From: a virus
Virus record (IMG/VR): IMGVR_UViG_3300007513_000041
Coordinates: 1-60,212 of that record
Direction: 5' to 3' (one strand)
Length of the DNA: 60,212 bases
Shown: positions 1 to 60,212 of the stretch, in pieces
How positions within the stretch are numbered: position 1 is the stretch's first letter
How the letters are laid out: every line of letters begins with the position of its first letter
Notes under the pieces: model-generated
Seen by the model: the letters and a program-made list of their open reading frames with translations, nothing else
What the model was told of the DNA's origin: nothing
The model's database searches: none
Translations under genes and position numbers: made by a program

Positions 1-744
1 AGAGGAATAATGGCTGGTGGTACTACTGGTAGTAATGTAAATATAATAGAATATGTTACTATAGCAAGTACAGGTAATGCACAAGACTTTGGTGATCTTA
101 CAGAAGCAAGAAATTCGCCTTGTGGAAATTTGAAATCTTCAACAGGAAGAAATTGTTTTTCAACAGGTAATATATATCCATCAAACCCAAACAGGAGTAA
201 TGTTATTGATTATATCACAGTAGCATCTGCAGGAAACGCTACAGATTTCGGAGATGATATTGATGCTTATGGAAGAACTGGTGGTTGTAATAATGGAACA
301 AGAGGTTGTATAGCAGGAGGTTATGGTTCAGGAGGGAAAGTTAATAATATATCTTATATTACAATGGCAAATACAGGAAACGCTACAGATTTTGGTGATT
401 TAATTGCAGTAACACAATTTATGGGAGGTACTGATAATAGTAGTAGAGGATTATTTGCAGGAGGTTATGATTCAAGTTATGCAAATAGAATTGATTATAT
501 CACTATAGCATCTACAGGTAATGCTGCTGATTTCGGTGATATGACAACATATAGACACCCACCTTATTCTTGTAATGATACAGTAAGATCAATATTTGCA
601 GGTGGTCAAGGAGCTAGTGGTGGTTCAGGTTTACAAAACAGTATTGAGTATGTTACAACAGCAACTTTAGGTAACGGAACAGACTTTGGAGATATGACAG
701 CAAGTAAATACGACAGTGTAGCAGGAGTGGATAGTTCAACATGA
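1..744 (+). CDS. Tail fibre, C-terminal repeat part (5' end lies at the other end of the window)
   Basis: This is the C-terminal part of a receptor-binding tail fibre. The frame is open from base 1, so the ATG at base 10 is probably internal. The protein is a tandem array of about 50-residue units, each with an AGG turn, an IDYITIAS-like strand, TGNATDFGD and a variable loop; five DFGD copies are visible. Repeats of this kind in marine virus tail fibres are probably beta-propeller-like. Joined to the open frame at 58683-60212 it gives one gene of about 757 codons. It overlaps the next fibre gene by 4 nt (ATGA). Function as a host-binding fibre is inferred from repeat type and position. Confidence 0.75.
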   Translation, partial: RGIMAGGTTGSNVNIIEYVTIASTGNAQDFGDLTEARNSPCGNLKSSTGRNCFSTGNIYPSNPNRSNVIDYITVASAGNATDFGDDIDAYGRTGGCNNGTRGCIAGGYGSGGKVNNISYITMANTGNATDFGDLIAVTQFMGGTDNSSRGLFAGGYDSSYANRIDYITIASTGNAADFGDMTTYRHPPYSCNDTVRSIFAGGQGASGGSGLQNSIEYVTTATLGNGTDFGDMTASKYDSVAGVDSST

Positions 745-1763
745 CAGTTAAATATGTAGATGCCAAAAGACTACAAGGCTTATCAAGTGATACCAAACCA
801 ACAAACGTACCAGCAGGAACTATTTTTGTTGAAACAGATACATATTACTATTCATGGTATGACGGTACTTCTTGGACTTTTCCAGCAAGAGGACTTTTTG
901 TTGGTGGGTATAATCAAGATGCAAACGCACAAAGAAATATTATTGATTATATTGCAATACAGACTACAGGTAATGCAACAGACTTTGGAGATATTTCTAT
1001 TGGTTCTTATGGTACTGCTGGTGGAGGTAATGGCACTAGGGGTGTTTTTGCATTAGGTAATGTAACATCATGGACAGATACAAATATAATAGAATATGTT
1101 ACAATGATGACAGCAGGAAACTCTACAGACTTTGGAGATTTAACAGTAGCAAGAACTCAATTAGCTGGTGGTATGGAAAATGGCACAAGATTAGTTTGGT
1201 CAAGTGGTAATGGTCTTTCGGTCAGTCACTTAAATACTATGGATTATGTTACTGTAGCTTCAACTGGTAACGCAACAGATTTCGGAGATGCCCAAACTGG
1301 TGTTTATGGTAGATGGCATGGTGTAAATAATGGCACAAGGGGTGTGTGTGCTGCTGGATATTCATCAGGTGGACAAATAAACGAGATTGATTACATAACT
1401 ATAGCAACAACAGGAAATGCAACTGACTTTGGAGATATGTCAGCATCAGGATATAATGGAGCTGGTGGAGATAATCAAAGTCGTGGAGTGTTTGTTGCTG
1501 GTCTAATGAGTAGTTCTGCTTCTAACACTATGGAATATATCACAATAGCTACAACAGGAAATACTACAGATTTCGGTGATAGAACGGTGGCAAAAAATAT
1601 GCCAGCTTGTGTTTGTGATGATACGAGAATTGTTATTGGTGGTGGTCAAAATATAAATACAATAGATTATATAACAACTGCTACTACAGGTAATGCGACA
1701 GACTTTGGTGATTTGACAGATCCAAGATATGGATTAGGAAGTTGTGATACACAGGGAGCATGA
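741..1763 (+). CDS. Tail fibre with DFGD propeller-like repeats
   Basis: A 340-residue tail fibre protein. Residues 1-50 form an anchor with a KRLQG motif and a GTIFVETDT/YYSWYDGTSW stretch, shared in form with the fibres at 2705 and 58683. Residues 50-340 carry six repeats with TDFGD and AGG-type turns. The start ATG overlaps the stop of the upstream fibre (ATGA), so the two are translationally coupled. It probably binds a cell-surface receptor; the repeats are the variable part and the N-terminus the particle-binding part (inference). Confidence 0.75.
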   Translation: MTVKYVDAKRLQGLSSDTKPTNVPAGTIFVETDTYYYSWYDGTSWTFPARGLFVGGYNQDANAQRNIIDYIAIQTTGNATDFGDISIGSYGTAGGGNGTRGVFALGNVTSWTDTNIIEYVTMMTAGNSTDFGDLTVARTQLAGGMENGTRLVWSSGNGLSVSHLNTMDYVTVASTGNATDFGDAQTGVYGRWHGVNNGTRGVCAAGYSSGGQINEIDYITIATTGNATDFGDMSASGYNGAGGDNQSRGVFVAGLMSSSASNTMEYITIATTGNTTDFGDRTVAKNMPACVCDDTRIVIGGGQNINTIDYITTATTGNATDFGDLTDPRYGLGSCDTQGA

Positions 1764-1800
1764 CCGAAAGTATTATATATTGTAATGGTGAGTTTATATT

Positions 1801-1908
1801 ATGAATTGTGTAAAATGTGGTCATACAGCAGATGAACATAGTTGTCCACTACCCTTAGTCGAATTGGATAATAGACATGAATGTTTAGTAGAGGGGTGTG
1901 ATTGTTAA
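1801..1908 (+). CDS. 35-residue zinc-binding microprotein
   Basis: A 35-codon ORF with CVKCGH near the start and a C-terminal cysteine cluster (CLVEGCDC), so it probably binds one zinc ion. Its stop overlaps the ATG of the next gene (TAATG). It resembles the microprotein at 7571 in layout (CxxCGH, then a terminal CxC). Function is unknown. Confidence 0.55.
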   Translation: MNCVKCGHTADEHSCPLPLVELDNRHECLVEGCDC

Positions 1909-2705
1909 TGACTGATGAGAATATTGAATTATTTACAAAGGTAACAGACGTTGCCAAACTAAGTAAAAAACAAGTAGCAAAAATATCAGCAAGATTGCCT
2001 GAATATCATAGGGCAAAAAGTATAGTAGGTCATGGCACATCGCAAACAAGTTATTCATTACAGACCATGCAGATGATAAGCGACAGTCCACTATCAAGAA
2101 TGAAACAATGCTTGGCACAGATAGATAAAAAATATAATGCGTTAAGAGAGGCATATTTCAGTGTTGAAAAATTAAAACTGGAAGCAAGAAAATTAGAGAA
2201 AAATAGAGATCAAGAATCACGATTAAGAGTAAGAGAAATACTAACACAAACAGACTCTATAACAATCAATATGCAGACTACTCTAAGGCAGATTGGTATG
2301 TTCCAAGATATGTATGACAGTATAAAGAAAAGCAATAACATACCTGATAATTGGTCAGAAAAAGACTATGAGAAACAGGAAATATCACACATGGTAAAAT
2401 CATCATTCAGATTGGCAATACAAGACCTATCAGCAAACGGTAGAATATCCCATGCTTGTGTAGAGTATTGGGAGCAGTTGGGAATACACCCACAGGTTGC
2501 AGAAATAAGAACTAGAAAATATCTAACAGACACACAGATGAAAATTAACGCAAATGATTATGTATCAATACAAGAAATGTATACATTCCTAGATGAAATG
2601 GCAGAAGAATTTAAAGATGCACATAAGGAAGCATTGGCAAGAATAGGACTTGATGGTGTAGGATCAGAACAATTCATGGCAGAGGGAGGTACTAAACCCA
2701 CATAA
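1908..2705 (+). CDS. Helical protein of unknown function in the tail-fibre region
   Basis: About 265 residues from the ATG at 1908; a TTG six bases upstream is a less likely start. The sequence is mostly charged and helical, with a likely coiled coil at about residues 65-125 (KYNALREAYFSVEKLKLEAR region). No catalytic motif is recognised. It sits between fibre genes and overlaps the next fibre by one base (TAATG). It could be a fibre chaperone or a virion protein, but nothing in the sequence decides this. Confidence 0.6.
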   Translation: MTDENIELFTKVTDVAKLSKKQVAKISARLPEYHRAKSIVGHGTSQTSYSLQTMQMISDSPLSRMKQCLAQIDKKYNALREAYFSVEKLKLEARKLEKNRDQESRLRVREILTQTDSITINMQTTLRQIGMFQDMYDSIKKSNNIPDNWSEKDYEKQEISHMVKSSFRLAIQDLSANGRISHACVEYWEQLGIHPQVAEIRTRKYLTDTQMKINANDYVSIQEMYTFLDEMAEEFKDAHKEALARIGLDGVGSEQFMAEGGTKPT

Positions 2706-3511
2706 TGGCAATCAAACATCTATCAGGTAATCGACTTCAAGGAACAAATGCAGAACGACTTGCATTATTAGCATCAACAACAACAACCGTAGATTTTTCA
2801 AGTGATCCATTAACATCTTCATCTACAGAAGTAAGTTATAATGCAACAACCGATAAAATTGACTATGATCTGCAAGGATCAGACACAGGTGGTGGTCGTG
2901 GTACTATTGATTTAGGTGCAAGTGTTGGTGCAAGTTGGGTTATAGATTTTGATATTCATGATACAGCAGTAACAAGCAATCACACTGCTAGGCTTTGTAA
3001 TTTCTTTGGCATGGCTACTAATAATGTTGATATGACTTCTACTACTGCACTAGCTGGAACATTAGGTGTTAGTAGTGATATTGATCATGAAAATGCTAGT
3101 AGAGATAGATATGAATTAATTGCAAGCTCAACAGGAAATTATCAATCAACTGATTATATTACAAATGCAGACACGATTACAAATAATAATCATTGGTATA
3201 TCAGAATGACTAAAGATGGTTCTGCTGATACATTCAAAGTTGATTTTTATACAACATCAGCAAGAACAGGATCACCCTCACACACCGTCACGAAATCAAG
3301 TGTCACATTTGATGATGTACGTTATTTTGGTGTGTGGGATTCAGGTGATACAGGTGGGACAAATAGGCAGGTAGGAAATATTAGTGAAATAAAATTTTGG
3401 AATAACACAACCACAAACATACCTGATATTGAAGCAGGCACAATCTTTGAAGAATACGATACAGGCAACCACTACATATGGAGTGGAAGTGCGTGGAATC
3501 AAATGAGTTGA
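2705..3511 (+). CDS. Tail fibre with lectin-like (LamG-type) beta region
   Basis: 268 residues. It starts with the anchor motif HLSGNRLQG and ends with EAGTIFEEYDTGNHYIWSG, the same two motifs that flank the N-terminal part of the other fibres. Residues 30-230 are beta-rich, alternating hydrophobic and polar, with patterns typical of concanavalin-like/LamG jelly-rolls (W.I.FDIHD, W.IRMTKDG). The DFGD repeat part is absent, so this may be a short fibre or an adaptor. Carbohydrate or surface binding is inferred. Confidence 0.65.
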   Translation: MAIKHLSGNRLQGTNAERLALLASTTTTVDFSSDPLTSSSTEVSYNATTDKIDYDLQGSDTGGGRGTIDLGASVGASWVIDFDIHDTAVTSNHTARLCNFFGMATNNVDMTSTTALAGTLGVSSDIDHENASRDRYELIASSTGNYQSTDYITNADTITNNNHWYIRMTKDGSADTFKVDFYTTSARTGSPSHTVTKSSVTFDDVRYFGVWDSGDTGGTNRQVGNISEIKFWNNTTTNIPDIEAGTIFEEYDTGNHYIWSGSAWNQMS

Positions 3512-3528
3512 TATGATGGAGGATAAAG

Positions 3529-3774
3529 ATGAGTCAGATAGTAAAAAGGCTTATAGAGTTTTTAATAATAACATCATTATTAAACGCAGTTTACTTCACA
3601 GTTATGATACCTTGGATTATACTCGTAGTGGGAATAGAGGGAGAACAATTCAAAACGTGGCTATGGCAGGGGTTCATAATAGACCTAGCTTTGGGTTATC
3701 CTGCTGGTAAGTTGTTATTACATTTTAAGGATAGAATACATTCACTCTGTAAACTGGGTGGCATAAATGGCTAA
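3529..3774 (+). CDS. Small membrane protein, two transmembrane segments
   Basis: 81 residues. A GGAGG Shine-Dalgarno-like sequence at 3518 supports the ATG at 3529 over the overlapping frame that begins at 3513. Two hydrophobic segments (about residues 7-35 and 44-65) are separated by a short charged loop, and the C-terminus is basic with two cysteines. The last bases overlap the giant repeat gene. Role unknown; a holin-like role is possible but unsupported. Confidence 0.6.
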   Translation: MSQIVKRLIEFLIITSLLNAVYFTVMIPWIILVVGIEGEQFKTWLWQGFIIDLALGYPAGKLLLHFKDRIHSLCKLGGING

Positions 3775-6700
3775 AGTAGGTATTGTTTTTCAGCCGAACA
3801 TATTTCAAAGTAATACATACCAAGATAATACTTGGGGTCTCAATGCATTTCAGAGAGGGGTATATCAATCCAATGTATTTGATACTATTCAGACCCTCCT
3901 AAAAGTAATAAATGAAACACTAACATCAACAGAAAATACAAACAAACTTAGAGTATTGATAAGGTTAGCGAATGAGAGTGTATCAATACAGCAGTTTAGA
4001 AAGAGAATCAGGGCTGTAATAAGACTGGTAGATGAAACTCTAGCTACACAAGAAGGTAAAACACATGTAAGAGGATTAATAAGATTATTAGATGAACAAG
4101 TATCAACAACAGACGTAGCAGTAAGACTAAGAAGTATGATTAAACTTCTAGCAGAGACGGAATCATTTGCAGAACAGAGAAATTTCAAGAAGACGATATT
4201 CCAAATTGTAAGTGAGACAATAGTTGTAGCATTTAAGGGAGTATTCCAGAATGATACGTTCCAGAATAATGCATTTACACAGGCATTAAAAGAACTGGTA
4301 ACTATTCGTGGAAGAAAGAAGATGGTAAATGAGAATGAAAATATTGTAAGATTAAGCAAACCATTCCAACAGAATACATATCAGAATAATGTATTCCAGT
4401 TAAGTTCAGAAGCAAATAAGGTAACTGGTTTAAGAAGGTTTATCAATGAAAGTATGTCAGTACAACAATTCAGGGCAAAAACTAGAGCAGTATTAAGAGC
4501 TGTTAATGAAACATTAGCATTAAGTGAAACAAGAGTAAAACTACAAGCATTAGTCAGACTGGCAAATGAAACTCAAGCAATACCAGAAACACAAAAGAGA
4601 ATAATGACATTACTTAAATTCTTAAATGAAACAGAATCAGTTCAGTCATTCAGAACAAGAATAAGACCACTATTAAAGGTTATATCAAATACAGTAAGTA
4701 TGTCAGAGACAATAAATCAGTTCAGAGGTATAGCAAGAATAATAAATAACACAATAAGCATTTCACAAACAGAACTTAGATTTACTGGATTCATGAAAAT
4801 GTTAACTGAGGGTGTGACAATACAAGAGTTTAGAACAAGACCAAGAGCCATACTCAAATTAATAGCAGACACGGTAAGTACAACAGAAAATCTATACAAG
4901 TCATGGGTAAAGAGAGTGAACAACACTGTTGCAACAACCGAATCATTAATACACCTACAGGCATTGATAAGATTATCCAATGAAGGAATATCAATACAGT
5001 CATTCAGATTAAGAGCAAAGACAATACTAAAGTTATTAAATGAAACATTATCATATACAGAGAATACATTATTCAGAAGAGGAATAGTAAGATCTGTTAT
5101 AGAGACACAGACAATAGCAGATGCATTCCACAGATTAAAAACAATAATAAGATCAGTGGTAGATACAGTATCAATACAGTCATTCAGAACACCAAGAAGA
5201 TCATTATTAAAGGTAATAAATAGCACAGTATATATATTAAAAACAAAGGCTTCAACATTCCAATACAACATATTCCAGAATGATCTGTTCCAGTTAGGAG
5301 AAGAGGCTTTACATGTAATAGGAATAAGGAGAATGATAAACGAGACTGTTGCAGGAACAGAATCATTTGCAAGAAGAGTTGCAATATTAGTTGCAGAGAC
5401 AATAGCCACCACAGAGAATTTGTTAAGAAGAAGGGCATTAGTAAGGTTAGCAAATGAGTCTGTATCAGTACAACAATTTAGGCAAAGACTTAGAGTGATA
5501 GTGAAAATGCTAGGTGAAACCGTAGTAACTACAGAAACGTTACTCAGAAGACTTGCTATATTAAGAGCATTCGCAGAAAACATGTCTGTTCAGGAAGGAA
5601 CTTTGGTCAGAAGGATATTAAGAAGAGTAATATCAAACATTGTATCTGTAGGAGATAATAGAATACCACTTCGTGCATTAAGAAGAATGATAAATGAAAC
5701 GGAATCTATTCAAAGCTTTAGGCAGAGAATTAAAACTATACGAAAACTTGTAACAGAGACAGTAGCGTCTACAGAAATATCTAGAACAATAAGAGGAAGA
5801 GTGAAGGCAGTTGCAGAAATCATTAATATAGTAAAGGCAGGTAGTGTATTCCAAAGCATGTTCCAGAACAGTGTGTTCCAGATAGGTAAGGAATATCATA
5901 AACTACAAACTCTAGGAAGGTTTGCTAATGAAACTGTATCGTTGGTTGACTCACAAGTAAGAAGATTATCAATTAGAAAACTTGTGGCTGAGACAGTTGC
6001 TGCTGTTGAAGACCTAATTCCAAGAGGGGTATTTGTAAGATTTGCGAACAGTACGGTTGCAATATCAGAGGGATTCATCAATAGATGGGTCAAGTTGGCA
6101 AACGAAATTGTAACCACTGCAGAGTCATTAGTACATTTACAGGCGTTAATAAGAATAGCAAACGACACAATATCAGTTCAAAGCTTCAGACAAAAAATAA
6201 GGGCAATAAGAAAATTAGTAGCAGAAACAGTGAGTTCGTCAGAAACAATGAATACAATACGTGGAAGAATTAAGAGTGTAATAGAAACAGTTGCTATAAA
6301 CGAATCATTGTTAAGGAGACTTGCTTTGGTTAAGTCTGTATCAAACACTGTAAGCATAGTAGAAACAAAACTAAGATTACTTGAAATATTAAGAAGTGTA
6401 GTAGAGACAGTAGGAATTGTAGAGTTGGTGGTAAAACTCAGAGGAATAGTCAGAAGTATATCTGAGACATCTGCAATATCTGATGCATTCAATAAATTAA
6501 GGGTTATAATAAGATTGGTAAACGAAAATATGTCACCTGTAGAAACATTATTACGAAGAATGACATTACTCAAGGCATTAGCAGAGAGTATATCAATACA
6601 ATCATTCAGAATCCCACAAAGATTGTTATTAAAGATGGTAAACAACACTGTATCATATGCAGAATCAATAATTAAACTCAGAGGATTGGGTAAGATAGTA

Positions 6701-7216
6701 AACTCTACAGTATCAATTTCAGAATCATTGTTAAGGGTACGTGTATTAGTAAGGATGGCTAACGAAACAGTATCAGTTCAGTCATTCAGAGAAAGAGTCA
6801 GGGCAATAAGAAAATTGGTAAGTGAGTCTGTTGGTATAAGCGAAGGATTTATCAATAGATGGGTAAAATATGTCGGTGAGACGGTATCATCTACAGAGTC
6901 AACATTCAAAAAACGTGTAATAATACCAATAGTAAATGAGGTAGTAGCAATAACAGAATCCATAAAAACATTTGCAGGATATATAAGATATTCCAATGAA
7001 GTGTTATCAATAGTAGAGAATATCACCAAAAACCTTCAATATGGTTTGGTTAAACAGAGTAGAACAGGTAGAATATTTGGAAGGGGAAAGACGGTGAAAG
7101 TATCAGATAAGACCAAAGATGTTAAACTAACCGATAAATCCAAGATTGGCAGACTAGCAGATAGGGTTAAAAATATAAAACTATTTAAGCGAGATAAGGG
7201 TGTAAAAGGAGTATAG
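3767..7216 (+). CDS. Giant repeat protein (about 20-residue NETVS repeats and FQxN blocks)
   Basis: 1149 residues, probably a virion structural protein. Most of it is made of imperfect units of 20-21 residues with the pattern NETVS..E....R...R, repeated some 45-50 times. Interspersed FQNNxFQ blocks occur near residues 8-38, 161-175, 198-211, 497-509 and 694-705. The last 45 residues are lysine-rich (KTVKVSDKTKDVKL). The regular hydrophobic-arginine spacing suggests a solenoid or a long helical rod. Position between fibres and a baseplate protein suggests a tail or baseplate-associated filament. The start overlaps the preceding gene by 8 nt. Confidence 0.65.
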   Translation: MAKVGIVFQPNIFQSNTYQDNTWGLNAFQRGVYQSNVFDTIQTLLKVINETLTSTENTNKLRVLIRLANESVSIQQFRKRIRAVIRLVDETLATQEGKTHVRGLIRLLDEQVSTTDVAVRLRSMIKLLAETESFAEQRNFKKTIFQIVSETIVVAFKGVFQNDTFQNNAFTQALKELVTIRGRKKMVNENENIVRLSKPFQQNTYQNNVFQLSSEANKVTGLRRFINESMSVQQFRAKTRAVLRAVNETLALSETRVKLQALVRLANETQAIPETQKRIMTLLKFLNETESVQSFRTRIRPLLKVISNTVSMSETINQFRGIARIINNTISISQTELRFTGFMKMLTEGVTIQEFRTRPRAILKLIADTVSTTENLYKSWVKRVNNTVATTESLIHLQALIRLSNEGISIQSFRLRAKTILKLLNETLSYTENTLFRRGIVRSVIETQTIADAFHRLKTIIRSVVDTVSIQSFRTPRRSLLKVINSTVYILKTKASTFQYNIFQNDLFQLGEEALHVIGIRRMINETVAGTESFARRVAILVAETIATTENLLRRRALVRLANESVSVQQFRQRLRVIVKMLGETVVTTETLLRRLAILRAFAENMSVQEGTLVRRILRRVISNIVSVGDNRIPLRALRRMINETESIQSFRQRIKTIRKLVTETVASTEISRTIRGRVKAVAEIINIVKAGSVFQSMFQNSVFQIGKEYHKLQTLGRFANETVSLVDSQVRRLSIRKLVAETVAAVEDLIPRGVFVRFANSTVAISEGFINRWVKLANEIVTTAESLVHLQALIRIANDTISVQSFRQKIRAIRKLVAETVSSSETMNTIRGRIKSVIETVAINESLLRRLALVKSVSNTVSIVETKLRLLEILRSVVETVGIVELVVKLRGIVRSISETSAISDAFNKLRVIIRLVNENMSPVETLLRRMTLLKALAESISIQSFRIPQRLLLKMVNNTVSYAESIIKLRGLGKIVNSTVSISESLLRVRVLVRMANETVSVQSFRERVRAIRKLVSESVGISEGFINRWVKYVGETVSSTESTFKKRVIIPIVNEVVAITESIKTFAGYIRYSNEVLSIVENITKNLQYGLVKQSRTGRIFGRGKTVKVSDKTKDVKLTDKSKIGRLADRVKNIKLFKRDKGVKGV

Positions 7217-7217
7217 G

Positions 7218-7571
7218 ATGTCTCAAAATCTATATCCAAGAGCAACGGAATACAGAGTAAAATCTGGAAGTAGGGCTACGTTAGAACTTACAATCCAAGA
7301 CTCTACAGGTACTGCAAAAAGCCTATCAAATGCAGTTACATATTCTACAGGTGTGTGGAAAGTATGGAAACCAGACGGAACACTGATAATTAATGGAGCT
7401 ATAACATACTCAGACAGAGCCAACGGTAAGGTATCATATGCATTATCAGCAACAGACACAGCAGTGGCTAATGCAGGTAATTGGGAGGGTGAAGTAGAAT
7501 TATTCAACTCAGCAGGAGTAATGTCAGAACAGACGAAATCTTTTAATTTCACCATTGAGGAGAGTTATTAA
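7218..7571 (+). CDS. BppU-like baseplate protein (Ig-like fold)
   Basis: 117 residues with the pattern of the N-terminal domain of phage baseplate upper proteins: a strand with SGSRATLELTIQDSTG, then VWKVWKPDGT and a final strand after WEGEVELF. Such domains anchor receptor-binding proteins to the baseplate. The gene starts one base after the stop of the giant repeat gene with a GGAG motif just upstream, and its stop overlaps the next ATG. Assignment rests on fold-like patterns, not on a catalytic motif. Confidence 0.55.
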   Translation: MSQNLYPRATEYRVKSGSRATLELTIQDSTGTAKSLSNAVTYSTGVWKVWKPDGTLIINGAITYSDRANGKVSYALSATDTAVANAGNWEGEVELFNSAGVMSEQTKSFNFTIEESY

Positions 7572-7717
7572 TGGCAGATTTAACAGTAATAGCATCAGGA
7601 ACATGCGAAGAATGTGGTCACACACAAACAGCACATGAAGGAAATAAGGGATGTAATGCACCAAACAACGATAACCCAAGCATTCCTTGTGGATGCGAAA
7701 ACATAGGCAGTTACTAA
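7571..7717 (+). CDS. 48-residue zinc-binding microprotein
   Basis: Short ORF starting at the TAATG overlap with the baseplate gene. It has CEECGH at residues 12-17 and a later C plus CGC near the end, a likely zinc site. Similar in layout to the protein at 1801. Function unknown. Confidence 0.5.
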   Translation: MADLTVIASGTCEECGHTQTAHEGNKGCNAPNNDNPSIPCGCENIGSY

Positions 7718-7748
7718 GGTTTATATTAGGAACATCATACAAAACTGT

Positions 7749-8510
7749 ATGATAAAACTACAGGATATAAGCGATAAAATATATTTTGATTTTAGGAAGT
7801 CTCAGGTTAAGGCTATGGAGACAGAAAGACTTGGTAAAATTCACGTATCTGATGTGATAAAACCATGTATGAGGAACGTCATATATAGTAAGATATTACC
7901 ACATACAGGTATGACAACCGAAGATATGAGAAGTCTATATCTAGGTCAGGCTATACATAATGCATCACAAGTAGGAGAATTAGATAATCATGAGATGTTT
8001 TTAGGTTATAATTATATTCGTGATGAGGTAGTCACATTAGATGAGGCTAAAAGAATACCAAAAGATGATCCAAAACATCTAGATATAATATATGGTTCTA
8101 TCGATGACTTGGTAAAAGTTGGTCAGGAGTGGGTTATTACTGATAAAAAAACTACAGGCTCTATAGATTACTTCTCAAGGTATAATGCAAAACCAAGTGA
8201 AAGTCATGTAGATCAAATAAATTGTTATCGAGTTTTGTTAAAAAAGTGTTACGATATTGACGCACATTACGGTGCTGTTATATATATGTCAAATGGAATA
8301 GACAAGGAGAAAAGAGATAAACCAGTAGTAATGCCATTTAAACTAAAGTCTGTTGACGAAACACTTGAAAAAATAATAAAGCAAGGAAGAATAATAAAGG
8401 CTTCACTTACAAAAAAGGTTTTACCTGAAAGAACAAAATGTTTCCTTTGTGATGGTATGTGTCCTTACGCAACAAAGTGCTTCACAGAGGAAAATGATTC
8501 ATTTGCCTAG
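7749..8510 (+). CDS. Cas4/RecB-like PD-(D/E)XK nuclease with Fe-S cysteines
   Basis: 253 residues, a single-strand DNA exonuclease of the RecB/Cas4 type. Visible motifs: first Fe-S cysteine C40 (KPCMRN), H70, metal site D119/D120 (GSIDDL), catalytic D132-x-K134 (ITDKK), the QxxxY motif at Q156-Y160, and the C-terminal cysteines C231, C234, C238 and C244. The layout and length match Cas4-like nucleases, which are common in archaeal viruses without CRISPR. It starts the operon that leads to TerL, so roles in DNA end processing for recombination or packaging are both possible. No CRISPR array is present. Confidence 0.8.
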   Translation: MIKLQDISDKIYFDFRKSQVKAMETERLGKIHVSDVIKPCMRNVIYSKILPHTGMTTEDMRSLYLGQAIHNASQVGELDNHEMFLGYNYIRDEVVTLDEAKRIPKDDPKHLDIIYGSIDDLVKVGQEWVITDKKTTGSIDYFSRYNAKPSESHVDQINCYRVLLKKCYDIDAHYGAVIYMSNGIDKEKRDKPVVMPFKLKSVDETLEKIIKQGRIIKASLTKKVLPERTKCFLCDGMCPYATKCFTEENDSFA

Positions 8511-8691
8511 CGATGACGAAATCAGAAGTATGATTTTATATCAGAAAGAATGCCTTCTACATATCCCAACTGATCCTGATGAATATAAAATCGGAAATAA
8601 GTTTATAGATGTTCCTGATGATGAAAGACGAGGAATCATAAAGGCTTTAAGGTGGATAATAGAAGATTATGAAGATATATTTCAACGCTAA
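8494..8691 (+). CDS. Small acidic protein of unknown function
   Basis: 65 residues from the ATG at 8494, which lies within the end of the nuclease gene (17-nt overlap); the frame is open further upstream but only by reading through the nuclease. The protein is acidic with a DPDEYKIG and a DDERRGIIKALRWIIEDYED helix. No family recognised. Confidence 0.5.
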   Translation: MIHLPSDDEIRSMILYQKECLLHIPTDPDEYKIGNKFIDVPDDERRGIIKALRWIIEDYEDIFQR

Positions 8692-9442
8692 TAATAAGGC
8701 GCATCAAGAGGCTTTAGAACAATGTGGTGTTAAGAATGTCATGCTGTCATTTAGATACTCATATGCGAATATCGTCAAATTCAGGAATAAATTTGATAAA
8801 GTGTTTGTTACAGCAGGCACGGGTTCTATTCCTGAGAAATATTATGAGTTTTTACATGCGAAATTAGGTCTATATGACTATGCTACTCAGTTTGATGTTA
8901 GATATAATACAGTAGACACAATGCATTACTACAACAGAGAGAGATTAAAAGAAAATATTAATTGGACAATACCTGTGCTACAGGAAAATTATCTAAATCA
9001 TTTATCTTTGTTAAGACCAGAACCAAATGACTATGTGTGTATAGGAGACATTCATGGTAAGTTGGAAACAGAGGATCAGATAAGAAAACTACCAATGAAT
9101 ATAAAATATCATGGTCTTGCGAAGGGAAAGCATGTAACACAAACCAGACTTTTTGAGAGTTTAGACACAAGTGGATGGGTATCTGCTGCAATGTCAAAGA
9201 AAACAGAAGTATGGAATGCAAATTCTACATACTCTATGTTCTTTGGTGAAAAGGGAAAGACAATGAAGCCAATGCTTAACCACATATTAGAGGTATATAA
9301 GGAAAATTTAGAGAAAGTTGGTATAACAAAGAACGGTGTGCTTGAAAATGAATACTATTCATTATTAAAAGCTCCTATGGCACTATTATTTATGCCTATG
9401 TGCAAGAGCTTGGGTATTTACAAAGAAAACTTTAATAAGTAA
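8669..9442 (+). CDS. TIM-barrel protein, TGT/DpdA-like
   Basis: 257 residues. The pattern resembles phage proteins of the tRNA-guanine transglycosylase superfamily: a first strand with VMLSFRY, a KVFVTAGTGS turn, a TQFDV strand, IPVLQENYLNHL, an NDYVCIGD strand, IKYHGLAKG and SLDTSGW. In DpdA proteins this fold inserts 7-deazaguanine bases into DNA. The canonical TGT zinc site (CxCxxC) is not seen. No queuosine-precursor synthesis gene is found in the window, so the substrate would have to come from the host. It lies between the nuclease and the terminase block and overlaps the upstream gene by 23 nt. The activity is inference. Confidence 0.45.
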   Translation: MKIYFNANNKAHQEALEQCGVKNVMLSFRYSYANIVKFRNKFDKVFVTAGTGSIPEKYYEFLHAKLGLYDYATQFDVRYNTVDTMHYYNRERLKENINWTIPVLQENYLNHLSLLRPEPNDYVCIGDIHGKLETEDQIRKLPMNIKYHGLAKGKHVTQTRLFESLDTSGWVSAAMSKKTEVWNANSTYSMFFGEKGKTMKPMLNHILEVYKENLEKVGITKNGVLENEYYSLLKAPMALLFMPMCKSLGIYKENFNK

Positions 9443-9459
9443 CAATTACAAAAACAAAC

Positions 9460-9972
9460 ATGACAGATGAATTATTTAAAATAAAACCTGTGGGTGTTAA
9501 GAGTAAGGTAGTAATGGATAAACGCAAGGTCGTATCACCTTACAACTCTGCAAAGCATTTCAAAACAGCAAACCTCCCTGCGTATTGTAATCAGTGTGTT
9601 TACAGGTCTATGGAGTCTGGTGGTAATGATAAATGTCCAAAATATGAAGTTGACGCAGTATGTGCAATAAGAGAAGACTTTCTAAAGTTTATTAGTGAAA
9701 TGGATACCAGAAATCCAGAAGATATAAAATCGATGTTAGACCTCTTGGCTAAATTATCACTTGAAAATGTACTCATGGCTCTAACAGAGGCTAAAATGGA
9801 TGGTAATATACCTGACAGAAATACCAAGAGTGAAATAAACACACTACTTAACATAGTGAAATCAATAACAGATTTAAACAGCAAGATAGTTATGACCGAA
9901 GAAACTAAACTAAACAAGAAGGGAGATATAGAAAGTATATTTAAACAGATAAAGGCTCAGAGGTCTGAATAA
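9460..9972 (+). CDS. Zinc-motif protein upstream of TerL, candidate small terminase
   Basis: 170 residues. Four cysteines (CNQC at about 43-46, CPKY, DAVCA) form a likely metal site near residues 43-70; the rest is helical, with a lysine-rich C-terminus. It is the largest ORF directly before TerL apart from tiny genes, so by gene order it could be the small terminase subunit. No helix-turn-helix is clearly visible, so this is positional inference only. The next gene begins at its stop (TAATG). Confidence 0.5.
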   Translation: MTDELFKIKPVGVKSKVVMDKRKVVSPYNSAKHFKTANLPAYCNQCVYRSMESGGNDKCPKYEVDAVCAIREDFLKFISEMDTRNPEDIKSMLDLLAKLSLENVLMALTEAKMDGNIPDRNTKSEINTLLNIVKSITDLNSKIVMTEETKLNKKGDIESIFKQIKAQRSE

Positions 9973-10139
9973 TGTTTGATCAGTATTTTTTAGAGATATT
10001 ATGTGTGTGTTATCTTGTTGGTGGTATAACAATAGGTTACTATTTTAAATCATGGCGAGATAGAAATAAAAACAGTAAAACTGGTACAGGTAGATGGGAT
10101 TATAAAGATAGACATTTAGGAGATGGTGAATTTAAATGA
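9972..10139 (+). CDS. Small single-pass membrane protein
   Basis: 55 residues: a hydrophobic N-terminal segment (about residues 6-24, with LEILCVCYLVGG) followed by a charged basic tail. It starts in the TAATG overlap with the upstream gene and overlaps the next ORF by 4 nt (ATGA). Function unknown. Confidence 0.5.
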   Translation: MFDQYFLEILCVCYLVGGITIGYYFKSWRDRNKNSKTGTGRWDYKDRHLGDGEFK

Positions 10140-10249
10140 ATAAACCATATGATATACGTCATTGTATTCACTGTGGTAAGGAGTTTTGTTGCACAGATGA
10201 AGTAATACTACATATAAAATCAAGACACATGGTGATAGGAAGTGGATAA
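10136..10249 (+). CDS. C2H2-type zinc finger microprotein
   Basis: 37 residues with CIHCGKEF and a following H-x5-H pair (HIKSRH), a compact C2H2-like finger. Coupled by ATGA overlap to the upstream membrane protein. Possibly a DNA- or protein-binding accessory; role unknown. Confidence 0.5.
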   Translation: MNKPYDIRHCIHCGKEFCCTDEVILHIKSRHMVIGSG

Positions 10250-10355
10250 ATTATCAGAATATAAGAATGGACATTGTTTGAAATGTGGGTGTTATTTTCA
10301 AGTATCAGACGAAGTAGTAAAGGCAGTAGGGTGTGAATGTGATTGTCATGAATGA
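10242..10355 (+). CDS. Cysteine-rich zinc microprotein (GTG start)
   Basis: 37 residues from a GTG inside the end of the previous gene. It carries CLKCGC, then CECDC and a final H. This is the second finger protein in a row before TerL. Start codon choice is uncertain. Confidence 0.4.
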   Translation: MDKLSEYKNGHCLKCGCYFQVSDEVVKAVGCECDCHE

Positions 10356-10515
10356 TTTAGAAAGACATTTAGAAGAGTATAAGAAATATGAGTTGGAGTT
10401 AAATAAAAATATAGAAGTTGAAAAAGATCCACAACAACTATACTGGTTTAAAAACAGATTGAAATCTGTAACCAACAGAATAAGAGATGTAGAATACGAG
10501 ATAAAAAATGGCTAG
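10348..10515 (+). CDS. Small coiled-coil protein upstream of TerL
   Basis: 55 residues from the ATG at 10348 (a GTG at 10333 is possible). Almost entirely one charged helix (LERHLEEYKKYELELNKN, then RLKSVTNRIRDVEYEIKNG). It overlaps TerL by 8 nt. A short helical protein next to TerL could be a terminase partner, but no motif proves this. Confidence 0.5.
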   Translation: MNDLERHLEEYKKYELELNKNIEVEKDPQQLYWFKNRLKSVTNRIRDVEYEIKNG

Positions 10516-11890
10516 ACCAAATAAAGAAGTATTGGAAGAAAGGGAAAACTTTCTACAAACAATAGCTGACTGTGCCAACAGTCCTAGTAAATTCAGCGAG
10601 GTGTTCTTAGAACATGACCTATTCCCATATAATAAGAAATATGTGGATTGTCAGGATAGATTCATAGTATATAGGAGTGGAAGACAGGTGGGTAAAACCA
10701 TGTCTACAGCAGTAAAGGCTTGTCATTTTGCGTTCTTTGCACCATTAATGCTTACATCAGTAAAGAATGAATGTGTCATAGTGATAGCAGCACCTACACA
10801 AAATCAGGCTACAATCATGTTTAATAGGATAAGAGACCTAATAACAGATAATGAATTTCTAAATGGGTTTATTGTAAGAAACACACAGACAGAATTATGG
10901 GTTAGATTTTTAGATAATACAGGAGTATCAAAACTAATAGTTAGGGCTACAGGAGAGACGGGTGTCAGTTTGAGAGGTTATTCTCCTCACTGTATAATAG
11001 CAGACGAGTGTTCTTTTATCAAGACAGATATACTTAGGGCTTTCTTACCTTCTGGTTTGGCAACAAAGGCTAGAATATGGTTGACATCTACACCATTTAG
11101 CAAAGCTGGGTATTTCTATGAAGCATGTCAAAACGCAAAACCCAAAAACCCTGAAGGTATGTGGACAGAGTTTCATGTAAAGTCTACGGAAAACCCATTG
11201 GTTAAGGAAGATCCTGCGTTTATAGAGGAAATTAAAAGGCTTACAAAAGAGGAATATATACAGGAGGTTGAGGGAGAATTCCTTGATATTGGTGATGCGT
11301 TAATACCAAACAGTCTTATCATGGAGGCTATGAGTGATAAAAGACCAAAGGGTAGAATGCGATATTATATGGGAGTTGATGTTGCACGAACAGGAAGAGA
11401 CGAAACCGTATATACTATAGTAGGAGTAGATGATGAAAACATCGTTTATCTTGAGGAGGTAGAAGCAGAGTCACAATCTAACGTTGTAGACGTTGCTGGT
11501 AGGATTAAGGAGTTTACACGAAGGTATAATCTGGAAACAATCTATATAGATGAAACAGGATTAGGTGGTGGTTTGGTGGATTTATCAAGAGAACAAGGCT
11601 CTCCTGTGAGAGGTGTTATATTTACCCTACAAGAGAAGGCAGAAATGTATAAAAATCTCAGATTATTATTTGAAAATCATAATATAAAACTCAAACAAAT
11701 AAACAAAATGGTCTATCAGCTCTCGTATTTACGAAGGGAATATACGGAAACAGGTATAATGAAGATAAAATCAGATGAACATGACGACTATCCAGACAGT
11801 TTAGTATTGGCTTGTAAGTCAGTTTATGCTGGGGATGGGTGGTTTGTTCTAAATGTAGGCAAGGGAATAAAGACAGCGATGGGTTTTTAA
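10508..11890 (+). CDS. terL: Large terminase subunit (DNA-packaging ATPase/nuclease)
   Basis: 460 residues. It pumps DNA into the prohead and cuts the concatemer. ATPase motifs: Walker A SGRQVGKT (57-64), Walker B IIADE (163-167), coupling motif LTSTP (192-196). RNase H-like nuclease: D291 (GVDVARTGRD), D348 (YIDETGLGG) and the DDYPDSL acidic motif near 426-431. Length and motif order are normal for the family. It is separated from the portal (40850) by about 29 kb, unlike the usual terL-portal adjacency. It follows several tiny overlapping genes. Confidence 0.95.
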   Translation: MARPNKEVLEERENFLQTIADCANSPSKFSEVFLEHDLFPYNKKYVDCQDRFIVYRSGRQVGKTMSTAVKACHFAFFAPLMLTSVKNECVIVIAAPTQNQATIMFNRIRDLITDNEFLNGFIVRNTQTELWVRFLDNTGVSKLIVRATGETGVSLRGYSPHCIIADECSFIKTDILRAFLPSGLATKARIWLTSTPFSKAGYFYEACQNAKPKNPEGMWTEFHVKSTENPLVKEDPAFIEEIKRLTKEEYIQEVEGEFLDIGDALIPNSLIMEAMSDKRPKGRMRYYMGVDVARTGRDETVYTIVGVDDENIVYLEEVEAESQSNVVDVAGRIKEFTRRYNLETIYIDETGLGGGLVDLSREQGSPVRGVIFTLQEKAEMYKNLRLLFENHNIKLKQINKMVYQLSYLRREYTETGIMKIKSDEHDDYPDSLVLACKSVYAGDGWFVLNVGKGIKTAMGF

Positions 11891-11922
11891 TATTTAAATA
11901 TTATAATGATAAGGTAATATAA

Positions 11923-14496
11923 ATGGCAAAAGTAGCAGAATCAGAACCATTGGACTTGGAAGATGAAGTTAAACCAATAAAGGATGAGATAAAAAAACCT
12001 AATATATTCCTTAAACATTGGAAAAAGAAAGACACACCATACGGTAATGATTATACAACCAATTTCGCTCAAGCACCAGATTCACCTAGATACCCTGATG
12101 AAGATAAGGGATATAAAAGCGAGACATATATAGGTGGAAAAAAGAAAGACCTAGGAGAAAGAGAACCTGAAAATTCTGACAAGTTTCAACAGTGGAAAAA
12201 ACAACAACAAAAATTAGGTAAAACACCTGAAATTTTAAGAAGGGAACAACAGGTGAACGATGATGAAGCAGCAGCAAGTTATATGGGAGATGTTGCACAA
12301 CAAAAGGTAGGAACTAGAGTTAACGATTTATCCACTAATGCAGGAAAATATTTTAAGACTCAGCCAAAACATGTAAGACAACATTATGAACATGAAAATT
12401 ATGATCCAGACTTGGCAGAAAAATGGAAAGCAAAATTAAACAAGATAAGCCAAGTACACTTAATGAACGTAGATGATGAATCTCCACCAACAGAGAAAGG
12501 TCTCACTCATAACGCTGACGCTAGTCAGGCAACAAAAGGTATAAAACCAATAGAAAAAATATTACCAGCAATACCAATGTTAGCTAACATAGCTACCAGT
12601 TTGGCTTCAGGTGGTGGTGACGAAGAAGAAGAAACTAATAAATCATATCACTCAAACTGTCCATATTGTAACGGTAAATCAAATAATAAACAACATGATG
12701 AAAATCCTGACAAGTTTCATGCTTGGATGGACACACAAAAATCATGGTTAGATATCAGTAAAGGTATAGAAAAAACATATGAAGCTATAGAGAAACTTGA
12801 AAGTGCTGATCCGTCAAAAACTCAGCATCAGCCAAAAAGAAGAAGGGCGCACATAATGGATGCAGGAAAACCAGCCAAAGATATAAGATCAAAAAGAGAA
12901 GATACAGATTTAGATTTAAAAAGACAGAATACTGGGGTAGTACCTAAAGGTGATATACGAACAATAGGAAGTTTTGACTCTGCAGGAAACTGGATTAATC
13001 CACAAGAGAGGGAGAGAATAACTCCACCAGAACATAAAATTAATCCAAACCCAAAAATTCCTACAGTTAATGAACCTAGAAGTAAAGCATCTCCAATGGA
13101 TACTAGACCACAACCAGATGCTAGGGATAGAATAACACCACGATTAAGTGGTGGTTTTATTCAAGATCATCCAATAAATCCAGTAAAACCAAAACCAGAG
13201 AGAGAAACACCACAAGGAAACAGTTCTCCTAATCTTAAACCAAAAGAGAGAAAGGGTGTAAAAGGATTTCTAAGTGATAAGAATCCATTCAGTGGCAGGA
13301 AGCAAAAACCACAAGAGGAGGGGTATATTATAGATGATATTGGTAATATAGGCGTAAAGGTAGGAGGAGACAAACCTAATCAAAAAGCACCAGATGTAGA
13401 GGGTAAACCAGTAGATATAGGTAAATCTTTTTATTCTTTAAGAACGAAAGATGGGTATGGATCAGGTGATTTGAGTCTGCAAAACGTAACACCAAACACA
13501 GTAGTTAATGATAAAGAAACTTATATAGGTCAAACAGCAAATAGTAAGCATAGGATGGTTGACAGAAACAAAATCACAAAGACAAAGGTAGGAGATGACA
13601 TACATTTCTTTGTTAATGGAGTAGAAGACAGAGGAGTTGTTGTCAAAATGGGTAGTGAGTATCTTCAAGTTTTTAAGGAAGATGGACATTTTCATGATAT
13701 ACATATAAATGATACGTTCTTTGTAAAGGATATAATAGTAAACAAAGAGTGGGATAAAATGGATGCACCAGAAAGATACGAAGCATTACAAAAAATACAT
13801 GCACCATCACCAAGATTTATAGGAAAGAGTTGGGCTGAATTACCAATAGAGATAACAGAATTATTAACCAAGAGAACCAACACAGGAGCAAGAATACCAT
13901 CAGAATCTGGATCTATGGGAGCAGCAAGTACAGAATTACCACCAAGACATGATAATGAAACACCAAATGTTGAAGATGAGAACACAAAATACTATAGCGC
14001 ATATAGTCGTAAACTATTAGGAACAGGAGCAAAAGGAAAACTTTTACAACAAAATGAGAAAGATCCAAAAAAAGTTAATCAGTTGCTGGGTAAAGAATAT
14101 GATAAAACACAGCCATCACGTTATTTAGAAATACCATCATACCAAGAAAAATCAGATGTAGAGGAAGGAACTTATGGTAATGTAGGTAACACATCAGATG
14201 TAGCACCAAGTACAAGTACAAACTTAGACGTTTCGGAATCAACAGGTTATGAAGAAAGACCACACATATCTGTGGAAGAAGTAGGCTCACTGCCAAGGAG
14301 AGATGCAAAAGATAACGGTGATGACGAGACCAAAGAAAAAGAAGATGATATTAAAGAGCCAAAAGAATCCAAAGATACTCAAAAGGTAGGAGTTCCAACA
14401 GCAAATTATAACACATTTGGAATAACATATTCCGTAAAGGCTAACACTGTTTGGAATAAAAAAACCCAAAGGTGGGAGCAAAAAGATGAATATTAA
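11923..14496 (+). CDS. Very long hydrophilic protein of unknown function
   Basis: 857 residues, mostly charged and low in hydrophobic residues, with long K/E/P/N/G-rich stretches that are probably disordered. Ordered islands: a small CPYCNG motif near residue 245 next to FHAWMDTQKSWLDISKGIEK, and a beta-rich domain near 550-620 (VGDDIHFFVNGVEDRG, then FHDIHINDTFFVKDI) that looks like a small beta barrel. The gene has its own promoter-like box (TTTAAATA at 11894) and follows TerL. Candidates are an internal virion, scaffold or ejected protein. No family recognised. Confidence 0.6.
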   Translation: MAKVAESEPLDLEDEVKPIKDEIKKPNIFLKHWKKKDTPYGNDYTTNFAQAPDSPRYPDEDKGYKSETYIGGKKKDLGEREPENSDKFQQWKKQQQKLGKTPEILRREQQVNDDEAAASYMGDVAQQKVGTRVNDLSTNAGKYFKTQPKHVRQHYEHENYDPDLAEKWKAKLNKISQVHLMNVDDESPPTEKGLTHNADASQATKGIKPIEKILPAIPMLANIATSLASGGGDEEEETNKSYHSNCPYCNGKSNNKQHDENPDKFHAWMDTQKSWLDISKGIEKTYEAIEKLESADPSKTQHQPKRRRAHIMDAGKPAKDIRSKREDTDLDLKRQNTGVVPKGDIRTIGSFDSAGNWINPQERERITPPEHKINPNPKIPTVNEPRSKASPMDTRPQPDARDRITPRLSGGFIQDHPINPVKPKPERETPQGNSSPNLKPKERKGVKGFLSDKNPFSGRKQKPQEEGYIIDDIGNIGVKVGGDKPNQKAPDVEGKPVDIGKSFYSLRTKDGYGSGDLSLQNVTPNTVVNDKETYIGQTANSKHRMVDRNKITKTKVGDDIHFFVNGVEDRGVVVKMGSEYLQVFKEDGHFHDIHINDTFFVKDIIVNKEWDKMDAPERYEALQKIHAPSPRFIGKSWAELPIEITELLTKRTNTGARIPSESGSMGAASTELPPRHDNETPNVEDENTKYYSAYSRKLLGTGAKGKLLQQNEKDPKKVNQLLGKEYDKTQPSRYLEIPSYQEKSDVEEGTYGNVGNTSDVAPSTSTNLDVSESTGYEERPHISVEEVGSLPRRDAKDNGDDETKEKEDDIKEPKESKDTQKVGVPTANYNTFGITYSVKANTVWNKKTQRWEQKDEY

Positions 14497-16528
14497 AAAA
14501 CTTGCAAGAGAGCTTGCAGATAAATCAGCTCCAAGAGAATACCTAGAATCAAAAACACTTCCAGCACGAAACAACCAAAAAGAACCAAAAGGTCAATCTC
14601 ATGGAAGTCAAAGCACAAGAGAAAGAGAGGGTAATATGAATTGGGTAGACGCATTAGAACCTTCACCTTTAAAAGACCCAAGAACAATAGGGCGCAAACA
14701 AGAAGCTGGCAGTCCAGCCGATGCACGATATTTGTATGGAGATGCAACCAATGATACGACTGGATTACCAAGAGGTTTCAAGGGTGATATTAAAAGGGCT
14801 TCAGAAGCACTTTCAAAAGCAGAAAGAATTGCAAGCAGGGGTCTTCAAACAAGAAGAACTGGTGAAAGAGGAGTAGAGGGAGCTAGAGGAAAAGATTGGT
14901 GGAAATATTTTAAATCACGTAAACAACATGGAGATGAAACATCAGATGATCGTAGAGAAGAAGAAATTGCCTTGAATATCAAGTCAGAAGACTTTAAGAA
15001 ATTAAAACCACTATACCAAGGAGATGCAGAAGAGAAAAATAAGGGTAGATTTGATAGGGCAGATACAAGATTAGATGACATAAGCGAGTCAGATTCATTT
15101 GAAGATAAACAGAGAAAGCTACATGAAGTAGGGCGCAGACATGGAGAATATTTGGGTAAGCCTAAAAAACTACCAACAGAAGATCATGAAGGTAAAATGA
15201 TAGGAGATCAAGGAAGAATACAAGAATTATTAAGGAGTAAGTCAGACTTTGACGCTTTGCTTAATGCAATAAATCTTAACATACTTAATTCATATTCAAA
15301 GTTTAGGAATAAGGATGACAGTTTAGATAGTTTTATTGCAAGTGAGAAAAAACGAACTGGTGAAACAGACAACCCAACAAAATTAGAAAAACCAAAGGGA
15401 ACTGTTCGAGAGTCAGCATTGGGAGATTCAACTTTAGAATATCAGTTATCTAGAAGAGGCAAACCAAGTAAACAGGAATCGCGACACTACCAGTTAGATA
15501 GAAGGATTGCTTCGCCTAAGTATGATAAAGAAGGTAAAGTAATACCAAAGCAAGAACCAAAAGAAGAACCAAGAAAGAACCCATATAAACAGGATGAGAA
15601 AGGAAAATATATCAGGGGAACAGGTTATGAAAAACCAGTGACAGGATCTAGAACACAACAAGACCGAACAAGAGGAGGTGGTAAAGCACAGGCACAGCAC
15701 ACAATAAGAACCAGTGATAGACATGAAGGAACACATCAAGCTGGCACACATGGAAGATACGGTTTATTCTCTAATCCAAATACTGACGCAGGTGGGCGCA
15801 AAGGTGTTCATGGAGAGAATAATATTCTTGGAATTGAAACACAAGAGCCATTAGCACCACACAGACATTTAAGAGAACAGGATAAGGAAGGAAAGATAGT
15901 GAGAAATAGATATTCAACAGACCCTACTAATGTAAAATGGAGAAAGGGTGGAAAACCATACGATGAAAAAGATCAGAAAAAGAGAATCGAAGCTGGTATG
16001 AAAAGACTAAAAGCAAACCTAACTGAACTTATGAAAAAAATACAAGATACAACATTTGGAACAACATACGAGGACACAGGTGGACTTACACAAAATATAC
16101 CATCAGGAGAAACATTTGGAGATCAAAGATTTAGGGGTAAACCAGCAGGAGTAAAACATAGGAAACCAAAAAACGAAGAGGAGCGGGCAGAAAACACTGA
16201 AGGTAAAAAACTTCTTGGTGATCAATGGAATAAAGACTTTGCAATGCATTATATATCACCAGACAAGAAAGAAGCAGAGAGATATCAGAATTTTAAAAAG
16301 ACCTTAAAGGCATTAATGATGGCAAAATTATCACCAGTATCATTCAATTATACTTACAAAGGATGGGGTAATACATATGAGAGAGGACAAACAAAGAATG
16401 TGGAAACACAAGACCATTCAAGAACAGGCAACACAAACACTAATCAGACCTACAAAAAAGACAAGGATGATCTCACTATAAAGAGCCTAGACGAAGTATA
16501 CAAAGAGTGGAAGAAAAAAGTTGAATGA
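14486..16528 (+). CDS. Second long hydrophilic protein, with HEGTH motif
   Basis: 680 residues, overlapping the upstream gene by 11 nt. Composition is like its neighbour: lysine, glutamate, arginine and glycine-rich, probably largely disordered. Near residue 412 it has HEGTHQAGTH, an HExxH motif with a third histidine, which could be a zincin-like metal site but is one residue short of the metzincin spacing. The C-terminus ends in a basic helix. It probably works with the 857-residue protein in the particle or in infected cells. Function unknown. Confidence 0.6.
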   Translation: MNIKKLARELADKSAPREYLESKTLPARNNQKEPKGQSHGSQSTREREGNMNWVDALEPSPLKDPRTIGRKQEAGSPADARYLYGDATNDTTGLPRGFKGDIKRASEALSKAERIASRGLQTRRTGERGVEGARGKDWWKYFKSRKQHGDETSDDRREEEIALNIKSEDFKKLKPLYQGDAEEKNKGRFDRADTRLDDISESDSFEDKQRKLHEVGRRHGEYLGKPKKLPTEDHEGKMIGDQGRIQELLRSKSDFDALLNAINLNILNSYSKFRNKDDSLDSFIASEKKRTGETDNPTKLEKPKGTVRESALGDSTLEYQLSRRGKPSKQESRHYQLDRRIASPKYDKEGKVIPKQEPKEEPRKNPYKQDEKGKYIRGTGYEKPVTGSRTQQDRTRGGGKAQAQHTIRTSDRHEGTHQAGTHGRYGLFSNPNTDAGGRKGVHGENNILGIETQEPLAPHRHLREQDKEGKIVRNRYSTDPTNVKWRKGGKPYDEKDQKKRIEAGMKRLKANLTELMKKIQDTTFGTTYEDTGGLTQNIPSGETFGDQRFRGKPAGVKHRKPKNEEERAENTEGKKLLGDQWNKDFAMHYISPDKKEAERYQNFKKTLKALMMAKLSPVSFNYTYKGWGNTYERGQTKNVETQDHSRTGNTNTNQTYKKDKDDLTIKSLDEVYKEWKKKVE

Positions 16529-16733
16529 TAGTATATTTGGAATTGTGGTCACGATTTTGATTTTAGGGGTAGTCCTTGCTGTTAGTGTAGGATCACAAGG
16601 TGGAGTAGACTTTCCATCATATAACCCAAATGGCGCTCAAACTAAAAGTATTGAGCAAATAAAGGCAGATAATATTTCTGAGAATCAAGATGCGTTGAAA
16701 AAATATTGTGAAGCGCTTAATATAAACTGCTGA
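16521..16733 (+). CDS. Small membrane-anchored protein (TTG start)
   Basis: 70 residues from a TTG that overlaps the end of the previous gene by 8 nt; no in-frame ATG precedes the hydrophobic segment. Residues 6-24 (IFGIVVTILILGVVLAVSV) are one transmembrane helix, followed by a polar tail with two cysteines near the C-terminus. Likely membrane-anchored with the tail outside or inside, unknown role. Confidence 0.55.
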   Translation: MNDSIFGIVVTILILGVVLAVSVGSQGGVDFPSYNPNGAQTKSIEQIKADNISENQDALKKYCEALNINC

Positions 16734-16739
16734 CAAGCC

Positions 16740-16746
16740 TTAAATA
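16740..16746 (+). promoter_or_regulatory. TATA-like box for the gene at 16768
   Basis: TTAAATA lies 28 nt before the ATG, the spacing expected for a leaderless archaeal transcript. Confidence 0.4.
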
Positions 16747-16767
16747 CCACCTATATATAGTTATTTT

Positions 16768-16896
16768 ATGAGAAGGGAAGAACCCAAAGTATGTATAGAA
16801 TGTGGCTCATCTTTACCATTCAGATATAAGGGTAGGCAGAAGATATACTGTTCTGATTTTTGTCGTAAAACTTATACAAAAAAAATAAAAAAGTAG
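16768..16896 (+). CDS. Treble-clef zinc finger microprotein
   Basis: 42 residues. CIECG near residue 9 and YCSDFCRKTY near residue 29 form a zinc ribbon/treble clef like those in small nucleic-acid-binding proteins. Basic tail (KKIKK). It converges with the - strand gene at 16901. Confidence 0.6.
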   Translation: MRREEPKVCIECGSSLPFRYKGRQKIYCSDFCRKTYTKKIKK

Positions 16897-16900
16897 GGGG

Positions 16901-17605
16901 TTATAATCCCAATACATCGACCATTATTCGTAGTTGTTCCATAGCTATGTTATACCAGTTATCTGATAATGCTTTCCATGAATCACGATCTGCTTCTACT
17001 TCTGCCTTTTCAGACGTTAGTGTTGAAACCTGTGATTCGAGAGATGATATCTGGTTGTCATATGATGTGGTATCAAATTCCTGTGCTTCTAATATAGTAA
17101 CTTGCTGTGTCAATGAGGAAACCTCAGTTTGCAGTAGTGCTATAGTCTCAAGTGCTGCAGTATATTCTGCAGTTATATCCATGAGTTCTTCCTGTATGTC
17201 TACCAAGTCATACGTTACGGTATCTTCTGATACACCCTGTTCACCACAAACTGTGATAACTAATGGTGTTGTCTCATAAGATCTGTCATAGTATGTATGT
17301 TCTCCACATGCGTTGAACTGAACTGTCCATGTTGGAGTCCAATTATCTATTAGATAACAACTCTCTTCAGTATATGGAACTGCGAATGGGTCGCTTATAC
17401 AGTGTGGTTCTAATTCCTGAACACTGCCATAGTCTCGCAGGTCTGTATTCTCAAACACAACTGAGTCATTTATATCAATAAGTAACTCAGTCTGACTGAA
17501 ACCATTGAGACCAACTTCGACTGTCTGTTCTTCTGCGTACGCAGTAGTGCCTGTTAGGACTACTAATCCTAGAAGAACTGCCAATACTGTTGTTGGTGTT
17601 TTCAT
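16901..17605 (-). CDS. Secreted cupredoxin-like protein with C-terminal coiled coil
   Basis: 234 residues. Signal peptide at 1-24 (hydrophobic LAVLLGLVVLTG then TAYA). Residues 28-122 look like a cupredoxin-fold domain (INDSVVFENTD, WTVQFNACGEHTYYD), as found in many thaumarchaeal plastocyanin-like proteins. Four cysteines (69, 83, 100, 120) may form disulfides. The usual type-1 copper set (H, C, H, M) is not complete: H68 and H103 are present but no clear Met ligand. Residues 135-215 are coiled coil. Likely on the host cell surface. It may be host-derived. Confidence 0.6.
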   Translation of the reverse strand: MKTPTTVLAVLLGLVVLTGTTAYAEEQTVEVGLNGFSQTELLIDINDSVVFENTDLRDYGSVQELEPHCISDPFAVPYTEESCYLIDNWTPTWTVQFNACGEHTYYDRSYETTPLVITVCGEQGVSEDTVTYDLVDIQEELMDITAEYTAALETIALLQTEVSSLTQQVTILEAQEFDTTSYDNQISSLESQVSTLTSEKAEVEADRDSWKALSDNWYNIAMEQLRIMVDVLGL

Positions 17606-17628
17606 AAAAATAGAATGTGGTATAACAC

Positions 17629-17636
17629 ATATAAGT
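17629..17636 (-). promoter_or_regulatory. TATA-like box for the cupredoxin-like gene
   Basis: On the - strand CTTATATG lies about 25-30 nt before the ATG at 17605, consistent with a leaderless transcript. It overlaps the 3' end of the upstream gene at 17639 only marginally. Confidence 0.4.
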
Positions 17637-17638
17637 GT

Positions 17639-18037
17639 TTAGTTTTGTTTTTGTTGATCTGTTACCCACAATAACTGATCGGTGAACTTTGATCTTATTT
17701 GTCCAAATGTGTTTGAACTTATATCAAGTTCTGGATATAGGTCTTTTGTCATATGGTGTGCAACCACAATGTATTGTAATAACACATCTGCTGTCTGCTT
17801 AACACTATCTGCTACATCAACGTCAGGAACTTTAAACAAGACAACTTCTGGTCTTGAAGGGCTTCCTGATCCATATGTTTTTTGTGAGGTTAAAGAACCT
17901 CCTTGTTGTGAGAAACAAGAGTCGTCTGCACAAATAGCTCTAGGCTGTTTTTGGTAATTAATGTTGTTTCCTATCTCCCATGTAGCTCCACAAAGTTTGC
18001 AAGAGCCACTGTATTTTGCTTTAATTATTGCTCCCAT
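17639..18037 (-). CDS. Zinc-finger protein of unknown function
   Basis: 132 residues. N-terminal KYSGSCKLCGATWEIG followed by AICADDSCF gives a four-cysteine finger of a type seen in phage and archaeal proteins (a short strand, CxxC, then a GxxI/N turn). The C-terminal half is helical (ADVLLQYIVVAHHMTKD). Divergent from the matrixin gene with a shared promoter region. Confidence 0.6.
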   Translation of the reverse strand: MGAIIKAKYSGSCKLCGATWEIGNNINYQKQPRAICADDSCFSQQGGSLTSQKTYGSGSPSRPEVVLFKVPDVDVADSVKQTADVLLQYIVVAHHMTKDLYPELDISSNTFGQIRSKFTDQLLWVTDQQKQN

Positions 18038-18056
18038 GAAACAAGATAAATTACCT

Positions 18057-18080
18057 CTTATATAAATCTATCTTTATAAA
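18057..18080. promoter_or_regulatory. Back-to-back TATA boxes of a divergent gene pair
   Basis: On the - strand TTTATATAAG (18057-18066) lies about 25 nt before the ATG at 18037. On the + strand TTTATAAA (18073-18080) lies 28 nt before the ATG at 18101. The two boxes are only 6 nt apart, so initiation in the two directions probably interferes. Confidence 0.6.
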
Positions 18081-18100
18081 CATGGAAAACAAATAAAATT

Positions 18101-18925
18101 ATGAATGTAAGGGTTATAGTAATTGTATTATGCATAGTATGTTTAGTATGGAGTAGTTTCATAGTGTTTGCTTATGCAGATAGGTTAGAAACTTTGGGAG
18201 TAAGACATAGGGATTCTCCTATTGTATGTATATTTGAGCCTAACCCTGAACATACAAGCAGTGTTACAGGAGTTATAAACACAACGGAGAATGCAATATC
18301 TGATTGGGAGTATGCTCTTAACAAACATTCACCAAATGGTAATTGGGATTTAATGACATTTGTAATACCGTTTGAATATCATGATAGACAATCAGTAAAG
18401 AATTACACCGTATGTAATATAATGATATCATTCGAGGAGTTCAATTTTACTAACAACAGTCTAGGATATGCATCAATAGATTTTTCAAAGTCTTCGCATA
18501 AATTCATACATATAGTTTCATTCCTAAATGGTTATGATAATAGTTTAAAAATTAATATGCCAAAGGTAATTATTGGCAAGGATACAAGTATTGATGAACC
18601 AGTGGTTATAACACTTGAAAGGGTAGAATATCCTTTGATTGGAATTAAGAATATATTAATTCATGAGATAGGTCATGGATTAGGATTAGGACATTACAGT
18701 ATAACAGATGCACCTATAGGTAATCCTTGGGATAGATCGGTTATGTATTATGCAATTAACCCATTCGATGATTATGAGATAAAACCAACATATGCTGACG
18801 TAAAACTTGCAGAAAAAATATATGGGGATGACGGATTTGAAGGATCTATACCTGCATTGATACCTAGAGTTAATTGGTACACAGTTGGAGATGTGGAAAT
18901 ATGCTCATTCAAATGCGATAAGTAG
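18101..18925 (+). CDS. Secreted matrixin-like metalloprotease
   Basis: 274 residues. Signal peptide or anchor at 1-25 (VIVIVLCIVCLVWSSFIVFA then YA). Zinc motif HEIGHGLGLGH at 188-198 matches HExxHxxGxxH of metzincins, and SVMYY at 213-217 is the Met-turn. It is a zinc endopeptidase expected outside the membrane. In a virus it could process surface layer proteins during entry or exit, or it may be acquired from the host, where such proteases occur. Leaderless start, TATA box at 18073. Confidence 0.8.
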   Translation: MNVRVIVIVLCIVCLVWSSFIVFAYADRLETLGVRHRDSPIVCIFEPNPEHTSSVTGVINTTENAISDWEYALNKHSPNGNWDLMTFVIPFEYHDRQSVKNYTVCNIMISFEEFNFTNNSLGYASIDFSKSSHKFIHIVSFLNGYDNSLKINMPKVIIGKDTSIDEPVVITLERVEYPLIGIKNILIHEIGHGLGLGHYSITDAPIGNPWDRSVMYYAINPFDDYEIKPTYADVKLAEKIYGDDGFEGSIPALIPRVNWYTVGDVEICSFKCDK

Positions 18926-18926
18926 A

Positions 18927-18936
18927 TTTATATAAC
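18927..18936 (+). promoter_or_regulatory. TATA box for the RHH gene
   Basis: TTTATATAAC lies 29 nt before the ATG at 18956; it begins directly after the stop codon of the protease gene. Confidence 0.55.
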
Positions 18937-18955
18937 ACTTGTTATAACAGACCTT

Positions 18956-19180
18956 ATGGCTAGACGAAAGCAAGGTAATTCGCATACAACAATTAGTATA
19001 ACTTGGGAAGACAAGGAGGAATTTAGAAGGTATGCAAAATATGAAAAACAAACCAGAACAGGCAAAAGATATGAGTCAGATGCTACACTTTTCAAAAGAC
19101 TGTTAGAAGAGTTTAAGAAACATAACAGTATTTCAGACGGTGAATTATCACACTCAACATATCCAAGTCGTTCTTCCTAA
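18956..19180 (+). CDS. Small ribbon-helix-helix-like DNA-binding protein
   Basis: 74 residues. A basic N-terminus leads to a strand (HTTISITWED) and two helices (EEFRRYAKYEKQ and DATLFKRLLEEFKK), the layout of RHH regulators. Leaderless promoter. Probably a transcription regulator; target unknown. Confidence 0.6.
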   Translation: MARRKQGNSHTTISITWEDKEEFRRYAKYEKQTRTGKRYESDATLFKRLLEEFKKHNSISDGELSHSTYPSRSS

Positions 19181-19200
19181 TTTTTATTCAATAACATACA

Positions 19201-19208
19201 TTTATATT
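19201..19208 (+). promoter_or_regulatory. TATA box for the gene at 19231
   Basis: TTTATATT is 30 nt before the ATG at 19231. This decides that start against a TTG at 19207, which would fall within the promoter. Confidence 0.55.
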
Positions 19209-19230
19209 GAAGATATTATATAGTGATTTC

Positions 19231-19569
19231 ATGAATGTTTCAGAAGTATTGAACATAGAAGGTTCTTTCAACAGCACTCCTTTAGCAGAGGGAGACAAGG
19301 TTACCATTCAGAGCTTCAGCGTTAAGCATGTAGACTCTGTTGATAGCGATGTTGCAGAGATAAAAACCACAAACGGAGTAAGACATTCTTTTGCTAAGGC
19401 AATAGTTGGTCAGGCTAAATCTGATCATTGGGTTGACTTGGTAAAGAAATGTGTTACAAAAGATGCTAGTGATGGGCTAGATGCTTGGGTGATTTCAAAA
19501 CCTGCAGAGGGTTCTAACAGAACTATGTTAGCACTAAGTATGTTCCCAGCAAAACCACAGCAATCTTAA
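19231..19569 (+). CDS. Small beta-rich protein, possible OB-fold
   Basis: 112 residues from the ATG at 19231. Beta-strand pattern (GDKVTIQSFSVKHV, VAEIKTTNGVRHSF) and a short helix suggest an OB-like barrel; such proteins near replication genes may bind single-stranded DNA. No aromatic binding set can be confirmed. It has its own promoter and a T-run terminator, so it is a separate, possibly strongly expressed, transcript. Confidence 0.5.
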   Translation: MNVSEVLNIEGSFNSTPLAEGDKVTIQSFSVKHVDSVDSDVAEIKTTNGVRHSFAKAIVGQAKSDHWVDLVKKCVTKDASDGLDAWVISKPAEGSNRTMLALSMFPAKPQQS

Positions 19570-19571
19570 CC

Positions 19572-19580
19572 TTTTTTTTT
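19572..19580 (+). terminator. T-run terminator
   Basis: Nine T residues shortly after the stop codon at 19569, followed by further T-rich sequence; typical of archaeal intrinsic termination. Confidence 0.5.
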
Positions 19581-19621
19581 ATTTTAAAAACATTTATTAA
19601 TATCTAAAATAATATATCTTT

Positions 19622-19735
19622 ATGGTTAGGAAATGCCCTAAATGTAAGTCAGATTGGCTAGTTGAATTTGAGACTAAATATACTAAGAAAGGATATTATT
19701 GTGATAAGTGTGATCATGAGTGGGTTGTCAAATGA
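19622..19735 (+). CDS. Zinc ribbon microprotein
   Basis: 37 residues with CPKCKSDW and YCDKCDHEW, a classical zinc ribbon. Promoter-like TTTATTAATA lies about 30 nt upstream. Its stop overlaps the next ATG (ATGA), so it is the first gene of the replication operon. Confidence 0.6.
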   Translation: MVRKCPKCKSDWLVEFETKYTKKGYYCDKCDHEWVVK

Positions 19736-20025
19736 TTGAATGGGAAAAACTAAACAACGGAAAATGGAAGGTAAAGGAAAAATTAGACTATAATTCACCA
19801 GATTATTCAAAAAGGATGAGAGCATCGATGAAAAAAATAAACGTATTTTGCGAAGATTGTAATACAACTTTTAATTTAGCAGACCCATGCGTTCATCATC
19901 TTAGTGATTCAGCAGAACATAGGGCTAAGTACAATGCATACAGAAAAAAACAAAAAGATAAACCTATTACAGAATCAAAGGTAAAAGACAAACAAACACT
20001 TATATTGAATAAAGGAGTCGACTAG
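19732..20025 (+). CDS. Small zinc-finger protein
   Basis: 97 residues from the ATG at 19732 in the ATGA overlap. CEDC plus a later C and a histidine pair (DPCVHHLSDSAEH) give a likely zinc site in the middle; both ends are basic. Start of the metallophosphoesterase operon. Function unknown. Confidence 0.55.
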   Translation: MIEWEKLNNGKWKVKEKLDYNSPDYSKRMRASMKKINVFCEDCNTTFNLADPCVHHLSDSAEHRAKYNAYRKKQKDKPITESKVKDKQTLILNKGVD

Positions 20026-20027
20026 AC

Positions 20028-20831
20028 ATGTTTTGTAGAAGACAGACAATAGAGCTGAATAAAAAAGATGACATAATAAACCTAGAACCACTAGGAGATA
20101 TACATTTGGGAAACCTCGGTTGTGATATTGATAAGTATGAGAGACGTATTAAACATATAGCAAAATCACAAAACACATACACAATAGGAATGGGAGATTA
20201 TATAGATAATATTTCTGCCTACGCAGGTGGAATTGTAGATAAGCGTTGGAATCCAGAAACTGTGGATAGAAGAATGCTCACAACAGAAGAGCAAACAGAA
20301 AGATTTCTTGAGTCATGGAGACCATTGGTGGATAAAACTATTGGTGGTTTACTTGCAGGTAATCATGAATGGAAAACCATTAACCAGAAGAGATTTATAA
20401 CCGATTTTTGTAAGCCATTAGGGTTGCCATACTTAGGAAGATTAGCATATGTTAGTCTAACATTCACTCATAATAAAAAGGAAATTAGAAACTACCTATT
20501 ACTTGTAATGCATGGGGGATATGCAGGAGCTATGGCAGGTGGAGCAGTAAATAGAATGAAACAATTATGTGGAGACTTTGATTGTGATGTAGCATTAATG
20601 GGTCATAACCATGATACATGGGTGAGACCTATAGTCAGAATGAGTTATGATAGAAAGACAAACCTACCTGTTGAAAAGAAAGTATTACTTGGAAACACTG
20701 GTACATTCCTAAGAGGATATACAAAAGGTGTTGATTCCTATGTTGAGATAAACCCAAGAGAAGCAAAGAGAGTAGGAAATATTACAGTTACATTCGATCC
20801 CTACAACGGAGATATATTTGGACATGATTAG
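20028..20831 (+). CDS. Calcineurin-like metallophosphoesterase
   Basis: 267 residues with the full two-metal motif set: GDIHLG (D24, H26), GMGDYID (D57), GNHE (N112, H113), MHGG (H162) and GHNHD (H193, H195). It hydrolyses phosphoesters; viral relatives act on nucleic acids or nucleotides. The position ahead of MCM and RadA favours a DNA-processing role, but no Rad50/SbcC partner is present. Overlaps the following gene. Confidence 0.85.
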   Translation: MFCRRQTIELNKKDDIINLEPLGDIHLGNLGCDIDKYERRIKHIAKSQNTYTIGMGDYIDNISAYAGGIVDKRWNPETVDRRMLTTEEQTERFLESWRPLVDKTIGGLLAGNHEWKTINQKRFITDFCKPLGLPYLGRLAYVSLTFTHNKKEIRNYLLLVMHGGYAGAMAGGAVNRMKQLCGDFDCDVALMGHNHDTWVRPIVRMSYDRKTNLPVEKKVLLGNTGTFLRGYTKGVDSYVEINPREAKRVGNITVTFDPYNGDIFGHD

Positions 20832-21096
20832 GGGAGCTAATAAACTATTAAGGGCTGAGTCAGAGGAAGAAATTTTGCGTTCAACAGATATAAAACCTGT
20901 AAAACACAACGCTGATTTTGTATTAGATGCATTAAAAGCACATAAAAAAAACGGATTATCTAATTGGGAAATTGCAATAATCACTGGTCTGAGATCAAGG
21001 CGTGTAAGAGAAGAGGTTCAAAGATTAAGACAGAAGGGTATGATAAAAGAAGATACATGTAGATGTAAAAGAACTCCAATATATTTTATCTTATAA
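20818..21096 (+). CDS. Winged-helix DNA-binding protein
   Basis: 92 residues (an ATG at 20824 is an alternative). A helix-turn-helix is visible at about residues 45-78: KKNGLSNWEIAIITGL then RSRRVREEVQRLRQKGMI, followed by a short wing with CRCKRTPIYFIL. Similar to small archaeal winged-helix regulators. Overlaps the phosphoesterase gene by 14 nt. Confidence 0.65.
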   Translation: MDMIRGANKLLRAESEEEILRSTDIKPVKHNADFVLDALKAHKKNGLSNWEIAIITGLRSRRVREEVQRLRQKGMIKEDTCRCKRTPIYFIL

Positions 21097-21163
21097 AACG
21101 TTTTATATTTCGCCAACTTTAAATTAGGGGTCGTTTAAACTACATCATGTTTATTTATTTAAC

Positions 21164-21310
21164 ATGGAAAAACAAAAGAGGAGAGACTTTGAAGACATTA
21201 TTACAAGAAGAAAAGGCAATAAAAATATCAAAATTAATGAAAGATTTAGGGGTAGATGTATCTATTATACCAGAATCTCTGGTAGATCCTATTCCTACAA
21301 ACAAGCTTAA
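21164..21310 (+). CDS. Basic microprotein (alternative frame exists)
   Basis: 48 residues, strongly basic (EKQKRRDFEDIITRRKG, then GRCIYYTRISGRSYSYKQ). TTTAAAC at 21133 is about 28 nt upstream, fitting a leaderless start. An overlapping frame at 21147-21314 (55 codons) is also open, and the sequence does not decide between them. Confidence 0.35.
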   Translation: MEKQKRRDFEDIITRRKGNKNIKINERFRGRCIYYTRISGRSYSYKQA

Positions 21311-21337
21311 CTAACTTACTTTAACTAACTTAGTTAA
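21307..21337 (+). promoter_or_regulatory. Operator-like repeats before the RHH-MCM operon
   Basis: TTAACTAACTTA occurs twice (21307-21318 and 21321-21332), and 21321-21337 is a perfect inverted repeat TTAACTAA-C-TTAGTTAA. It lies just upstream of the TATA box at 21345. This is the place for autoregulation by the protein encoded next. Confidence 0.55.
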
Positions 21338-21344
21338 GTATACG

Positions 21345-21353
21345 TTTATATTT
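21345..21353 (+). promoter_or_regulatory. TATA box of the MCM operon
   Basis: TTTATATTT lies 29 nt before the ATG at 21374; leaderless start. Confidence 0.55.
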
Positions 21354-21373
21354 GGTGGTGTTTACTGTCCTTT

Positions 21374-21694
21374 ATGAATATATCTTCTTATACAAAAACA
21401 ATATCTGTGAGTAATGAAGCGAAACCAATCCTTCAAGAATTAGATAGAGTGAGACCAAACAATATATCATTCAGTGCAATGCTCGCAATAGCAGCCAAGG
21501 AATATGTAAACAATCACAAGACAGATGTTTTAAACCTAACAAACTTTATGGATTCATCACCTACTTTCTTTTCTGATGTTGAGAGTTGGAAAAAATATAT
21601 TGAAAAAAGTCCAACTTCAGAATTAAAGAAGATACAGAATAGGCATTTACAGATAGGTAATATAATAAGAAAAAGAGTTAATGAATTACTATGA
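21374..21694 (+). CDS. Possible RHH-type regulator, first gene of the MCM operon
   Basis: 106 residues. The N-terminal strand (TKTISVSNEAKPILQEL) and the following helix (SFSAMLAIAAKEYVNN) resemble a ribbon-helix-helix domain; the rest is helical. It is coupled to MCM by ATGA overlap and preceded by operator-like repeats, which suggests it controls its own operon. Alternatively an accessory replication protein. Confidence 0.5.
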   Translation: MNISSYTKTISVSNEAKPILQELDRVRPNNISFSAMLAIAAKEYVNNHKTDVLNLTNFMDSSPTFFSDVESWKKYIEKSPTSELKKIQNRHLQIGNIIRKRVNELL

Positions 21695-23664
21695 AGACTT
21701 TGACAGAATCTGCATATAGGGATAAAATAGTTGAAGCATTATCGTCTAAAAGGTGGACAAGAGTAATTGATGCACTAAGACCTAACGGTGTGTTTACCTT
21801 AAATGGTATGGAGAAACCTTTTGCAGAATTAATATTAGAGAACAAGGATAAATTCATTGATGTATTAAGACAGGCTGTCTATGAAGTATTAAAAGATAGA
21901 CATCCTGAAGTTGATATAGAATCAACATTCAATGGTTTAAAGATAAGATTAACTGTAGATGAGTCAACCCCAATGCATAAATTAAATGCTAGGGAACATG
22001 AAAATTGTGTAGTGTCTTTTGATTGTGAGATCATAGGTATGGCTAAAGTAATGTCATATATAAAAGAATGTAGTTTAGGATGTCCTAGATGTTTTATGGA
22101 GATATCAGTGAAAGCAGATATGGATAAGAAGATACCAATAAAAGTATGCTCAAACCCACAATGTAAAAAAACAAAATTAGAAGTGATAAGGGATAGTATT
22201 AAAACAGATAACGTTCAGGCTATAACGTTACAAGAACCATTGGCTTCTTCAAGAAATCAAACACCTATAATTTTAAGAGGAAAAATAGATGGTAATCTTA
22301 TAGGTGATGTTTTCATAGGTCAGAGGAAAAGAATAACTGGTGTTTATAGATCTGAACTTGATTTGAAAAAAGATGAGAATGAAATATTAATTGAAATTAC
22401 AAACGCAGATAATCTAGATATATCAGACAGTGTTGTTATGTCAAAAGAAGACTTGGAAAAAATAAAAAAAGATTCTATTAATGATGGTTTTATAGACAAG
22501 ATTGTAGGCAGTTATGCACCTCATATCTATGGCATGAATGATGTAAAACTTGCATGTCTATTACAATTAGCTGGTGGTAGTGAAGGTGTTAAGAGACCTA
22601 ATATAAACATCCTATTAGTAGGAGATCCAAGTATGGCAAAGTCAGAGATATTAAAATCACAAAACACATACTCGCATCGTTCAATGTATACATCTGGTAA
22701 AGGTTCTTCAGGTGTGGGTCTTACATTAGGATTGGCAAAGAGAGATGGTGAGTTTGAATTGTCAGCAGGTGGTTTTGTAATATGTGATGGTGGAATAATA
22801 TGTGTAGACGAGTTTGAAAAAATGGATTCTTATAATAGAAGTGCTATACATGAGCCATTAGAACAGGGTACATGTAGCATAGCCAAGGCAGGATTCAAAG
22901 CAACATTTCCTGCAAGGACAAGTTGTTTGGCTGCAGCAAACCCAAAGTTTGGTAAGTATGATGAGGATGAAACATTGGTAACAAATATCGATTTACCTCC
23001 ATCATTGTTATCAAGGTTTGATTTCATATGGCTTATTAAGGACAGCGTTAATGAAAAAGAAGACTCAGAAAAGGCTAAACATATTCTTAATACATATCTT
23101 AATGGAAATATAAATGAGAAAAAATACTTAGATCAGAATAGCTTAAAGGGATATCTTAACCATGTAAGAAAAATAAACCCACAGATAACTGTAGATACAC
23201 AGAATAAAATACTCAGTATTTACAAAAACATGAGGGAGGTATCTGCAGAACAGAATAGTGTTGCTGTTGGTACTAGACAGTTAGAGTCAATAATAAGAGC
23301 ATCAACAGCTCATGCAAAACTATGTTTCAGGGATAAGGTTTTACCTGAAGATGTAGAATGTGTTGAGGATTTGATAAGAAAAGAGTATCAATCTTTTGGA
23401 TTTGATTTAACCAATGGTACTTCATCAAACCAAACAACTCTTGTGGGTCTTACAAAAAAAGAGACCAAAGAACAAACAGCTAATAGGGTATGGCATGAAT
23501 CTGCTAATAATAATAAAGTGAAACTTGTTGATTTTGTAAAACTACTTAGTATGGAAACTGGATTCGATGAAGAGCAGGCTATGAAAATATTCTATGCATG
23601 GGAACAACAATGTATAATAAAACTTAATTCAGATAACACATACAGTAAGTCAGGAGGATTCTAA
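21691..23664 (+). CDS. mcm: MCM replicative helicase
   Basis: 657 residues, full length for archaeal MCM. N-terminal zinc site C131, C134, C153, C158; AAA+ core with Walker A GDPSMAKS (311-318), Walker B VDEFEKM (372-378), sensor N near 418 and arginine finger SRFD (441-444); C-terminal winged helix near 590-655. It unwinds DNA 3'-5' as a hexamer at the fork. Having its own MCM implies independence from the host helicase at the viral origin, while polymerases would come from the host. Confidence 0.95.
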   Translation: MKTLTESAYRDKIVEALSSKRWTRVIDALRPNGVFTLNGMEKPFAELILENKDKFIDVLRQAVYEVLKDRHPEVDIESTFNGLKIRLTVDESTPMHKLNAREHENCVVSFDCEIIGMAKVMSYIKECSLGCPRCFMEISVKADMDKKIPIKVCSNPQCKKTKLEVIRDSIKTDNVQAITLQEPLASSRNQTPIILRGKIDGNLIGDVFIGQRKRITGVYRSELDLKKDENEILIEITNADNLDISDSVVMSKEDLEKIKKDSINDGFIDKIVGSYAPHIYGMNDVKLACLLQLAGGSEGVKRPNINILLVGDPSMAKSEILKSQNTYSHRSMYTSGKGSSGVGLTLGLAKRDGEFELSAGGFVICDGGIICVDEFEKMDSYNRSAIHEPLEQGTCSIAKAGFKATFPARTSCLAAANPKFGKYDEDETLVTNIDLPPSLLSRFDFIWLIKDSVNEKEDSEKAKHILNTYLNGNINEKKYLDQNSLKGYLNHVRKINPQITVDTQNKILSIYKNMREVSAEQNSVAVGTRQLESIIRASTAHAKLCFRDKVLPEDVECVEDLIRKEYQSFGFDLTNGTSSNQTTLVGLTKKETKEQTANRVWHESANNNKVKLVDFVKLLSMETGFDEEQAMKIFYAWEQQCIIKLNSDNTYSKSGGF

Positions 23665-23680
23665 GGTTAGGAAGATTAAT

Positions 23681-24685
23681 ATGGTAGAAGAAACTAAGGA
23701 AGACGTGCAAATACAAACAGAACCAGACATTGATTATTCAATTCAACAGTTAGATGGTGTCGGTGCTGTAACACAGAAAAAATTAGAATCGTTTGGTGTA
23801 ACATCAATATTTGATATATGTATAAGAGGATCAAAAGAAGTATCAGAGATAACAGGAGTAACAAAATCAAAGTCAGACAGTTGGGTGTTTCAATGTCAGA
23901 AAATACTTGAAGATAACAAACTGATTAGAGCTACAGATATGAACACTGTAGAACTTATGGATTATCAAGATAATTATCCACTACTAAGTACAAAATGTGA
24001 CGAAATAGACAACCTAATAGGTGGTGGAGTAAAGCCTGAATGTACATATGAAATATATGGTGCTTTCGGATCTGGTAAAACACAATTCAGTAATTCATTA
24101 ACAGTTGAGGCAATTCGAGCTGAAAAAAATGTAATTTGGGTAGATTGTGAAGATACATTTCGACCTAAAAGAATAGTGGAGATAATGATGGCTAAGGGAT
24201 ATATTGAAGATAAGGAAGAAGCCAAAGAATATTTGGATAGAATAACATACTATTATTGTCCTAACACAGAGCAACTGATGGGTACTGTTAATAGTATTTC
24301 TAAGATTTTACAGGAAAAGAAACCAAGGCTGGTTATCTTTGATGGTGCTATAGGTCAATTTAGGGAAGAATACCTAGGCAGGGGAACTTTGGCTGAAAGG
24401 CAAAACCAGATAGCACGACTAATGACTCATTTGAAGAACATTTCATTTTATTTCTATTGTACAGTCCTATTTACGAACCAAGTTCAGTCAGATCCAGCAG
24501 TTATGTTCGGAGACCCAATAAAACCAATAGGTGGCAATATTGTAGGTCATGCGTCAACATATAGAATATACTTTAAGAAATCTGGTAAAAAAAGAATAGC
24601 AAGGATGGTAGATAGTCCAGAACACCCACAGCAAGATGCAGAATTCATTTTAAATGCAAAGGGTATTGACAGTCCTGAAAAATGA
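23681..24685 (+). CDS. radA: RadA/Rad51-family recombinase
   Basis: 334 residues. Helix-hairpin-helix N-domain (QLDGVGAVTQKKLESFGV), Walker A GAFGSGKT (127-134), Walker B near RLVIFDG, and the L2/NQV region (LFTNQVQSDP). It forms filaments on single-stranded DNA for strand exchange. The Walker B neighbourhood reads FDG instead of the common VDS. Seventeen bases after MCM, same operon. Concatemer formation by recombination is a likely use. Confidence 0.92.
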   Translation: MVEETKEDVQIQTEPDIDYSIQQLDGVGAVTQKKLESFGVTSIFDICIRGSKEVSEITGVTKSKSDSWVFQCQKILEDNKLIRATDMNTVELMDYQDNYPLLSTKCDEIDNLIGGGVKPECTYEIYGAFGSGKTQFSNSLTVEAIRAEKNVIWVDCEDTFRPKRIVEIMMAKGYIEDKEEAKEYLDRITYYYCPNTEQLMGTVNSISKILQEKKPRLVIFDGAIGQFREEYLGRGTLAERQNQIARLMTHLKNISFYFYCTVLFTNQVQSDPAVMFGDPIKPIGGNIVGHASTYRIYFKKSGKKRIARMVDSPEHPQQDAEFILNAKGIDSPEK

Positions 24686-24688
24686 GTT

Positions 24689-25036
24689 ATGAATACAAGA
24701 CAACGGATGAGAGCATCCAACAGGAAAGCTGTGTTATGGCTTCTTGAAAATGGCTATGATGATATCTGGTTAAAGGCACACACAAAAAGACTTGATTTAA
24801 TATACACAGTAGGAGAATGGTACAGGGCATTAGACTTATGGAACTTATTTGACGGTATATGCTTCAATGAAGATGGGGAGTCTATTTTCTTTCAAGTGAA
24901 GACAAATGCATGGGCTAAAGCACAACCAATAAAGGATTTTCTATGCAATAAGAAGAATTTGAAGGTTTTAGTTATCAATGTAAGAGGACAGAAAAGAAAA
25001 TGGGATATATTAGTGAGAAAATATGAAAGTAAATGA
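24689..25036 (+). CDS. PD-(D/E)XK nuclease-like protein
   Basis: 115 residues. FDGICFNEDGESIFFQVKTN has the shape of the catalytic strand pair: an acidic D near 55 and Q-x-K replacing E-x-K (QVK). Similar to small resolvase or VRR-NUC-like proteins. Position after RadA fits a Holliday-junction or repair nuclease. Overlaps the next gene by 14 nt. Confidence 0.55.
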   Translation: MNTRQRMRASNRKAVLWLLENGYDDIWLKAHTKRLDLIYTVGEWYRALDLWNLFDGICFNEDGESIFFQVKTNAWAKAQPIKDFLCNKKNLKVLVINVRGQKRKWDILVRKYESK

Positions 25037-25451
25037 AAAAGGTCAATTTATAGGAAAAGGTGAAGAAACAGCACTGTCTATATTAAAAGACATATACGGA
25101 GAAAGCGCAGAATACAAAATTCAAGTTCCTTTTAGGGATTTACTCAATGAAGAGTGGAGGGGAACTCTTACTGAAATACAGGAAAAAGAAACATTAGATA
25201 TAGTAGTAAATGTCAACACAAAGAATAAAGCAGACCTTAATTGGGATCATGTTATTGTATTTAGAATACAGGATGCACATCATAGAGGCATGCATACAGC
25301 AGAGAGAGACCTAGTGCAGAAGAAAACATTGGAGTGGAATGGTCATACGGTAGTGGATTTGTGGGATTATGATTGTCCTGAACTCTTTAAGGAGAGAAAA
25401 AATGATAAATCCATTGCAGAAGTCAAGGAGTCTATGTCTTTTGTAAAATGA
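25023..25451 (+). CDS. Possible second restriction-endonuclease-fold protein
   Basis: 142 residues. N-terminal GKGEETALSILKDIYG helix, then ETLDIVV and HVIVFRIQDAHHR strands, and HTVVDLWDYD near the end: similar to RNase T2/DUF-type nuclease-fold proteins, but the catalytic set is not certain (D near 59, Q-D instead of E-x-K). Overlaps the 3' end of a - strand gene. Function unproven. Confidence 0.4.
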   Translation: MKVNEKGQFIGKGEETALSILKDIYGESAEYKIQVPFRDLLNEEWRGTLTEIQEKETLDIVVNVNTKNKADLNWDHVIVFRIQDAHHRGMHTAERDLVQKKTLEWNGHTVVDLWDYDCPELFKERKNDKSIAEVKESMSFVK

Positions 25452-25581
25452 CATTTGATATTAATTCCTTGTAACATATAACACAATATTTTATTTTACC
25501 AGATATTACAATAGATTGATTCCTACATAATCTGCATGGCTCTAATATATCTACGAACTCTCCCAAGTCTGCAATGACCAT
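25432..25581 (-). CDS. Zinc ribbon microprotein
   Basis: 49 residues with CRLCRN and YCVICY; a compact zinc ribbon. It begins one base pair inside the stop of the upstream gene and its 3' end overlaps the convergent + gene by 20 nt. Confidence 0.55.
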   Translation of the reverse strand: MVIADLGEFVDILEPCRLCRNQSIVISGKIKYCVICYKELISNVILQKT

Positions 25582-25832
25582 TACTTATATAAATTATCTG
25601 GTGCGTCTTTCTCTTCTTGTTTTGGTTGCTCATCCTTATGAGCAAAAAATAGATTATATAATTCCATTTTCTGTTGATTTATCTTTTCATGTATCATAAG
25701 AAGTGCAATATCAACCTCGATTATACTTAGTTTATCAGCAGTGAAAGCATCTGTTATATCTTCATCTATCTTATCATGAAGTTTTTCTATTACATCCCAT
25801 CGTGGTTCATGTGAATATTCTTTTTCTGCCAT
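25581..25832 (-). CDS. Small helical protein
   Basis: 83 residues from ATG 25832 (a TTG at 25853 would extend it). Mostly helical and acidic, with EKLHDKIDEDITDAFTADK and a long amphipathic helix with IEVDIALLMIHEKINQQK. Family not recognised. Confidence 0.5.
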   Translation of the reverse strand: MAEKEYSHEPRWDVIEKLHDKIDEDITDAFTADKLSIIEVDIALLMIHEKINQQKMELYNLFFAHKDEQPKQEEKDAPDNLYK

Positions 25833-25853
25833 ATGCTTATTTCTCACACTCAA

Positions 25854-26048
25854 CTATAAGTGTTTTCTGTCTTCTGTTGAGGATTTATGTCTTTTTAGGA
25901 ACGCTTCTGCCATAATAAGCAATTTTTCAACGTTTTCTGTTTTCGATTTTAAATGGATTGCGTGATTGTTGTTATGAGATGTTGTAGAATCGTTTATCTC
26001 CAAGCCTACCTCGTAAGCTACAGATTCATTGGCTACTTCATCTGTCAT
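25854..26048 (-). CDS. Small hypothetical protein
   Basis: 64 residues, acidic N-terminus and a C-terminal helix (VEKLLIMAEAFLKRHK). No family recognised. Overlaps the upstream gene by 11 nt, typical of this operon. Confidence 0.45.
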   Translation of the reverse strand: MTDEVANESVAYEVGLEINDSTTSHNNNHAIHLKSKTENVEKLLIMAEAFLKRHKSSTEDRKHL

Positions 26049-26193
26049 TTTTTATCCTCGCATTTTTGCATAGCGCCTGTAAGTTAAACAAGTCATCTTC
26101 AATTTTTCCTATGCTTAAATTATGGAATACAACTAATTTTTTATATTCCTGCTCCCAATCTTTTGTTTTTTCTTTCTTTTCTTCTTTAACCAT
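26038..26193 (-). CDS. Small charged hypothetical protein
   Basis: 51 residues: KEEKKEKTKDWEQEYKKL followed by a helix with DDLFNLQALCKN. Fits in the overlapping gene chain; no family recognised. Confidence 0.45.
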   Translation of the reverse strand: MVKEEKKEKTKDWEQEYKKLVVFHNLSIGKIEDDLFNLQALCKNARIKNDR

Positions 26194-26217
26194 AATTCCA
26201 TCTAAACTAACCCCAAT

Positions 26218-26478
26218 TTAAACCTTTTTCCTTACCTTTGCTATGATAGCAAGAGTTATTCCTATTATTGGAATCAATTCAAGTAAATCTATACCATATA
26301 TAAGGAAATCCAAAACTATGTTTTTACCAAATATTAATGTGTGGTCATGATCTCCAAAAAAACACTCTGCTGCTGTGATTGTGTGTGGTATTTGGGCATA
26401 TAATATAACTGCTGAAATTATGAGGCTTTTAGCCATATGTCTTTCATACCAATCTAAAAATCGATGTATTAGTCTCAT
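26218..26478 (-). CDS. Small membrane protein
   Basis: 86 residues with two or three hydrophobic stretches (SLIISAVILYAQ, VLDFLIYGIDLLELIPIIGITLAII) and a basic end (AKVRKKV). No signal for secretion. Role unknown; diverges from the zincin gene at 26522. Confidence 0.55.
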   Translation of the reverse strand: MRLIHRFLDWYERHMAKSLIISAVILYAQIPHTITAAECFFGDHDHTLIFGKNIVLDFLIYGIDLLELIPIIGITLAIIAKVRKKV

Positions 26479-26521
26479 AAAAAAAGAATAAATTTAATAG
26501 ATATTAACTTTACCTTATTTT

Positions 26522-26776
26522 ATGGCATTAATGACAGACTTTAAGCTGGGAAAGGATGATAATAGGGGTATATATTTTGAGGACACTGAGAGATGCCTCA
26601 TCTTCCTATCAATGCACGAAACCATAGAAGACGTTTATAAAACAATCACACATGAGGTATTACATCATTGTTTAGGCGATAAATGTAGTGTACAACCCAG
26701 CCTGAACGAAACGTTAGATGAGATACAGGAAGAGTTACTCATATTTAATATGCAGTGGGCTGATATTTCCCTCTGA
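26522..26776 (+). CDS. Small zincin-like protein (HExxH)
   Basis: 84 residues. HEVLH at 44-48 is a zincin metal motif, and a downstream acidic helix (LDEIQEELLIF) could give the third ligand. This size is typical of minimal phage zincin-like proteins rather than full proteases. It is one of only a few + strand genes in this - strand block and has its own promoter-like box. Activity is inferred. Confidence 0.55.
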   Translation: MALMTDFKLGKDDNRGIYFEDTERCLIFLSMHETIEDVYKTITHEVLHHCLGDKCSVQPSLNETLDEIQEELLIFNMQWADISL

Positions 26777-26814
26777 ATCTAAACATTTAAATAAAGATAA
26801 AAAAATATTTTTTT

Positions 26815-26958
26815 ATGGTATGTCACATATGCTTAGCAGAAAACGTTAATAAAAAAATAGACAGGTTAGACTTGTGTAATGATTGTTTTATTAAAGTAGA
26901 AAAAGAAACTATAAAACATAATAAGGAGATAAAAATTGGTACAATTAAGAGTGGTTGA
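26815..26958 (+). CDS. Zinc ribbon microprotein
   Basis: 47 residues with CHIC and CNDC, then a lysine-rich tail. Overlaps the start of the next + gene. TTTAAATAAA about 30 nt upstream fits a leaderless promoter. Confidence 0.5.
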   Translation: MVCHICLAENVNKKIDRLDLCNDCFIKVEKETIKHNKEIKIGTIKSG

Positions 26959-27286
26959 TAACTACTGTATAAATATAAGTTGTCATGTTCCCTTAACAGA
27001 ATATGAATTGACTAGACAAAAAAAGTCTAGAAAATATAGATTCTGTAGAAAATGTAGAATGCTTAGATATACAAGTTCTGTTAGTTGGAAGTGTATAGGG
27101 TGTGGAAAAACTATAGATCATGGATCTTATGTAGGACAATATTATTGTAATATTCGTGGTTGCTTTTCTTTTAATGGTGGAAAAAGTTATAGGGGAAAAC
27201 AGTTAAATAAAAAGAACAGTCGTATTCGTGCTAGGGTTAAGGCTTTCGTAAGGAAACACCCTATAAAGAAATACAAAGAAATCTAG
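26936..27286 (+). CDS. Zinc-binding basic protein
   Basis: 116 residues from TTG 26936, or 111 from GTG 26951; no in-frame ATG. Several CxxC pairs (CRKC, CIGC) and a basic C-terminus (KKNSRIRARVKAFVRKH). Likely binds nucleic acid; function unknown. Confidence 0.5.
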   Translation: MVQLRVVDNYCINISCHVPLTEYELTRQKKSRKYRFCRKCRMLRYTSSVSWKCIGCGKTIDHGSYVGQYYCNIRGCFSFNGGKSYRGKQLNKKNSRIRARVKAFVRKHPIKKYKEI

Positions 27287-27342
27287 TTGCAGACTTGCGC
27301 GCGTGTATGCGTATGCGTAATGGAGCTTTAAAAAAAAGAGAG
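27287..27342. other. Short GCGTA-rich spacer between convergent genes
   Basis: Contains GCGCGCGTGTATGCGTATGCGTAA, with sequence elements like those of the large intergenic region at 36.7-37.5 kb, followed by A7-8. No gene seen. Confidence 0.35.
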
Positions 27343-28197
27343 TTAGTGTTGGATATAAGTCACGTTTGATACTGTTTTATCCCAACAATCCCTACATTCA
27401 TTACATGAATTATCCTGCATTTTAGCAGGGCATACACCGTCAGATATTGCCATCTTTCTTATCAAACCCATGTTCATGAGTAATCTTCCTGAATCTACTA
27501 ATGAATTTATTTTCATGTTATGGATTGCTTGCTTTTCATTTTCCTTAAAGGCACTGAGGAGTTCTTTTTTCTTCGTACTTACGTTAGAAGTTTTACACCC
27601 AATCTTTTCTGCCATATCTGTTATAGGTCTTCCATCAATTATTGGTGTTGATAATCTTACTACTAGGTTTGATATGTTGTCTAACTTGTGTGAATCATAT
27701 CCATTTACATGCTTTGTAGCATATTCATTTAGTATGCCAAACTCTAATGTTGGAAGCCAATGCTTAACATTTGGTGTTTGATTAACCACATCTATTATCA
27801 TTTCTAAGTGTTCTACACTAAGAAGATCTCCACTATCAAACCACCTGAAATACTCAGATCCATAACCGTTTATAAGGTATACCATAGCTTCAACCCATTT
27901 ATTCCATGTCTTTTTGTAGTTATGAGTTTTACAACTAACTTTACCACATTCATTACATTCGTATATATCTAATGCAATGAGAACACACTTATATCTTCTA
28001 TAATAAGAATCTACTACATTATCTATAAGATACCTACCCCTATGAGCATAACACTTAGCGCAAACAGAATTCTTTACTTCTCTTCGTAATTTACCACCAA
28101 CATTACAAGTGGAAGCAGGAATACCATACGAATAGCATGGCATTTTGCTTGTGTTGGTTAGTCCACCTGTTATCCTTATTGCTTCTGGTATGTTCAT
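27343..28197 (-). CDS. Gp88-like protein with cysteine motifs
   Basis: 284 residues. The layout MPCYSYGIPASTCN, then SVCAKCYAHRGRY, a W-x-DSGDL motif near residue 118 and a C-terminal CPAKMQDNSCNECRDCW cluster matches phage gene product 88-like proteins. The paired cysteines suggest an iron-sulfur cluster or zinc. The biochemical role of the family is not settled, so none is assigned. It is the last gene of a - strand chain and overlaps the upstream finger gene by 4 nt. Confidence 0.7.
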   Translation of the reverse strand: MNIPEAIRITGGLTNTSKMPCYSYGIPASTCNVGGKLRREVKNSVCAKCYAHRGRYLIDNVVDSYYRRYKCVLIALDIYECNECGKVSCKTHNYKKTWNKWVEAMVYLINGYGSEYFRWFDSGDLLSVEHLEMIIDVVNQTPNVKHWLPTLEFGILNEYATKHVNGYDSHKLDNISNLVVRLSTPIIDGRPITDMAEKIGCKTSNVSTKKKELLSAFKENEKQAIHNMKINSLVDSGRLLMNMGLIRKMAISDGVCPAKMQDNSCNECRDCWDKTVSNVTYIQH

Positions 28198-28388
28198 TTT
28201 CTATACACCTTTATAATTTCACAAATTGTTTTGTCTAGTTCTTGGCATTCAAATAAACAACTAGCGCAGTAATATTTACCTGACCTAATATTCTTGAATA
28301 TTGCATAGTCAGGTTTTTTGTCTTCAGGTACGTCACACATATAATCTCCACGATAACCACCACATTTTTCCCATGTTATACGTTTCAT
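28194..28388 (-). CDS. Zinc-finger microprotein
   Basis: 64 residues with a CGGY and MCDV pair and a YYCASCLFEC pair. It overlaps its neighbours on both sides by 4 nt. Part of the zinc microprotein run. Confidence 0.55.
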   Translation of the reverse strand: MKRITWEKCGGYRGDYMCDVPEDKKPDYAIFKNIRSGKYYCASCLFECQELDKTICEIIKVYRK

Positions 28389-28531
28389 TTCTTATATCCC
28401 TCCCACCCATGACGTTGACAGCAAGCTATAACTTCACACTCACGACAAGCATGAAATGGTGGTGTGTTCTTGAATCTACCACATAAGGCACAACGATCTG
28501 TCATTTCTTTTGGTGTTCGTTGATATCTCAT
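28385..28531 (-). CDS. Zinc-finger microprotein
   Basis: 48 residues with CALCGRF, HACREC and CCQRH. Two CxxC knuckles suggest one zinc ribbon. Overlaps both neighbours by 4 nt. Confidence 0.55.
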   Translation of the reverse strand: MRYQRTPKEMTDRCALCGRFKNTPPFHACRECEVIACCQRHGWEGYKK

Positions 28532-28734
28532 CTTGTTATACCTTTGTTCAAATCTTCACTACATTCACAACCATACTCTTCTTCCCATTCACTTGAATCT
28601 TCTCCATGAATAACTGTTATGATTCCTGTGTCTTTGCATTCTTTACAATCGTATTCATGCGTGCAGTCTTCACAGAATTCCGAATCTTCAACTGTCAAAT
28701 TACCACACCTATTTACGCACTCTATTTCAACCAT
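28528..28734 (-). CDS. Acidic zinc-finger protein
   Basis: 68 residues with CVNRC, CEDC, CKEC and CEC pairs, similar to a DnaJ-type cysteine-rich domain in spacing. Acidic overall. Overlaps by 4 nt with the next gene in the operon. Confidence 0.55.
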   Translation of the reverse strand: MVEIECVNRCGNLTVEDSEFCEDCTHEYDCKECKDTGIITVIHGEDSSEWEEEYGCECSEDLNKGITR

Positions 28735-28915
28735 CTTCTAATTCCTCGTCTGTGTATTGTGAGTTATGAAAGTCGCAGTATGGAATTTCGTTTACTTCTT
28801 GACCACATTCATACATATCTTCTCCAATATGACTGCTTGAATTATCCCTTAGTTTGTTGCCAACATAATATGCTTCTTGACCATGCTCAACATAGTGTGT
28901 GCAGTATCTACTCAT
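28727..28915 (-). CDS. Small acidic protein with scattered C and H
   Basis: 62 residues; C/H residues (YCTHYVEH, YECGQE, YCDFH) may bind a metal. No family recognised. Confidence 0.5.
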   Translation of the reverse strand: MSRYCTHYVEHGQEAYYVGNKLRDNSSSHIGEDMYECGQEVNEIPYCDFHNSQYTDEELEDG

Positions 28916-28998
28916 TTCGATTCCTCATGTTCTAATTCCTTACCTCTCATGTAGAGCCATGTAAATAATCCGAAGAGCGCCCATCTAAGTAAGGACAT
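28912..28998 (-). CDS. Very short membrane peptide
   Basis: 28 residues from the ATG at 28998: hydrophobic LLRWALFGLFTWLYM then charged tail. The open frame extends upstream to 29106 but that part overlaps the finger gene at 28985, so the short version is preferred. Low certainty. Confidence 0.35.
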   Translation of the reverse strand: MSLLRWALFGLFTWLYMRGKELEHEESK

Positions 28999-29239
28999 AT
29001 TTAACCTCTCCAAAAGTCCAATTTCTTTGACGCTTACCTGTTCCGACTGACTCATCAATGTGAAATTTCCTGTGTCTTTCCTTACGAATATCTGCAAGAT
29101 CATCATCAGGCAACTCTATATTACATAGGTTGCATTTCCAATAAGTAATGTACGGAGTTGTCATTGGCTTAGCACCTTTTTGCTTTGAGGTAGGTCGTGA
29201 TGACCGTTCCTTACTTACAAATGGTACTTTTTTTGTCAT
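28985..29239 (-). CDS. C2H2-like zinc-finger protein
   Basis: 84 residues. Basic N-terminus, then CNLCNIELPDDDLADIRKER and HRKFH, a C2H2 pattern. Probably nucleic-acid-binding. Confidence 0.55.
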   Translation of the reverse strand: MTKKVPFVSKERSSRPTSKQKGAKPMTTPYITYWKCNLCNIELPDDDLADIRKERHRKFHIDESVGTGKRQRNWTFGEVKYVLT

Positions 29240-29296
29240 GCCTCAAACTCCTTTAATTAGGACTTGAACTTGTGTCATGTCTAATATTCATTACTT

Positions 29297-29767
29297 TCAT
29301 TTGATCCTCTTCTTCATGTATCTATTTCTACGTGTTCTTTGGATATTCTTGTGGTTTAGATATCTTATTGTTTCATCTCTATCTGCTTTGGTACATATAT
29401 CTATAACACCTGACATTCCTGCTTCTTGTAATTGTTTTTCAGCAATTTTTACCTTGCTTCTTAACGACCTATTCCTTGCAACCGTTTTATTATATAACAA
29501 AGCTCTAAGCATGGAACTAGATTTATTGAACTCTCCTGTCATATCTTTCTTCGATCTGCCTTTGGTTCTTAATGCCTGATTACAACATAGACATCTAAGT
29601 TTCCCAATAGAATCCAAAGGATATGCTATGTTGCATGATATACATTTTGCATGTGTTCCATATGGTGCATTTTTCCAATCACTTGCTGATTTAAACACGC
29701 CTTGTATTATCCACTCATTACACTTATGAATAAACTTCTTGTTATTTGTTCCTCTTCTGTAGGTCAT
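29297..29767 (-). CDS. Zinc ribbon protein with basic C-terminus
   Basis: 156 residues from the ATG at 29767, chosen for its 4-nt overlap with the upstream gene (an ATG at 29782 is possible). CISC and CLCC pairs at about residues 40-65 form a ribbon; the C-terminal half is very basic (RTRRNRYMKKR). It may bind DNA or RNA. Confidence 0.55.
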   Translation of the reverse strand: MTYRRGTNNKKFIHKCNEWIIQGVFKSASDWKNAPYGTHAKCISCNIAYPLDSIGKLRCLCCNQALRTKGRSKKDMTGEFNKSSSMLRALLYNKTVARNRSLRSKVKIAEKQLQEAGMSGVIDICTKADRDETIRYLNHKNIQRTRRNRYMKKRIK

Positions 29768-29964
29768 TTTAATCCACACCATTCATGGTTTCTATGAGCT
29801 TGGAATCCATTTACGTTGAGTTCTTTAACATAACCACATTTTTCACATTTAGATAATGCAATCTTAAATAACTCACGTATCTGATCGTTCGTGCATTTAT
29901 ATTCAGGAAAGTAATTCTTTAGCCTGTTGTATGTAATGTTTGTGATATCTACTTTGTATGTCAT
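29764..29964 (-). CDS. Small zinc-binding protein
   Basis: 66 residues with CEKCG and a later H-x4-W-C (HRNHEWCG), starting with MTYKVD, an N-terminus similar to the proteins at 29767 and 30902. 4-nt overlaps both sides. Confidence 0.5.
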   Translation of the reverse strand: MTYKVDITNITYNRLKNYFPEYKCTNDQIRELFKIALSKCEKCGYVKELNVNGFQAHRNHEWCGLK

Positions 29965-30188
29965 TTCGATTTCCTCTCACGTTCAATTTTTGCTTTAGTT
30001 CCATCTATCAAACATGATACATTGCTGTAGTTTTTACTATCTAGTATTGCGTAACAGTATTCTTGTGGAAGCATAATAGTGCCTCCATCTTTTGTAACTA
30101 AGCCTACAATGGTTTGATAACCATCAGTAGTATCATCATTGTAAGCAATAAGAAGGTGTTTTGTATCTGTTGTTCTTCTAATGTTCAT
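29961..30188 (-). CDS. Small beta-rich hypothetical protein
   Basis: 75 residues, strands around LLIAYNDDT and QTIVGLVTKDGGTIM, lysine/arginine-rich end. No CxxC pair, an exception in this region. Family not recognised. Confidence 0.45.
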   Translation of the reverse strand: MNIRRTTDTKHLLIAYNDDTTDGYQTIVGLVTKDGGTIMLPQEYCYAILDSKNYSNVSCLIDGTKAKIERERKSK

Positions 30189-30190
30189 TT

Positions 30191-30343
30191 CTATTCCTCC
30201 ATCATTGCTTCTAATTCTTTCTCTGCTAAGTGTTCGCCAATAGCTTCCTTAGTGTTATATATTTTATAACACATAGTACATTGATAGCCATATTTACCAT
30301 CATTAACTAAGTGAACACGCCTAACATCTGAATTAGTAGTCAA
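30191..30343 (-). CDS. Zinc-finger microprotein (TTG start)
   Basis: 50 residues read from a TTG inside the end of the previous gene. CTMC and a downstream GEH suggest a C2H2-type site; the C-terminus is acidic. No ATG fits, so the start is uncertain. Confidence 0.4.
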   Translation of the reverse strand: MTTNSDVRRVHLVNDGKYGYQCTMCYKIYNTKEAIGEHLAEKELEAMMEE

Positions 30344-30902
30344 AGTATTTCAACTCCTCTTCATAACACTTATGGCAAAGTGATCCTGTATTGAATCCAA
30401 ACTCATCAGGCTCTATCTCTATTGTACCATGCGATCTTATTTCTTGTCTTGCACATTCCCCACCACAAATAAAACATGGTATTTCATAATATCTCATATC
30501 ATGTGTCAGTTTGTTTTTGATTTCTTCACAGTTTTTATAATGCATAAACAATTCTTCATTACTCATTTGTTCTAGTATGGATTTTGGTGTTCGTGATATT
30601 CTTATCAAGTCTTGCTTCTCATACATCAGTATTGAATTAACCAATTTCTTTCTTTCTTTTACTTCTAATGTAGGATCAACTTCTACTTGTAAGTGATTAC
30701 AGTAAGGACATATATTATCAAGTCTTTCTCCTCTTCCTAACTGTTCCTTTATCTTATCACAATCACAAACATCATATACAGCACCTAGCCTTACTCTCTT
30801 AGTTTGATAAGTCTGTTTGTTATCGCCACAACCAATTTCTATATCAACCCAATCCTTTTCCACATTAGTGTTAGGTGGTAATGGCTCTCTTTTGTATGTC
30901 AT
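30333..30902 (-). CDS. Zinc-finger protein with two CxxC clusters
   Basis: 189 residues. CDCDK and CPYCNH (about 45-70) make one metal site, CFICGGEC and CHKCYEEE near the C-terminus another. The middle is helical and charged. Function unknown; the largest of the finger proteins in this run. Confidence 0.55.
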   Translation of the reverse strand: MTYKREPLPPNTNVEKDWVDIEIGCGDNKQTYQTKRVRLGAVYDVCDCDKIKEQLGRGERLDNICPYCNHLQVEVDPTLEVKERKKLVNSILMYEKQDLIRISRTPKSILEQMSNEELFMHYKNCEEIKNKLTHDMRYYEIPCFICGGECARQEIRSHGTIEIEPDEFGFNTGSLCHKCYEEELKYFDY

Positions 30903-31087
30903 GTGTTATCTACCAAGTTCTCTTTTATAAATGTTTCAGCAGGATATTCATCATTAGGCTCATAAAATCCACCATATGTATCTTTGTCTTCCTTATTACA
31001 CTTAACACATATCCACTTTGATTTCTGTAGTCTAAATTGATGATCTTCTAACATAAAACACTTTTTATCTTTTATTTTTCTGTTCAT
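30899..31087 (-). CDS. Zinc-finger microprotein
   Basis: 62 residues from ATG 31087 (GTG 31096 possible). CFMLEDHQ and CVKCNKE give a likely CxxC/H site. First gene after the hairpin at 31139-31176. Confidence 0.5.
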   Translation of the reverse strand: MNRKIKDKKCFMLEDHQFRLQKSKWICVKCNKEDKDTYGGFYEPNDEYPAETFIKENLVDNT

Positions 31088-31138
31088 ATTAGACACCTAT
31101 ATAGAGGAACGCTCTTGTTTGCTGTGAAAAATATGGTG

Positions 31139-31176
31139 TACAGGTCGTAGGCTAGAAGACCCACGCCATACCTGTA
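31139..31176 (-). ncRNA. Structured RNA hairpin between the cobT-like gene and the microprotein run
   Basis: On the - strand TACAGGT pairs with ACCTGTA (7 bp), with a 4-nt bulge and an inner 6-bp stem CGTGGG/CCTACG closing an 8-nt loop. The inner stem has a G-T pair that would be a mismatch on the other strand, pointing to a - strand RNA. A T5 run follows about 12 nt after the stem. Could be a terminator/processing element or 5' leader. Confidence 0.45.
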
Positions 31177-31230
31177 TATGTACGAGTATGTTATTGAGGA
31201 GAGATTCTGCCATATAATATAATGATAACA

Positions 31231-33141
31231 TTAATGCATAACCTCCTGAACAATCTTTCTGAACTCCTTAATAACAAACTTGCTTGCACCATTCATACCT
31301 GTAAATGATACATATCTCTTACCAAATATATCTTTCAACACCTCTCCATATTTCCAATGGTTTGATATGTCTATACATATTATACGAGGAGATATCCTTA
31401 GTGCTTTCTTCAACGCTTTCTTATTCATCTTAATGAGAACGCCTGTTGGTGTGTCTATGTTGTTCTTATAGTATTGTGGTACGCCATCTGTGATCATGAT
31501 TAATAGTTTCTTCCTGCCTTTCCTACCACGTAATTGTTTTGCACTATGAATTAATGCTTCGTGTGTAGGTGTGAACATATAACTATCATGAGTGTTTATC
31601 TTAGAACACTCTTTCAGATTATTGAATGTTGTTATACCTACGTTGCCCTCATAATCAGAAGACCAAACATTTCCTAGTAAGTCAATGTTCTGTACTTTTT
31701 CTGACGCTTTATATAATGTTGCAACTAAGTTGCGAGCGTCAGTCATACGACCACTATTACCCATAGATCCTGATCCGTCTATTGATATGAGAACAGTAGC
31801 ACCTGAGCTTAACTTCTCATTGATCATGCATGGATCATTAGACTGTCTTACCTTTCTGTTAATGAACGCTTCAATATTAACCTCATTCCCATAGTCGTCT
31901 ACGTTTGAAGTGAATTGTTCTGCAAGTTTAGTGAATGTCTTTTGTAGTATACGCGCTGTCTTAGTATCAACATTAACCTTACTCTCATTTCTGCCCACAT
32001 TTTTGATATGTGATGGTGTCATTGATCCCATTTTATTCATGGCTTCTATACTTGCTTTCATATGTTCAACCTCTTCTTTACCGTCTGCCTTATTGAAACC
32101 TACCTCAGTCTTATGTTCCTCTTCTGATTGTGATTCCATTTCTTTAGTTGATTCTAGTATCTCTTCTTGCTCTTCATCAAACACTTCACGTTGTTCCTGA
32201 GTCATATGATTTCTATGTTCGTTTACCATACCACCATGATCATGTGAGTATTTAGTGTTGTTGCTATTCCTCATGCTATTTGTTATCTTAGATTTCTTAT
32301 TGAAAACTTCTTGTTGCTGTTTCTTTAAAGAATCCTTTGCACTCTCAGCATTAGTCGCTTCTGATTCACTAGTTGTAGTTCGTAGTGTTTCTTGCGCAGT
32401 GTTAATACCTTTCTGTAGCTCACGTAGTTTTTCATTCTCATTTTTATAGTCGCGAAGCTTATCTTTTATGTATTCATCAATGTGTTTCTTAGCTCTAACC
32501 AAACATGTTAGCGCACCTCTTGTGCCTGTTTCCTTAACGTCTTCCATGATTTCATTAGCCCAATCTTCACTAAGACTAGGTTGAAAGAATCTAGAAGCCA
32601 ACATTTTATCTGTTGGTGTTAAGGTATACTTAGGATCAGTTGCTCTCATACGCTCGGTGTCTGATAGTAATCGTTTACCTAGATTGGTACGAGTTTCCTC
32701 AAACATCTTTTCTGTTCCTAACCACACATGTTTAGTTAATGATTCAATCCTTTGATCTTCAATGATATTGAATGCTAACATGTACTCGGACATTATTGAT
32801 TTCTTAATACTTGCAAGCCTGTCTGCACTTGCTTCATTAGCAAGTTCTTTATTGCCAGCGACTAAATCATTAGCCCAAGCAGTAGTTAAACCTTTGACAT
32901 TGGGTGCGAAACTATCCCACATTAAGTGAGATAGCTCGTGATATAATGCTGCCTTTCTATTGATTCCTTTCTCATTAGGTGTGCATATATTTATAATGTA
33001 TGTGTTGGCTTTATCAGCAGGTGTCACGTAATTGTTTGTGCCTCTTTGATACGTTAGATCTATTGATAGACCTTTGATATCTTCTATAATGTTTGCACGT
33101 TTCTTAAAGTATTCTTGATGTGTTAGATATTCTGTTTTCAT
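31231..33141 (-). CDS. CobT-like protein: zincin plus VWA domain
   Basis: 636 residues. N-terminal metalloprotease-like part with HELSH (68-72) and an NIIEDQRIE motif (125-133) that supplies an acidic ligand in VWA-linked zincins. The middle (230-345) is coiled and low-complexity. A von Willebrand A domain follows with MIDAS DGSGS (455-459) and a later ITDG. It resembles proteins called CobT in phages. No CobN large subunit is present, so a cobaltochelatase role is unlikely. It probably works with the AAA+ ATPase at 33833 as a remodelling or proteolysis pair. Confidence 0.75.
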   Translation of the reverse strand: MKTEYLTHQEYFKKRANIIEDIKGLSIDLTYQRGTNNYVTPADKANTYIINICTPNEKGINRKAALYHELSHLMWDSFAPNVKGLTTAWANDLVAGNKELANEASADRLASIKKSIMSEYMLAFNIIEDQRIESLTKHVWLGTEKMFEETRTNLGKRLLSDTERMRATDPKYTLTPTDKMLASRFFQPSLSEDWANEIMEDVKETGTRGALTCLVRAKKHIDEYIKDKLRDYKNENEKLRELQKGINTAQETLRTTTSESEATNAESAKDSLKKQQQEVFNKKSKITNSMRNSNNTKYSHDHGGMVNEHRNHMTQEQREVFDEEQEEILESTKEMESQSEEEHKTEVGFNKADGKEEVEHMKASIEAMNKMGSMTPSHIKNVGRNESKVNVDTKTARILQKTFTKLAEQFTSNVDDYGNEVNIEAFINRKVRQSNDPCMINEKLSSGATVLISIDGSGSMGNSGRMTDARNLVATLYKASEKVQNIDLLGNVWSSDYEGNVGITTFNNLKECSKINTHDSYMFTPTHEALIHSAKQLRGRKGRKKLLIMITDGVPQYYKNNIDTPTGVLIKMNKKALKKALRISPRIICIDISNHWKYGEVLKDIFGKRYVSFTGMNGASKFVIKEFRKIVQEVMH

Positions 33142-33142
33142 T

Positions 33143-33253
33143 TTAATCCCTGTCCTGCATGTAGTCTTCGAAGTCTACTTCAATACATACATAGTATGTA
33201 TCGACTACACCACAATGCTTACACTCTATCTCTTGTTCTGATTCTACTTCCAT
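33143..33253 (-). CDS. Zinc-finger microprotein
   Basis: 36 residues with CKHCG and a later C, acidic overall. It starts at the stop of the upstream gene and ends just before the cobT-like ATG. Confidence 0.45.
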   Translation of the reverse strand: MEVESEQEIECKHCGVVDTYYVCIEVDFEDYMQDRD

Positions 33254-33546
33254 TATATATCTACTCCATTCTTTTCTAAGAAGTCTTTTACTTTATCGAA
33301 GTCAATTTCCATTATCTCATTGTATGTGCTATACATTCTTTCTTTAGGATATATGTAGTAGTCACTGTAAAGATATCTTAATGTATCAAGTATCTCATCT
33401 TTCGTTGCATGATTCACAAACCTCGTTCTATCTGTAAGAGAATCCAATGCTCTCTCACAACTAAGTAGTTCATACTTTAGATGTTCTACATGTGGCTTAA
33501 GTAAGTCAACAGCATAATCCCTATCCTTAATGATCATCTTAGTCAT
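33253..33546 (-). CDS. Helical hypothetical protein in the AAA+/VWA operon
   Basis: 97 residues, helical (LLKPHVEHLKYELLSCERALDS) with tyrosine-rich middle (YLYSDYYIYP). No family recognised. Overlaps the next upstream gene by 4 nt; conserved placement between the ATPase and VWA genes may indicate a partner. Confidence 0.45.
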   Translation of the reverse strand: MTKMIIKDRDYAVDLLKPHVEHLKYELLSCERALDSLTDRTRFVNHATKDEILDTLRYLYSDYYIYPKERMYSTYNEIMEIDFDKVKDFLEKNGVDI

Positions 33547-33836
33547 GCCCGTGCCTCCTCATCATCATAGATAAGTAATGCACGTTCGAACTCGCCCTCA
33601 TACTTATCGTTGATAATGTATTGAAACTCATACTTCACATCAACTATGTGTCGTGTCAATATGTTTGTACCGTTGATAATAAATTTCTTTCTTAATCCGT
33701 TGGGATCAAACAATGGTACAAGACTAATGAACTCATTGATCTGTTCGTCAATAGGTATAGTGTTCTTGATTGTAGGTGGTTTACTCTCTTCCCTAAGTTT
33801 AGGGAAGAAGAGTTTAACCTTACGAACGCTGGTCAT
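33543..33836 (-). CDS. Hypothetical protein in the AAA+/VWA operon
   Basis: 97 residues, mixed alpha/beta, starts basic (TSVRKVKLFFPKLREE) and ends acidic (LLIYDDEEARA). 4-nt overlap with the AAA+ gene. Family not recognised. Confidence 0.45.
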   Translation of the reverse strand: MTSVRKVKLFFPKLREESKPPTIKNTIPIDEQINEFISLVPLFDPNGLRKKFIINGTNILTRHIVDVKYEFQYIINDKYEGEFERALLIYDDEEARA

Positions 33837-35008
33837 AACGTGATACCAAATGTATCTGCTATGGAATTCTTTATGAACTCACGTTCAGTTGCGTCTCCAT
33901 ACTTAACAAGTAAGCATGTTTTAATACACTTCCTCTTGAGCTGATCTCCATCTAGTCCGTCTTTCAACCATACTCTATACATGTCTGTGAACTGTACTAT
34001 ATCTCTAGGAGATAATACATACTCGACATCTCCTTTCACTCTAGAACTGTGTGTGTCCTGAACTACCTGAAGTAATGGAGCTGATACGTCATCAGGAATA
34101 TCCTCCCAATTAATTATCTTGTCCAAGTCTTTACTTGATGGGTAATCCCATACTGCACCAACATATCTAGACCTCAAGTCTTCTGTCAACTGATTCACAC
34201 CTGCATAATAACTAGGATTCATTGATGATATAACAATCAACTTACAATCATCATCTAATTTGAATTGTTTGTTGTTTGCTACTACCATATGTCTGTCGTC
34301 TAATACAGGGTTAAGTATCTTCTGCATTTCAGGCTCAAGTGCGTTAACTTCATCTAAGTATAGGCATGCTTTCTTATACTTGTTGGCACATAGTATTGCT
34401 CTTGGCAATACACCTAGATCAAAGTACGATCCGTTCTCATCTACTTGTGATCTACCTAAGAGATCTCCCTCTCTTGTACCACTAGAACAAGCATGAAATA
34501 CTAAGTGAGTCTGCGTATCATAAGACACATCATAAACACACAACGTCTTACCTAATCCTTTATCTCCCTCAATGAGATAAGGATATGGTATGTCCATTGT
34601 GAATTGTTTAAGTAGGTCTTGTCTTTCGTCATCTATCTCAATATAATTACCCCATTTATAAGGCTTGTATTGATCGAAGTCTACGACACCGAACTTTGTT
34701 GTATGATTACCTGTCTGATTAGGCTTAGATTGTTTGACTTCCTCTACTACCTGTTGAGTTTCCTGTACCTGTTGCTTAGGGTTAAGGATCTCTTCAATAG
34801 ACATAGCTGATTCTACTGTTGCTACTTCAGGTGTAGGCTCTCCCATGTGTAAGCCCTTAATATATTCTAAGAACTCAGGCGATCTTACTAACTCAGTATA
34901 ATGTTGCGCTCTGTCTTCAGCTACACTCTTACGTGTGAAATTATCGCGCGCTATCTCCCTTGCTTTCAATGTCAATTCGTATCTTAACTCTTCATCTGTT
35001 TGTGTCAT
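33833..35008 (-). CDS. CobS/MoxR-like AAA+ ATPase
   Basis: 391 residues. Disordered N-terminus (to about 105), then an AAA+ module: Walker A GDKGLGKT (148-155), Walker B CLYLDE (215-220), sensor-1 N264 (SSMNPS) and arginine finger region LRSRYVG (278-284). The insert after Walker A (GTREGDLLGR) is typical of CobS/MoxR ATPases, which pair with VWA proteins. The partner is the zincin-VWA protein downstream in the same operon. It likely drives conformational work on a substrate complex. Confidence 0.85.
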   Translation of the reverse strand: MTQTDEELRYELTLKAREIARDNFTRKSVAEDRAQHYTELVRSPEFLEYIKGLHMGEPTPEVATVESAMSIEEILNPKQQVQETQQVVEEVKQSKPNQTGNHTTKFGVVDFDQYKPYKWGNYIEIDDERQDLLKQFTMDIPYPYLIEGDKGLGKTLCVYDVSYDTQTHLVFHACSSGTREGDLLGRSQVDENGSYFDLGVLPRAILCANKYKKACLYLDEVNALEPEMQKILNPVLDDRHMVVANNKQFKLDDDCKLIVISSMNPSYYAGVNQLTEDLRSRYVGAVWDYPSSKDLDKIINWEDIPDDVSAPLLQVVQDTHSSRVKGDVEYVLSPRDIVQFTDMYRVWLKDGLDGDQLKRKCIKTCLLVKYGDATEREFIKNSIADTFGITL

Positions 35009-35406
35009 TATCTATTTTCCTCACGCCAATTACTTTGTGAGTGATTGTGCTTATACTTATGAGATTCTCCCATGATCTTACCGATTTCATCATCTAATAT
35101 CTTTGTGGATTTATAAGCCTCTTCTCCTATAATACCCATGACCTCTACGATATCTTGATTCATAAATCTATTGAATGATTCACTCGCGATACCTAGTTTT
35201 GTACCAACTCTATCATGCAAGTCATTCATATAGTCTGCACCTAACTTACGCGTTTCAATAGCTGCGCCTTCATTATGTGATCTCTTCTCGGCACTTGTTA
35301 TTGTCTGTCTTATAATCTCAGCGATTGCATTTAGATAACCAAATGTAAATGCTGTGACCTCTCCTCTAGTCATGTCATGATCTGAGGGTAAACTACTTGT
35401 GTTCAT
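35008..35406 (-). CDS. Helical hypothetical protein
   Basis: 132 residues, all-helical, with EVTAFTFGYLNAIAEIIRQTI and a polar His/Asn-rich C-terminus (KHNHSQSNW). Overlaps the ATPase by 1 nt. Possibly a substrate adaptor of the AAA+ pair, by position only. Confidence 0.45.
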   Translation of the reverse strand: MNTSSLPSDHDMTRGEVTAFTFGYLNAIAEIIRQTITSAEKRSHNEGAAIETRKLGADYMNDLHDRVGTKLGIASESFNRFMNQDIVEVMGIIGEEAYKSTKILDDEIGKIMGESHKYKHNHSQSNWREENR

Positions 35407-35624
35407 TTACTTTCTACCTCATCTTCTTCAGTCAATTCGTCAAGCTTATCATCAAGTTCATCAATCTGATCTTCATGATCTTCAACCGTAGACTCAAGAC
35501 CATCACATTTATCTTCAAGCTCAGCAAGCCTTTCTACTATTGATTCCAAAGCATACTCTTCTAATGCATTAAGTCTATTATGCAAAGAATCCAATGCTTC
35601 TTCCATCATTTTCTTGTCCGTCAT
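35403..35624 (-). CDS. Coiled-coil protein
   Basis: 73 residues from ATG 35624, chosen because a TATATAATA box lies about 25-30 nt upstream. One long acidic coiled coil (ALESIVERLAELEDK, DQIDELDDKLDEL). First gene of the AAA+/VWA operon. Confidence 0.5.
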   Translation of the reverse strand: MTDKKMMEEALDSLHNRLNALEEYALESIVERLAELEDKCDGLESTVEDHEDQIDELDDKLDELTEEDEVESK

Positions 35625-35730
35625 CTTAATCACGCTACTGATTACATGTATTATATATCTAAGCGATACCCACCACCTCGGTTGCACTTAGAAGTGCTAC
35701 AAAACATGAACTGATTACATTGTTCATCAT

Positions 35731-35773
35731 AAAAAAGGGTAGAGAGCGAGGCGCTACTTTATACCTCACTCTC
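35731..35773 (-). terminator. Hairpin plus T6 terminator
   Basis: On the - strand GAGAGTGAGG pairs with CCTCGCTCTC (10 bp with one T-G pair), loop of 12 nt, followed by ACCC and six Ts. It follows the stop of the gene at 35787-36323, so it resembles an intrinsic terminator. Confidence 0.6.
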
Positions 35774-35786
35774 AGTTGTACTGATC

Positions 35787-36323
35787 TCATGTTGATACCC
35801 TCGTATCATTGTATAGGCTTTCGAAAGACTCTCTCATTACAGGAGAATCCTTTGAAACTACTGATACCTTTGTATCATTGTGGGAACTAGGTGCGCCTAC
35901 ACGCCTAAACATAGCCACACCTAGTTTTACCAGCTCGTCTTTATCTATGTGCAATAGTTTAATTCGTTGCTTGAATCCAAAGCGCAACTGATTATGTTCC
36001 ATGTATTGATTAAAGCCCTCGACAAGTCTGTTTGTCTTATCAAGCTCTTCCTCAAATACATATGCAATTAGACCTTGTTGTCTATGTTTATCGCTGTTTT
36101 CAATAAACTCAGACACCTTTCTAATCACATATTGTAGGCGCTTCAGTTGGCGTTGTTCTCTATTGCTTTCACTCATAGATATGAGATCAGGAATACCCAT
36201 GAGTTTACAGGCAGTTGCTCTTGCCTTTTCATACTCATGTGTACTTACACGTCTGTCTATGCATGATATTACATCAGACATAGGTGTAGACGTTCGTCTT
36301 CCTGTTTTCTTTAAGTTAGTCAT
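35787..36323 (-). CDS. Helical, probably DNA-interacting protein
   Basis: 178 residues, basic and helical (KRLQYVIRKVSEFIEN, FKQRIKLLHIDKDELVKLG). The tail repeats NDTKVS and NDTRVST. No family recognised. It overlaps the upstream gene and lies next to the candidate origin, so a replication-initiator role is possible but unproved. Confidence 0.45.
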   Translation of the reverse strand: MTNLKKTGRRTSTPMSDVISCIDRRVSTHEYEKARATACKLMGIPDLISMSESNREQRQLKRLQYVIRKVSEFIENSDKHRQQGLIAYVFEEELDKTNRLVEGFNQYMEHNQLRFGFKQRIKLLHIDKDELVKLGVAMFRRVGAPSSHNDTKVSVVSKDSPVMRESFESLYNDTRVST

Positions 36324-36675
36324 TAGCTATACCACTCCAATATATTAACTTCATAAACGGATTGACACCGTTGTCATTAATGAACTTCCCATTATCATTA
36401 GGCTTTACAATATTGCGTAGGTTATTTAATCGTTCCTTTTCCATAGCTATTCTTTTCTTTTCAGGTATCACGTTATTAAGCACACGCTGGGTGTTTCGTT
36501 CCTTATCCATATCTTGTACAGCTACGACTCCATGAATATGCATACGCTCCCTATCATCTACAGTGTAGGGTGTGTTAACTCTCTTACCATTTACCAAGTG
36601 GCACGTTTTCTTCACGCGATCAATAAAAGGCGACCTATATGAATTGGTGTTTATACTACAATCATCTGCAGTCAT
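36316..36675 (-). CDS. Hypothetical protein flanking the candidate origin
   Basis: 119 residues from ATG 36675. Contains HIHG near residue 48 and a basic central region (RVKKTCHLVNGKRVN). A box CTTTTTATG is about 28 nt upstream. Family not recognised; the gene closest to the origin-like region. Confidence 0.45.
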   Translation of the reverse strand: MTADDCSINTNSYRSPFIDRVKKTCHLVNGKRVNTPYTVDDRERMHIHGVVAVQDMDKERNTQRVLNNVIPEKKRIAMEKERLNNLRNIVKPNDNGKFINDNGVNPFMKLIYWSGIAND

Positions 36676-36689
36676 CAAAATCTAAAGGT

Positions 36690-37530
36690 TGCCAGCTTGC
36701 ATAAAAAGGTATTGTTTTGTGCCTGACTTGTGCCTAGCATTTTTCAAACAGTCGTCTAACACTGTATACATACATTAATCACAACAACAGTAGAAGCAGT
36801 AGTATGCGTAAGCATTAGGCGTAAGCCCTACATATCGTTATACTTATTGTTATATAATATATGTATTTGATTAATAGATTACACTACCATACAGTATAAT
36901 AATACGCGTACGCGTATGTATAATAATAAATATAAATACATATCTTTATGCGTAATTAGGCACGAAGTTTCAACCTGCATACGTTACGCGCGTAATATAT
37001 AATATAATATAATATATAATATAATATAATAATAACATAGTATAATACTAATATAATAATAGTGTACATATACGCGTAAGGCACAAATATTTCCTGTACC
37101 CATAGCCCTCACATGCGCATCTGCCCTTACACGTACGCGTACTGTACGCGTAATAGGATACATTATTTTTAACTTCAGACAACTCGCCTGCTGCGTTGTC
37201 TAGGCGTAATGAGCAGCAACTCCCTTCGCTAATTACACGGGCATCTCGTTTCTTTACACATATTTCAGGCTCTCCATACGCGCGCGTACCCTAAGAGATA
37301 TAATTTCCATGCCTATTTACTCATGAATTGTTATACCCTAATACGCGTATGTGTATGCGTAATAATATATATAATAATAATATAATATAATAATATAATA
37401 TAATAATATAATATATAATATAAATAAATAATAATAATAATACATAGTGTACAAATTACCTTAGTAGTGTACGGATTTAACCTAAGCCTAGGGTTAATGA
37501 CTGATTTTGACACTAACCCTAGGTTAAGTA
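36690..37530. other. Candidate replication origin: TACGCGTA palindromes in AT-only DNA
   Basis: No gene. TACGCGTA occurs at 36903, 36909, 37071, 37134, 37145 and 37342, with longer palindromes at 36984-36995 (TTACGCGCGTAA) and 37277-37286 (TACGCGCGTA). Between them are long AT-only tracts made of ataatataat units (36998-37070 and 37362-37441), good unwinding DNA. The region lies at the edge of the two - strand gene blocks. Function as an origin is inferred; no initiator gene is identified. Confidence 0.5.
37487..37523. repeat. 10-bp inverted repeat with CCTAGG
   Basis: CCTAGGGTTA and TAACCCTAGG flank a 17-nt spacer. CCTAGG also occurs at 37970 and 37999 in a direct repeat. It follows the AT-rich region and may be a protein-binding site. 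Confidence 0.45.
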
Positions 37531-37682
37531 AGTATGCTATGTTCGTATCTCATAGGCTCACACATTACTTACGCTCAGTCAAAACCGAAGACCAATGGCT
37601 TGTTTCTCCTTTTCCTTGACCCGAACGAATTTTTAACGGTGGATAATGAATCCACTTACGGAAATACGTTAACTATAAAGAG

Positions 37683-37783
37683 TGGAACGAATGGGATTTG
37701 AACCCATAACAGCCAGCAATTAACACTGTTTAGACGCAGTTAATTTACGCCTCACTATGATACCAAGTTTCACCATCTTCCAC
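37683..37783 (-). tRNA. tRNA-like sequence, possibly intron-bearing or degenerate
   Basis: On the - strand the 3' half is canonical: T stem ATGGG/CCCAT around loop TTCAAAT, then TCGTTCC and discriminator A. The 5' side has a D-arm-like stretch (TTGGTATCA) but the acceptor partner (GGAAGAT) pairs at only four of seven positions. A long insert with an AATTAAC/GTTAATT hairpin sits where the anticodon arm should be; no anticodon can be assigned. It may be an intron-containing tRNA, a decaying one, or a tRNA-3'-end attachment sequence. Confidence 0.4.
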
Positions 37784-37968
37784 ACGCTTAGTTATTAGCT
37801 AAGTATAATATGTTATTATATAATATATTGCGCATATGCTCATGGTTTCTCTGTCCCAAAACGGGATGAACTGGGATGAATGTTCTCCAATACAACCAAA
37901 GGGATTTACCCCTAAGCGCTCTATTAAGATGACGATATTATATAATAACTGTAATACTAGGAATTACA

Positions 37969-38009
37969 ACCTAGGGACAATTACTGCTCAAAGGCAAACC
38001 TAGGGACAA
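37969..38009. repeat. Direct repeat ACCTAGGGACAA, two copies
   Basis: Two identical 12-bp copies start 29 bp apart. Each contains CCTAGG, also present in the inverted repeat at 37487. Confidence 0.5.
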
Positions 38010-38281
38010 CTTTTACGACCTAGCGTCTAATAACGTGATGTTTTTTATACACCCTATATCGTATTTTGATAGATATTTAGAACAAACTTGTTGCCTAAAA
38101 AATCCCAAACTTACTTTATCCATTATGTAGACTATGAAATTATCATATATCATTGAGCGTGTAAACTCAGTGATTTGGCTCGCTGAATATATGATAACTG
38201 TAAGTAGATTATATGATAAGAAAGAAAGGGTCATTACGTGACCAATCGGATATTTTACAAGTAAACTAGGCGTTATTCTGT

Positions 38282-38599
38282 CTAGATTGCAGGTGCTATT
38301 GAAACAATGACCGATTGAGTATCGATCTTTAAGCCTTTAGCCTGCGCATATTCGCGCAATTTCATAAAGCCAGTTTTGTCCTTAGTCCTAAAACCAGACT
38401 GAGGCAAAAGTACGCCTTTTGAAACTAACTCAGCAAGAATGCCTGATGTTTTGGCTTCTACTGCTGGTGCTAGTGCTTCAATAACAGGTGTTTCGATTTC
38501 TGCAGTCACTGAAGAAGCTTCAACCAAATTAAAACCATGAGCCTTAGCCCATGCCTTAACTAGTGCCTTTTCAGTAGCTGACGAGTCTTTACTACCCAT
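38282..38599 (-). CDS. Hypothetical helical protein
   Basis: 105 residues from ATG 38599 (the preceding TTG is less likely). A box TTTATATATAAG lies about 25-30 nt upstream, so leaderless. Helical, alanine-rich (ALVKAWAKAHGFNLVEAS and IEALAPAVEAKTSGILAELVSKG). Family not recognised. Confidence 0.5.
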   Translation of the reverse strand: MGSKDSSATEKALVKAWAKAHGFNLVEASSVTAEIETPVIEALAPAVEAKTSGILAELVSKGVLLPQSGFRTKDKTGFMKLREYAQAKGLKIDTQSVIVSIAPAI

Positions 38600-38619
38600 C
38601 AATAAACATAGGTTGCCTA

Positions 38620-38632
38620 CTTATATATAAAC
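38620..38632 (-). promoter_or_regulatory. TATA box for the gene at 38282
   Basis: GTTTATATATAAG on the - strand, about 25-30 nt before the ATG at 38599. Confidence 0.5.
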
Positions 38633-38745
38633 TAGATGTTTTGTGCCTAGATAGGCGTGAAAATCTCCCACTAAGTATAGAATCTCTAATTAACGTACCG
38701 AGTGCTTATATCGAAAATCGTGTTTTTTGTCGTTGCAAGGATACA

Positions 38746-38767
38746 GATTCGAGCATGAATACGAATC
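38746..38767 (-). terminator. Weak hairpin after the membrane protein gene
   Basis: GATTCG and CGAATC pair around a 10-nt loop just past the stop at 38771. It may end or stabilise the transcript; no clear T run follows directly. Confidence 0.3.
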
Positions 38768-38770
38768 GGA

Positions 38771-39055
38771 TTAGGATCGTGTTTTTTTGCGAGATCGCTT
38801 GAGGTTAACAAACCATCTGCGTATTGTATACTTTCTAATGTAAGAAGCAATAACATACCATGCAGTAATCTGTAACATACCGAACAGTTCACCACTCTCA
38901 ATAACATCTATATATAAAGGGAGGATGGTGTAGTTCATCATCGTGGCAATAATACAACCAATAGCAACGTCAAGTGTAACCTCCAACGCAGAGCGTAGTT
39001 TACTGTCTTTCTTACTATTGCCTCTAAACAGTGAAAGTAGACTCATCAAATTCAT
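38771..39055 (-). CDS. Small membrane protein
   Basis: 94 residues from ATG 39055, chosen by a TTTATATAAC box about 25-30 nt upstream. Two hydrophobic helices (VTLDVAIGCIIATMMNYTIL and LFGMLQITAWYVIASYI) and a very basic C-terminus (KRSRKKTRS). The pattern resembles small phage membrane proteins with a basic tail. Role unknown. Confidence 0.55.
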   Translation of the reverse strand: MNLMSLLSLFRGNSKKDSKLRSALEVTLDVAIGCIIATMMNYTILPLYIDVIESGELFGMLQITAWYVIASYIRKYTIRRWFVNLKRSRKKTRS

Positions 39056-39086
39056 TGTAAGTGTAGTTATATAAAGGTTGCGAGGA

Positions 39087-39266
39087 TTATGATTTCTTTT
39101 CTTCGACTCTATCCTCATTATGAGCCTTATATTTAAAACCAGATTGTACCAACGTACCCTGCAGTCTAAACAAACAGCGCTCCAAACCCCTCTTGGAGTG
39201 TTCTCCTATTAATTCATTACAGGCAACACATATCACTTTTTCTATCTGTTTATTTCCGAATGTCAT
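39087..39266 (-). CDS. Microprotein with CxxC
   Basis: 59 residues with CVAC and a basic, helical rest (HSKRGLERCLFRLQGTLV). It overlaps the promoter of the membrane protein gene at 39055. Coupled in the - strand run. Confidence 0.45.
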   Translation of the reverse strand: MTFGNKQIEKVICVACNELIGEHSKRGLERCLFRLQGTLVQSGFKYKAHNEDRVEEKKS

Positions 39267-39267
39267 A

Positions 39268-39429
39268 TCATTCGCCTGATCTTATATGAAAATTAGAACA
39301 GCATTTGCATTCGTTTCTAATACATTCAGATTCAAGTCTGTGTCCACATATTCCACAATCACATCCTATTTGTATTACTGCTAATCCTATATCTCCATTT
39401 TCTGTCAATTTATAACCTTCAACTTTCAT
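39268..39429 (-). CDS. Cysteine-rich microprotein
   Basis: 53 residues with CDCGICGH and CIRNECKCC, enough for one or two zinc ions. Overlaps the upstream gene by 4 nt. Confidence 0.5.
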   Translation of the reverse strand: MKVEGYKLTENGDIGLAVIQIGCDCGICGHRLESECIRNECKCCSNFHIRSGE

Positions 39430-39752
39430 AATATATCTAACAACTCCTTTTCGTATTTTATCCTATCTTCTCTTGTAATATGACTTAATAACTTAGCATA
39501 TAAGTGTTTCTTTTTTTCTTCTCTTTCCTTTAGAAGATGTATTACATCATCTTCTGCTTCCTGTTCTATCTTCTCATCTGGATCACATACAGGGCAAGAC
39601 CTGTCAACTGCATATTCATCTTCACCATCTCCAAGTATTTCGGTAACAATCAATGTGCCTTTGCATGACTCGCATTCTTTTACTCTAAATTTATCATATT
39701 TTGCCTTGTCTTCTTTTACCATCTTCCTATAACCTCCCCCGTCATCTTCCAT
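39426..39752 (-). CDS. Zinc-finger protein with helical C-terminus
   Basis: 108 residues. CESCKG and CPVCDP (about 27-56) form a ribbon; the C-terminal half is a charged helix (HLLKEREEKKKHLYAKLL). Confidence 0.55.
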   Translation of the reverse strand: MEDDGGGYRKMVKEDKAKYDKFRVKECESCKGTLIVTEILGDGEDEYAVDRSCPVCDPDEKIEQEAEDDVIHLLKEREEKKKHLYAKLLSHITREDRIKYEKELLDIL

Positions 39753-39919
39753 TCTTCATACAAAGCGTCAGCATTTTCACAGTAATGTTTCTCACAAAAA
39801 CCCATGTATCTGTACATATTATGTAGGTGTTCAATATCCTCTCCACATACCTCGCCATCTTCTAGTTCTGCCTGACATTTCTTTGGTAAACTTAAATCTA
39901 TCATTTTCTGTTCTCCCAT
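39716..39919 (-). CDS. Small zinc-binding protein
   Basis: 67 residues with CQAEL...EVCGED and a CEKHYC cluster; acidic. Overlaps the following gene by 37 nt. Confidence 0.45.
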   Translation of the reverse strand: MGEQKMIDLSLPKKCQAELEDGEVCGEDIEHLHNMYRYMGFCEKHYCENADALYEEWKMTGEVIGRW

Positions 39920-39996
39920 TCATATTTACAATCATCACATTTAAACCACTTTTTTACAAGTTTTACATTTTCCTTTAGGCAGTTATGACATTTCAT
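39901..39996 (-). CDS. 31-residue zinc ribbon
   Basis: CHNC near the start and CDDC near residue 20, the minimal zinc ribbon. Overlaps neighbours on both sides. Confidence 0.5.
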   Translation of the reverse strand: MKCHNCLKENVKLVKKWFKCDDCKYEWENRK

Positions 39997-40178
39997 TTAT
40001 GCTCCTCCAACACAGAGGTGTTAATATCACTAATCTTTCCCTTTAATTTTTCAATATCTTCCTTCCCATACATGCTCTTAACATCACTCCAATACCAATA
40101 AAGTAATAACCCTATTCCGACAGGCAAGCAAGCGAATAGGAAGAATATTCCGAAACTAAATACCATTCTGTTTCTCAT
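39993..40178 (-). CDS. Small membrane protein
   Basis: 61 residues from ATG 40178 (ATGA-type overlap with the upstream stop; ATG 40190 is possible). One or two transmembrane stretches (FSFGIFFLFACLPVGIGLLL) then a helical, polar C-terminus (IEKLKGKISDINTSVLEE). Confidence 0.5.
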   Translation of the reverse strand: MRNRMVFSFGIFFLFACLPVGIGLLLYWYWSDVKSMYGKEDIEKLKGKISDINTSVLEEHK

Positions 40179-40309
40179 ACATCCCACCATTCCGAATTCT
40201 CGCTCGCGTGTAATACAGCATGTTTTGTAATTTGCTCATGATCTAATGCCGACTGATCGTCTTCAAACTCCTTGTTACAGGTGTAACACAACCAGACAGC
40301 ATCTTTCAT
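40175..40309 (-). CDS. C2H2 zinc-finger protein
   Basis: 44 residues: CYTCNKEF, then DHEQITKH and HAS near the end, a C2H2 finger layout. First gene of the run; TTTATATG lies about 25-30 nt upstream. Confidence 0.6.
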   Translation of the reverse strand: MKDAVWLCYTCNKEFEDDQSALDHEQITKHAVLHASENSEWWDV

Positions 40310-40358
40310 ATCACTGAATATATGTCACCACATATAAACGTTACACAAAAAACGGCTG

Positions 40359-40550
40359 CTACGCAGCCTCGTCATCGTCATCAGACCACTTCAGAGCATC
40401 GTCTTCGTGCTTCTGCTCGGACAAGAACGTTAACTTCCAAAACGCGCGTCTGTCTTCTAACGGAATTTTATTTGGTTCATCCCTTGCAAACTTAAATTCA
40501 AACCACTTCATTATTGCTATAAAGTCAGCAGTGTCTAAATCAGTTCCCAT
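40359..40550 (-). CDS. Small acidic protein
   Basis: 63 residues, C-terminus very acidic (SDDDDEAA). TTTATAAG box about 25 nt upstream, so a leaderless gene at the divergence point. No family recognised. Confidence 0.5.
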   Translation of the reverse strand: MGTDLDTADFIAIMKWFEFKFARDEPNKIPLEDRRAFWKLTFLSEQKHEDDALKWSDDDDEAA

Positions 40551-40571
40551 GACAAACTATTATTATAGTAG

Positions 40572-40664
40572 CTTATAAAGTAGTCTAGCTGGTTAGCCTA
40601 AAACCAGACCTCTCTTTCGAGTATGCAGACTCACACCACTAGACATACAGAAGAATACTTATAA
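40572..40664. promoter_or_regulatory. Divergence region with nested inverted repeats
   Basis: Two promoters point apart: TTTATAAG on the - strand (40572-40580) for the gene at 40550, and CTTATAAG on the + strand (40655-40662) for the gene at 40687. Between them GTCTAG (40583-40588) pairs with CTAGAC (40639-40644), enclosing CTGGTT/AACCAG (40589-40607) and GAGT/ACTC. The region separates the - arm from the structural + arm and is a candidate switch. Confidence 0.5.
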
Positions 40665-40686
40665 GTTAATATATTTATTGTGTTGT

Positions 40687-40794
40687 ATGGTTGACCTTAC
40701 AAAGTTCAAAAAAGAGAAAATACCAAGTAAATCATGCACTTGTGATGCAGAGAATAGAGATATTTACTGCAAGTTACATGGTAGACACGCATAA
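40687..40794 (+). CDS. 35-residue zinc-binding microprotein
   Basis: Contains CTCD and a YCKLHGRHA end, a likely C3H/C2H2 site. It has its own TATA-like box (40655) and precedes the portal gene. Real coding status uncertain because of length. Confidence 0.45.
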   Translation: MVDLTKFKKEKIPSKSCTCDAENRDIYCKLHGRHA

Positions 40795-40820
40795 CAAAAT
40801 AATAACAAATCCTGACAAAG

Positions 40821-40828
40821 TTTATAAA
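40821..40828 (+). promoter_or_regulatory. TATA box of the portal operon
   Basis: TTTATAAA lies 29 nt before the ATG at 40850. Confidence 0.6.
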
Positions 40829-40849
40829 GCACTGTAATGTAAGAATGTT

Positions 40850-42802
40850 ATGGGATTTACTGATACAATAAGAGGATTTTTCGGAAAATCTGACGTAATG
40901 AAGGGATATACAGAATCCACATCAAGACCAAGTGTAGCACAACCATATATGAGTACCGATACAGGTGCTAAATTACCAATATTTCCATTCCCACTCATAA
41001 TGATTTATGAGTTAGCAGATAACATTGATGCATTAAGAATACCTATTGAGACTCTAAACAGGGAAATGTTCAAGAATGGATTTGAGATAGTAGAGAGATT
41101 TAAGTATAAATGTGAAAATTGTTCCAAAGAATTTCAATACAAACCAATAGAGGAAAAGGAATTAAAAGCAAGAACTGCAGTCGAAGAGCAAGGCGCAATA
41201 TCGCAGGAAGAACAAATGGAGAGCGACACAACGTCAGAGGCACATGCAGGAGACAAGTTACAATGTGATACATGTGGAAGCAGAAACTTGTTAAGACCAA
41301 TACCAGAACACAGAAAAGTATTAGAAAAATTATTAGATCAACCTATAAACGGAAACAATCAGACTATAGAAGATGTATCAAGAATGCTTGAAAGAGATTT
41401 AGAGATAGCAGACAATGCTTACATGCTACTTTTGAAGAATTATAACTTAGATGATAACACAGGAAATATTAATTGGGATAACACAGAGATAAAAGAATGT
41501 TTGAGAATTGATCCACCACAGGTTGCAATGATTGCAGACAGTGATGGTAGGATAGGTTATGACGATAAAAGAAATAAGGTTTGGGTTTGTCCTAGATTTG
41601 AACATAGAGATAGAAGACTAACAACAGATAGATGTGACAGATGTGGTGCAGAAGCACTTAAAGCAATTTGTGAAGTTAACTCTGTTTATTCTATAGGTAT
41701 ACCACAACCAAAAAGGGTTGTTTACGGTGAAGGTGAAATAATTTGGCGTGCTGGAAAATACAGACCTGCATTAATTTATGGCTACTCACCAATTTATTCA
41801 GTTTGGTCAAAAGCAATGTCTTTGAGCCACATGGATGAATACATTAGAAAGTATTTCGATAAAATGAGACCCCCAAGGGGTATGTTAGTAATTGCTTCAC
41901 GTAATTACGAAACATTCAGAAAATCATGGGATTTATTAGAGCAGAAAGCAACAGAAGACCCTTACATGATACACCCATTACTTGTAGAGAGTGATAAAAC
42001 AGGTAAGAATCTTGCACAATGGCTCGATTTTACAGGATCACTTAAAGAATTAGAGTTTATTGCAGTTAGAAAGGAGTTAAGAATGATTATAGGTGCAATT
42101 TACGGTGTATTGCCTCTCTATTACGGAGAAATGCCTTCTGGATGGTCACAAGAGGGATTACAGGTCACAATAACCAATAGGGCAGTAAAATGGGGTCAAG
42201 AAATACTTTACAAGAGCTTTTTCAAGAAAATAGGCGAAATTTTAGGTGTAAATGATTGGGATTTGAAATTAAAGGAAGGAGAAGAGAATGATAAGTTACA
42301 AGAGCTTCAAACAGACGCTGCAGAACTTGCAAACATGCAACAATTACAAGCTATGGGATTTGAGGTCTCTAGAACTCATACAGGAGACTTTAAGGTGTCA
42401 AAAGACCCTGTTTTTTCAACTAAAGATATGTTAGAGTTACAACTTGGTGGTGGACAGATAGGTGAAGGACAAGAAAAACAAGATCCAGAGAGAACACGAT
42501 TCCAAGGAGAACCTGCAGTACCTAGGTCTTCAGACATTGGTGGAATAGGACAAGGCTCACCTTCAAGTGGAAAAGGAACTTCAATGAGTAAGAAAAACTT
42601 TCCTAGTGGCATAACACCTGTTAATTTTAATGTGGTAAAGAAAACACTGCAAACTGCAGTTGATTTTGGATGGTCAAAGACCAAAACTGTAGATGAGTTA
42701 AGAAAGTTCGGAAGTATGACAGTAAGACAAGCAAGAGAAATAGTTAAAAATGAATTTGAATCAACAAGGAGGTGGGAAGAAAAAGATGGCGAAAAAAAGT
42801 AA
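40850..42802 (+). CDS. Portal protein with inserted zinc ribbons
   Basis: 650 residues. It would form the portal ring through which DNA enters and leaves. Portal-like patterns: an N-terminal PLIMIYELADNIDALRIPIETL helix, PKRVVYGEGEI, YGYSPIYS, GVLPLYYGEMPSGWSQEG and a helical stem. Two metal sites are inserted: C88, C91, C139, C142 and C247, H252, C262, C265. The C-terminus (560-650) is disordered, then helical and basic. It starts the head operon and overlaps the next gene by 17 nt. Confidence 0.8.
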   Translation: MGFTDTIRGFFGKSDVMKGYTESTSRPSVAQPYMSTDTGAKLPIFPFPLIMIYELADNIDALRIPIETLNREMFKNGFEIVERFKYKCENCSKEFQYKPIEEKELKARTAVEEQGAISQEEQMESDTTSEAHAGDKLQCDTCGSRNLLRPIPEHRKVLEKLLDQPINGNNQTIEDVSRMLERDLEIADNAYMLLLKNYNLDDNTGNINWDNTEIKECLRIDPPQVAMIADSDGRIGYDDKRNKVWVCPRFEHRDRRLTTDRCDRCGAEALKAICEVNSVYSIGIPQPKRVVYGEGEIIWRAGKYRPALIYGYSPIYSVWSKAMSLSHMDEYIRKYFDKMRPPRGMLVIASRNYETFRKSWDLLEQKATEDPYMIHPLLVESDKTGKNLAQWLDFTGSLKELEFIAVRKELRMIIGAIYGVLPLYYGEMPSGWSQEGLQVTITNRAVKWGQEILYKSFFKKIGEILGVNDWDLKLKEGEENDKLQELQTDAAELANMQQLQAMGFEVSRTHTGDFKVSKDPVFSTKDMLELQLGGGQIGEGQEKQDPERTRFQGEPAVPRSSDIGGIGQGSPSSGKGTSMSKKNFPSGITPVNFNVVKKTLQTAVDFGWSKTKTVDELRKFGSMTVRQAREIVKNEFESTRRWEEKDGEKK

Positions 42803-43088
42803 AAAAGACAGTTTAGAGCATACACATGAAGATGGTGTAAAACATTCACATAAAAACGGTGATAAACCTCACAGTCATGAAATAACATCAGCTACAGTTA
42901 AAGTAAAAAAAGAACTCAAGGTAAAAACACCAAAGAGTGTATATGATCCAGATTACAAGTTAATTGATGATACTATAGAAGATATAAAGAAAGCAAGTAG
43001 AAATGTTTGCACTAATAGTTATTCATCAAATAATGTGTATTTGTTCTTACAGGACTGTTTGAAGAAAATAATATTGGCAGAGAAGTAA
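42786..43088 (+). CDS. Histidine-rich small protein
   Basis: 100 residues from the ATG at 42786, preceded by AGGAGGTG 17 nt upstream (an in-frame ATG further upstream is in the portal coding part). Residues 12-31 carry four HxH pairs (HTHEDG, HSHKNG, HSHE), possibly metal-binding. The rest is basic and helical. Stop overlaps the next ATG. Confidence 0.5.
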   Translation: MAKKSKKDSLEHTHEDGVKHSHKNGDKPHSHEITSATVKVKKELKVKTPKSVYDPDYKLIDDTIEDIKKASRNVCTNSYSSNNVYLFLQDCLKKIILAEK

Positions 43089-43531
43089 TGGCTACTAAGC
43101 TTAATGTAGATACAGGCTCTGACATTGGTAACAAGCTTTGGAAGAGGCATCAAGATGATGAATACACTCATGTTGACAATTATAAGGAAGCAATATGCAT
43201 AGATTGTTTTTCTAGAGACGCTGCTGCAGCAACAATAATGGATATATGTGGAGACTGCGCAGGCAAGCGTGGTAGAGAGCCACTACTGGCAAAAATAACA
43301 GATAAGATGTATGGTCTATGTTTCTTTTGTGGAAAACATAAATTTAATGTAGAGCAGATAAATGCGAGACTGTGTAGGAAGTGTCATAGAAAAGTTGCAG
43401 ATGTAACAAAAAAATACAACAAGAAAGGTGGCATGTTTAAATGTGATCCTTTTTGGAAAAGCCTAAGAAAGAAACATGGTAAGGACTGGCAGTATAGTTT
43501 TACTGATCCTACAAAATCACTTAGAAGATAA
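43088..43531 (+). CDS. Multi-zinc-ribbon protein
   Basis: 147 residues with at least four CxxC pairs (CIDC, CGDC, CFFC, CRKC), then a basic C-terminus. Between portal and the membrane proteins in the head block, so possibly a virion or packaging accessory. It overlaps the convergent - gene by 15 nt. Confidence 0.55.
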   Translation: MATKLNVDTGSDIGNKLWKRHQDDEYTHVDNYKEAICIDCFSRDAAAATIMDICGDCAGKRGREPLLAKITDKMYGLCFFCGKHKFNVEQINARLCRKCHRKVADVTKKYNKKGGMFKCDPFWKSLRKKHGKDWQYSFTDPTKSLRR

Positions 43532-43963
43532 AATAAAATTAATTCTATCAGATGCTAAATCATAATATGCAGTTGGATTTATAATTCTCTTTTTGTTTGG
43601 TCTGTTACCCCAAAACCTATCACACCTAACTTCAAATTTTGGTTTTCCTAAAAACTTTGGATAAAATTCTACTTTGTCTGTTTTAGGATTAAACTTAGTT
43701 TGTCCATCTATAACTTTTATTTCATCTCCTTCTAAAAATTCTTTACAGCTTCCATTTCTAAAATGAACAACTGTTTTTTCTAATCGTGGTGACTCCTTCA
43801 TTTGATTTGTCTCTGTCACAACCCATAGTTTAGCCTCTCCTTTCTTGTTTTCTTTAACGTATAATTCCATTATTTTTATATCATAAAAATGTTCTCCTAC
43901 TCTTCCCTTATATGCATTTTCATAGTCTTGTCTTTTTTCATAGATATAGAATGCAGTTCCCAT
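43517..43963 (-). CDS. Hypothetical protein inside the structural block
   Basis: 148 residues, mixed alpha/beta, with TVVHFRNGSCKEFLEGD and a basic C-terminus. It is the only - strand gene of the head block and has its own leaderless promoter (TTTATTAAG on the - strand), suggesting separate regulation. Family not recognised. Confidence 0.5.
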   Translation of the reverse strand: MGTAFYIYEKRQDYENAYKGRVGEHFYDIKIMELYVKENKKGEAKLWVVTETNQMKESPRLEKTVVHFRNGSCKEFLEGDEIKVIDGQTKFNPKTDKVEFYPKFLGKPKFEVRCDRFWGNRPNKKRIINPTAYYDLASDRINFILSSK

Positions 43964-43999
43964 AAACTTTAATAATATAACCTCTTAATAAATGCTTGT

Positions 44000-44200
44000 A
44001 TGAACATAGATAATAGTTGTAAGAAATGTGAAACAAAGATGTATGGTTATGCAAGAGGAAAACAGATATTTTGGGTATGTTATAAATGTGGATTCTTTCA
44101 AGGCAATAATTTTGACCCATTTCTACTATTGGCAGTACAATCAGAGCCTGAATATCTATTATACCTTATAGAGTCAAAATATCTACAACCTGTACAATAA
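44000..44200 (+). CDS. Zinc ribbon microprotein
   Basis: 66 residues, CKKCETKMYGYARG and CYKCGFFQG, then a hydrophobic helix-like end (LLLAVQSEPEYLLYLIES). Divergent from the gene at 43963. Confidence 0.55.
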   Translation: MNIDNSCKKCETKMYGYARGKQIFWVCYKCGFFQGNNFDPFLLLAVQSEPEYLLYLIESKYLQPVQ

Positions 44201-44230
44201 ATATAAATATTATACATATATCAACTGTAT

Positions 44231-44455
44231 ATGGTAGAGGAATTTCTTTTAGATAGAATAATGACCAGAATTGACAAATTAGATCAAAAAATAGACGATT
44301 TATGCGATAGAACCACGAAAACAGAAATAAGCATATCTAATCACCTTACGCATGTTACACAGGATGCAGAAAAGAAAGAAAAGAGATTTTACGTTATAAT
44401 AGCTGCCTTGGGAACAATCTTCGCCTCAGTGACCCTTGTACAAAGTATAATTTAA
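44231..44455 (+). CDS. XhlA-like membrane protein with coiled coil (holin candidate)
   Basis: 74 residues. A coiled coil (RIDKLDQKIDDLCDRTTK) is followed by one C-terminal transmembrane helix (FYVIIAALGTIFASVTLV). This matches small XhlA/holin-type proteins. Together with the next gene it may control membrane permeabilisation. Lysin not seen. Confidence 0.5.
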   Translation: MVEEFLLDRIMTRIDKLDQKIDDLCDRTTKTEISISNHLTHVTQDAEKKEKRFYVIIAALGTIFASVTLVQSII

Positions 44456-44493
44456 CATAATCCTTATATCCTAGCATTTTTATCGTATAAGAC

Positions 44494-44763
44494 ATGGTAG
44501 ACCCAACACTTATTACAGTAGGTGCTGCAGTTGTCGGAGCAGGTTTAAACACCCTTAGAGGGTATTTACACACTGAAGACCAATCTTACTCTGCTAAAAA
44601 GCTAGCAGGCGCTCTTATCATCTCTACATTTGCTGCAATAGCAGTAGCACAAACTATAGCTATTGAGTCAGTAGGTTTAGTAGGACTAGCTCTGATAGGA
44701 TTGACTACAGGATTCGCAGCAGACTTCGCTGTAACTAAAGCAAAAAAAGACAGTACAGAGTAG
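44494..44763 (+). CDS. Small membrane protein, holin candidate
   Basis: 89 residues with two hydrophobic segments (LITVGAAVVGAGLNTL and LIISTFAAIAVAQTIAI/VGLVGLALIGLTTGFAA) and a charged end. Its length and position beside the coiled-coil membrane protein fit a holin, but the evidence is structural only. Confidence 0.5.
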   Translation: MVDPTLITVGAAVVGAGLNTLRGYLHTEDQSYSAKKLAGALIISTFAAIAVAQTIAIESVGLVGLALIGLTTGFAADFAVTKAKKDSTE

Positions 44764-44788
44764 TATTATTTTACAAACTACTTTTACC

Positions 44789-44795
44789 TTTTTTT
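44789..44795 (+). terminator. T-run terminator
   Basis: Seven Ts after the membrane protein stop, before the protease promoter. Confidence 0.4.
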
Positions 44796-44835
44796 ATAGA
44801 TATCTTTATTAAATATAGAGTATCCTATTTTATAT

Positions 44836-46314
44836 ATGACAGAGGGATATTTCGTAAACAGATTATTGACAAAGGGCTTTGAACCTGTAAATTCTGACGA
44901 AAGATTCTTTGAAGGATACCTCACAGTTGAGATGAAAGACAAACAAGGAGAAGTTACAATAGTTAATGAGTTATATAAGGTGCTACCAGTTTGGATGGAT
45001 AGAGGCGCACCAATTACAGATACACATAGTAATAGGGTAATAGGAAAAGGAATAAATTATGCAAAGGCAGATTTTACAGCACAAGACGGTGAAGTATATC
45101 CAGCCATAAAAGTCACAGGTAAGATTTTTAAAAACTATGATTTGGATAATGAAATTTGGAGAAAGATTAAATCAGGAGAATACAAGGGATTAAGTTTTGG
45201 TGGAGCTACAAAGGCAAATAGGACACCTATGAGAATGAAAGATGGATCTATAGCATATGCATTATCAAACCTTGAACATTATGAAGTTGCAGTATGTAAA
45301 GACCCAGCAGTTCCAATGGCTATAATCACAGATTACAACCCAATAGCCAAATCAGTTTTACATACAGAAAAAAGAGGAGATAAAATGATAGTTAAAACAT
45401 GTGATAATTTTGGATGTTTCATTACAAAACCAATGCCTGACGGAAATGGTGGTAAAGGAAACTTTGATCACTGTGTAAGTGTCAATCAGGATAAGAGAGA
45501 TCCAAGCGCATACTGTGGTCAGATTAAACATGACACAGAAGATTCCAAGAAAGCAGAAGATATAAACAAAGTTCTACCAGTTTCAGATGCCTACATATCT
45601 GGTGGTAAAAAAGGAAGTAAATTTTGTCCTAATTGTGGAAGAGATAATATTAAAGAAGATAAAAAACGAGAACAGGAATATAGGGATTCACATGGAGGAT
45701 CAGCACCTACACTCATGGGTGCAAGTCCAAGAACAGGTGGTTATACTTGTCCTAACTGTCAGAAAAAACCAAAAAGGAATATGCATAGTCCAAGTGGAAC
45801 TGGAAACGAGAAAGGTGCTTATGAGTATCTTACACAGGAAGAGTTTGATGCTAAACAAAAAGCAGATCATTCAAACTCAATGGGAGATCAACATTCTATG
45901 TATAATCAAAATACTGGTAGAGAGACATGGATTGGACAGGGATTACCACAGCCAAAAGTGACAACTATATGCGAACCATCAATGGAAAGTGAGGGTAAAT
46001 GCATTGAACAAGAGAAACCATTAGATGACTCTGGTGGAAGAGCAAAACCACACCATGCTAATTTAGGAGATGATACACCTGCAGGAGTACCAAAGAACGT
46101 AAAAGATGAAAGTAAACTAGATAGAGAAGGAAAACATCAACAAAAAAAGGCATTTTTAGAATATTTGCAGGCAGATTTGAAAAAAGTGGAAGAAGGACAG
46201 TTTGGAGCAGGTCAAAGAGGTCTAGGACATGATAAAGGAAGTGTTCAAGGTAGTGGTGATAGCGCTCAAATTACACCTGTACAAGAAGAAAAGAAACAAC
46301 CAAAATCTATATAA
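44836..46314 (+). CDS. Prohead protease with C-terminal extension
   Basis: 492 residues. The N-terminal 165 residues resemble HK97-type prohead proteases: H64 (ITDTHSN), S120 (YKGLSFGGA) and acidic/histidine LEHYEVAV near 146-153. It cleaves scaffold and capsid proteins during maturation. The extension carries CPNCGRDN and CPNCQKK zinc ribbons (about 259-300) and an acidic/basic disordered tail that may act as scaffold. Leaderless promoter TTTATTAAA at 44806. Next comes the scaffold-like gene. Confidence 0.8.
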   Translation: MTEGYFVNRLLTKGFEPVNSDERFFEGYLTVEMKDKQGEVTIVNELYKVLPVWMDRGAPITDTHSNRVIGKGINYAKADFTAQDGEVYPAIKVTGKIFKNYDLDNEIWRKIKSGEYKGLSFGGATKANRTPMRMKDGSIAYALSNLEHYEVAVCKDPAVPMAIITDYNPIAKSVLHTEKRGDKMIVKTCDNFGCFITKPMPDGNGGKGNFDHCVSVNQDKRDPSAYCGQIKHDTEDSKKAEDINKVLPVSDAYISGGKKGSKFCPNCGRDNIKEDKKREQEYRDSHGGSAPTLMGASPRTGGYTCPNCQKKPKRNMHSPSGTGNEKGAYEYLTQEEFDAKQKADHSNSMGDQHSMYNQNTGRETWIGQGLPQPKVTTICEPSMESEGKCIEQEKPLDDSGGRAKPHHANLGDDTPAGVPKNVKDESKLDREGKHQQKKAFLEYLQADLKKVEEGQFGAGQRGLGHDKGSVQGSGDSAQITPVQEEKKQPKSI

Positions 46315-46341
46315 ACCCCACATATAAAGGAATAGTACATT

Positions 46342-46965
46342 ATGGCAGACGAAGAAAAACCAAAATTCGAAGAAAGCTCTAATGACGAAGAAGAGACGGA
46401 AGCAAAAGAAGAGAGTTCTGAAGAATCACAACGTGAAGATTCAGAAAAATCATTCGTAGAAGCAGTCAAATCAACATTCGGAGACATATCTGAGCAATTA
46501 AGCACAGTAGTTGACTCCCAAAAAAGTATCATTGATGCTGTAACCTCTATTAATACTAGAGTTAAAGCACTTGAAAAACCAACAGACTTGGCTTTGAGTC
46601 CAAAAGGAACTCAAGGTGGAGACGATGTTGGAGCTTCAGTAAAAGTTCCTGAAGAACCTTATCCACAAGGTCAGCAAGCCAAACTGGATGATGACGGAAA
46701 GGAAACAACCAATGATCAGTCAAAACTGTCAATTCAGGGTGCTATAGGCAAATCTGAATTAGTTGCAAAGTCTGAACACTCATTTACTACAGAAACTCCA
46801 AGACCAAACGCAGCCTTGGAAACAGTAGATAAATCTGCATCTGACCTCAGTCCAATACTGAAAGATGCAAGAGAAGCTGGTTTTGAGTCACTTTCAACAG
46901 TAGCTCAAAATATTCTGAAAGGTAAATATTACCAACCAAACGCAGACGAGGTAGGTAGATACTAA
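46342..46965 (+). CDS. Scaffold-like acidic protein
   Basis: 207 residues. The first 35 are very acidic (EESSNDEEETEAKEESS), followed by a coiled-coil region (SEQLSTVVDSQKSIIDAV) and a disordered middle. Position between protease and capsid is the usual place of a scaffolding protein. Its stop overlaps the MCP start. Confidence 0.6.
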   Translation: MADEEKPKFEESSNDEEETEAKEESSEESQREDSEKSFVEAVKSTFGDISEQLSTVVDSQKSIIDAVTSINTRVKALEKPTDLALSPKGTQGGDDVGASVKVPEEPYPQGQQAKLDDDGKETTNDQSKLSIQGAIGKSELVAKSEHSFTTETPRPNAALETVDKSASDLSPILKDAREAGFESLSTVAQNILKGKYYQPNADEVGRY

Positions 46966-48179
46966 TGGTTCAGATAAAAACTATTGACGAATTAGAAGCA
47001 CTGTATTACGGATACAATAGAAACCTTTTGAGAAAAGCTGATGCACCAGCAACAACCTCCACAGCAGGCGTTTTCAACGCAATCTTTGGAGCATATGCAT
47101 GGGCGCAACTTAACTTAGAAGCAAACGCATTCGGTATTTTACCCAAGTATCCTTGGGATAAATCTGGATGGAGGGTTATTACTGCAAAACCTGTGCTAAA
47201 CACTACAAATGCTAACACAGCATTAGGTGGTACAGCAGAAGGTGGACTCATTGCTGAAACAGTGAAGCCAACACTCCAAGAAATAGATGTTAGACCAAAG
47301 ACAGCACAACTGCCTTTCTCAGCATCAGAAGTAATGGAATGGTTAGCAACACACAGCAAAGACGACATTTGGGGTGGACTTGGTTCACTTCGATTGTATA
47401 TGGCAGTACAACACAAAGAATTCCTTAACAGGATGCTCTTAGCAGACGTTGAAGGTAACGTATCTTCAGGTGCATTCGGTGGTACAACCGATTTCGAGTC
47501 ACTTGATAGAATTGTTTCATCTAACGCAGAAGAAACTGCATTAGGAGGAAGTGGCAGTGGGGAATATGACCCTTGGGCTGCTAACGCAACCATCGACAGA
47601 GACTCTAGCTCAGCATTCGATTGTACAGTTGAAAGTGCCAGTGGCACTATCGGTACAAACGGTGTTTTGACAGACGACACTTTACGAACTTTCCTTAGAA
47701 AGATTCGTATCGCTGCAGGTAAAGACCCAAACGTGTTCTTAGGCTCTCACGAAGTATACTCCGAGATACAAGGTCTATATATGCCTTCAGTCCGTATTCC
47801 AAACCCATACGGTGAAAGCTTAGTACAGATTGATGTAAACGGAATCCAGACCTTTAAGGGAACTGGCGTTGGTATACATGTGGACTCCATTTATGGAATT
47901 CCATTCATTCCAAGCAAAGATGCACCAAGCGATGCTGGCGATTCAAGTGAAATCGGCAGATTATTTGCATTTGATACATCTGATGCAGAGGGATATGGTT
48001 ATCCAAGAATTGGAATTCAGATCGCAATCCCAACAGAATACTACGAAGCTACTCGCAGAAGTCCAGCATATCCATTTGTCAACAATGCATTTGTTGAGAA
48101 AGGTGTATTCAGGACAATGGGAGAAACTGTCTGTAGACACTTCAAGTCACAGGGAAAAATAAGAGATATAAAACTTTAG
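46965..48179 (+). CDS. Major capsid protein, HK97 fold
   Basis: 404 residues. N-terminal helical arm, then the alpha/beta core: GGTAEGGLIAET/RPKTAQLPF (P-domain/E-loop region) and a C-terminal half with VFLGSHEVYSEIQG, PFIPSKDAP and RIGIQIAIPTEYYEATRRSP. Size and position after the protease/scaffold genes are typical. Forms the icosahedral shell. A strong terminator follows. Confidence 0.85.
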   Translation: MVQIKTIDELEALYYGYNRNLLRKADAPATTSTAGVFNAIFGAYAWAQLNLEANAFGILPKYPWDKSGWRVITAKPVLNTTNANTALGGTAEGGLIAETVKPTLQEIDVRPKTAQLPFSASEVMEWLATHSKDDIWGGLGSLRLYMAVQHKEFLNRMLLADVEGNVSSGAFGGTTDFESLDRIVSSNAEETALGGSGSGEYDPWAANATIDRDSSSAFDCTVESASGTIGTNGVLTDDTLRTFLRKIRIAAGKDPNVFLGSHEVYSEIQGLYMPSVRIPNPYGESLVQIDVNGIQTFKGTGVGIHVDSIYGIPFIPSKDAPSDAGDSSEIGRLFAFDTSDAEGYGYPRIGIQIAIPTEYYEATRRSPAYPFVNNAFVEKGVFRTMGETVCRHFKSQGKIRDIKL

Positions 48180-48197
48180 AATTTTATATCCAAAATC

Positions 48198-48206
48198 TTT
48201 TTTTTT
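48198..48206 (+). terminator. T-run terminator after the capsid gene
   Basis: Nine Ts about 20 nt after the stop, then further T-rich DNA. Confidence 0.55.
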
Positions 48207-48217
48207 ATTTTTTAATC

Positions 48218-48227
48218 TTTATATATA
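48218..48227 (+). promoter_or_regulatory. TATA box for the gene at 48248
   Basis: TTTATATATA lies 30 nt before the ATG at 48248; it rules out the GTG at 48233 as start. Confidence 0.55.
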
Positions 48228-48247
48228 GGGAGGTGCTACAGTTTTAT

Positions 48248-48610
48248 ATGGCAATAACAATCAGTACATCCGATTGGACAGGTGCTAACGTGAGAAAAAC
48301 ACTCTCATGGCAAGCTGCTTTGACTTCAAAGTTGCGAGTATATGCTGTCAAAGTTACCTTTGGTAGTGGAGACAACTATGCGACTGGTGGTGTTTCTGTC
48401 GACTTGAAACAAGGTCGAAGAGTAAAAACACTAGTAGCAGTAATTCCGACTTATACGGACTCGCTAAGAGAAGTAGTATACGACAAAGCAACAGAAAAGA
48501 TTAAACTCTACGATGTAGGTGGTTCAGCAACAACACCATTTACAGAGACACCAAACACAAGCTCTGCTTGTGCGTCTAAAGTATTCGAGTTTCTAGTCAT
48601 AGGCTACTAG
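48248..48610 (+). CDS. Beta-rich head decoration-like protein
   Basis: 120 residues, beta-rich (KLRVYAVKVTFGSGDNYATGG). Single-gene transcript between two terminators right after the MCP, consistent with a highly expressed minor head or decoration protein. No sequence family is certain. Confidence 0.5.
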   Translation: MAITISTSDWTGANVRKTLSWQAALTSKLRVYAVKVTFGSGDNYATGGVSVDLKQGRRVKTLVAVIPTYTDSLREVVYDKATEKIKLYDVGGSATTPFTETPNTSSACASKVFEFLVIGY

Positions 48611-48626
48611 AGTCCAAAAACAGCCC

Positions 48627-48635
48627 TTTTTTTTT
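48627..48635 (+). terminator. T-run terminator
   Basis: Nine Ts after the stop at 48610. Confidence 0.5.
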
Positions 48636-48682
48636 CTTAAAATACTAATAAAGTTTATAAGGTATTAATATATTGAATGTAT

Positions 48683-48952
48683 ATGGTAGAACTAAATCAC
48701 AGTGTAAAATCATTCAATTCTGACACACTCATAAAAGGTGGTCATGGGGTAATTGTAGGTGTTTTTGTGACAAAAGTGGGTTCTGGTTCTGATAAGGTAG
48801 TATTCAAGAATGGAACTGACTCAAGTGGATCAACAGAGTTTACCATATTTACAGCAACACAGGGAACATATGTACAGATAAACAGAAGATTTGAAGATGG
48901 TATATATGCAGACTGTACAGGAAGTGCAGAAATAACAGTTGTTTTCAAGTAA
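48683..48952 (+). CDS. Small beta-rich head protein
   Basis: 89 residues from ATG 48683, which sits about 26 nt after TTTATAAG (an ATG at 48677 is in frame). Strands such as GVIVGVFVTKVG and STEFTIFTATQG; similar in size to head decoration or tail spike accessory proteins. Own promoter and terminator context. Assignment inferred from position. Confidence 0.45.
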   Translation: MVELNHSVKSFNSDTLIKGGHGVIVGVFVTKVGSGSDKVVFKNGTDSSGSTEFTIFTATQGTYVQINRRFEDGIYADCTGSAEITVVFK

Positions 48953-48986
48953 TCAAATTTAAATACAAACAAGTTTATAATTATAT

Positions 48987-49625
48987 ATGGCTACAACCTA
49001 TTGCAGTGTAGAAGACGTATCTGATTTTCTAAGAGTTCCTATTACAGCAACCACAACTCCTAACAAGACTCAGGTTGAAAAAATCATTAACAGGAAAGAG
49101 GATGAGATTGATCGAAGAATTGGTCATGCATGGAGATCAACAAAGGTATACAATGAGAGACATGATTTACCATTACTTTATACTTTCGGCTGGGGTACTC
49201 CGTTATGGCTACAACACAGAAATATTTATGATTTTGATGTATCAGAGGGAGATAAAATAGAAATTTGGCAGGGTTCTTCTGCAACATATGAAAACATCTT
49301 AACCAATTCTCAGTGGTATGATATGGATTATCAATATGGTAGATTATATCTTAGAGGTTTTATATTTTCAATTTTAAGAAAAAACAGAGTTAGAGTATCT
49401 TATAGATATGGTGGGGAAAAATTTTCAGGAGACACAAACATACCTAATGATATAGAAGATATGTGTGTGAAACTTACAGCTATAGACCTTCTCACAACAA
49501 GTTTTAGAATGGATAGATTACCAGTTGGTGGTAATTCAATGTCTTGGGGAGACATGATCAAAGCATGGAAGGAAGATATAGAACAATGTGTGATAAATCG
49601 TAGAGAAGCATTTGTGATACCATAA
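48987..49625 (+). CDS. Head-tail connector (adaptor) protein
   Basis: 212 residues. N-terminal helical bundle (CSVEDVSDFLRV, KTQVEKIINRKEDEIDRRI) and a central beta part, as in HK97 gp6-like connectors, which bind below the portal. TTTAAATA at 48958 is the promoter. Next gene starts at its stop. Confidence 0.6.
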   Translation: MATTYCSVEDVSDFLRVPITATTTPNKTQVEKIINRKEDEIDRRIGHAWRSTKVYNERHDLPLLYTFGWGTPLWLQHRNIYDFDVSEGDKIEIWQGSSATYENILTNSQWYDMDYQYGRLYLRGFIFSILRKNRVRVSYRYGGEKFSGDTNIPNDIEDMCVKLTAIDLLTTSFRMDRLPVGGNSMSWGDMIKAWKEDIEQCVINRREAFVIP

Positions 49626-50095
49626 TGGGTATTAAACTAAGTTTTGATATTAGCAAAGACGTTCTTACTAAAGTGTTTAGCCAAATGAAAGAACATTTGA
49701 CAGAAAGAGTGGCAACACCGATAGCAAGAAAACTCGGTAAATCTGTAGCAGAAATTAAAAATGAAGATGGTAATATAGTTATCGAGGGAAGATTTATTAG
49801 CAGCACTGTAAATCTAGGGAAAGCAGGTATTACTCCTGAACAAGTGGGAGAAGCTTTATCAGTACAGGTAGAACAGGAAATAACATTAACTTTTGTTACT
49901 AGGGGAGATTCTAGAGTGTGTCAGATGTGTGAATCATTTGAGGCAGAGCATGGTGAGTTAAGCACAGCAGATCCTAAAGATGTTGAAATATTAAACCAAT
50001 ACAATATAATGGTAGAGTTGGAGAGACAACCAATGCCATTACATGAAAGATGCAGATGTCAAGTTGTAAGAGGAGTTGAGAAGAGAGCAAAATGA
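49625..50095 (+). CDS. MuF-like minor head protein fragment
   Basis: 156 residues. The C-terminal part has RGDSRVCQMCESFE and MPLHERCRCQVV, the cysteine and histidine pattern of the MuF/SPP1 gp7-type head morphogenesis domain. The usual long N-terminal portal-interacting part is replaced by about 90 short residues. It may have a metal-stabilised domain. ATGA overlap with the next gene. Confidence 0.6.
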   Translation: MGIKLSFDISKDVLTKVFSQMKEHLTERVATPIARKLGKSVAEIKNEDGNIVIEGRFISSTVNLGKAGITPEQVGEALSVQVEQEITLTFVTRGDSRVCQMCESFEAEHGELSTADPKDVEILNQYNIMVELERQPMPLHERCRCQVVRGVEKRAK

Positions 50096-50505
50096 GTTCA
50101 GCAATTTATACAGCATTAAACGACATGGTAAGCATGCTAAAGACAGAGTGGTCAGATGGACAGACACCTAATATCAAGGCTCTTTGGGAAGAAAAATCTG
50201 CAGGGTTTATAGATGACAGGAGAGACATGATATTAGTATATCCAAAAAACGAATCCATAGAATACTTTGGTCTTTATGGGTCAGATTTTTTACACCTTGT
50301 AGATATAACTATAGAGGCTAGATCATACATGGATCAGGAAAAAATAGATAATGTAAACAAGGAGATTTTAAGAATAATTAAGGGAAATATACGAAGAACT
50401 GGATTTATTGACCTAATGGTTACTTCTACAATATCACAGAATGACCAACTAAGGAACATGTTCAAGCATGTAATAAACGTCAGATACAGGAAGGATAATC
50501 CATGA
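50092..50505 (+). CDS. Tail completion/terminator-like protein
   Basis: 137 residues with an alpha/beta pattern (DMILVYPKNESIEYFGLYG, HLVDITIEARSY) like tail terminator proteins that cap the tail tube. Position between the MuF-like gene and the tail tube supports this. Confidence 0.5.
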   Translation: MSSAIYTALNDMVSMLKTEWSDGQTPNIKALWEEKSAGFIDDRRDMILVYPKNESIEYFGLYGSDFLHLVDITIEARSYMDQEKIDNVNKEILRIIKGNIRRTGFIDLMVTSTISQNDQLRNMFKHVINVRYRKDNP

Positions 50506-50514
50506 TTAGAAATC

Positions 50515-50523
50515 TTTATATCC
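50515..50523 (+). promoter_or_regulatory. TATA box of the tail tube gene
   Basis: TTTATATCC about 33 nt before the ATG at 50548; spacing a little long, so the exact start site is uncertain. Confidence 0.35.
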
Positions 50524-50547
50524 TTAAACGGTTAATCAGATAATATA

Positions 50548-51555
50548 ATGGTAAGAACAGGTGCTTTTGCATATGCAAAATATGGTTACGAGACTACATT
50601 TGCTACAGCAGTCACAGCAAATAAGAAATTTGGATTACAAGATAAGGTAGGGAGTTGGTCTTTAACCAACAATAGGATTAATTTAGCACAATTAAACCAG
50701 ATAGAACCTAATAAATTCGCATATGGACAGCAACAAGGAAGCCTTTCAATGAACTATGTTCTGAGCAACCCTTGGGTTTTTGGAGCAATTTATGGTACAC
50801 CATCAGTGGGATCAGTATCAAACGGAGTTGCAACACACTCATATCCACATGCCTCAAACGGTCAGCCTAAAAACGTAAGATCAGCAACAGTCGAAATAGC
50901 ATTTGATGCATCAGATTCAGGTGGTGGAGACATAGTAAGAACATTAAAGGGTTGTGTAACAAATTCATTAGCATTATCTACGACAGTAGGACAAACTGTT
51001 GACGTAACACATGATATGAGTTATGGTAAGGAAGACGCACCAGCAACTACATTTACTGGAAGTAATGCACCAGCATTACCAACAAGTGAATTTCCATACA
51101 CATTCGCGCACGCAAGATTAAAAGTAGCAGATTCTATAATAGCACAAGTTCAGGATTTAGATATTACATTCACTCAAAACTCTGATATGTTATGGGGTCT
51201 TAATGATCATCAAGCACAGGCATCATATAGGAGAGTGTTTGACATTACTGGAAGATTCAGAGCGTCATGGCTTGATAAAAGCAGATTAGAAGATGTATTA
51301 AATCAGGTTAAGGCAGGTACTTCTGGAAACTTTGTTGAAACTGCAGGAGGAAATGTAGAACTTGAGATAGTTTTCAGTAATGGACAGTCAGGAGCAAACC
51401 TAAAAACAATAACAATACTAGGAAGTGGTCTAGCACCAACAAACATAAACATCACAGGAATAGAGCCTGTTGAACCTGTATTCGAGGAAATTGAATGGCA
51501 GGTAAAATCATGCACAATTTCATGTGATAACTCTATATCAGCAGCAGAAGAATAA
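50548..51555 (+). CDS. Major tail tube protein
   Basis: 335 residues, rich in beta strands and glycine, without charge clusters (SLSMNYVLSNPWVFGAIYG, VQDLDITFTQNSDMLWG, VFDITGRFRASW). This is the pattern of archaeal-virus tail tube proteins, and it precedes the chaperone and tape measure. Forms the hollow tail tube. Confidence 0.65.
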   Translation: MVRTGAFAYAKYGYETTFATAVTANKKFGLQDKVGSWSLTNNRINLAQLNQIEPNKFAYGQQQGSLSMNYVLSNPWVFGAIYGTPSVGSVSNGVATHSYPHASNGQPKNVRSATVEIAFDASDSGGGDIVRTLKGCVTNSLALSTTVGQTVDVTHDMSYGKEDAPATTFTGSNAPALPTSEFPYTFAHARLKVADSIIAQVQDLDITFTQNSDMLWGLNDHQAQASYRRVFDITGRFRASWLDKSRLEDVLNQVKAGTSGNFVETAGGNVELEIVFSNGQSGANLKTITILGSGLAPTNINITGIEPVEPVFEEIEWQVKSCTISCDNSISAAEE

Positions 51556-51597
51556 TCATAAGATTTATAAAGAGCAAATTCTATCATCAATGTAATA

Positions 51598-51990
51598 ATG
51601 ACGATACAAAGTTTCGAGATAGACTATGAAGGTAAAAAGGAGACCATTGAGTATGAAGATGACCTTGCATTTGGGGAGCTGGAAGCGATTCTTAATCAAT
51701 GTCTAGACTTATCTGATGTAACTAAACCAAAAGTTAACTTACCTCAGTATAGGCAATCCATACTATTAAAGGCAGTTGTAAAAGCTCCTTTTAATGTAGA
51801 CCTTCCTACGTTAAGAAATCTCAAAACCAGTGTGGTCAACCAAGTTTTAAAGGGGGTTTTAAAGGACTTCCCTTTAGTAAGGTTTTTAGAGGATTGGGTG
51901 GGAACATTCGTAGGTCTGGAAGATATGAGTATCAAGCAAGTATCTACTACTTCTTTGCGAAAGAGTTCGGCTGGGAACAAGAAAAAGTAG
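51598..51990 (+). CDS. Tail assembly chaperone, short form
   Basis: 130 residues in frame 1 (FGELEAILNQCLDL, LPTLRNLKTSVVNQVLKG). It matches the G-type chaperone: alpha-helical, directly before the tape measure. A -1 frameshift near its end gives a longer product (51598-52094). Regulated by the TTTATAAAG box at 51564. Confidence 0.7.
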   Translation: MTIQSFEIDYEGKKETIEYEDDLAFGELEAILNQCLDLSDVTKPKVNLPQYRQSILLKAVVKAPFNVDLPTLRNLKTSVVNQVLKGVLKDFPLVRFLEDWVGTFVGLEDMSIKQVSTTSLRKSSAGNKKK

Positions 51991-52094
51991 ACCGACAAAG
52001 CACCCATTATCTGAGTTTAATAATAGACAAGTGGAATGAGGAACAGAGGAGATCTAAGAGTAAAATGCCTCCAATGCCTCGAAAACTTAAATAA
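51598..52094 (+). CDS. Tail assembly chaperone, -1 frameshift fusion form
   Basis: Ribosomes that slip by -1 at a T-TTA-AAG site fuse the short chaperone to a second segment, giving about 165 residues. The -1 frame is open from before 51846 to 52094 and reads GLGGNIRRSGRYEYQ...IDKWNEEQ, ending in a basic tail. The fused product probably bridges tail tube and tape measure, as the G-T fusion does in lambda. The shift itself is inferred. Confidence 0.65.
51846..51864 (+). promoter_or_regulatory. Tandem slippery heptamers T-TTA-AAG
   Basis: TTTAAAG occurs at 51846-51852 and again at 51858-51864, both in the correct phase (T TTA AAG) of the chaperone frame. Classic -1 slippery sites, 12 nt apart. 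No stable downstream stem is obvious; a CCTT/AAGG hairpin lies at 51870-51881. Confidence 0.65.
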
Positions 52095-52115
52095 GTATAA
52101 GACACACACTATTAT

Positions 52116-53684
52116 ATGGTAGATAAAGTTGAATTCACTGTTGAGGTTTCTGCAAATTCACTGAAAAAACTGAAACGAACTATGTCTGATTTAGAAGTAA
52201 AATTAGACGAATCTGCAGTAAAAGAACTAAGTAGTCACATGATAGATCTTGGAGAAGCTATAGCACATAACACAATAACAATACAGGAATTAATTGATAA
52301 ATTTGGTGAAGGTGAAGGAGGATTTGGTGCTATGGGAGGAAGTGGTAATATAGGTGGAAGTAGTAAGATTTTAGAACAAATAAGGGATATGTTGGAAAAT
52401 AACGGAGCTAGATTAAAATCTTTAGCAGATATAAACGAGGGTGGAATTAATGAAGCAGCACATAAAAGATTAAAACAAATGAGTATATCACAAATGATAC
52501 TTGACGATCAGCTCAAGACAAAGAGAATATGGATGAGAGCAATCATTGGTGGTGGTGGTGGTCAATCTGGAATTATGAGAACATTACAAGCTGGTGGTGG
52601 AGTATTATTTTCAAATATAATTGAAAAAGCTCAAGATGTTATGAAATATCAGACAGCAAAAGCAGAAGGTAAACTGGATACGTCATCTCCAATATTTAAA
52701 TCACAGTCTGATGAATCAAAGAGAGAGCAAGCAGGTGGACTAGTAGGAAAATTTGATGATGTTCAAAAGAGGGCTGAAGGTAGATTTGGAAAAGTATTAG
52801 GTAAATTAGGTGGGGGTAAAGGTATGAAAATGGCAGGAGCTGTAGGACTAGGAGCTTTAGGATTAGCATCATTAGCAAAGAAAGGATTTCAAGCATTAGT
52901 AGAATCATCTCCAATGCTCAAGCAAATGATGAAGATGTTGAATTTCGGTGTCATGATGATACTCAGACCAATAGGTGACTTTTTCGGATTCTTCCTAAGA
53001 CCAATATTTGTTTACTTGTTAAGAAAGTTTATCATACCATTCTATCAGACATACCTACCTATGATGCAACAAATGGGAATGGATTTGGGAGAAACTGTAG
53101 TAGCGTGGTTAATGGCAATAGGAAAAGCAATGAATTGGTTAATTGGTATAGAACAAAAACAGGCAGGCTCAGGCAGTGTTCCTGATGCAGACATACAAGC
53201 AGCACAATTAAAAGAGATGGAGAGAATGAAGCAAGAGGGAGCATCTCAAACTGAAATAGCCAACAGGATGCTTGAAGGCGTAACAACACATGGTTATGTA
53301 ACTGATCCAGACCCTGAATTAACAAAATGGGGAACAAAATTACCTGAGATAGTAAACCAGAGTGTAGATAATACGAAGTTAGCAGCAACAGGTATTACTA
53401 GTACATTAGAAGCTTTAGAGGCTATTAAAGATCAACCAACATTAGGAACACTTGTTGGAAATGGTACATATTCTAATCCTTTAATTGATCCTGAACCTCC
53501 TATGGACAGTGGTTCTCAGTTCCCAAGTTACTATCAATCACCTCAACCACCTACTGTACATCTTGAAATAAATGTGGAGGGAGATTTAACTAAAGATGTA
53601 ATGGAGATGGATTTAGAACCAAAGATGGAACAGATTGCAACGGATGTGGTAAAGAGAACATATAATATGGAGAATAGGAGATAG
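52116..53684 (+). CDS. Tape measure protein
   Basis: 522 residues. N-terminal helices and coiled coil (SLKKLKRTMSDLEVKLDE), a glycine-rich segment near 65-85, then hydrophobic helices (MKMAGAVGLGALGLASLAKKG, LRPIGDFFGFFLRPIFVYLL) and a helical C-terminus. Position after the chaperone defines it. The length suggests a tail of about 75-80 nm (at 0.15 nm per residue), a rough estimate. Confidence 0.8.
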   Translation: MVDKVEFTVEVSANSLKKLKRTMSDLEVKLDESAVKELSSHMIDLGEAIAHNTITIQELIDKFGEGEGGFGAMGGSGNIGGSSKILEQIRDMLENNGARLKSLADINEGGINEAAHKRLKQMSISQMILDDQLKTKRIWMRAIIGGGGGQSGIMRTLQAGGGVLFSNIIEKAQDVMKYQTAKAEGKLDTSSPIFKSQSDESKREQAGGLVGKFDDVQKRAEGRFGKVLGKLGGGKGMKMAGAVGLGALGLASLAKKGFQALVESSPMLKQMMKMLNFGVMMILRPIGDFFGFFLRPIFVYLLRKFIIPFYQTYLPMMQQMGMDLGETVVAWLMAIGKAMNWLIGIEQKQAGSGSVPDADIQAAQLKEMERMKQEGASQTEIANRMLEGVTTHGYVTDPDPELTKWGTKLPEIVNQSVDNTKLAATGITSTLEALEAIKDQPTLGTLVGNGTYSNPLIDPEPPMDSGSQFPSYYQSPQPPTVHLEINVEGDLTKDVMEMDLEPKMEQIATDVVKRTYNMENRR

Positions 53685-53686
53685 AT

Positions 53687-54628
53687 ATGGCAGAAATCTG
53701 GTTAAGAAAATATAAGGGTGATGATATAGCGATGGTATTTAAAATAAAAGTATTTGATAATATAGCTTGGAAATTTACATCACCAATATCTCCGATGCCA
53801 TTACCAGAGGAAAGTGGACAGGAAAATGTATTGGTAAAAATGGAGGGAAATACTCACACAGTACAGCTTACTTGGTTAATCAAAGAGGAAACTGTAAACT
53901 CAGGAGTTACAAACTCAACTGTAGGTGGTAATGCAGGATCAACCAAAACTATATTTGAGCAACTTAAATGGTTTTCTGTAGCAGAAGGTTTCATAGGAAG
54001 TAGTATGGAAGACAAATTTGATATACTTATTTTTGATAATTTTAACAAACACCCAAGTGGAACGTTGGATACATATCCAATGACTGCTGGCTCTGTTTCA
54101 GAAGGAACTTATGTTGAGTTTGATCCTGTTTCACCACCTGCTGATCCAGACAATCCTAATACAGGTGATTGGTTGGGCTTGTCACATTCTATGGAAGGGT
54201 ATATCAGAGACTTACAGTTCAGAACAGCATCAAATGAGCCTGCAACACTTAGGGCTACGGTTGAATTTATAGAGGGAAATGCTATTAATAGTTATCAAGG
54301 GTCTAAACCAGCAAATCCAACAAATCTTAGACTATTAGAACCAACAGAAAGTGAGACATCTTCTGCCAAAAAGATACTAGTGAAATGGAATGCACCAACT
54401 CATACAGGAAATTCAGCATTAGTCAGATATGACATAATGTACAGGATTACTGCAAGTAATGATGAATTCTTACCACATCCAGTAGCTACAAATAACGCAG
54501 GATCAGGTGGATATCACTTAGGTGGTCTTTCTCCTAGTACACAATACTCGATAAGGGTTAGAGCAGTAAACAGTGAGGGAGTAGGAAGGGTATCTGCAAC
54601 GCAACACTTTACCACAGCATCACCATGA
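53687..54628 (+). CDS. Distal tail-like protein with fibronectin III domain
   Basis: 313 residues. The N-terminal 210 residues are a beta-rich tail domain (MEGNTHTVQLTWLIKEETV). Residues 215-313 form a fibronectin type III domain (NLRLLEPTESE, ILVKWNAPTHTG, VRYDIMYRI, LSPSTQYSIRVRAVNSEG), likely exposed for sugar or surface contact. Overlaps the next gene by 4 nt. Confidence 0.65.
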   Translation: MAEIWLRKYKGDDIAMVFKIKVFDNIAWKFTSPISPMPLPEESGQENVLVKMEGNTHTVQLTWLIKEETVNSGVTNSTVGGNAGSTKTIFEQLKWFSVAEGFIGSSMEDKFDILIFDNFNKHPSGTLDTYPMTAGSVSEGTYVEFDPVSPPADPDNPNTGDWLGLSHSMEGYIRDLQFRTASNEPATLRATVEFIEGNAINSYQGSKPANPTNLRLLEPTESETSSAKKILVKWNAPTHTGNSALVRYDIMYRITASNDEFLPHPVATNNAGSGGYHLGGLSPSTQYSIRVRAVNSEGVGRVSATQHFTTASP

Positions 54629-56895
54629 CAGATAAAATAAACGCGATAATAGAAAGAAGCTCAACAGATATACAAAGAGCGCCTATAATAAAAGCAATAG
54701 TACGCAGAGATGGATCTAGGGCTATTGACACAGCGTCAATCACAATACCATCAGGATATAGGGTTTCAGTTAATGATACTGTATCATATATTCAAGACGA
54801 TGCTGCTCTTACATACCTTGTTGCATTATGGAATTTTCAAGGAAGCACCAGAGATGAAGGTGGTTATCATCATGACGGAGATACTGCATCTGGTGGATAT
54901 ATAGAACCAGAGGGATTACATAACAGACTAGCATATAGAACAAACTACGGACTTAAATTTACAGCAGCAGGTCAGGAGGTCACAGTTGCTGATAATACAA
55001 GTAATGGAGTAAGTGGTGGGGATAATGCAGGAAGTTTTAATCCTACAACATTGGATTTTAGACATCAATTTGATATAATAATCAATTTTAAAGTTACAGA
55101 TGATGGTAGTTCAGGTTCACTCACAAACACAACTCAGATATTATTCTCTAAGCACGATGGAACTAATGGTGTTGAAATAGGAATAAAACAAGTCAGCTCT
55201 AAATGGGTTGTTTATGCAAAACTTGATTCTACTACGTTCACAGGAGATGGTACATTATACGGAATTAGTGCTTCTGTTGGAAAAATGGAAGATGATGATA
55301 CTGGTGCAACAAGATGTATAAGATTTTACAGAGATGACACAAACAGGGTAAGATTAACTCTTGACGGTATTGAAGATGGAACTAACTGTACGCAGACTGT
55401 AGCCACAAACACAAACGCAAGACCTACAACAGCTCTGAAAATAGGGTCAAATGGAACTGATGATTTCAAGGGTATGATTTTTCAAATAAGAGTTTACTGT
55501 GGAGGGTTTTTGGATGAAAATGATTTTGAAACACTTATGTCTGCAGGCGCTCAGCAAATGACACAGAAAATATCAGGTAATGTATGGAGAAGAGAAGACT
55601 CATTAAAGAATATAAAAATTGAAATAAAAAGCAGATCAAGGAGTATACTTGATAGTGAAATAAGTTTTGACACAATACATGATAATACTACAAATACATT
55701 AAAACCAGCCACTCATACAAAAAATCTGTTTTCTGGAAATCAGGGATTAAGTGATATACTACAGACAATTATCAATTATGTTGATGATGATTTTGTTTAT
55801 TTAAGATCCCCTGCAATAACATCACCTGTACAATTAAGCTACTCATCAGGAGGAGCTGGTAAATATCTTGCTGTTGGGAGATTTATAAAAAATGTTGAGT
55901 TATTAACAACTTTGGCAAATAGGTCGTTTTTAACATTTCCCACAAAGACATTTGTATGGGAAGAAAGCACAGACGGTGATAGTGATAAATTAAACAGTGG
56001 ATACGTATTCTCTGATTCAGAATATCAAATATATAATAGGGGTGAAGATGATTCAAAAGTAGTTAATGATCTTGAACTTTACGGTGATCTACAGTATAAA
56101 TATAAAGAACAGGTTTTTGATACACTTAGTAATTTTACAGCAAACACACCTCATGCAACAAAGTTTACATTCGCACCTCTTAATGTAACACTTGTACAGG
56201 GAAAAGCAAATTATGCTTCTGGTGGAGCTAATGGTTTTACCATTCCTGCAAGTAAATATGAAATAGATTTTAATGAAAGGACATTAACATTCCTAAATAC
56301 AAGTTGGACTAATCCTAGCTCGGTATCGTCTGATTATGTATGGGCTAAATATGTTTATGAAATACAAGATGATTTAACCATAGCTCAAGGTGCTACTGAT
56401 GATGCAACAAGACATTTAAAAATGCCAACTACTGGTCATAGTCACACTCTCGCAACTGCTTCACAGGGTATATATGGAATACGTTCAGCCAAGATGTATA
56501 TTCCTCAATTACTTAACCAAAGCACATTTTTTCTATTTGCAACTAAGTTTTTTAATAAATCATTAACTGCCAAAAAAAGATATACAGTTAAAGCACCATT
56601 TCTTATAAATTGTCTAAGGGAGAATCTTCAAATTACACTTTCAAGTACAACGATGAAATTCACTAATACTGATGAGTCTTCAGGTCTTATTAATGGTTTA
56701 CGAGTTGGAACTGCAGAAGATCAGTCTACATTATTAACTCCTGTAAAGAGTATTGTATGGAAATATCCTGAATGTGAGACAATTATTGAGTGTGGTGATC
56801 ATATGTATGATTTATATGATTCTTCTAAAGAGACTAATGATACTGCAGGAACTACTCAGGGAAGTATATTAAAGACAGGGGTTTCTATTTCATAA
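54625..56895 (+). CDS. Baseplate hub-like protein with inserted LamG domain
   Basis: 756 residues. The ends look like a tail hub (RAPIIKAIVRRDGSRAIDTAS with GYRVSVNDTV at the start). Between about residues 65 and 305 sits a concanavalin-like LamG domain (LVALWNFQGSTRDEGG, FDIIINFKVTDDGSS, ILFSKHDGTNGVEIG). The C-terminal half carries a beta-rich region with the MYIPQLLNQSTFF segment. It likely forms the central tail tip; the lectin-like insert may help adsorption. Confidence 0.6.
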   Translation: MTDKINAIIERSSTDIQRAPIIKAIVRRDGSRAIDTASITIPSGYRVSVNDTVSYIQDDAALTYLVALWNFQGSTRDEGGYHHDGDTASGGYIEPEGLHNRLAYRTNYGLKFTAAGQEVTVADNTSNGVSGGDNAGSFNPTTLDFRHQFDIIINFKVTDDGSSGSLTNTTQILFSKHDGTNGVEIGIKQVSSKWVVYAKLDSTTFTGDGTLYGISASVGKMEDDDTGATRCIRFYRDDTNRVRLTLDGIEDGTNCTQTVATNTNARPTTALKIGSNGTDDFKGMIFQIRVYCGGFLDENDFETLMSAGAQQMTQKISGNVWRREDSLKNIKIEIKSRSRSILDSEISFDTIHDNTTNTLKPATHTKNLFSGNQGLSDILQTIINYVDDDFVYLRSPAITSPVQLSYSSGGAGKYLAVGRFIKNVELLTTLANRSFLTFPTKTFVWEESTDGDSDKLNSGYVFSDSEYQIYNRGEDDSKVVNDLELYGDLQYKYKEQVFDTLSNFTANTPHATKFTFAPLNVTLVQGKANYASGGANGFTIPASKYEIDFNERTLTFLNTSWTNPSSVSSDYVWAKYVYEIQDDLTIAQGATDDATRHLKMPTTGHSHTLATASQGIYGIRSAKMYIPQLLNQSTFFLFATKFFNKSLTAKKRYTVKAPFLINCLRENLQITLSSTTMKFTNTDESSGLINGLRVGTAEDQSTLLTPVKSIVWKYPECETIIECGDHMYDLYDSSKETNDTAGTTQGSILKTGVSIS

Positions 56896-56932
56896 GGCAA
56901 TCTTTAAATATCTAAAGTGAAGAATAATAACC

Positions 56933-57487
56933 ATGATTGAGACAATAGACCCACAAAACAATATTTGTGTCGTTCTGACTCACAAAGATGGGAGTAAAGA
57001 ATGGTTCTATGGAAAGAATACCGTAACAAATGACGGAGATATCTTTTACGCAAAGAAAGCAGTAGATACAGCACCAGCCACAAACGAAGACTTTAAGGCT
57101 TCAGCTTGTGTTTTACAAAACCCTTCAAGTGCAGACTCAATAGCCAAAACTGATACTTACCAACAGGTAAGCAACCCAATCACCACATCAGGTGCAGTTC
57201 AAGGCTTACAGTCAGGATATCCAAAAGCAGATGATACAGGTAACTCAGAAAACACAGGAGCAGCAGTAGACGCTGTAACTTACAAGTTCGCATGGACAAC
57301 AGCACAGATTAACACTTCTTCTGGTAATGCAATTACTGGTGGAGCAATTTATGACGTTGGACAAACAAGCCCTGTTAACGCAACAAAGCTGTTAACACAT
57401 TGGAACTTTACAAGCCCTGCATCATTCCATAAGACTAATACTGATACTCTAACACTTTACGTGAATCACACAATGAACGGTACATAG
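56933..57487 (+). CDS. Tail/baseplate-associated protein
   Basis: 184 residues, polar and beta-rich (NNICVVLTHKDGSKEWFYGKN). Promoter-like TTTAAATA about 30 nt upstream. Position in the tail block; no family recognised. The second half is threonine/asparagine-rich. Confidence 0.5.
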   Translation: MIETIDPQNNICVVLTHKDGSKEWFYGKNTVTNDGDIFYAKKAVDTAPATNEDFKASACVLQNPSSADSIAKTDTYQQVSNPITTSGAVQGLQSGYPKADDTGNSENTGAAVDAVTYKFAWTTAQINTSSGNAITGGAIYDVGQTSPVNATKLLTHWNFTSPASFHKTNTDTLTLYVNHTMNGT

Positions 57488-57489
57488 TT

Positions 57490-57651
57490 ATGAGAATGGC
57501 AGATGTATTTGGATTATTGGAGAGATTAGGTATGGGATTTCCTAAAGGTAAATTATCAAAAGATGATGGTATGAATGCAAAAGTGAGATTCGAAGAGAGT
57601 ACCAATTTTATTCTAAAAAGTTCGAAAGGTAAAGTAACTAAGGGTAAGTGA
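57490..57651 (+). CDS. Small basic protein in tail block
   Basis: 53 residues; a helix (VFGLLERLGMGF) and a basic tail (KGKVTKGK). Follows the gene at 57487 almost directly. Function unknown. Confidence 0.45.
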   Translation: MRMADVFGLLERLGMGFPKGKLSKDDGMNAKVRFEESTNFILKSSKGKVTKGK

Positions 57652-57656
57652 TTTAA

Positions 57657-58673
57657 ATGGCACGTAAGGCATATGGTCTACATGCTACACAAGTTAACCT
57701 AAGCAGTTATCCAGATGATGGTACATCACCAGTAGGTTCTGCCGAATGGAATGAAGCACCAGACAATAAGGGAATGTTAGGATTTACACCAACAACATCA
57801 ACTATAACAATATCAAGTGGAGTAGCAACAATAACAGACAGTGTAACTATCATAGCAGCAGAGTCAAGCACATCTGATACTTTACAAAAATTAGCATTAG
57901 ATAATACAAATGAATATGATTTAGTTTATTTATTTGCAGACACAGGAGATACAATAACATTAGAACATGGTGATCTTAATGCAAATGGAGAAATTTCAAC
58001 TGTAAGTGGAGCTAATGAAACATTATCAACCACAGTACCAACAATCCTAATTAGGAAGGGAAATTACTGGTATGGATATGGTGGTGGTGGATCATCAACT
58101 CCAACAGACATTACAGTAGCAGATGAATCAAGCGACACAACATGTTTTCCATTATTTGTAACAGCAGCAACAGGTGACTTAGCACCAAAATCAGGAAGTA
58201 ATTTAGCATTTAATTCAAGTTCAGGTGTATTAACAGCAACAGGTTTTGCAGGAGCATTAACAGGTAATGTTACAGGAAACGCAGATACTGTTACTACTAA
58301 CGCAAACCTAACAGGTGATGTCACATCTAGTGGAAATGCCACAACAATAGCAGCAGGAGCAGTTGATATTGCTATGCTTTCAGCAAGTGGCTCAGCAGGT
58401 TCAGGAACATTCCTTAGAGGAGATAACACATGGGCAACACCATCAGGATCATTCGTAGCAACAGCAACTGCAAACTTAGATATGACAGGAGCTTACTCTA
58501 TTCATGATATTCAGACTTTATTCCTAGAACATCAATCAAGTGGTTTTGATGATGCGTCTAATGATAGAACAGACGAAAGTCAATTATTTGTAAAGCAAAT
58601 TGATTCAAATAATGATGCTTTATACATAAGACTCAGAAGGAACGGAGCTACGCAAAACGTTCAAATTGCATAG
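57657..58673 (+). CDS. Tail fibre (Thr/Ser/Ala-rich shaft)
   Basis: 338 residues. Middle section with GFAGALTGNVTGNADTVT and NLTGDVTSSGNATTI, the beta-helical shaft type of phage fibres; C-terminus ends with DALYIRLRRNGATQ. Directly upstream of the large repeat fibre. Starts at ATG 57657. Confidence 0.65.
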   Translation: MARKAYGLHATQVNLSSYPDDGTSPVGSAEWNEAPDNKGMLGFTPTTSTITISSGVATITDSVTIIAAESSTSDTLQKLALDNTNEYDLVYLFADTGDTITLEHGDLNANGEISTVSGANETLSTTVPTILIRKGNYWYGYGGGGSSTPTDITVADESSDTTCFPLFVTAATGDLAPKSGSNLAFNSSSGVLTATGFAGALTGNVTGNADTVTTNANLTGDVTSSGNATTIAAGAVDIAMLSASGSAGSGTFLRGDNTWATPSGSFVATATANLDMTGAYSIHDIQTLFLEHQSSGFDDASNDRTDESQLFVKQIDSNNDALYIRLRRNGATQNVQIA

Positions 58674-58682
58674 GTAACACCT

Positions 58683-60212
58683 ATGGCAGTATCTTATCTT
58701 TCTGGTGGAAGAATACAAGGAATAAGTAGTGTACCATCTAACACAGGTCAAGATTATGAAAATCAATTTACAACTGACAATGTGACCGTAGGTGCAGGTG
58801 GTCAAAACGATCTTGATTTAACTATAGTTGATGGACATATTCAAGCACATTCAAACTGGGAACAAAAACAGGGAATGAAATGTGAACAAGGATTAAACGG
58901 TAAAGCATTGAAAACTGTAACTGTTAGGTTGAAAAAGGCAGGAACACCAACTGCAACTTTACGCTGTGATGTGATACGAAATAGCAACCCACAAACAACA
59001 CCTGAAGCATACTCAGATACAAAAGATCAAGATGACTTAACAGCAAGTTATCAGGACATAACATTCACATTTTCATCAGCAGTTACACTTGCAACAGATG
59101 ATTATATTGTAATAACCTCATCAGCGACAGGTGGTGCAACAGGTACGAGTACAATAATAGCCCAAACTGATTGCAATCCTGAAAGGTATTATGCAAATAA
59201 TGGTGCAACATCTTGGTCTGGTGGAACTATAGGAACAGGTACAACAGCAAAACAGGCTTGTGTAATGAAACTGCAAGATGCAAGTGGTACGGTTCTTTAT
59301 GATGTAAATGAAAAACAGGTTCATTGGAACGCTGATACACACCCAAGCAGTAATCAACAATGTTATTGGGATCTTGGAACAACATTAGATGATGATAAAT
59401 GGGTTTGTAGATTCACAATAATGGCTACCCATGTGGATCTGGGTGTAACAGCAGTTGGGGAATTTATTAAAATAGGAATGGTATCTTCAACTGGTGCTGC
59501 ATGGAATACAAATCAAGAATGGGCTTGTCTAAACGTATGGACTGGAGAGTATGGTTCAAATAAAACATTATGGGGAAGTGCAATACAAGAGGGTGCAGGT
59601 TCAGCAGGTTATGCTTCACCAACTGTAAGAGATGGTGGTGGTGGTGATAACGCTTTTGGTGAAAACTTTACACAAGGTTCGCTTATAGCACATAAACCAT
59701 TTTATATAGAAATTTCAAAAGATGATGATATGATTTATGTAAAACGATATACTGATAGTACATATAATACAGTTGAAGAAACCTGTACTCCTAGTGCAGG
59801 AACAGCAAATTTAGGAGATTTTAGATATTTTGCATTTAATACATTTACAAACAGTTATGACAATAGAGTTGGACAAATATCAGGAATTGTTGATGATGTA
59901 AGAGTTTGGGACGGTGTGTCTAGCGTAACAGCAGGAGAAAAAGCAGCAATAACAAATGTACCAATACAATCTACGTTTGAAGAAACAGATACCAATAAAT
60001 TCTATACTAAATTATATACATACGCTGATGGTTTAACATGGGTAGAACAAGGAAATGCTGGATACCTTACTGAAGCAGATGCAGGAGGTGGAGCTAGAGG
60101 AATATTCTGTGGAGGATATACAAGCACACATCTCAATGTCATGGAATATATTACAATATCAACTACTGGTGATGTAACAGATTTCGGAGATTTATCAGGT
60201 AATAGAACAGGT
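58683..60212 (+). CDS. Tail fibre, N-terminal part (continues at base 1)
   Basis: 510 codons open to the window end. N-terminal anchor YLSGGRIQG, then a beta-rich domain with jelly-roll/LamG character (residues 20-430), the FEETDTNKFY linker and the first DFGD repeat (ARGIFCGGY, MEYITISTTGD, DFGDLSG). Joining to base 1 keeps the frame and repeat register. Receptor-binding role inferred from repeat type. Confidence 0.75.
   Translation, partial: MAVSYLSGGRIQGISSVPSNTGQDYENQFTTDNVTVGAGGQNDLDLTIVDGHIQAHSNWEQKQGMKCEQGLNGKALKTVTVRLKKAGTPTATLRCDVIRNSNPQTTPEAYSDTKDQDDLTASYQDITFTFSSAVTLATDDYIVITSSATGGATGTSTIIAQTDCNPERYYANNGATSWSGGTIGTGTTAKQACVMKLQDASGTVLYDVNEKQVHWNADTHPSSNQQCYWDLGTTLDDDKWVCRFTIMATHVDLGVTAVGEFIKIGMVSSTGAAWNTNQEWACLNVWTGEYGSNKTLWGSAIQEGAGSAGYASPTVRDGGGGDNAFGENFTQGSLIAHKPFYIEISKDDDMIYVKRYTDSTYNTVEETCTPSAGTANLGDFRYFAFNTFTNSYDNRVGQISGIVDDVRVWDGVSSVTAGEKAAITNVPIQSTFEETDTNKFYTKLYTYADGLTWVEQGNAGYLTEADAGGGARGIFCGGYTSTHLNVMEYITISTTGDVTDFGDLSGNRTG

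Follow-up and report, generated by a model that had tools for sequence, protein, structure and literature searches.

A MoxR/NorQ/CobS-type AAA+ ATPase and a VWA protein with an intact, predicted zincin-type site are encoded as a pair in the viral DNA analysed here (IMG/VR record IMGVR_UViG_3300007513_000041, a stretch of 60,212 nucleotides referred to below as the window). We favour, with modest confidence, the interpretation of this pair as a machine that remodels proteins at the expense of ATP and contains its own metalloprotease, most likely acting early on replication and recombination proteins. Databases label both genes as vitamin B12 enzymes, and in many viral ecology papers such genes are counted among the auxiliary metabolic genes for B12. 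At least some of them would be misread in this way if an intact protease site is retained across a family whose viruses infect hosts lacking CobN. The pair is of a kind already described: a MoxR and metallopeptidase-vWA chaperone pair has been proposed for jumbo phages (Iyer et al., 2021; PMC7824862), and CobS is listed with radA and ATPases among the typical genes of marthaviruses, the tailed viruses infecting Marine Group I Thaumarchaeota (PMC7678222). What appears to be new, judging from the motifs, is an active site that is intact family-wide, its degeneration in cellular CobT and the linkage of the pair to replication rather than structural genes.

The positions of both ORFs agree exactly with those in an initial annotation of the window, and the HELSH motif near the N-terminus and the NIIEDQRIE motif that it described are both present in the VWA protein (Table 1). 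Its observation on the gene pair is therefore confirmed, whereas its interpretation as a whole is partly supported. The VWA protein consists of a metallopeptidase-like domain (approximately residues 1–240), a long helical linker (approximately 209–371) and a VWA domain (approximately 379–636), the last of which also contains TDG at residues 551–553. The AAA+ protein carries a Walker A motif, GDKGLGKT, and a Walker B motif, YLDE, and matches phrog_249 at 4e-21; its best solved relatives in a sequence comparison with the PDB are CbbQ/NorQ (1.9e-13). The MoxR/CobS-like assignment given to it initially holds.

Table 1. Coordinates in the window of the gene pair, its motifs and the adjoining small ORFs
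Feature	Position	Strand	Evidence
Zincin-VWA protein, 636 aa	31231..33141	-	ORF list, invariant residues, AlphaFold2 models, fold matches
MIDAS motif DGSGSM, VWA-protein residues 455–460	31762..31779	-	Invariant residues
NIIEDQRIE motif, residues 125–133, on helix 106–136	32743..32769	-	Sequence and model
HELSH motif, residues 68–72, predicted zinc-binding helix 62–74	32926..32940	-	Sequence and model
36-aa ORF, three Cys, between the pair	33143..33253	-	88% identity in the close relative L131; matched nowhere else
97-aa ORF between the pair, no known family	33253..33546	-	Only L131, 30% identity
97-aa ORF between the pair, no known family	33543..33836	-	Only L131, 56% identity
AAA+ ATPase, MoxR/NorQ/CobS type, 391 aa	33833..35008	-	Pfam AAA_5, 8.7e-18
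132-aa ORF, immediately upstream of AAA	35008..35406	-	Only L131, 59% identity
94-aa coiled-coil ORF, upstream	35403..35687	-	Generic coiled-coil matches only; no match in relatives

Relatives of the VWA protein were reached solely via profile patterns and via the CobS neighbour; tblastn of the protein against phage genomes gave no match even at an E value of 10. HExxH, NxxEDQR(I/V)E and MIDAS are kept in all 38 IMG/VR marine relatives whose sequence covers the motifs, most of them about 30% identical to the window protein, although the count for NxxEDQR(I/V)E calls for caution, EDQRIES being one of two patterns used in finding the relatives. The AAA gene lies upstream of the VWA gene on the same strand in 35 related loci. 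An alignment of 34 sequences over the N-terminal domain (240 residues) leaves only 15 invariant columns, mostly motif residues, which include His68, Glu69, His72, Asn125, Glu128, Asp129, Gln130, Arg131 and Glu133. Since all 34 homologues keep these residues, although 32 of them share just 26–37% identity with the window protein, chance conservation of the motifs is not a plausible explanation. Asp455, Ser457, Ser459 and Asp552 of the VWA MIDAS are likewise invariant, and Thr526 is nearly so. Loss of HExxH among homologues, which the initial annotation had named as counting against its proposal, was seen neither in the 38 marine relatives nor in any of the 12 proteins examined from viruses of other lineages. 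One relative (G014) was considered as a case lacking the pair and rejected; its assembled contig ends inside the corresponding stretch and is thus no evidence of absence. Two genes near AAA matches, one in Microbacterium phage Cece (5898–8084) and the other in Staphylococcus phage 812 (gp55), are rIIA-like and PcfJ-like rather than relatives, and PADLOC matched nothing useful.

The AlphaFold2 model of the N-domain is separate and confident (pLDDT 93.2, pTM 0.89). HELSH and the ED pair each lie on a helix of their own, and Glu128, on the downstream helix, is a candidate third zinc ligand in the arrangement expected of a zincin. Against viral structures, the matches of probability 1.0 are CobT/VWFA proteins, so that this fold is common to the viral 'CobT' proteins. 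Against the PDB, the N-domain alone gives weak matches, the top two being archaeal metallopeptidase zymogens (E values of 0.34 and 0.46). The best solved match of the full-length model is to the NorD VWA chains of NorQ–NorD complexes (1.1e-8), which span the VWA part only. The nearest solved relatives of both partners thus belong to NorQ–NorD, a MoxR AAA+ and VWA pair that activates nitric oxide reductase, the comparison with NorD being one of VWA domains.

The same layout recurs in cyanophage 'peptidases', actinophage and haloarchaeal 'CobT' proteins and phage-plasmid proteins of Escherichia coli, Salmonella and Klebsiella, and HExxH with an ED-type helix is found in the cyanophage, actinophage, haloarchaeal virus and enterobacterial phage proteins. 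The cyanophage 'peptidase' (T4-GC 146, phrog_459), adjoined by CobS (phrog_249), combines HEVGH, VNV(L/I)EDARIE and DWSGSM in one protein and its N-domain matches that of the window at 72% in a profile comparison, but its linkers are longer and acidic and tblastn detects no pairwise similarity between the VWA proteins. In the CobST of haloarchaeal tailed viruses (Druskaviridae, HCTV-1; Liu et al., 2021), HECGH, WNAAEDGAIE and DRSSSM occur in the same order with the AAA gene adjacent, whereas the sequence is very divergent and the host group possesses CobN (Haloferax volcanii control). The group 2.2 jumbo phages, compared here through their published description (Iyer et al., 2021; PMC7824862), share the two-gene pair, a MoxR-type AAA+ gene with a VWA gene encoding a predicted N-terminal metallopeptidase domain; the window virus differs in being probably archaeal and in having the pair beside replication rather than structural genes.

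The window contains RadA and MCM together with the CobS-like AAA gene, in agreement with the published list of typical marthavirus genes. The virus is probably a tailed virus infecting marine ammonia-oxidizing archaea. A thaumarchaeal host appears likely. Cellular genomes scanned with the VWA protein yielded no relative, and with RadA only a Woesearchaeota locus, so that the host is not tied to the virus by sequence.

In the mechanism that we propose, the AAA+ protein would assemble into a ring like that of MoxR/NorQ, to which the VWA protein would bind by way of the C-terminal domain that bears its MIDAS, in the manner of NorD on NorQ, and so present the substrate. The N-domain, carried on the long helical linker, would bind zinc and act as a zincin-type metallopeptidase (HExxH plus the N-x-x-E-D glutamate helix), cutting the substrate as it is pulled or remodelled. 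Viral or host DNA replication and recombination proteins would be the most likely targets, acted upon early.

It is very improbable that the pair instead represents viral CobS/CobT subunits that borrow the host CobN and raise B12 synthesis (Liu et al., 2021). This idea draws on distant homology to CobT/CobS, on strong matches of SSU5-type proteins to PF06213 and PF11775 and on the presence of CobN in haloarchaeal and cyanobacterial hosts (controls H. volcanii and Synechococcus elongatus). Cellular CobT/CobS share with the window pair the order of N-domain, linker and VWA, the AAA neighbour and a VWA profile match of 71%; in the three annotated CobT proteins compared, all alphaproteobacterial and retrieved with an approximate query, however, CHDxxVH or CHDEKMH replaces the HExxH kept in all viral versions examined, and EQ replaces ED. 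The window VWA protein passes no CobT cut-off: PF06213, the CobT N-terminal family, gives no match at E values up to 1 (Sinorhizobium meliloti CobT control, 3.9e-89), and PF11775 (CobT_C) scores 14.5 bits (E = 0.029), under the 21-bit cut-off. The CobS N-terminal domain (PF12556) is absent from the AAA protein, whereas the S. meliloti CobS control matches it at 2.4e-17. As stated in the initial annotation, the record, which may be incomplete, encodes no large chelatase subunit (CobN; PF02514). CobN is also absent from an E. coli control genome, yet the pair is carried by an E. coli K-12 phage and, among 5426 complete E. coli genomes, by the phage-plasmids of 219, and Thaumarchaeota, the likely host group, are reported to lack CobG, CobF and CobNST (PMC4303638). 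Cobalt chelation by the window pair is therefore unlikely, in keeping with the earlier suggestion of a complex not tied to cobalamin.

Two other functions deserve weighing against a protease of the replication module. Iyer et al. (2021; PMC7824862), by analogy with the MoxR–VWA pair of Acidianus two-tailed virus, favoured virion assembly for the jumbo-phage version of this same domain architecture, and a machine that folds or matures structural proteins by proteolysis would be compatible with the same motifs. We regard this as unlikely here, as homologues of the window's TerL, portal and MCP are missing from the approximately 6 kb flanks of the pair in relatives, whereas RadA and MCM lie about 2–5 kb from it in 26 loci each; replication genes also adjoin it in cyanophages (gp46/gp45/gp44) and in SSU5-type and Rhizobium phages (DNA polymerase III alpha). 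Gene neighbourhood is nevertheless a weak guide to function, the more so over flanks of this length. A NorQ/NorD-like remodeller whose N-domain binds metal without cutting, for instance in inserting a metal into a target protein or removing it, accords with the metalloenzyme activation performed by the nearest solved machine and with the weak resemblance of the N-domain to PDB proteases, but seems less likely still, as zinc binding alone would not require the catalytic-type Glu of HExxH, which is strictly invariant.

If the family does keep an intact site in viruses of hosts without CobN, then cyanophages, archaeal viruses and E. coli phage-plasmids carry a directly testable ATP-dependent protease or remodeller. 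More tentatively, the viral 'CobST' of bacterial and archaeal tailed viruses may as a whole be a widespread machine of the replication module, an ATP-dependent metalloprotease, rather than an auxiliary B12 pair, with bacterial CobT as a catalytically dead relative, which would suggest an origin for the odd CobT N-terminal domain; the trees built here are unrooted and small.

The initial annotation also placed small zinc, helical and coiled-coil proteins in a larger dedicated complex. This part is unsupported, because the ORFs between the VWA and AAA genes vary among relatives, some of which have the two genes abutting or overlapping with nothing in between; nor is membership of the 132-aa and 94-aa coiled-coil ORFs in the system supported. 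The label 'zinc microprotein' for the 36-aa ORF is weak, as it has only three Cys residues. Three small Cys-free or Cys-poor ORFs of the operon are left unexplained, and we count them against our preferred explanation. A promoter of its own was not borne out by a scan with sigma-70-type rather than archaeal patterns (37 matches versus 43.8 ± 6.1 in shuffles). The single overlapping operon is plausible, since neighbouring ORFs are contiguous or share a few bases, but further ORFs on the same strand extend the series at both sides, from 36678 down to 30333.

The window is a single contig from a tailed archaeal virus; its terminase has Halogranum tailed virus 1 as closest named relative (33% identity), and both an MCM helicase and RadA are encoded. 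The virus resembles the marthaviruses of Marine Group I Thaumarchaeota, whose typical genes include radA, ATPases and CobS (PMC7678222), and its host is presumably of this kind. Viruses of this group are common in the sea, since 343 virus contigs encode a relative of the putative capsid protein of the window (identity about 89-100% for the best 80). The zincin-VWA protein and the MoxR/CobS-like AAA protein recognized by the initial annotation are both present on the minus strand, and most likely form an ATP-powered remodelling machine that includes a metallopeptidase domain, and whose activity, zinc and targets are predicted. The kind is already described, though uncharacterised, and the window pair adds one more instance; what is new is how widely the active site is found intact, how cellular CobT differs in it, and that the pair lies among replication genes.

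Features of the window and of haloarchaeal virus HCTV-1
Feature	Position	Strand	Length (aa)	Remarks
VWA protein	window 31231-33141	-	636	HELSH 68-72, NIIEDQRIE 125-133, VWA MIDAS
AAA protein	window 33833-35008	-	391	AAA_5 ATPase (Pfam)
Putative major capsid protein	window 46965-48179	+	404	Taken as such from position and abundance
Small HExxH protein	window 26522-26776	+	84	HEVLH; weakly DUF3920-like
Matrixin-type protein	window 18101-18925	+	274	Apparent signal peptide; HEIGHGLGLGH (Peptidase_M10, 1.6e-5)
Signal-peptide protein	window 16901-17605	-	234	Apparent signal peptide; no Pfam match
SprT-like zincin	HCTV-1 33698-34357			About 1.4 kb from CobS/CobT pair

In Pfam, the VWA protein gives weak VWA and CobT_C matches only. 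The AAA protein falls near the phage CobS family (PHROG 249, labelled 'porphyrin biosynthesis'), and CbbQ and NorQ are its nearest solved relatives by sequence. The first relative found has the same operon (67-68% and 86% identity), and further contigs, reached by searching virus records via the capsid gene, contain both genes with identities of about 30-46%. A profile scan yielded 45 loci, of which 39 encode the VWA protein; in 35 the AAA gene lies upstream in the same orientation, the genes often abutting or overlapping. HExxH, NxxEDQR(I/V)E and MIDAS are kept in all 38 VWA proteins covering the N-terminal part; since the scan looked for EDQRIES and SIDGS[GQ]SM, the counts for ED and MIDAS depend partly on the search itself, but neither pattern included HExxH. 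Only 15 columns are invariant among 34 N-terminal domains, nine being H68, E69, H72, N125, E128, D129, Q130, R131 and E133, a pattern that resembles an active site but does not prove activity. The core reading stands, but the wider dedicated complex is unsupported. The small proteins proposed to complete it are not a conserved component: both 97-residue ORFs and the 36- and 132-residue ORFs have matches in the closest relative only, the coiled-coil ORF has none in any relative, and other relatives carry different small ORFs between the genes, often Cys-rich, or none.

Other virus lineages were reached by tracing neighbours of CobS-like genes. Cyanophage 'peptidases' carry HEVGH, VNVLEDARIE or VNVIEDARIE, and DWSGSM; a haloarchaeal virus protein has HECGH and WNAAEDGAIE; phages of Gordonia, Rhodococcus and Tsukamurella have HELGH, HEISH, HELAH and HEIGH; and a Rhizobium phage and SSU5-type phage-plasmids (Salmonella, Klebsiella, E. 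coli) combine HEVAH or HEVGH with LEDVFIE, LEDVYIE or VEDVMIE. The residues following ED differ between lineages. Profile comparison of the N-domains links the groups (pairwise values without database correction: marine-actinophage 94%, marine-SSU5 84%, marine-cyanophage 72%, cyanophage-SSU5 95%, SSU5-haloarchaeal 98%). In the AlphaFold2 N-domain model (mean pLDDT 93.2, pTM 0.89), HELSH lies on one helix and the ED motif on another. Its probability-1.0 matches among viral structures are CobT- or VWFA-named proteins and one HHTV-2 protein; among solved structures no match was significant, the top two being the archaeal metallopeptidase zymogens abylysin (E 0.34) and jannalysin (E 0.46). The full-length model (pLDDT 84.7, pTM 0.58) displays the N-domain, long helices and VWA, and best matches NorD VWA chains in NorQ-NorD complexes (E 1.1e-8), then Rea1/midasin.

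Viral cobST have been interpreted as helpers of host CobN, the large cobaltochelatase subunit (Liu et al., 2021; PMC8651126). Haloarchaea and cyanobacteria have CobN, so the pair may act in chelation there. Thaumarchaeota are reported to be without CobNST (Doxey et al.; PMC4303638), and CobN was not found in an E. coli control genome; yet a phage whose recorded host is E. coli K-12 carries the pair, and 219 of 5426 complete E. coli genomes have it, on plasmids every time. NCBI annotation of E. coli genomes names the SSU5-type VWA protein (locus L017 and E. coli phage-plasmids) 'cobaltochelatase CobT-related protein', although the control genome is without CobN. The HEVAH-bearing SSU5 N-domain matches Pfam CobT at 8.6e-27, and viral and cellular N-domains are therefore homologous. 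HExxH is absent from the three cellular CobT proteins fetched, with EQ in place of ED, and, judged by these residues, the cellular N-domain looks inactivated. Loss in the cellular branch is the simpler reading, since cellular CobT groups with the SSU5/Rhizobium-phage proteins (96%) in an unrooted VWA tree.

A virion assembly role was suggested for the jumbo-phage pair (Iyer et al., 2021; PMC7824862). Homologues of the window TerL, portal and capsid were not found within roughly 6-kb flanks of the pair in related loci. RadA and the VWA gene are about 2 to 5 kb apart in 26 related loci, and so are MCM and the VWA gene in 26; these loci share gene order and count as one lineage. Cyanophages, with gp46, gp45 and gp44 by the pair, and SSU5-type and Rhizobium phages, with DNA polymerase III alpha, add independent lineages. 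Circumstantially, these neighbours favour a pair that acts in replication or early takeover rather than in virion assembly.

The 84-residue protein is a second small zincin-like protein close to the pair. Of 39 related loci, 34 encode a homologue with HExxH, in most cases 0.5-1.7 kb downstream of the VWA gene; the HCTV-1 SprT-like zincin echoes this small protein. The 234-residue protein, relatives of which lie close to the pair in four loci, looks cupredoxin-like by eye.
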